A stretch of 19,323 bases of DNA from Chitinispirillales bacterium (lineage in GTDB: Bacteria > Fibrobacterota > Chitinivibrionia > Chitinivibrionales > Chitinispirillaceae): the NCBI GenBank assembly GCA_031254445.1, contig JAIRUL010000248.1:1-19323 (forward strand), read 5' to 3'. Below the pieces are notes generated by a model. The model was not told the origin of the DNA. It worked only from the letters and a program-made list of their open reading frames with translations, and searched no databases. Position numbers and translations under genes: made by a program. The number at the start of each line of letters is the position of its first letter. Within the stretch, counting starts at the first letter, position 1. Positions 1-19,323 of this stretch are shown here, in pieces.

Positions 1-1
1 C

Positions 2-769
2 TCGCGGTTAGAGCGGGCGCGCGGCTGCGGCGGGATTGATAGGCTAGCGGTTATCAATAGCCACGTAGGCGGTTTGGGGATAGGCGTCAACGCAGGCGAT
101 AATCCGCTGATCGGGACAATTTTCACCTACGAGCGCGGGTTCGACGCGCTGATCTCCGGCCTCGCCGGCCTCGGGCGCGGCGCGCTGCTCCTTGTCTTCG
201 GGGATCAAAGCCACGCGGGGATGGCGGCAACGCTTGTCCGTTTGAACGGCGGCGGCCGCCAACATCAATCCGCTGTTTACAAAAACATCAACATAGTATA
301 TATGCCGTTCATCAGCCAGCACGACTACGACACCCTGCTGTGCTGCGCCGATTTCAACATCGTCCGCGGCGAGGACTCCCTAGCCCGCGCGGTACTATCC
401 GGCAAGCCGTTCGTCTGGAACGCGTACGTTCAGGACGAAAAGTACCAGTTAGTGAAAGTAGAGGCGCTGCTCGAGACAATGCGCCCGTACTACGAGAGCC
501 TTTTCGGGGACGGCGGCGGCGGCCATCCGGCAAACAGCAGCCACTCAAGCGCCTTCGCCGCCTACCGCGCCCTAATGCTCGGCTTCAACGACTCCCCCGC
601 CCCCGACGGCCCCCCCGGAGAGGCCACCCGCGAGCGCTACGGCGATTTTTTTAAAAATTTAAAAAAACATGAGCGCGCCGCCTCCGCCATGTATTATTTT
701 ATGGTGCGTAATTGCGACCTAATCGCGAAATTCAGCGATTTTTTAGACAATTACAACGCGCCGCCGTAA
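2..769 (+). CDS. earP: EF-P arginine rhamnosyltransferase EarP, 5'-truncated by window edge
   Basis: This frame is open from base 2 with no stop until 767-769, so the gene enters from the left; about 255 C-terminal residues are present against roughly 380 in the family. EarP is an inverting glycosyltransferase (GT104) that moves rhamnose from dTDP-rhamnose to an arginine of elongation factor P. The family signature is clear at 365-379 (RGEDS), followed by a conserved stretch reading RAVLSGKPFVWNAY; the glutamate of RGED and nearby residues belong to the nucleotide-sugar site in studied homologues. The gene for its substrate, EF-P, follows at 941 and carries the required arginine, which strongly supports the call. 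A TTG at 74 could be read as a start, but the upstream frame continues and includes plausible family sequence (AVINSHVGGLG), so it is internal. Residues in the glycine-rich stretch GDGGGGHPANSS look like a lineage-specific loop. Confidence 0.9.
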   Translation, partial: SRLERARGCGGIDRLAVINSHVGGLGIGVNAGDNPLIGTIFTYERGFDALISGLAGLGRGALLLVFGDQSHAGMAATLVRLNGGGRQHQSAVYKNINIVYMPFISQHDYDTLLCCADFNIVRGEDSLARAVLSGKPFVWNAYVQDEKYQLVKVEALLETMRPYYESLFGDGGGGHPANSSHSSAFAAYRALMLGFNDSPAPDGPPGEATRERYGDFFKNLKKHERAASAMYYFMVRNCDLIAKFSDFLDNYNAPP

Positions 770-840
770 GGGGGCGATACGCGGCGGCCCGCCTGTAAAT
801 CCGGCGGTTTTGGCGGTTCAAACGGCCTGCCGCCGTAGGA

Positions 841-863
841 GCGGATCTATGTATCCGCCTTTT
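841..863 (+). terminator. weak hairpin with short T tract after earP
   Basis: Arms GCGGAT (841-846) and ATCCGC (853-858) enclose the loop CTATGT and are followed by CTTTT. It resembles a weak intrinsic terminator between earP and efp; the stem is only 6 bp, so read-through is likely. Confidence 0.35.
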
Positions 864-940
864 GGCTCGGATTGAGCGCCTTTTGGCCGTATGCGGCGAT
901 TATAACAAAATTCAAAATATTACTATGCAAGGAGATTTAC

Positions 941-1501
941 ATGAAAGAAGCACAGGAGCTCAGAGCCGGCAACTGCGTGAAAGTCGGCAACGACTTGCAC
1001 ATCATCCTGAAGTACATCTACACGAAGGGCGCGCGCGGCGCGTCGTCCTGTAAGATGAAGATGAAGAACCTCTCGACCGGCGGCGTCTCGGAGACCGTCT
1101 ACCGCGCCTCCGACAAGTTCGACCTCGTGGTCTTAGAGCGCAAAAAGATGCAGTACCTCTACGGGAGCGACGACATGTACACGTTCATGGATCAGGAGAC
1201 CTACGAGCAAATGGATCTGAACAAAGACGATTTGGGCGACGCGCTCAACTACTTGCAGGAGCAGATGATCATAGACGTAATAGTGCACGGCGAAAAAGCC
1301 GTAGGCGTGGAGCTGCCCAAGCAGGTAGACCTAGAGATAACCTACACCGAACCCGCCGTAAAAGGCGACACCGGCGGCAAGGTGCTAAAAACCGCAAAAG
1401 TAAACACAGGCGTAGAGATTCAGGTGCCGCTCTACTGCAATATCGGGGACAAGATACGGGTTGACACGGGGACGAATGAGTTTGTGTCGCGAGCAAATTA
1501 A
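941..1501 (+). CDS. efp: translation elongation factor P (Arg32, EarP-type)
   Basis: EF-P binds ribosomes stalled on consecutive prolines, between the P and E sites, and stimulates peptide bond formation. The 186-residue product matches the family length and its three beta-barrel domains: a KOW-like N domain (about 1-65), an OB domain (about 66-128) and a C-terminal OB domain containing ITYTEPAVKGDTGGKVLKTA. The tip of the domain I loop reads TKGARGAS, and the residue at position 32 is arginine, the residue EarP rhamnosylates; lysine-type EF-P has lysine in this loop. The start ATG at 941 is chosen because AAGGAG lies at 929-934 with a 6-base spacer and because the protein then begins MKEAQELRAGN as homologues do; a longer frame from 872 has no such support. 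Together with earP it forms a self-contained modification pair. Confidence 0.97.
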   Translation: MKEAQELRAGNCVKVGNDLHIILKYIYTKGARGASSCKMKMKNLSTGGVSETVYRASDKFDLVVLERKKMQYLYGSDDMYTFMDQETYEQMDLNKDDLGDALNYLQEQMIIDVIVHGEKAVGVELPKQVDLEITYTEPAVKGDTGGKVLKTAKVNTGVEIQVPLYCNIGDKIRVDTGTNEFVSRAN

Positions 1502-1506
1502 TAATA

Positions 1507-1650
1507 GACGTTGACGTTGACTTTGACTTTGACTTTGTGTGGCGGCTTTAGCCGCCACACGTTATGAAGCCGTAGGCTTCGTCTGAAAAAGATTTAAAAG
1601 ATTTTGATTTTAAATCAACATCAACGTCAACACCAACGTCAACATCAACG
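1507..1650. repeat. intergenic repeat element A (hexamer arrays flanking two hairpins), likely bidirectional terminator
   Basis: Left array of five hexamers (GACGTT twice, GACTTT three times, 1507-1536). Then a perfect 10-bp stem with arms GTGTGGCGGC (1537-1546) and GCCGCCACAC (1551-1560), loop TTTA. Next a second stem GAAGCC/GGCTTC (1566-1571, 1575-1580) with loop GTA, then an AT core (reverse of AAAATCTTTTAAATCTTTT). The right array is six NNCAAC hexamers (1614-1649). The two arrays are roughly complementary (GTTGAC against GTCAAC), so a transcript could fold end to end. It lies between convergent efp and the minus-strand gene ending at 1652, a fitting place for termination on both strands. 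Confidence 0.8.
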
Positions 1651-1651
1651 G

Positions 1652-2404
1652 CTACGGCACATACCCGCAATAATTCCGCACAAACGACGTAAACGCCCGA
1701 TCAAACTCCGCGCTGTAGGCAAGCTCGGGGTTCCTCTTCGCGTTCATAAGCTCGTCTTTCTGCCATTTTTTCGTCTGCAATATGAGCTCCTGCGTGGATA
1801 TGCGCAGTTTCATTATCCTGTCTTTATCTGTCTGCCACATGTTTACCCGCGCGTCGGACTTAGGCGAGTTGAGCGACACGTCGTAATCGTCCTCGCGCAC
1901 GAGCGCCGTCTTTGGCAGCGTCTCCGGCGAATCTTTCGCGGCGCACATCATGACGTGGAAACCGCGCAGGAAGCGGGGGAAGAACGAGTCTAAGTAGAGC
2001 GCGCGGCCCCAGTTTTGGGTTCTCAGTATCTCCTCGAAATCTTCCAGCGTGGCGACGAAAGTGCGGCAGACCTGATTTATCGTTTTGGCTTCGAAATCGG
2101 AGAGGAGGTAGGTTATATTCGGCAGCTCGCGGTAGACGGTGGCCTTGCCGTTTTTATCGACCTGCATGTCGTCGCCCGGGGCGATGATTGTGTGGGAGGC
2201 GTCGTTCTCAAAGTAAATTTTTACTTGGTTGTACTTGTTGCGCTCGTTGTCGAAAGCTATGTTGATTTTCGCGAGGTGCACTTTAAACGGCACGCGCGGC
2301 GCCACGGTGTGATCGGGGGGAGCCGCGCTGTCGCCGTCGCCGTAGATGCTGGCTGCGGCTAAGAGAATTACGGCGGCAAGGCATGCCTTATGCGACGGCT
2401 TCAA
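1652..2404 (-). CDS. secreted protein of unknown function
   Basis: I do not recognise this 250-residue protein. With the TTG start at 2404-2402 it opens MKPSHKACLAAVILLAAASIYG, a good Sec signal peptide (basic n-region, hydrophobic core), so it probably acts in the periplasm or envelope. A longer frame reaches a TTG at 2476, but that would place about 24 extra polar residues before the signal and cover a promoter-like AT-rich stretch, so the inner start is preferred; a purine stretch (GAAAGGG) precedes it. The mature part has a segment resembling a small beta-rich domain (VPFKVHLAKINIAFDNERN, then YFENDASHTII) and a charged, helical C-terminal half with many K/D/E residues. It lies downstream of the P-loop ATPase but is separated from it by a terminator-like hairpin, so it is probably transcribed on its own. 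Confidence 0.75.
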   Translation of the reverse strand: MKPSHKACLAAVILLAAASIYGDGDSAAPPDHTVAPRVPFKVHLAKINIAFDNERNKYNQVKIYFENDASHTIIAPGDDMQVDKNGKATVYRELPNITYLLSDFEAKTINQVCRTFVATLEDFEEILRTQNWGRALYLDSFFPRFLRGFHVMMCAAKDSPETLPKTALVREDDYDVSLNSPKSDARVNMWQTDKDRIMKLRISTQELILQTKKWQKDELMNAKRNPELAYSAEFDRAFTSFVRNYCGYVP

Positions 2405-2474
2405 TGTGTTTGCGCCCTTTCGTCTTTTGTGCGGCGTTACACTATTAAGATAAATATATGGCGGGCGGAATTGC

Positions 2475-2506
2475 AAAAAAATATGCGGGCGGCTTTGAAA
2501 CCGCCC
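2475..2506 (-). terminator. intrinsic terminator-like hairpin after the P-loop ATPase gene
   Basis: Reading the minus strand, arms GGGCGG (2506-2501) and CCGCCC (2492-2487) close a loop of eight bases that can pair further (TTT/AAA). A run of seven T follows at 2481-2475 after five intervening bases. It sits 32 bp past the stop of the ATPase gene and ahead of the next gene. Confidence 0.55.
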
Positions 2507-2537
2507 CGCGCGTCTGCGGCAAACGCCAAAAATGAGC

Positions 2538-3251
2538 TTATTTCGCCTCTTCCGCGATAAGCATGACCTGCGGGTCGAGCTTGAGGTGCAGGCTGTCGGG
2601 GGAGGGAAAGAGGTCGTGGTCTTTTACTAAATGCAGGTGGATATAGCTTTCCCTCGGCTCCATGAGAATCAGTATGGACGCGGCGTCCATGAACGGGGAG
2701 AGGATGGTCGGGACGCCCTTCTCGTCGCGGGACGGGTCGTCGCGGTGCGTCGTCGCGCTGAACCAGAGGGAGATTTGCAGGTCGGCGGCGAACTGCTTGA
2801 AGGCGTCGAAAGCCTCCGGCGTCGACTTTGAGAAGTCGTAGCCGTCCACCACCACCACGTCGGCCACGAAATGCCCCTCCTGCATCATGGTCTTCAGGCT
2901 GCCCAGCATCTTGCCGATGGTGACGCTGTCCTGCTTGAAGTTCATGATGACGCGGTTGCGCGTGACTTGGTCGAAGATGTCCGTCGTATCGGCGATATTG
3001 AGCCGCTGCGCTATCTCCTTTAGAATGTCGTTGTACCACGAGACGATGTGCGCGGTGTTGGCCGCGAAAGAGACGTGGATGATGTTCTTCCCCTGCAGGA
3101 GCTGGTCGGTGGCTATGTGGACAAGGCAAGCGGTCTTGCCCACGCCCTTGCGGGCCGCGATGATCCCGATATTGCCCTTGCCTACGCCGCCCTGGGTGGA
3201 CTTCTCCAAGATCCTGAGCGGGCTTTTTGATATTAGCTCTTTGCTGATCAT
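2538..3251 (-). CDS. RecA/DnaB-fold P-loop ATPase of unknown role
   Basis: The 237-residue product has a Walker A motif ARKGVGKT (residues 33-40) at the start of a beta strand and a Walker B-like strand VVVVDGYDF with Asp136. Spacing and the sequence around them (GIIAARKGVGKTACLVHIA, then GKNIIHVSF) fit the RecA/KaiC/DnaB C-domain fold rather than AAA+ or ABC proteins. No membrane segment or extra domain is seen, so it is probably cytoplasmic. The start ATG at 3251 is preceded by AAAGGGA at good spacing; an upstream GTG at 3284 lacks support. It lies 94 bp downstream of fusA on the same strand and may be co-transcribed with it. Similar stand-alone P-loop proteins of undefined function occur in deltaproteobacteria and relatives, as far as I recall; no substrate can be given. 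Confidence 0.8.
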   Translation of the reverse strand: MISKELISKSPLRILEKSTQGGVGKGNIGIIAARKGVGKTACLVHIATDQLLQGKNIIHVSFAANTAHIVSWYNDILKEIAQRLNIADTTDIFDQVTRNRVIMNFKQDSVTIGKMLGSLKTMMQEGHFVADVVVVDGYDFSKSTPEAFDAFKQFAADLQISLWFSATTHRDDPSRDEKGVPTILSPFMDAASILILMEPRESYIHLHLVKDHDLFPSPDSLHLKLDPQVMLIAEEAK

Positions 3252-3345
3252 AACGCTAAATCCCTTTTTTGTTCTTTTGCGCACGGGCGGGCGCTGCCGC
3301 CTACCCGTACATGGTAATATACGATATTGTTTACCCGCGTTCTGC

Positions 3346-5439
3346 CTATTTCTTCTTAGCGTCCTTACTCTTCGCCTCTAATTGTTCCTTTTTCAGCTGC
3401 TCGGCAATGCTGTTCGGCACCTTGCTGTACTTTAGGAACTCCATCGTGAACTCCGCCTTACCCTGGGTCAAAGAGCGCAAGACGGTCGAGTAGCCGAACA
3501 TCTCGCTTAGGGGCACCTCCGCCTCCACGGTTGAGAACTGGTTTTCTTCCGTGGTCGAGATGATGATGCCGCGGCGCTGGTTCACGCTGCCGAGCACGCT
3601 GCCCTGGAACTCGGTCGGGGTCTCCACGGCCACTTTCATGATAGGTTCGAGGATCTCCGGTTTAGCTTTCTCGAACGCCTGCCAGAACGCCCCTATCGCC
3701 GCCTGCTGGAACGCGATGTCGGAGGAGTCGACGGGGTGGAACTGGCCGTCGTCTATCGTGAGTTTCACGCCCACGATGGGGAAGCCGATGATTTTGCCCT
3801 TGCCGAGGCACGCCTTAAAGCCCTTGTCGCAGGAGGGGATGTACTCGATGGGGATCACGCCGCCCTTGATGTTGTCGACGAACTCGTAGTCTTGCTCGCC
3901 GTTGGGCTCCAATAGCCCCGCCACGCGCCCGTACTGGCCGGCGCCGCCGGTCTGCTTTTTGTGCGTGTAGTCGAAGCGCGCCGACGCGGTCACCGTTTCG
4001 CGGTAGGCCACCTGCGGCATGCCGGTTTCGATCTCGACCTTGTACTCGCGGCGCATACGCTCTATGTAGACGTCTAAGTGCAGCTCGCCCATGCCGCGGA
4101 TGATCGTCTCGTTGGACTCGGGGTCGACGAACGTGCGGAATGTCGGATCCTCCTTAGTGAACCTGTTCAGCGCCTTGGACATGTTGTCGGAAGATTTTTT
4201 ATCGACGGGCTTGATGGCCAGCGATATAACTGGCTCCGGCACGAAGATGGAGGTCAGCGCGTAGTTGAGGCCGTTTTCGGTGAACGTGTCGCCGGAGGCG
4301 CACTCGATCCCGAAGAGCGCCACGATGTCGCCGGGCCCCGCCTCGCTGATGTCTTCGGTTGACGACGCATGCATACGGATCAGCCGCCCCACCTTGAAAC
4401 GCTTGCCGCTGCGCGTGTTGGTCAGCTCAATGCCTTTCTTGATGGCGCCTTGATATATCCTTATATAGGGGAGCTGCCCGTACTGCCCGTCTTCGAGCTT
4501 GAACGCTAGGGCGACCATGGGCGAGCCGTCTTCGGGTTTCAGCCCTACGGACGCCTCGTTGTTGTCTAAGTCTAAAGCGTTGTTGTCTATGTCGCCGGGG
4601 TTAGGCAGGTAGTCGACGACCGCGTCCAACAGCTTCTGTATGCCCCGATTCTTGTAGGCCGACCCCATGAAGACCGGCGTGAGGTGCAAAGACAGGGTCC
4701 CTTTCCTGATGGCCGCCATGATCTGCTCTACCGTCTCCGTTCCCTCCAAATAGCTCTCGGCGAGTTCGTCGGAGTACATGGACACCGCGTCGAGCATCTC
4801 GTCGCGCTTGTTCTTCGCCTCCTCTAAGAGGCCGGCGGGGATCTCCTCTTCGCGGATGTTCTCGCCGTTCTTGCCGTCGAAGTAGACGGCTTTCATGGTC
4901 ACGAGGTCTACGACGCCCTCGAGTTTGTCTTCGAGCCCTATGGGTATCTGCACCATGATGGCGTTGTGCCCGAGCTTCTCGCGCAACTGCGCGGCCACGC
5001 GGTAGGGGTTCGCGCCGGAGCGGTCGCACTTGTTGACGAAAGCTAACCGCGGCACCCTGTAGCGCTTGAGCTGCCTATCTACGGTAATGGACTGCGACTG
5101 CACGCCGCCCACCGAGCAGAGGACGAGTATGGCCCCGTCGAGCACGCGCAGCGCGCGCTCCACCTCGATGGTAAAGTCGACGTGCCCCGGCGTGTCGATG
5201 ACATTGATGGCGTGGTCGCGCCACGTGACGTTGGTCGCCGCCGAGGCGATGGTGATCCCGCGCTCGCGCTCAAGCTCCATGGAGTCCATGGTGGCCCCCA
5301 CGCCGTCCTTGCCCTTAACCTCGTGGATCGCGTGGATTTTGTTGCTGTAGAACAAAATACGCTCCGTAAGGGTGGTTTTGCCGGAATCGATGTGCGCGCT
5401 GATCCCGATATTGCGCATCTTTTCAATGTTGTACGCCAT
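3346..5439 (-). CDS. fusA: translation elongation factor G, EFG1 (spirochaete/mitochondrial-like) class
   Basis: EF-G is the GTPase that drives tRNA-mRNA translocation on the ribosome. The 697-residue protein is full length with G1 AHIDSGKT (15-22), the switch I region ending RGITI (60-64), G3 DTPGH (82-86), G4 NKCD (136-139), and domains II-V to the end, including the domain IV segment [15 protein letters not shown]. The P-loop has serine (HIDSGKT) where E. coli-type EF-G has alanine, and [19 protein letters not shown] matches the pattern of mitochondrial GFM1 and of the bacterial spd-type EFG1 group. The C-terminus ends in a lysine-rich tail (KSKDAKKK). The start ATG at 5439 follows AAGGAAAAGG. 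It is not in a str operon (no rpsL, rpsG or tuf beside it), which is common for this class. It faces away from the flagellar genes. Confidence 0.96.
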
Positions 5440-5489
5440 AAAAACTTACCTTTTCCTTCACACTTTGGGGTTTGGATTAACGGGGAGTA

Positions 5490-5518
5490 AAAATAATATA
5501 ATGTTTTATGAAAGTCAA
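5490..5518 (-). promoter_or_regulatory. sigma70-type promoter for fusA
   Basis: On the minus strand TTGACT (5518-5513) is followed after exactly 17 bases by TATTTT (5495-5490), in an AT-rich setting about 50 bp before the fusA start. The -35 matches 5 of 6 and the -10 matches 4 of 6 consensus bases. Confidence 0.55.
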
Positions 5519-5545
5519 ATAAAAAATATTTTTTTAGTCTTTCGG

Positions 5546-5825
5546 TTTTGATTTTGATGTTGACTTAAAATCAAATTCTTTTAAATCTTTTTCAGACGAA
5601 GCCTATAAAAGTCAATTTCTTTTAAATTCTTTTTTCAGACGAAGCCTATAAAAGTCAATTTCTTTTAAATTCTTTTTTTAGACGAAGCCTACGGCTTCAT
5701 AACGTGTGGCTCAGACGAAGCCTATAAAAGTCAATTTCTTTTAAATTCTTTTTTTAGACGAAGCCTACGGCTTCATAACGTGTGGCGCAGAGCCGCCACA
5801 CAAAGTCAAAGTCAAAGTCAAAGTC
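5546..5825. repeat. intergenic repeat element B, internally expanded
   Basis: Same family as element A but in the opposite orientation. It begins with TTTTGA hexamers (5546-5565), then the AT core (5574-5592), then the hairpin modules, and ends with four AAAGTC hexamers (5802-5825). The distal stem is GTGTGGCG/CGCCACAC (5780-5787, 5794-5801). Inside, a unit starting AGACGAAGCC recurs at 5594, 5637, 5680, 5713 and 5756, spaced 43, 43, 33 and 43 bp. The 76-bp block 5637-5712 is repeated almost exactly as 5713-5788. It lies between divergent genes, so termination of a neighbour is not its obvious purpose. Confidence 0.85.
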
Positions 5826-5846
5826 TTAAAGCCAAAACCATTAGAA

Positions 5847-5906
5847 CCTACTAGGCAAATTTTTCCCTTCCATCGGAAAAAAATGCCTAGTAGGCAAATT
5901 TTCCCC
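5847..5906. promoter_or_regulatory. paired dyad, candidate enhancer (activator) site for the sigma54 promoter
   Basis: CCTACTAGGCA (5847-5857) and TGCCTAGTAGG (5884-5894) form a perfect 11-bp inverted repeat; inside it TTTTTCC (5860-5866) pairs with GGAAAAA (5875-5881). Each CCTASTAGG is nearly self-palindromic, and CCTASTAGGCAAATTTT also recurs as a direct repeat 39 bp apart (5847 and 5886). The sites lie about 175-215 bp upstream of the start predicted from the sigma54 promoter at 6038, a typical range for NtrC-family activators. Confidence 0.5.
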
Positions 5907-6037
5907 ACCCATTATTGACGAAACCATTAATGCCTATAGCAATACCCACCATGCAAAAAACGGCCTTTTTATGCGTTCTAAGCGGTTTTATCGGGAACTA
6001 TCCCTTATTAATCGTCATTTTTTTCAAAAACTTTAGC

Positions 6038-6053
6038 TTGGCACGAAAATTGC
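6038..6053 (+). promoter_or_regulatory. sigma54 (RpoN) promoter of the flagellar operon
   Basis: TTGGCACG (6038-6045), four bases, TTGC (6050-6053): the -24 GG and -12 GC are correctly spaced and the match to the RpoN consensus TTGGCACG-N4-TTGC is complete. Transcription would start near 6064-6066, leaving a leader of about 50 bases before flgB. The sequence between fusA and flgB contains no competing strong sigma70 signal close to flgB. Confidence 0.88.
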
Positions 6054-6116
6054 GGTAATTTATTAATGTATGAATATTTGCGTGCGTTTGCGGGTAAAAC
6101 CGGGAGGCGGGACGGT

Positions 6117-6548
6117 ATGAATATGTTAAGCAGCGCGATTGTAAACAAAACCAACGTGCCGGTGCTGTCGGGCGGGATGAACGCGGCTATGCTGCGCGCC
6201 CGGGTCACGGCAAACAACATCGCCAACGTCAACACGCCAGGGTTTGCGCGCCTGGACGTCAAGTTCGAGGAGGAGCTCAGGCAGGCCTTGGACAGGACGC
6301 GGCTTCAGGGCAAGCGGACGGACGGCGGGCACTTGCAGATTGGGCGGCTCGACTTAAACGAGGTGGGGCCGACGGCGTACCGGCCCTACGACCCCACCCA
6401 GCCGAGCGGCGTGAACAACGTCGACATCGACACGGAGATGTCGAAGCTGGCGGAGACGCAGATAATGTTCGGCTATATGCACAAGCTCAATCAGGGCGTG
6501 TTCAATAAGTTAAACGCGGCGATTCAAGCGCGGTCGATTCAGCAGTAG
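6117..6548 (+). CDS. flgB: flagellar basal-body rod protein FlgB
   Basis: FlgB forms part of the proximal rod that crosses the periplasm and joins the MS ring/FliE to the distal rod. The 143-residue product has the rod-family N-terminal signature NNIANVNTPGF (about residues 41-51) and ends with the C-terminal coiled region containing MSKLAETQIMFGYMHKLNQG, both as expected, and the length fits the family. The ATG at 6117 has GGGAGG at 6102-6107 with a 9-base spacer; an upstream ATG at 6066 in the same frame lies at the predicted transcription start and is disfavoured. It is the first gene after the sigma54 promoter and heads the flagellar block, as in many flgBC-fliE operons. Like other rod proteins it is exported by the flagellar type III system without a cleaved signal. 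Confidence 0.95.
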   Translation: MNMLSSAIVNKTNVPVLSGGMNAAMLRARVTANNIANVNTPGFARLDVKFEEELRQALDRTRLQGKRTDGGHLQIGRLDLNEVGPTAYRPYDPTQPSGVNNVDIDTEMSKLAETQIMFGYMHKLNQGVFNKLNAAIQARSIQQ

Positions 6549-6641
6549 CGCTATCGGGAATGTTTAATGCCGCGATTTGGCTTTGGCAGTAATTAATTAA
6601 TGCGGCGATGGATGTTTGACTGCACCGTAATAACACTGTAG

Positions 6642-6661
6642 GGGCCGAATATTTTCGGCCC
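6642..6661 (+). other. hairpin just upstream of flgC ribosome binding site
   Basis: Perfect 8-bp arms GGGCCGAA (6642-6649) and TTCGGCCC (6654-6661) with loop TATT. It ends 7 bases before the flgC AAGGAG. No T run follows, so it is more likely an mRNA stability or processing structure than a terminator. Confidence 0.6.
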
Positions 6662-6680
6662 TGTGTTTAAGGAGAAAAAA

Positions 6681-7187
6681 ATGTCACAGGTCGGCGGAAT
6701 CTTTTCGGGTCTTGAAATAAGCTCTTCGGGCATGAGGGCGCAGCGCATCCGTCAGAACACCATATCGTCCAACCTGGCCAACGCGGAGACGACGCGGACG
6801 GCGGAGGGCGGGCCGTACAGGCGGCAGTTTGTGGTCTTCGAGGCGCCGTCAAACAAGCGCGACACGCGGATACTGAACGACAAGGTGTCGCTCTACGGGG
6901 CGTCGACGCAGAGCAACCACCTCCCTATCCCGCCGTCAAACTTCCCGAGGGACGAGCGCTTCTTCGGCCGCGGCGTGGACGTGACGGAGATTCGGTCGGA
7001 CACGAGGCCGGCGAGGCTTGAGTACAACCCGGGGCATCCGGACGCGGACGAGGAGGGGTACGTGGCGATGCCGAACGTGAACGTGATAGAGGAGATGACG
7101 GACATGATCGCGGCGACGAGGGCCTATGAAGCTAATGTCACGGCGTTCAATGCTATAAAGAATATGCTTATGCAGACGCTGTCGTAA
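6681..7187 (+). CDS. flgC: flagellar basal-body rod protein FlgC
   Basis: FlgC is the second proximal rod subunit. The N-terminus carries GLEISSSGMRAQRIRQNTIS followed by SNLANAETTRT, the rod-family motif, and the C-terminus reads VAMPNVNVIEEMTDMIAATR then AYEANVTAFNAIKNMLMQTL, diagnostic for FlgC. At 168 residues it is longer than the usual 135-150; the extra length is in the variable middle (about residues 45-115), where FlgC proteins differ. ATG 6681 is the start because AAGGAG (6669-6674) lies 6 bases before it; a GTG at 6663 would swallow that site. It follows flgB after 132 bp containing a hairpin, a wider gap than normal for this pair, and is followed directly by repeat element C. Confidence 0.95.
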   Translation: MSQVGGIFSGLEISSSGMRAQRIRQNTISSNLANAETTRTAEGGPYRRQFVVFEAPSNKRDTRILNDKVSLYGASTQSNHLPIPPSNFPRDERFFGRGVDVTEIRSDTRPARLEYNPGHPDADEEGYVAMPNVNVIEEMTDMIAATRAYEANVTAFNAIKNMLMQTLS

Positions 7188-7266
7188 CTTTGACTTTGAA
7201 TTTAAAGTCAAAATCTTTTAAATCTTTTGGGAACGGGGCTCAGCCCCGTAACGCCCCGCTGGGGCG
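7188..7266. repeat. intergenic repeat element C (GC-rich hairpin version)
   Basis: Begins immediately after the flgC stop with CTTTGA hexamers (7188-7199), then the shared core AAAATCTTTTAAATCTTTT (7210-7228). Two stems follow: ACGGGGC/GCCCCGT (7233-7239, 7243-7249; loop TCA) and CGCCCC/GGGGCG (7252-7257, 7261-7266; loop GCT), joined through TAACG. Layout equals elements A, B and E although the stem sequences are unrelated. Confidence 0.75.
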
Positions 7267-7291
7267 CTAAAAGCGGTAAGGAGACTGGCTT

Positions 7292-7588
7292 ATGAATATC
7301 AACGGAATAGGCGGCGCGGCAGGGTCTTGGGCGCAGTTTGTCAAGCTGACGCAAGCGGCCCGCGAACGGAACACGGCTCTCGCTGCGGATAACAAACCGG
7401 CCATTCAAGCGCCGCAAAAGCAACCGCTAACGCAGCAATTAACGCCAACGCAAATGCCGCAAATCAACGCGGCTATTTCAATTAAGCATGGCGCGAATGT
7501 ATATTCATCTATACAGTCCGGCCAAAGCATCCGCGCGGCAACGCCCTCGCAGAGCAGGCCGGGGGGGATATTCGACGCATATGCGTAA
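7292..7588 (+). CDS. unrecognised 98-residue protein between flgC and fliE
   Basis: I do not recognise this protein. It is supported as a real gene by AAGGAG at 7278-7283 with an 8-base spacer to ATG 7292, and by position inside the flagellar block in the same direction. The first 28 residues (MNINGIGGAAGSWAQFVKLT and on) look like an amphipathic helical segment; the rest is rich in Gln, Pro, Ala and Ser (KPAIQAPQKQPLTQQLTPTQ) and is probably disordered. There is no Sec signal or membrane helix. The disordered, polar composition and the MNxNxIG-like opening, which loosely recalls the FliE start MDSINSIG, would suit a small substrate or chaperone of flagellar type III export, but this is speculation. 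Repeat element C precedes it and D follows it, so it is isolated from its neighbours by structured spacers. Confidence 0.65.
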   Translation: MNINGIGGAAGSWAQFVKLTQAARERNTALAADNKPAIQAPQKQPLTQQLTPTQMPQINAAISIKHGANVYSSIQSGQSIRAATPSQSRPGGIFDAYA

Positions 7589-7592
7589 GCGT

Positions 7593-7669
7593 TAAAAAAG
7601 TCTTTAAAGTCTTTTAAATCAAAATCTTTTAATTCTTTTGGGGACGGGGCTCTGCCCCGTAACGCCCCG
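7593..7669. repeat. intergenic repeat element D (GC-rich hairpin version)
   Basis: AAAGTC-type words at 7597-7613, the core in the form AAAATCTTTTAATTCTTTT (7621-7639), then the stem ACGGGGC/GCCCCGT (7644-7650, 7654-7660; loop TCT), AACG, and a truncated second arm CGCCCCG (7663-7669). It is closely similar to element C from the core to the second stem, but the right half of the second stem is missing. Confidence 0.75.
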
Positions 7670-7684
7670 ATAGATTAGCCCCCC

Positions 7685-7749
7685 TTTCAATGCCCCCCCT
7701 CCAAAGGAGGCGGGGGGGCACTGTTTGAAAACAAGCGCCCGTTGGGCGC
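7685..7749. other. two further stem-loops between elements D and E
   Basis: First stem: TTTCAA and TGCCCCCCC then TCC on the left (7685-7702), loop AAA, right side GGA, a 3-base bulge GGC, GGGGGGG CA (to 7720) and TTGAAA (7724-7729). Second stem: GCGCCC/GGGCGC (7735-7740, 7744-7749) with loop GTT. Neither is followed by a T run. With elements D and E they fill the 330-bp gap before fliE, in which no other gene is seen. Confidence 0.6.
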
Positions 7750-7778
7750 GGTAGGGTCAAAGACGGCGGGGTACGGGG

Positions 7779-7889
7779 TTTTGATGTTGACTTTGACTTT
7801 GTGTGGCGGCTCTGCGCCACACATTATGAAGCCGTAGGCTTCGTCTGAAAAAGATTTAAAAGATTTTGATTTTGATTTTTATCTTTTGA
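7779..7889. repeat. intergenic repeat element E
   Basis: Same orientation and stem version as element A: TTGATG/TTGACT hexamers (7779-7800), stem GTGTGGCG/CGCCACAC (7801-7808, 7815-7822), stem GAAGCC/GGCTTC (7828-7833, 7837-7842; loop GTA), then the reversed AT core and GATTTT hexamers to about 7880. It ends about 15 bp before the fliE ribosome binding site. Confidence 0.8.
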
Positions 7890-7918
7890 CCCTGGCTTTA
7901 ATAAGGAGCACTGCCATC

Positions 7919-8227
7919 ATGGACAGCATCAACTCAATAGGCCCAATTCAAGGCGGGGCGTTGCCCCGCAAGGCTGGTCCGGCGTTTCAGCAGCAGGGCG
8001 CTGGCGGGGTGTCGTTTACGGAGATGATGAACGGCTTTCTGAGCGACGTGAACGGTTTGCAGAAGCGCGCCGACGAGTCGGTGAAGAAGCTGGCGTCCGG
8101 CGAGATCACCGACGTGCATCAGGTCATGACGGCTTCCGAGGAGGCGAAAGTGGCGTTCAACTTAATGATGGAGATGCGGAACAAGGTTATGGAGGCGTAT
8201 CAGGAAGTCTTGAGGATACGGCTGTAA
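7919..8227 (+). CDS. fliE: flagellar MS-ring/rod junction protein FliE
   Basis: FliE sits between the MS ring (FliF) and the proximal rod and is among the first substrates of flagellar export. The 102-residue product has the usual length. The central part (FTEMMNGFLSDVNGLQKRAD) and the C-terminal block VAFNLMMEMRNKVMEAYQEV are the family signature, with the invariant RNK-AYQE pattern. ATG 7919 is preceded by AAGGAG (7903-7908) with a 10-base spacer; a GTG-type longer frame at 7886 would start within repeat element E and is rejected. It belongs to the flgBC-fliE set but is parted from flgC by about 730 bp, which hold the 98-residue gene and three repeat elements, whereas these genes are usually contiguous. 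Confidence 0.93.
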   Translation: MDSINSIGPIQGGALPRKAGPAFQQQGAGGVSFTEMMNGFLSDVNGLQKRADESVKKLASGEITDVHQVMTASEEAKVAFNLMMEMRNKVMEAYQEVLRIRL

Positions 8228-8231
8228 CTTT

Positions 8232-8286
8232 GCCGCGCTTACGCCTTTGCGCTAACGCGGCGGGGGCGCGGCCGTTGCCGTGCCCC
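8232..8286 (+). other. two adjacent GC-rich hairpins after fliE
   Basis: A bulged stem beginning CCGCG (8233-8237) and ending CGCGG (8256-8260), then a stem GGGGC-g-CGGC / GCCG-t-GCCCC (8263-8272, 8277-8286; loop CGTT). TAACG joins them, as in the repeat family, so this may be a decayed relative without the AT core. No T run follows directly. Confidence 0.45.
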
Positions 8287-8339
8287 GCAAACAAAAATTG
8301 CGCTCATAGCAGAAAATTATAAAAAAAGTAAAATTTCCC

Positions 8340-8370
8340 TTGCCATAATTGTATACTTATATATTATAAT
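8340..8370 (+). promoter_or_regulatory. AT-rich promoter-like region upstream of fliF
   Basis: TTGCCA (8340-8345) and TATAAT (8365-8370) lie 19 bases apart, slightly wide for sigma70, within a strongly AT-rich stretch (about 8310-8385) that contrasts with the coding GC content. It is 41 bp before the fliF start. No sigma54 -24/-12 motif is seen here. fliF onward may therefore have its own promoter. Confidence 0.35.
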
Positions 8371-8410
8371 AGATATATAACGTACTCTTTACCGAACCGG
8401 AGTTTGATGA

Positions 8411-10009
8411 ATGAATGACCCTAACGAGCCAAGGGGCGGCGGCACCGCTGAGTTTTTCAGGCAGCTGATCGTTCAGTTCTCGGCTCTGTGGCAAAAACTG
8501 TCGTTTCAACAGAAACTTATTACGTCGTCGCTCGTGGGGATTACGCTTATCGGGCTTATCGGGCTGCTCTTTTTTGCGCACACTTCCGGCGGCGGGGGCA
8601 AATCCGGCGGGGGCGGCGCGTCGTCGGGGGGCATGAAGGTGCTCTACTCGGACCTTGAGCTTGAGGAGGCCTCGCAGATTACCGAGCAGCTGAACAAGGG
8701 CGGCTACAAATACAAGCTTGAAAACAACGGGCGCAACGTGCTTGTCAACCCGAAGCAGCTATACGAAATCCGCATGGCGCTGGCGCGCGAGGGGCTGCCC
8801 CGCAAGCGCGGCATCGGGTACGAGCTCTTCGACAAGACGAATCTTGGCATGACGGACTTCACGCAAAAGCTAAACGCGCGGCGCGCGCTCGAGGGCGAGC
8901 TCCAACGGACGATTGAAGATTTGGACGAGGTGAAGTCGGCGCGCGTGCACCTTGTGACGCCGGAGCACACCATCTTTTTGGATCAGCAGAAAGACTCTAA
9001 AGCCTCGGTGGTGGTGCGCACGATGCCCGGGCGCGAGCTATCCAAAGATCAGATACGCGGCATCACCCACCTTGTGTCGTCCAGCGTGGACGGGCTCAAG
9101 CCGCAAAACATTTCGATAGTTGACATCGAGGGAAAACTCCTATCAAGCCCGTTTAGCGACAACGAGTCGGCCATGGCCTCGTCCCAGAATAGGGAGCTTC
9201 AGCAGAATGTCGAGCGCTACCTAGAGAACAAAGCGAGCCAGATGCTAGCGGGCGTTTTCGGGCATTCCAAAGCGATGGTGAAGATCGCCGCCGACCTCGA
9301 TTTTGACCAGGTCGAGAAGACGATAGAGACGTTCGACCCCGAGAGCCGCGTGATACGGTCGGAGGAGCGCCAAGACGAGAACACGAAGAACGCGCCCGAC
9401 GGCGACCACCAGAGGGAGCGGTCGCTTACAAACTACGAAATTGACAAGACGGTTCAGCGCGTGGTGCAGGAGATAGGCAACGTGAGGCGGATTACCGTCT
9501 CGGTAGCGGTAGACGGCAAGTACGAAACGGGGGCCGACGGCAAGCGGGCGTTCGTGGACCGCGACCCGGCCGAGATGCAGAAGATCGAGGAGCTTGTGAA
9601 GAACGCCGTCGGCTACGACTTGGCCCGCGGCGACCAGATTACCGTCACGTCGCTTCAATTTGACAACGAGCTTTTGCGCTTGGAGCAGGATCGGCTGCGG
9701 GACGAAGAGAAGCAGGCGAACCGCGCGCTGATAATAAAGCTGATTTTGGCCGCTATCGCCGGCATCGCGTTTTTGCTCTTAGTCCGCTCCATCGCAAGGG
9801 CGGTGACGGAGGCGATGAACCCGCCTGTGCCGGTGCTGGAGCAGTTGGGGCTTGAAGACTTGGTTGAGGAGGAGGATCCGACGGAGAGCCAGGTGCGCGC
9901 GTCGGCTATTTTGGAGAAAGTGGAGCTCCTAACGAACCAAGCGCCGGTAAACATCGCGGCCATCATCAAGCAGTGGCTCGTAGAGGGCGTGACGGAGAAG
10001 AAACACTAA
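8411..10009 (+). CDS. fliF: flagellar MS-ring protein FliF
   Basis: FliF forms the MS ring in the inner membrane, around the export gate, and anchors the switch. The 532-residue product has a first membrane helix at about 36-58 (LITSSLVGITLIGLIGLLFF), a periplasmic YscJ/FliF ring-building domain (about 75-250, including GLPRKRGIGYELFDKTNLGM), a second ring domain, a second membrane helix at about 438-461, and the cytoplasmic C-terminal tail ending VNIAAIIKQWLVEG, the FliG-binding helix. A glycine/serine-rich spacer after the first helix is a low-complexity feature. The ATG at 8411 has GGAG at 8399-8402 with an 8-base spacer. fliG follows after 24 bp, as expected for proteins that assemble together. 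The whole gene reads through without interruption. Confidence 0.97.
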   Translation: MNDPNEPRGGGTAEFFRQLIVQFSALWQKLSFQQKLITSSLVGITLIGLIGLLFFAHTSGGGGKSGGGGASSGGMKVLYSDLELEEASQITEQLNKGGYKYKLENNGRNVLVNPKQLYEIRMALAREGLPRKRGIGYELFDKTNLGMTDFTQKLNARRALEGELQRTIEDLDEVKSARVHLVTPEHTIFLDQQKDSKASVVVRTMPGRELSKDQIRGITHLVSSSVDGLKPQNISIVDIEGKLLSSPFSDNESAMASSQNRELQQNVERYLENKASQMLAGVFGHSKAMVKIAADLDFDQVEKTIETFDPESRVIRSEERQDENTKNAPDGDHQRERSLTNYEIDKTVQRVVQEIGNVRRITVSVAVDGKYETGADGKRAFVDRDPAEMQKIEELVKNAVGYDLARGDQITVTSLQFDNELLRLEQDRLRDEEKQANRALIIKLILAAIAGIAFLLLVRSIARAVTEAMNPPVPVLEQLGLEDLVEEEDPTESQVRASAILEKVELLTNQAPVNIAAIIKQWLVEGVTEKKH

Positions 10010-10033
10010 AAACATAGAAAGACTCTCTTAGCA

Positions 10034-11143
10034 ATGGCGAAAAAGGCAAAGAACAAAAAAGAGAAGAGCGAGGGCGACGACTCCGGCATTACCGCGGCAC
10101 AATTAGCCGCGATGCAGAAGCCCAAAAAGAACGTCAACACCCAAGGCATTCCGGGTCCCGTCAAAGCCGCCATCGTGATGGTCGCGCTGGGGACGGACGC
10201 GTCAAGCAAGGTGTTCAAAATATTAGACGACGTAGACATCGAGCGCCTCTCTACAGAAATCGCGCGGCTAGACAACGTATCGCAGGACGTCCGCGAGGCG
10301 GTGCTCGAAGAGTTCCACAACTTAGCCCTAGCCCACCAATACATATCGCAGGGCGGCATAGACTACGCGCGCCAAGTCTTAGAGGCGGCGCTTGGCCCAA
10401 ACAAGGCAAGCGAAATCTTGGAGAAGGTGCAGCAAAAGATCCGCACCACCGGCTTCAACCTATTAGAAAATATCGACCCGAAGCAGCTTGTCAACTATAT
10501 ACAAAAGGAGCACCCGCAAACAATCGCCATCCTGCTAGCGCATATGGAGGCTCCAAACGCCGCCGCCATCGTTTCCGCGCTGCCGCAGTTAGTGCAAATA
10601 GACGTGGCCACGCGTATCGCCACAATGGAAAGCATATCGCCGGACACGCTGTCGCAGATAGAGGAGGTCTTAGTAACGCAAATCAAGTCGCTCTTCGGCG
10701 GCGACGTCTCGGAGATCGGCGGCGTAAAAGCCGTAGCGGAGATACTGAACAACGTAGACCGAGGCACGGAAAAGAACATCATAGGCAACTTGGAGAGGGA
10801 GAGTCCGGAACTCGCCACGGAAATCAAGAAGCTGATGTTCGTCTTCGAAGACGCGCTATTGCTCGACGACCGCTCGATACAGCGCCTCCTAAAAGAAATC
10901 GACACGAAAGAGCTCGGCATGGCGCTCAAGGGCGCTTCGGAAGAATTGCAGGAGAAGTTCCTCCGCAACATGTCCGCCCGAGCCTCGGACATGATAAAAG
11001 AAGATATGCAATTCATGGGCCCATTGCGCCTAAAAGACGTAGAAGAGGTACAGCAACGAGTTGTAGATGTAATCCGCCGCCTAGAAGAAGACGGCGAAAT
11101 CATCATCAGCGGCCGCGGCGGAGATGACAACGTCGTTGTTTGA
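10034..11143 (+). CDS. fliG: flagellar motor switch protein FliG
   Basis: FliG sits on the cytoplasmic face of the MS ring and its C-terminal domain interacts with the stator to generate torque and reversal. The 369 residues include FliG-N (about 40-125, binds FliF), FliG-M with the EHPQ motif (159-162), and FliG-C (about 265-355) with the charged torque helix region DDRSIQRLLKEIDTKELGMA and the following FLRNMSARASDMIKEDMQ segment. A roughly 40-residue lysine-rich extension (MAKKAKNKKEKSEGDDSG and on) precedes the conserved start (PVKAAIVMVALG), making it longer than the usual 330-345. ATG 10034 has only a weak purine stretch upstream. Codons ending in A (TTA, CTA, GTA, ATA) look more common than in fliF by eye. 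Confidence 0.97.
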   Translation: MAKKAKNKKEKSEGDDSGITAAQLAAMQKPKKNVNTQGIPGPVKAAIVMVALGTDASSKVFKILDDVDIERLSTEIARLDNVSQDVREAVLEEFHNLALAHQYISQGGIDYARQVLEAALGPNKASEILEKVQQKIRTTGFNLLENIDPKQLVNYIQKEHPQTIAILLAHMEAPNAAAIVSALPQLVQIDVATRIATMESISPDTLSQIEEVLVTQIKSLFGGDVSEIGGVKAVAEILNNVDRGTEKNIIGNLERESPELATEIKKLMFVFEDALLLDDRSIQRLLKEIDTKELGMALKGASEELQEKFLRNMSARASDMIKEDMQFMGPLRLKDVEEVQQRVVDVIRRLEEDGEIIISGRGGDDNVVV

Positions 11144-11172
11144 TGTTGAAAAAAAAGGATAAATAACGAACC

Positions 11173-12042
11173 ATGCCCGACACTCCCCGCGAAGAAACCA
11201 TCGTAAACGAAAACGTCACCGTCCTCTTAGACCAGCTCCTAAAAGCCGAGGATCCCGCGACCATCGGCATCCGCCGCATACTGCGCAACAAAATCGACGC
11301 GGGCAACGCGTTCCCGCTCAAGGCCCCCGACATGGAATCTTTTGACCCGTCGGGCAACCCTGCCGCCGGCGGCAAGGGCAAGAAAAAGGATCACCATCTC
11401 TTCAACGAGCAAGAGCGCGCCTACCTTGAGCTTGAGAAGCGCGTGCGCGAGCTCGAACGCTCGCTCACGCAGGAGAAGGTGGCCGCCAAGCGCGCTACCG
11501 CGGATAGTTTTGAGAAAGGCAAGGCAGAGGGGATGGCCGCCGGCGAGCAGGCCGGGCACGACAAGGCCAAGGCCGCGTTCGACGTTGAGCTGAAGAAGCA
11601 TAAAGACCAGGTCGCCAAGTTTCTCAAGCAACTTGAAGATTCTAAGAAAGCGATGATAAACGGGCTTGAGCACATACTGCTGCGTTTTTGCGTGGAGTTG
11701 ACAAAGAAGATTGTGTCGCTTGAATTGACGACGAACCCTGAGATAATCACCGCGACGATAAAGAAGGCGCTCGCGCTGATAGCCGACAAAGATAACATCC
11801 TGATCCGCGTAGCGCCAGGGGATATGGAGGCCGCCAGCGGCAACAAAGATTTCTTGAGCACCGTCACGGAACGCTTAGAGAACGTAAGGATCGAGGAAGA
11901 CGCTAGAATCGGCAAGGGCGGCTGCATTATCGAATCGAACTCGGGGATGGTTGACGCGCGCCTCGGGGTGCAGCTTGAGGAGGTGGAGGGGATAGTGGAG
12001 AAAGCTTGGGAGGCGTCGGATATGTCTGTTGAGAATAGTTAA
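11173..12042 (+). CDS. fliH: flagellar assembly protein FliH (export ATPase regulator)
   Basis: FliH dimers bind and restrain the FliI ATPase and tie it to the C ring. The 289-residue product has the FliH hallmark, a GxxxG run: Gly at 116, 120, 124 and 128 (EKGKAEGMAAGEQAGHDK), in a long charged helix (about 75-155), followed by the globular C-terminal domain shared with YscL and V-ATPase E subunits (about 160-285; LLRFCVELTKKIVSLE, then IRVAPGDMEAA). The N-terminal 75 residues are variable and include a lysine-rich patch (GGKGKKKDHH). The ATG at 11173 lies 13 bases after AAGGA, a long spacer. Position between fliG and fliI is standard. The FliI-binding N-terminus of other FliH proteins is poorly conserved, so nothing can be said of it here. 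Confidence 0.92.
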   Translation: MPDTPREETIVNENVTVLLDQLLKAEDPATIGIRRILRNKIDAGNAFPLKAPDMESFDPSGNPAAGGKGKKKDHHLFNEQERAYLELEKRVRELERSLTQEKVAAKRATADSFEKGKAEGMAAGEQAGHDKAKAAFDVELKKHKDQVAKFLKQLEDSKKAMINGLEHILLRFCVELTKKIVSLELTTNPEIITATIKKALALIADKDNILIRVAPGDMEAASGNKDFLSTVTERLENVRIEEDARIGKGGCIIESNSGMVDARLGVQLEEVEGIVEKAWEASDMSVENS

Positions 12043-12114
12043 TCAATGCGCAACGTTCAGTATTCGGCGTTTGGCGCGTTAATGTAAAACTTTTTCGCTT
12101 AATAGAAGAATAAT

Positions 12115-13443
12115 ATGGTCTTCGAGGCAAATACCGTCGCTAACCACTTTGATTCTTACTTGGATTTTGTCAAGTCTTACGAACCGGCGCGCGTTTACGG
12201 CAGGGTAACCGAGGTTATCGGCATTCTCATAGAGAGCACGGGGCCCTCCGCGTCCGTCGGCGACATTTGCCATATCGAGAACGCCGGGCGGCTTATCTGC
12301 CGGGCGGAGGTTGTGGGCTTCCGCAAGGACCGCACGCTGCTCATGCCGCTTGGGCCGATTGAGGGGATACGCCCCGGGATGGCCGTGGCGGCTACCGGGC
12401 GCCCGCTCTCCGTGCAGGTCGGCGACGGGCTTCTTGGGCGCGTCCTAGACGGGCTCGGCAACCCGCTTGACGAGAAGGGGCCTATCCGCGCCACCGCAAA
12501 TCGCTCCGTTTTTTCGTCTATCCCGAACCCCATGACGCGCAAACGCATCGAAGAAGCCTTTGAGACAGGCGTGCGCGCGATAGACGGGCTCGTGACCGTC
12601 GGCAAGGGCCAGCGGCTCGGCATCTTCGCGGGCAGCGGCGTGGGCAAGAGCGTGCTCATGGGAATGCTCGCGCGAAACTGCAAATCGGACGTCAACGTGA
12701 TAGCGCTAATAGGCGAGCGCGGGCGCGAAGTGCGGGAGTTCATAGAGCGCGACCTCGGCGAAGAGGGCCTGCGCCGGTCGGTATTAGTGATAGCGACAAG
12801 CGACCAGCCGGCGCTCATACGCATAAAGGGCGCGCTCGTCGCGGCCTCAATCGCGGAACACTTGAGGGATCAGGGCAAGGATGTATTGTTTCTAGCGGAC
12901 TCGGTGACGCGCCTCGCGATGGCGCAGCGCGAGGTCGGCCTTGCTATAGGCGAACCGCCCGCGTCCAAGGGCTACACGCCGTCGGTCTTCGCCATACTGC
13001 CGCAATTCTTGGAGCGCGCGGGGACATCGAGCGTAGGGACCATCACGGGGCTGTTCACTGTCTTGGTGGACGGCGACGACATGGAGGAGCCGATTGCCGA
13101 CGCCGTCCGCTCGATTTTGGACGGGCACCTCGTGCTATCGCGGCGGCTCGCCCACCGCAACCACTTCCCCGCTATCGATATCCTCCAGAGCATATCGCGG
13201 TGCATGTCCGACATCGCGTCGAAAGAACACAAGGAAGCCGCCGGCAAGATAAAGGACGCGATGGCGGCCTACAAGGAGAGCGAGGACTTGATCCAAATAG
13301 GCGCCTACGCTATGGGGACAAACGAACGTATTGACAGGGCGATAAGGCTCAACGCTCCGATAACGGAGTTTCTGCGGCAGGCGCGGGATTCTTCCACTAC
13401 GTTTGCGGAGAGTTTAAAGAAGCTTGGGGCGATTGTTAAGTAG
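12115..13443 (+). CDS. fliI: flagellum-specific export ATPase FliI
   Basis: FliI is the hexameric ATPase of the flagellar type III export apparatus, related to F1 beta. The 442-residue protein has the Walker A sequence GSGVGKS (173-179), the conserved ALIGERGREVREF segment after it, the Walker B strand DVLFLADSVTRLAMAQREV, and the type III-specific GEPPASKGYTPSVFAILPQF motif, so it is FliI rather than an F-type subunit. Length and domain order fit the family. The ATG at 12115 follows a 72-bp gap after fliH and has only AGAAGAA upstream, a weak ribosome site; no better in-frame start exists nearby. fliJ, its coiled-coil partner, follows after 20 bp. Confidence 0.97.
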   Translation: MVFEANTVANHFDSYLDFVKSYEPARVYGRVTEVIGILIESTGPSASVGDICHIENAGRLICRAEVVGFRKDRTLLMPLGPIEGIRPGMAVAATGRPLSVQVGDGLLGRVLDGLGNPLDEKGPIRATANRSVFSSIPNPMTRKRIEEAFETGVRAIDGLVTVGKGQRLGIFAGSGVGKSVLMGMLARNCKSDVNVIALIGERGREVREFIERDLGEEGLRRSVLVIATSDQPALIRIKGALVAASIAEHLRDQGKDVLFLADSVTRLAMAQREVGLAIGEPPASKGYTPSVFAILPQFLERAGTSSVGTITGLFTVLVDGDDMEEPIADAVRSILDGHLVLSRRLAHRNHFPAIDILQSISRCMSDIASKEHKEAAGKIKDAMAAYKESEDLIQIGAYAMGTNERIDRAIRLNAPITEFLRQARDSSTTFAESLKKLGAIVK

Positions 13444-13463
13444 ACATGGGAACGCACCAATAA

Positions 13464-13925
13464 ATGAAAAAGTTCGTCTTCAGGCTCGAAGCCCTCCTCA
13501 CAGTCAAAAAAAACAAGGAGGAGGATATAAAGCGCCGGCTCGCCAAGAAGAACCGCGAGGCGGAGGAGGGGCGCGCGGAGGGTAGGCGGGCGCAAGGCGA
13601 ATTGAAGGATTTTCAGAAGAGCGTAAAGGAGCAGCGCAAAGGCGGCGGCGAGAGCGTGGCGGAATTGCGCCAATCCGTATCCCATCGGAACGCTCTCAAG
13701 CTGGCGCTACTCAAGGCCGGGCAGAAGTTGGACGGGGTAATGGTAGAGATATACGGCGTCAACCAAGAACTAATAAAGGCGGCGCAGGAGCGGCGCGCGG
13801 TGGAGATAATACGGGAAAAGCGGCACGAGGAGTGGAAGAGGGAGAACGCGGTGGCGGAACAGAAATTTATAGACGACTTGTCGCAACAGATGTTTATTAG
13901 GAGCCGTCAGAGCAGTGACGCGTAA
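13464..13925 (+). CDS. fliJ: flagellar export coiled-coil protein FliJ
   Basis: FliJ is the central stalk of the export ATPase and an escort for export chaperones. The 153-residue product opens KFVFRLEALLTVKKNKEEDI, the typical FliJ start (F-rLe-lL-vk...E), and is an almost continuous charged helix to its end, in line with an antiparallel coiled coil; length matches the family (about 145-150). The ATG at 13464 follows fliI by 20 bp. The 3' end overlaps the next gene: the AGGAG at 13899-13903 and GTG at 13915 of the downstream gene lie inside fliJ, suggesting that translation of the two is linked. Confidence 0.92.
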   Translation: MKKFVFRLEALLTVKKNKEEDIKRRLAKKNREAEEGRAEGRRAQGELKDFQKSVKEQRKGGGESVAELRQSVSHRNALKLALLKAGQKLDGVMVEIYGVNQELIKAAQERRAVEIIREKRHEEWKRENAVAEQKFIDDLSQQMFIRSRQSSDA

Positions 13926-15189
13926 ATCAATACATACGGTAATTTTCGCGCTAATGGCGTTGACGGCGCAGTTTGCCCACGCTTCTCCCGTTGTCATAAC
14001 CGGCAATGATGTCCCGCACTTATTAGGAAAACATATCAACTCAATCGTGTTACTTGACTGCCAAGGAAAAGCGATTCCGTTCCAAATAGACGAGGTCACA
14101 GCGGACAGCGAGTATGTGCTTGATATGGGCGAACTGCCTAATATTAGCGACGGCAACGGCATACTAGACGAACAAGACGAAATCGTCTTTTTGTGGAGCG
14201 ACGCGAGCCGCGCCGCAGGGTTGCCGTCAAACGCAAGCGGTATTAATGCCAACATAAGCGGCGGCATCAACTCCAAAATCAGCAGCGCCGACATCGTAAC
14301 CGTAGCCCGCGGCTCGGAAAAGCGCTGCATCGCCGCCGTAGCCGACAAATCAATCCCCCGCTCGCAAAAAAAATACATCAACTACAACCACGAGACGCAG
14401 CGCGTCGCGACCCCCTACTACTACGCCGACTTCGCCAAGGACCGCTTCCACTTCGTGAGGGCGGGGGTGATGGACTTTTCCACGAACAAATACATAGACC
14501 TCACAAACGAGCTCCGCGTAGAAATTTTGCTCAAGGCGCTCTTTGGCCTTATCCCTATCCGCTACACGGAAGACAACATTGTCTGCGTAGCCCGCCGCTA
14601 CAAGGCCGGGCCGATACGCTTAATCCGCCGCGGCGACTTCCATTTGAACCTCGGCCTCGGGGTGAAAGGCAGCCGCGCCGCCGTCAACCAGATATGCTAT
14701 CCGCAGGTTGTCAAGGTGCCAGTGTACGTCCACCTGCCGATACGCTTCCGTACGCTCTTCAGCCAGGCGCACATCGAGATGACGCCTGTCATCCGCGAAG
14801 CGGGCGGCGCGTTTGTCTTCGCCGTTCCGTCGGAAAAGCTCTCTTTCCCCGTCGGCGGCGAGCCTATAGACACCCTCCTCCCCCCTACCCCGCTGCGAAA
14901 GGTTTTTACCATGCAAAATGGCGGTGTGGGCTACGGCTGGCTACTAGACGCAACCATGGCCCCGGAACACTTAGGCGGCAGCGGCTTCATCATGCGCCGC
15001 CCGCCCTCTAGGGGGGCGGGGGCGGCGGAGTGCGGGTTTCGCCTAACCGTTAGGGATGTGCCCAAGGGAAGTTATTATATTACTAATTGGGTGCTGTTCT
15101 CCGGCGGGAGGGCGGGGGATGTTGAGAGGCTGGGGGCGACGGTGAATACCGCAACAAAGGCACTGAATTCCAAACAAGGGGGTTTCTGA
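13915..15189 (+). CDS. secreted envelope protein of unknown function, coupled to fliJ
   Basis: The 424-residue product starts with a Sec signal peptide (MTRKSIHTVIFALMALTAQF, cleavage likely after AHA at residue 23) and has no later membrane helix. The mature N-terminus contains IPFQIDEVTADSEYVLDMGE, then DGNGILDEQDEIVFLW, whose D-G-N-G-x-x-D-x-x-D-E spacing resembles a calcium-binding loop. Proteins with this IPFQIDE...GNGxLDxxDExVF pattern occur, as I recall, in deltaproteobacteria and related phyla without a defined function. The rest is beta-rich. The GTG start at 13915 overlaps fliJ by 11 bp and has AGGAG at 13899-13903, so it is probably made with the export genes although it must leave by the Sec route. 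A role at the cell surface is likely; a role in the flagellum is only suggested by position. Confidence 0.8.
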   Translation: MTRKSIHTVIFALMALTAQFAHASPVVITGNDVPHLLGKHINSIVLLDCQGKAIPFQIDEVTADSEYVLDMGELPNISDGNGILDEQDEIVFLWSDASRAAGLPSNASGINANISGGINSKISSADIVTVARGSEKRCIAAVADKSIPRSQKKYINYNHETQRVATPYYYADFAKDRFHFVRAGVMDFSTNKYIDLTNELRVEILLKALFGLIPIRYTEDNIVCVARRYKAGPIRLIRRGDFHLNLGLGVKGSRAAVNQICYPQVVKVPVYVHLPIRFRTLFSQAHIEMTPVIREAGGAFVFAVPSEKLSFPVGGEPIDTLLPPTPLRKVFTMQNGGVGYGWLLDATMAPEHLGGSGFIMRRPPSRGAGAAECGFRLTVRDVPKGSYYITNWVLFSGGRAGDVERLGATVNTATKALNSKQGGF

Positions 15190-16139
15190 TGGACGTTGCG
15201 GATATTGTTGACAGAAGCGAAGAAACAACGCTGAAAGAGCTCTGCGGCTCTGTGCTCGCCTTTCGCGCCGCTTACGACGACGTCGCCGAGCAGATCGAGG
15301 ATTTGGCCTACTACGAGTATGAGAGCGGCGGGCTTGAACACGCCGTGGGGCTGCTCGAGGATTTGGCGCGCTTCTTTGAGGGCCTGCGCAACAAGAACGA
15401 GGAGGTCAGCGACGATTTGGCGCAGGTTTACCTGCTCATCGGGCAAATCTACCAGTATGCGGGGATGTTCGAGGAGAGCATAAAATGGCTCAACAACTCT
15501 ATAGTCGTGGACGACATGCACCCCGTCCCCTACCACAGCCTCGCGCTCGCTTTTCAGAGCATCGGCGACGAGTCGCTCTCAATAAAGAGCTTGGAGCAGG
15601 AGATTAAGGTGGCGCCGGGCAACTACTACACCTACCTGCTGCTCGCCGACCTCTACGAGAAGAACGGGGAGTTCGCGATGTTCGAGGACGTGCTGCGGCG
15701 GCTCTTGGAACGCGACGATGGCAATGTTCAGGGGCTGCACAAGCTGATAAGGCGCTATGAGCAAACGGACCATGCGGAGGTCGATTTGCTTAGGCGGCGG
15801 CTCTTAGAGCGCGCAAGCGGCCTGAGCCGCATAGAAGCGGTAATCCGCGCCTACCACTTGGAGCGGGCCGGGCGCGGGGCTGAGGCGATAGCGTTTTTGG
15901 AGGAGTGGGGCGATAATTCGCCGGATGTGTCGATAATCCACCTCGCAAACGCGCACATCTACGGGCAGATGCACCTCTACTCGAAAAAGCGCCGCGAGCT
16001 GTCGCTCTTCAAGAAGAAAAACCGCGCGCGCGAGGACGTGATGGGGATAAAAATAGCCGAGTTCGCCTCGGTCTTCGGCGAAGAGGCGGCGGAAAAACTC
16101 AAGCCGCGCCTGCGCGTGGCCTGCCCAGTCACGCCGTAA
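15189..16139 (+). CDS. tetratricopeptide-repeat protein
   Basis: The 316-residue protein lacks a signal peptide and is predicted to be all helical. TPR-like helix pairs run from about residue 30 to 260; the clearest are LAQVYLLIGQIYQYAGMFEE followed by SIKWLNNSIVVDDMHPVP (about 78-115), the next repeat YHSLALAFQSIGDESLSIKS (about 117-136), and YTYLLLADLYEKNGEFAMFE (about 148-167). TPR proteins are scaffolds for protein-protein contacts; no partner can be named. Its ATG shares one base with the TGA stop of the preceding secreted protein gene (TGATG), so the two are translationally coupled and may act in one process. The next gene starts after 139 bp that hold a palindrome, which probably closes this operon. 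Confidence 0.85.
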   Translation: MDVADIVDRSEETTLKELCGSVLAFRAAYDDVAEQIEDLAYYEYESGGLEHAVGLLEDLARFFEGLRNKNEEVSDDLAQVYLLIGQIYQYAGMFEESIKWLNNSIVVDDMHPVPYHSLALAFQSIGDESLSIKSLEQEIKVAPGNYYTYLLLADLYEKNGEFAMFEDVLRRLLERDDGNVQGLHKLIRRYEQTDHAEVDLLRRRLLERASGLSRIEAVIRAYHLERAGRGAEAIAFLEEWGDNSPDVSIIHLANAHIYGQMHLYSKKRRELSLFKKKNRAREDVMGIKIAEFASVFGEEAAEKLKPRLRVACPVTP

Positions 16140-16163
16140 TTTGTTTAACGCCGCCGCCAATAC

Positions 16164-16185
16164 GTATATTTATGTACATATACGG
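16164..16185. promoter_or_regulatory. palindrome between TPR gene and lipoprotein gene
   Basis: CGTATAT (16164-16170) and ATATACG (16179-16185) are inverted repeats, and TATGTACATA (16172-16181) within and beside them is a perfect 10-bp palindrome. No T run follows, so an operator is as plausible as a transcription end. It lies about 95 bp before the lipoprotein start. Confidence 0.4.
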
Positions 16186-16240
16186 CATAATTAATAGCAA
16201 AATAATATACAATCTGCGGCAAAGGGAAAACGTAGTTAAT

Positions 16241-16262
16241 TTTGGGAATAATTTGGGAATAA
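16241..16262 (+). repeat. 11-bp tandem repeat in the lipoprotein gene leader
   Basis: TTTGGGAATAA occurs twice head to tail (16241-16251 and 16252-16262), directly before the AAGGGG ribosome site (16264-16269). It would lie in the 5' leader of the lipoprotein-OmpA transcript. Confidence 0.7.
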
Positions 16263-16278
16263 AAAGGGGATATTATTT

Positions 16279-17001
16279 ATGATAATCAAACGAATACTAG
16301 CCGCCGCGGCGTTAGCCGCTTGCGTTGCGTGCGCCGTTATCTCTTGCGGCGTGGGCGAGTGGGGGGAAACGCTGCGCTGGAAATCGGCGGTTGATATCCC
16401 CGTCAACCATGGAAAGAAGGTCGGATGGGGGCTTGATTCGTCGCTCTACGGCGGCGGCGTGCTCTTAGACTTGGGCGCAGATACATTTTCCACCACCTCC
16501 GACGCGATGGACGTTGTGAAGAAGATGACCGACCAAAAATTCAGCTATCGAATAAGCATAACGAACCAAACCAGCGTCAGGTTGACGCTTTACGGGCTTC
16601 TCTTCCGCGACAACGACGGGGCGGCGACAATGGACCTTTTGGACTTCTACGGTATCGCCACGGCAAGCGCCCCGATCGGCGACCGCATAAACCTTATGGG
16701 TACAGGGGGGCTAGCCATTGAACCGAACGCAACAGAGCGCCAGGAGATGCCTGCTTCGCAGGAGAGGCCGCTGTGCGACCTCGTCCTCGACCACGACGCA
16801 ATATCGTGGCGATGGCTCGCCAAGGTTGAGGCAAGCAAAGCGGATAGCCTGCGCGATACCGCCTCCACTACCGACAGCATCAGCATGCGGTTAATGATAC
16901 GGGTGGCTGGCGTGAACAGTTTCGACTCGCTTTTTTCGCTAAACAAGCCGCAGGATAGCAAAAAAGCGCTCCTTTCATTGCGAAACGGCGCGTTGCCATG
17001 A
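16279..17001 (+). CDS. outer-membrane or periplasmic lipoprotein of unknown function
   Basis: The 240-residue product has a lipoprotein signal: basic start MIIKR, hydrophobic Ala-rich core, and lipobox VISC with Cys23 as the lipidated residue; the +2 residue is Gly, which does not signal inner-membrane retention. The mature part is beta-rich with segments such as FSYRISITNQTSVRLTLYGL (about 91-110) and a C-terminal half rich in Ser/Thr/Asp; no known domain is recognised. The ATG at 16279 has AAGGGG with a 9-base spacer. Its TGA overlaps the next ATG by 4 bp (ATGA), coupling it tightly to the barrel-OmpA protein downstream. The likely reading is a two-protein envelope assembly, with the lipoprotein as accessory of the barrel. 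Confidence 0.8.
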   Translation: MIIKRILAAAALAACVACAVISCGVGEWGETLRWKSAVDIPVNHGKKVGWGLDSSLYGGGVLLDLGADTFSTTSDAMDVVKKMTDQKFSYRISITNQTSVRLTLYGLLFRDNDGAATMDLLDFYGIATASAPIGDRINLMGTGGLAIEPNATERQEMPASQERPLCDLVLDHDAISWRWLAKVEASKADSLRDTASTTDSISMRLMIRVAGVNSFDSLFSLNKPQDSKKALLSLRNGALP

Positions 17002-19127
17002 AAAAATATCTTATAGCGGCGTGCGTTATTCTCTCTCTGTCAAACGCAACGCTGGGCAACGCCGACAACAACCCCGTAAGCGCCGGAGCGACGCAGTCGC
17101 GCAACTCAGGCGGCCTTACCTTAGACGGGGCGATGGGGAACCCAGCGCTTGTCGGGCTTGAAAGGCGGCCTCGTGGCGGGCTCTCGCTTTTGCCCACGTC
17201 GGTCGCGCTGTGGAGCGACAAAGCCGCGTCGCCGTTTAACGGCCAGCGCCTTTTAATCGACCCTTTCAACGCGCGGAATCCCGCCGCGTACTACGTGAGC
17301 GCGCTCTTCAAGGAGAGCTTTGGGCTAACCGACGGGCTTACCCCCGAAGAGGCCTCCGAGATACTGACTAGAGAGCTGCGCGGCGGGATAGGCGTCTACG
17401 CCGGCGTGCGGAGCTCGCCTATCGTCTTCGCGACGCGCGGTTTTGGGCTAAACGTCAAAACATACGTCGATGTCGACGTAAGGATTCCCGAGGGATTTCT
17501 GCTGCCTCTCTTTTCGGAAACAGACGGGCTGCTCGCGGGGCGCAGCTTAGACTTCTCCGACCTGCGCGTGAGCGCGATATGGGCCTCGGAAGCCGCGATC
17601 AAACTCGGCTACTCTACAACGGTTCCGTTCATGCGCGACTATCTCAACTTAGACAAGGGCGCGGCGGGCGTAGGCATAAAGCTCATATTGGGCCACTCGT
17701 ACTTCAACGCGGAGATGGACAAAAAAAGCGCGTTCGTCTACGACTCGGCGTCAAACAAGTACATCGTGTCCAACGCGAAGCTAGACATTGTAAACATAGG
17801 GACAGGGCTGTACGGCGATTACAACTTCAGCGACTCGCTCTTTATGGACAACCCCATAAACGGCCAAGGGTGGGGGCTCGACCTCGGAGCGGTCTTCCAC
17901 AACAATAGGCACGCCCTTTCGGTAGACGTGCAAGATATCGGCATGATACTGTGGAACGGAAAACAGGTATACAAAGCGGCCATAGACTTCAAAGACACCA
18001 GCGGAAACAATGTCGAATTCGACCTACGCAACTTATCGGAAGGCTTCGGCAACCTATTCCACATGGACTCCGCCAACCTCGAACCGACAAACAAGACCTA
18101 CGCGATGTGGCTGCCAGCTTCGCTGAATATCGGCTACACATACAGCTTGGACTTTTCGGAGTATGACTTCGATATACTCTTAGGCTACCTTACAACAAGC
18201 CTGCACTACAATCAGCAGCTGATACTCGGCCCCGGTAAAAATACATACGTGCCCCGTTTATCGGCCGGCGGAGCGCTCGGCCTCCTAGCGGGCTACCTGC
18301 CCATACGCTACGGGCTTATTGCCGGCGGCCCCGAAAAACTGGCCTCCGCCGCGGGCGTTGGGCTAGACGCCAAATACATCTCCTTAGACGCCTCTTACAA
18401 GGCGGTAGGCAGCCCGTTCCTCATATCCAAAAAAGGCTTCGAGTACGCCGCCGGCCTCACATTCAGGTGGGGGTGGAGGCGCAACAGAAACTACGTGAAA
18501 GACAAGCCGGAAGAGCCCGCCGCCGAGCCCATCCACGACGAGCCGCCCGAGACGCCGCCGCTGCCTGTGCTCGAAGAGCCGCCGCCTGCGGAAGAAAAGG
18601 TTATGGAAGAGGTTTTGGAAGAGCCGGTGATATACCTGACTATGCTGCCGCCGGAGCCTAAACCCGAACCGCAGCTAACAGTCGAAGAGGCGCAAGTGCT
18701 CAACATATCGCAGCAGGCGATCAACTTCCAAACCGGCAGCGCGGTCTTAGCGCAGAGTTCTTACGGCGCGCTTGAGAATATCGCAAACCTCCTCAAGCAG
18801 CACCCGAACATCCGCTACGAGGTTCAGGGCCACACCGACTCCCAAGGCGACGATGTGTACAACCTGCTGCTGTCGGCGGAGCGCGCCGCGTCTGTAAAGT
18901 ATTATCTGATGTCAAGAGGCGCGCCGGAGGAGAGCATGATCTCAATAGGCTACGGCAAAAATATGCCCATAACCGAAAATAACACAGCCGAAGGGCGCGC
19001 GAAAAACAGGCGCGTAGAATTCGTGCAAATATGGTCGCAGGATCAGTACGATACGCTGAAGAAGTTCGAGGGCGATATGACTAAGAGGCTGACGAAAAGG
19101 GCGCTGGAGGTGAAGAGGAAGAGGTGA
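16998..19127 (+). CDS. outer-membrane beta-barrel protein with C-terminal OmpA peptidoglycan-binding domain
   Basis: The 709-residue protein starts with a signal peptide (MKKYLIAACVILSLSNATLG). Residues about 35-490 are rich in Gly, aromatic and alternating hydrophobic residues (for example GWGLDLGAVFHNNRHALSVD and FDILLGYLTTSLHYNQQLIL), as in long outer-membrane barrels of the DUF5723/PorV-like type. A Pro/Glu-rich linker (about 497-565) leads to an OmpA-C domain (about 570-680): NFQTGSAVL, GHTDSQGDD (about 610), the LSAERA helix and NRRVEF. The Asp of HTD and Arg of SAERA match the residues of E. coli OmpA that hold diaminopimelate, so peptidoglycan binding should be intact. It ends in a basic tail (TKRLTKRALEVKRKR). 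It overlaps the lipoprotein gene by 4 bp and is followed after 30 bp by a kinase gene with no terminator between. Confidence 0.85.
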   Translation: MKKYLIAACVILSLSNATLGNADNNPVSAGATQSRNSGGLTLDGAMGNPALVGLERRPRGGLSLLPTSVALWSDKAASPFNGQRLLIDPFNARNPAAYYVSALFKESFGLTDGLTPEEASEILTRELRGGIGVYAGVRSSPIVFATRGFGLNVKTYVDVDVRIPEGFLLPLFSETDGLLAGRSLDFSDLRVSAIWASEAAIKLGYSTTVPFMRDYLNLDKGAAGVGIKLILGHSYFNAEMDKKSAFVYDSASNKYIVSNAKLDIVNIGTGLYGDYNFSDSLFMDNPINGQGWGLDLGAVFHNNRHALSVDVQDIGMILWNGKQVYKAAIDFKDTSGNNVEFDLRNLSEGFGNLFHMDSANLEPTNKTYAMWLPASLNIGYTYSLDFSEYDFDILLGYLTTSLHYNQQLILGPGKNTYVPRLSAGGALGLLAGYLPIRYGLIAGGPEKLASAAGVGLDAKYISLDASYKAVGSPFLISKKGFEYAAGLTFRWGWRRNRNYVKDKPEEPAAEPIHDEPPETPPLPVLEEPPPAEEKVMEEVLEEPVIYLTMLPPEPKPEPQLTVEEAQVLNISQQAINFQTGSAVLAQSSYGALENIANLLKQHPNIRYEVQGHTDSQGDDVYNLLLSAERAASVKYYLMSRGAPEESMISIGYGKNMPITENNTAEGRAKNRRVEFVQIWSQDQYDTLKKFEGDMTKRLTKRALEVKRKR

Positions 19128-19157
19128 GAGGCGAGAATTCAATAAGGACTGCCGTTC

Positions 19158-19323
19158 GTGAATAACATTGACACTGATAAACTTATAGGCGTCGACATCG
19201 CCGGCGTTACTCTGCTCTCCCTCCACGGGCGCGGGCACACAGGGCTTGTCTTTACCGGCTTCCAGAAGTCGCTCCGGCGCAAGATTGCCGTTAAGCTTGT
19301 GCCCAAAGAAAAGGCCACCGCCC
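19158..19323 (+). CDS. Hanks-type Ser/Thr protein kinase, N-terminal fragment cut by window edge
   Basis: Only 55 codons are present, open to the last base. The GTG at 19158-19160 has AAGGA at 19144-19148 with a 9-base spacer. The translated N-terminus shows a glycine-rich nucleotide loop, GRGHTGLVF (Gly24, Gly26, Gly29 and the following Val), then after 13 residues IAVKLVPK with the ATP-anchoring lysine (Lys46), the spacing of kinase subdomains I and II in PknB-like enzymes. There is no signal peptide, consistent with a cytoplasmic catalytic domain. It lies 30 bp after the barrel-OmpA gene in the same direction and may share its transcript. Everything past subdomain II, including the catalytic loop, lies outside the window. 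Confidence 0.75.
   Translation, partial: MNNIDTDKLIGVDIAGVTLLSLHGRGHTGLVFTGFQKSLRRKIAVKLVPKEKATA

Follow-up and report, generated by a model that had tools for sequence, protein, structure and literature searches.

The genus of this Chitinispirillales bacterium harbors a new, parasitic-looking family of bacterial repeats built of hairpins and short arrays, of which different species have amplified different hairpin versions. The family is real, genus-wide and dispersed, and there is little doubt that it represents a mobile or recently amplified extragenic repeat. Its members are probably genus-specific, non-autonomous mobile elements which work in a manner similar to REP/BIME sequences and are moved in trans.

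The repeats were characterized in a stretch of 19,323 nucleotides (the window) of the source genome, G000, and in further genomes, G001 to G007. A first-pass annotation had described five elements in the window, A to E, sharing a 19-bp core, and elements were found at all five positions by means of the core, the stems and matches to covariance models for type I arms (R1) and type II heads (R2). The core is exact in A, C and E and carries a single mismatch in both B and D, while no match to it arose when the window was simulated 50 times with a first-order Markov model. D and E, listed as separate elements, proved to be arms of a single composite some 300 bp long: the DNA of 7593-7889 is matched as a whole at several further sites of the genome, such as C111, C46, C6, C156 and C51, and the order type II, middle, type I recurs in three clusters obtained by regex clustering. 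The layout is as follows.

1507..1650, minus strand: element A, a solo type I arm in the gap where efp and a hypothetical gene converge with their 3' ends (covariance model, 97.1 bits)
1510-1533, plus strand: TTGAC array of A
1537-1560: stem-loop 2 of A, followed by the linker
1566-1583: stem-loop 1 of A
1587-1605, minus strand: core of A
1614-1631 and 1638-1649: array pieces of opposite sense in A
5546..5825, plus strand: element B, a type I arm that includes truncated copies in tandem, located between the divergent fusA (EF-G) and flgB; the ends of its partial units fall inside stem 1 (covariance model, 82.2 and 52.9 bits)
5547-5564: array of B
About 5574-5592: core of B, read by eye; a separate search with a 16-mer also matches there
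5681-5698 and 5757-5774: two copies of stem 1 in B
5780-5801: full stem-loop 2 of B
5805-5822: array of opposite sense in B
7188..7266, plus strand: element C, a type II head between flgC and h98, with TTTGAC at its start (covariance model, 45.4 bits)
7210-7228: core of C
7233-7249: head hairpin of C
7252-7266: second hairpin of C
7593..7889, no single strand: D-E composite with both arms, in the h98-fliE gap (85.9 bits for type I, 73.1 bits for type II)
7621-7639, plus strand: core of the type II arm, D
7644-7660: head hairpin of D
7692-7719 and 7735-7749: additional hairpins of D-E, followed by the middle piece
7780-7797: TTGAY array of D-E
7801-7822, minus strand: stem-loop 2 of the type I arm, E
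7828-7845, minus strand: stem-loop 1 of E
7849-7867, minus strand: core of E
7865-7876: array of E behind the hairpins, TTTGATTTTGAT

As first described, A, B and E share stem 1 (GAAGCC/GGCTTC) and stem 2 (GTGTGGCG/CGCCACAC). Of the stem pair assigned to C and D, ACGGGGC/GCCCCGT is common to both, and CGCCCC/GGGGCG occurs in C (its second hairpin) and is missing from D. The second hexamer array of opposite sense, attributed to A, B and E, exists in A and B, whereas in E the arrays before and behind the hairpins have the same sense. Folding z-scores range from -3.3 to -7.0 for A, B, C, the D head and E, and the tested middle piece of D-E folds no better than its shuffles (z -0.88). Terminators were considered and rejected. 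In A, B, C and E, no terminator-like match coincides with the paired hairpins; two such matches lie inside elements, in the outer array of A (1650-1619) and in D-E (7749-7735), out of 14 in the region, compared to 9.4 (sd 3.3) in shuffles.

Many further copies exist beyond the five of the window. In a sample of 521 kb (81 of the 301 contigs of G000), the covariance models detected 87 type I arms and 17 type II heads, and the whole genome contains at least 150 and at least 55, respectively. Type I is abundant in G000 and in one congener, G007, and type II above all in G002. Even close relatives differ: R1 has at least 150 copies in G007 versus none in its sister G003, and R2 at least 150 in G002 versus five in G001; G004 and G005 carry few copies. 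Matches beyond the genus are few and weak. The combined pattern of core and type II head was found in genome contigs at one locus, JAITUP010000168.1, whose letters equal those of G002 contig C266 where compared, and viral contigs yielded no match to the type II head or stem 1 patterns. The view that the repeats belong to no named family agrees with the lack of any window match at gathering score among 4227 Rfam families; at E values up to 1, the region 5500-7950 gave three chance-level matches (E 0.43-0.67), far below the gathering score. Among the papers retrieved on palindromic or intergenic repeats, termites and Fibrobacteres/Chitinispirillales, none has a title or abstract opening that describes the family.

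The elements are extragenic and lie between genes in every context, as had been proposed. Of 237 anchor matches, 222 fall outside predicted genes (436 genes, 83.6% coding, a prediction that missed h98 in the window); of the remaining 15, nine are in short ORFs of low score (at most 22), and six touch better-scoring genes. Since 43 of 90 clusters are located no more than 250 nt from the end of a contig, the assembly appears to be broken by the repeats.

Their presence at orthologous sites is lineage-specific. The gaps holding C and D-E are empty, as judged by eye, in all six congeners that have the locus, and neither R1 nor R2 matched in any of these gaps. At three sites where G007 carries a composite, its sister G003 lacks the element and has 13, 10 and 15 unaligned nucleotides instead. 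TTGAY was seen by eye at the insertion point in two of these three empty sites of G003 (in sites 2 and 4 but not in site 1), a sample too small for a conclusion; target-site duplication is not evident at any of them, where the alignment is imprecise near the junctions. The pattern is that of elements gained or lost like mobile DNA, and the direction of the events would be gain rather than loss.

The stems are retained despite sequence change, with matching changes on both sides keeping the pairing. The number of pairs changed on both sides, 4, was reached in 26 of 500 shuffles, a weak measure, and the number of further pair types was reached in all 500, which speaks against covariation; stem 1 entered this test in its 6-bp version alone and was invariant for that reason. 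The paired changes may reflect selection or a mutational process. Together with the copies elsewhere, the lack of an Rfam match and the empty sites, they lend support to the original suggestion of selection on structure or of a mobile, module-swapping extragenic repeat.

The arrays keep a near-fixed spacing on one side of the hairpins. Read on the strand that runs from hairpin 2 to hairpin 1, TTGAC/T precedes the hairpins of type I arms by 8-10 nt in 92 of 95 cases and recurs behind them in 86. Relative to the stem 2 foot, TTGAY occupies position -8 in 58 of 61 arms of G000 and position -8 or -10 in all 34 arms of G007; a TTGAY also follows within 70 nt behind in 56 of the 61 G000 arms and 30 of the 34 G007 arms, against 22.5% expected from element-free gaps, although these counts are not independent because the arms are related by descent. 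The hairpin feet read GAC(G), ATAAC/ATATG/ATAGG and TTGACTTT. Flank statistics for the terminus of the element gave an end blurred by the arrays.

The REP-associated Y1 transposase anticipated as a partner was not found in G000, a 70%-complete genome: PF01797 has no match there, nor in G004, G005, G006 and G007, of which G004 and G005 exceed 90% completeness. Y1 genes do exist in G001, G002 and G003, flanked by other hairpins, and the core, stem 1 and the type II head are all absent from the 9-14 kb read around each; a single hexamer array about 3 kb from the G002 gene is the sole related feature. CACCCC hairpins at the G002 and G003 genes were considered as relatives of the elements and rejected. 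In the examined stretches, the two beside each gene are the only ones, so they were taken as the ends of these IS200-like genes. According to Pfam, none of the eight genes with arms on both sides is a transposase, and neither is any of the 8 out of 15 multicopy proteins that were scanned. One of the scanned multicopy proteins, a Clp-type ATPase, matches TniB incidentally.

The repeats are unlikely to be MITEs mobilized by a DDE transposase, a reading under which the composite would carry, at its outward-facing ends (TAAARTCAAAATC...), the terminal inverted repeats of an insertion sequence that was lost or not sampled. Unlike the solo arms, the composites form inverted repeats in the size range of MITEs (anchor spans of 140-281 bp), with AT-rich ends. 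The two arms differ by eye in their stem 2 version in 12 of 13 type I pairs, as would fit a fixed unit. Yet single-arm clusters outnumber pairs by 59 to 16 among 90 in a regex count which missed some arms and lost others at contig ends. The regex scripts keep the best match and skip weaker copies (in the window, stem 1 of E and the head of C), so that their counts are low and biased to single arms, and those of the covariance models are preferred. No target duplication is evident at the three empty sites, within the limits of the alignment there, and no insertion sequence with such ends was recognized in the sample when the arm-flanked genes and part of the multicopy proteins were scanned with Pfam.

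Spread without transposition, whereby slippage expands the arrays and partial units and gene conversion or recombination between arrays distributes the modules, is improbable. It draws on the tandem truncated units ending inside stem 1 (31 arms, 1-3 units each) and on 6-mer and 9-mer arrays of variable length. It cannot place elements in gaps that are empty in congeners, and it leaves hundreds of dispersed copies unexplained; the three G003/G007 sites come close to array-free insertion with unchanged flanks. Such processes probably act alongside transposition. Paired stem changes, strong folding and intergenic location would also suit a functional RNA under selection on structure (terminators, mRNA stabilizers or processing sites), yet this reading is very improbable: 20 solo arms in tandem gaps show no clear orientation preference (8 with the genes, 12 opposite), elements occupy divergent gaps, and they are not conserved at orthologous sites.

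The preferred reading, a mobile repeat moved in trans, has several known counterparts. REP/BIME/REPIN sequences with RAYT, which are GTAG-tagged (PMC3116915, PMC3733652), are likewise dispersed extragenic hairpins, found as singlets and inverted pairs, with compensatory hairpin changes and clusters of tandem copies; the present elements share with REP/BIME their many copies, intergenic location and palindromes. They differ in having arms of two or more hairpins and TTGAY and 9-mer arrays, in lacking a GTAG/GTGG tetranucleotide at the hairpin feet, and in that G000 yielded no RAYT, nor was a Y1 gene (PF01797) flanked by the same repeats, a comparison limited by incomplete genomes. On the other strand, hairpin 1 ends in ...GGCTTCGTC or ...GCCCCGTC, so that CGTC follows the palindrome in most copies, as in the CGTC-tagged REPs, a group without a known transposase (PMC3733652). 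The tag of families 1-4 (CGTC, or TGTC/CCTC) is thus present: type I elements A, B and E have GGCTTCGTC, and GACG precedes the stem in 14 of 15 aligned type II heads and GACA in the other. Element C, outside this alignment, is an exception that reads GAACG and has CGTT instead. Stem 1 here has 6 bp, a loop of 3 and a G-C start, compared to 8-9 bp, A-T first pairs and a loop of 4-5 in the CGTC-tagged families (PMC3733652), and no CCA tail was seen here, whereas a second hairpin, composites and arrays are attached. BOX elements of pneumococcus, compared by description (PMC3049150), are also modular and folded, with central modules absent or repeated and proliferation in a lineage, but the hairpin modules here are of two unrelated sequence types and are accompanied by hexamer arrays. 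IS200/IS605 ends, as in ISDra2 (PMC2806898), resemble the arms in having, on one strand, a TTGAT/TTGAC pentamer close to their hairpins, and ISDra2 inserts, single-stranded, 3' of TTGAT; here, no transposase gene lies inside and the pentamer also occurs within arrays.

Under the preferred reading, arms of two or more hairpins flanked by TTGAC/T-type arrays would insert into intergenic gaps, singly or as inverted pairs forming composites, and would probably be moved by an enzyme that recognizes the hairpins and acts in trans. The substrate would most plausibly be single-stranded DNA, with TTGAY serving as boundary and target, a mechanism that can be put forward only tentatively. Its fuller form is a rather unlikely one: TTGAC/TTGAT arrays would be both boundary and landing pad, single-stranded arms would hop between TTGAY units, hairpins, of which there are two unrelated types and many stem variants, would be exchangeable within a constant plan, and the enzyme would be other than a PF01797 Y1 transposase. 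In this compact genus, the alternative versions range from zero to hundreds of copies among close species, and this range, together with the empty sites, makes the boundaries of the elements, their target choice and their mover searchable by genome comparison.

The repeat family that the first-pass annotation proposed from five elements (A-E) in the window has been borne out, and more strongly than its reader could know. The layout described there, of 19-bp core, stems and arrays, was correctly placed, and three of its details required correction. The CGCCCC/GGGGCG stem assigned to both C and D is present in C only, the two arrays of E run in the same sense rather than in opposite ones, and D and E, taken as separate, are parts of a single composite, with matches to its whole length at other places in the genome. 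Chance is excluded as the origin of the core matches, since none occurred in 50 simulated windows, and a 16-mer of the core with up to 2 mismatches yielded 556 matches in the whole genome (G000) versus 3 for the pattern read backwards. This genome comprises 1.97 Mb in 301 contigs and is 70% complete; the genus presumably originates from the termite gut. The window is the entire contig C254, containing efp, fusA (EF-G), fliF and fliI, together with ORFs which we take to be flgB, flgC, fliE and fliG. Before flgB, at 6038-6055, lies TTGGCACG-N4-TTGCGG, a predicted promoter of the sigma-54 consensus kind; a similar TGGCACG...TTGC stretch precedes flgB in all six congeners compared, with GGCAAATTTT-type motifs upstream of it in several.

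From the hairpin 1 side, a type I arm (the kind of A, B and E) is made up of RTC arrays with units of 6 and 9 bases, TTTT, AGAC, hairpin 1, ATAAC (or ATATG, ATAGG), hairpin 2 and an AAAGTC array. Composites are arms joined tail-to-tail around a conserved middle. Regex anchors to the element parts gave 237 matches in 90 clusters (4 in the reversed-sequence control), which comprised 13 pairs of type I arms, 3 pairs with a type II head (the C and D kind), 47 single type I and 12 single type II arms, 3 I+ I+ and 1 I- I+ arrangements, and 11 clusters with cores or partial copies only; the pair count is a lower bound, because the regex overlooked E. Partial copies upstream of arms stop within the first half of stem 1, and accompany 23 arms as one unit, 7 as two and 1 as three.

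Most anchors (222/237) lie outside predicted genes. Adjacent predicted genes bound 359 gaps, and clusters occur in 7 of the 35 convergent, 8 of the 44 divergent and 26 of the 280 tandem gaps. After removal of anchor-overlapping low-scoring ORFs, within-gene clusters and clusters that do not have a gene on each side, 45 were kept; in the 30 tandem gaps of this set, the cluster is closer to the upstream 3' end in 17, and the 20 solo arms run along transcription in 8 cases and against it in 12. Neither distribution gives a sign of a directional regulator.

The family is distributed unevenly over the genus. Two covariance models, one seeded with 15 type I arms (9 from G000, 6 from the congener G007) and the other with 15 type II heads taken from five species, gave 87 and 17 matches, respectively, at E <=0.01 in a sample of 81 contigs (521,074 bases, the window among them); seed sequences from the sample are counted in these totals. 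In whole genomes, with up to 150 candidates scored in each, the type I model found at least 150 copies each in G000 and G007, and none in the congeners G001-G006 or in 17 genomes outside the genus. The type II model found 55 in G000, at least 150 in G002, 5 in G001, 6 in G003, 3 in G004, 2 in G005, 2 in G007 (weak) and none in G006; outside the genus it gave one match, in G010 (E 1.3e-5), and none in the other 16 genomes. A separate DNA search of 59 relatives gave matches in 6 of 7 congeners and weak ones in 2 of 52 others (G019, G047). The striking point is the abundance of type I in G007 versus none found in its sister species G003 (FliF identity 88%). By FliF identity, G000 is closest to G001 (81%). 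In an unrooted FliF tree its place is beside G003 and G007 (support 0.955), and its EF-G is closest to that of G003 (92%); in this group of three, type I could therefore be old.

Matching sites differ in occupancy. The gaps on either side of h98, the ORF between flgC and fliE, carry C and D-E in G000 and neither in the six congeners compared (G001-G005 and G007; G006, with no FliF match, was left out), and both models gave 0 matches in these gaps of the congeners. Where G007 has composites at L159 about 4969-5172 (directly before tRNA-Ser), at L159 about 12835-13098 and at L171 about 3124-3445, G003 has 13, 10 and 15 unaligned nt, respectively, and at a fourth G007 site 49 nt of different sequence. 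Gain in G007 is the simpler reading, rather than loss, because G003 yielded hardly any copies. Two further dispersed repeats, at L171 13562-13631 and L172 2189-2279 of G007, occur in both species and have many copies in G003.

The stems vary in a paired manner. Stem 2 is GTGTGGCGGC/GCCGCCACAC in G000 and ATATGCGGGG/CCCCGCATAT, with variants at its base, in G007; five hand-aligned versions have both sides changed in 6 of 10 pairs. In a MAFFT alignment, paired cells (94.8% vs 87.5% in shuffles), doubly changed cells (19 vs 6.9) and the covariation score (0.218 vs 0.090) were each matched by none of 500 shuffles; the 4 doubly changed pairs were reached in 26 of 500, and the count of further pair types in all 500. 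For stem 1, G007 shows five or more different sequences; type II heads are near-invariant across five species, and the hairpin behind them varies. These paired changes support a persistent structure and fall short of proving selection on it, because joint changes in both arms can also arise by template switching where palindromes are imperfect.

A gene-less element that spreads would need an enzyme supplied in trans. REPs are thought, by one account (PMC6006769), to be moved by Y1 enzymes reading a hairpin with a tetranucleotide foot, and ISDra2 is described as inserting 3' of TTGAT from single-stranded DNA (PMC2806898). Arrays with at least three TTGAY hexamers number 75, and 66 of them are no more than 150 nt away from an anchor (0 in the reversed control). 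On the strand from hairpin 2 to hairpin 1, among arms with at least 20 nt of sequence in front and 70 nt behind, the distance from the start of TTGAY to the stem is 8 nt in 58/61 G000 arms and 8 or 10 nt in 34/34 G007 arms; TTGAY recurs within 70 nt behind the hairpins in 56/61 and 30/34, the copies sharing descent. Because this spacing is near-fixed, an ISDra2-like single-strand insertion at TTGAY would be an attractive analogy for the arms. Against this route, no PF01797 (Y1) gene was found in G000 or in four congeners; its absence from the type I-rich G000 and G007 is a weak argument against a Y1 mover, since both genomes are only about 70% complete. The type II-rich G002 has one Y1 gene, with none of these arms within the flanking stretch read. 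Genes that have an arm on either side are of ordinary kinds (alcohol dehydrogenase, solute-binding, HEAT, TPR, flagellin, amylase-like, diaminopimelate epimerase and secretion ATPase). Single IS200-like Y1 genes with GCACCCC-type hairpins at both sides occur in G002 (L152 about 6222-6750) and G003 (L153 about 2767-3370). In G001 (L154 about 6834-8100), a Y1 transposase ORF, possibly a RAYT with its own repeat array, adjoins a long hairpin run with the words AACGGTTTGGAACCGTTCC.

By kind, the family belongs to the small extragenic palindromic repeats; by the features tested, it differs from the GTAG REPs and matches none of the four described families of CGTC-type repeats. A hairpin resembling an ordinary GTAG-tagged REP (GTAG, then GCGGAT/ATCCGC) lies behind the first gene of the window, at 835-859, and similar GTAGGGGCG hairpins occur in other parts of the genome as well as in relatives. 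What stands is a dispersed, structured and lineage-specific family, whose expansions are unequal between sister species.
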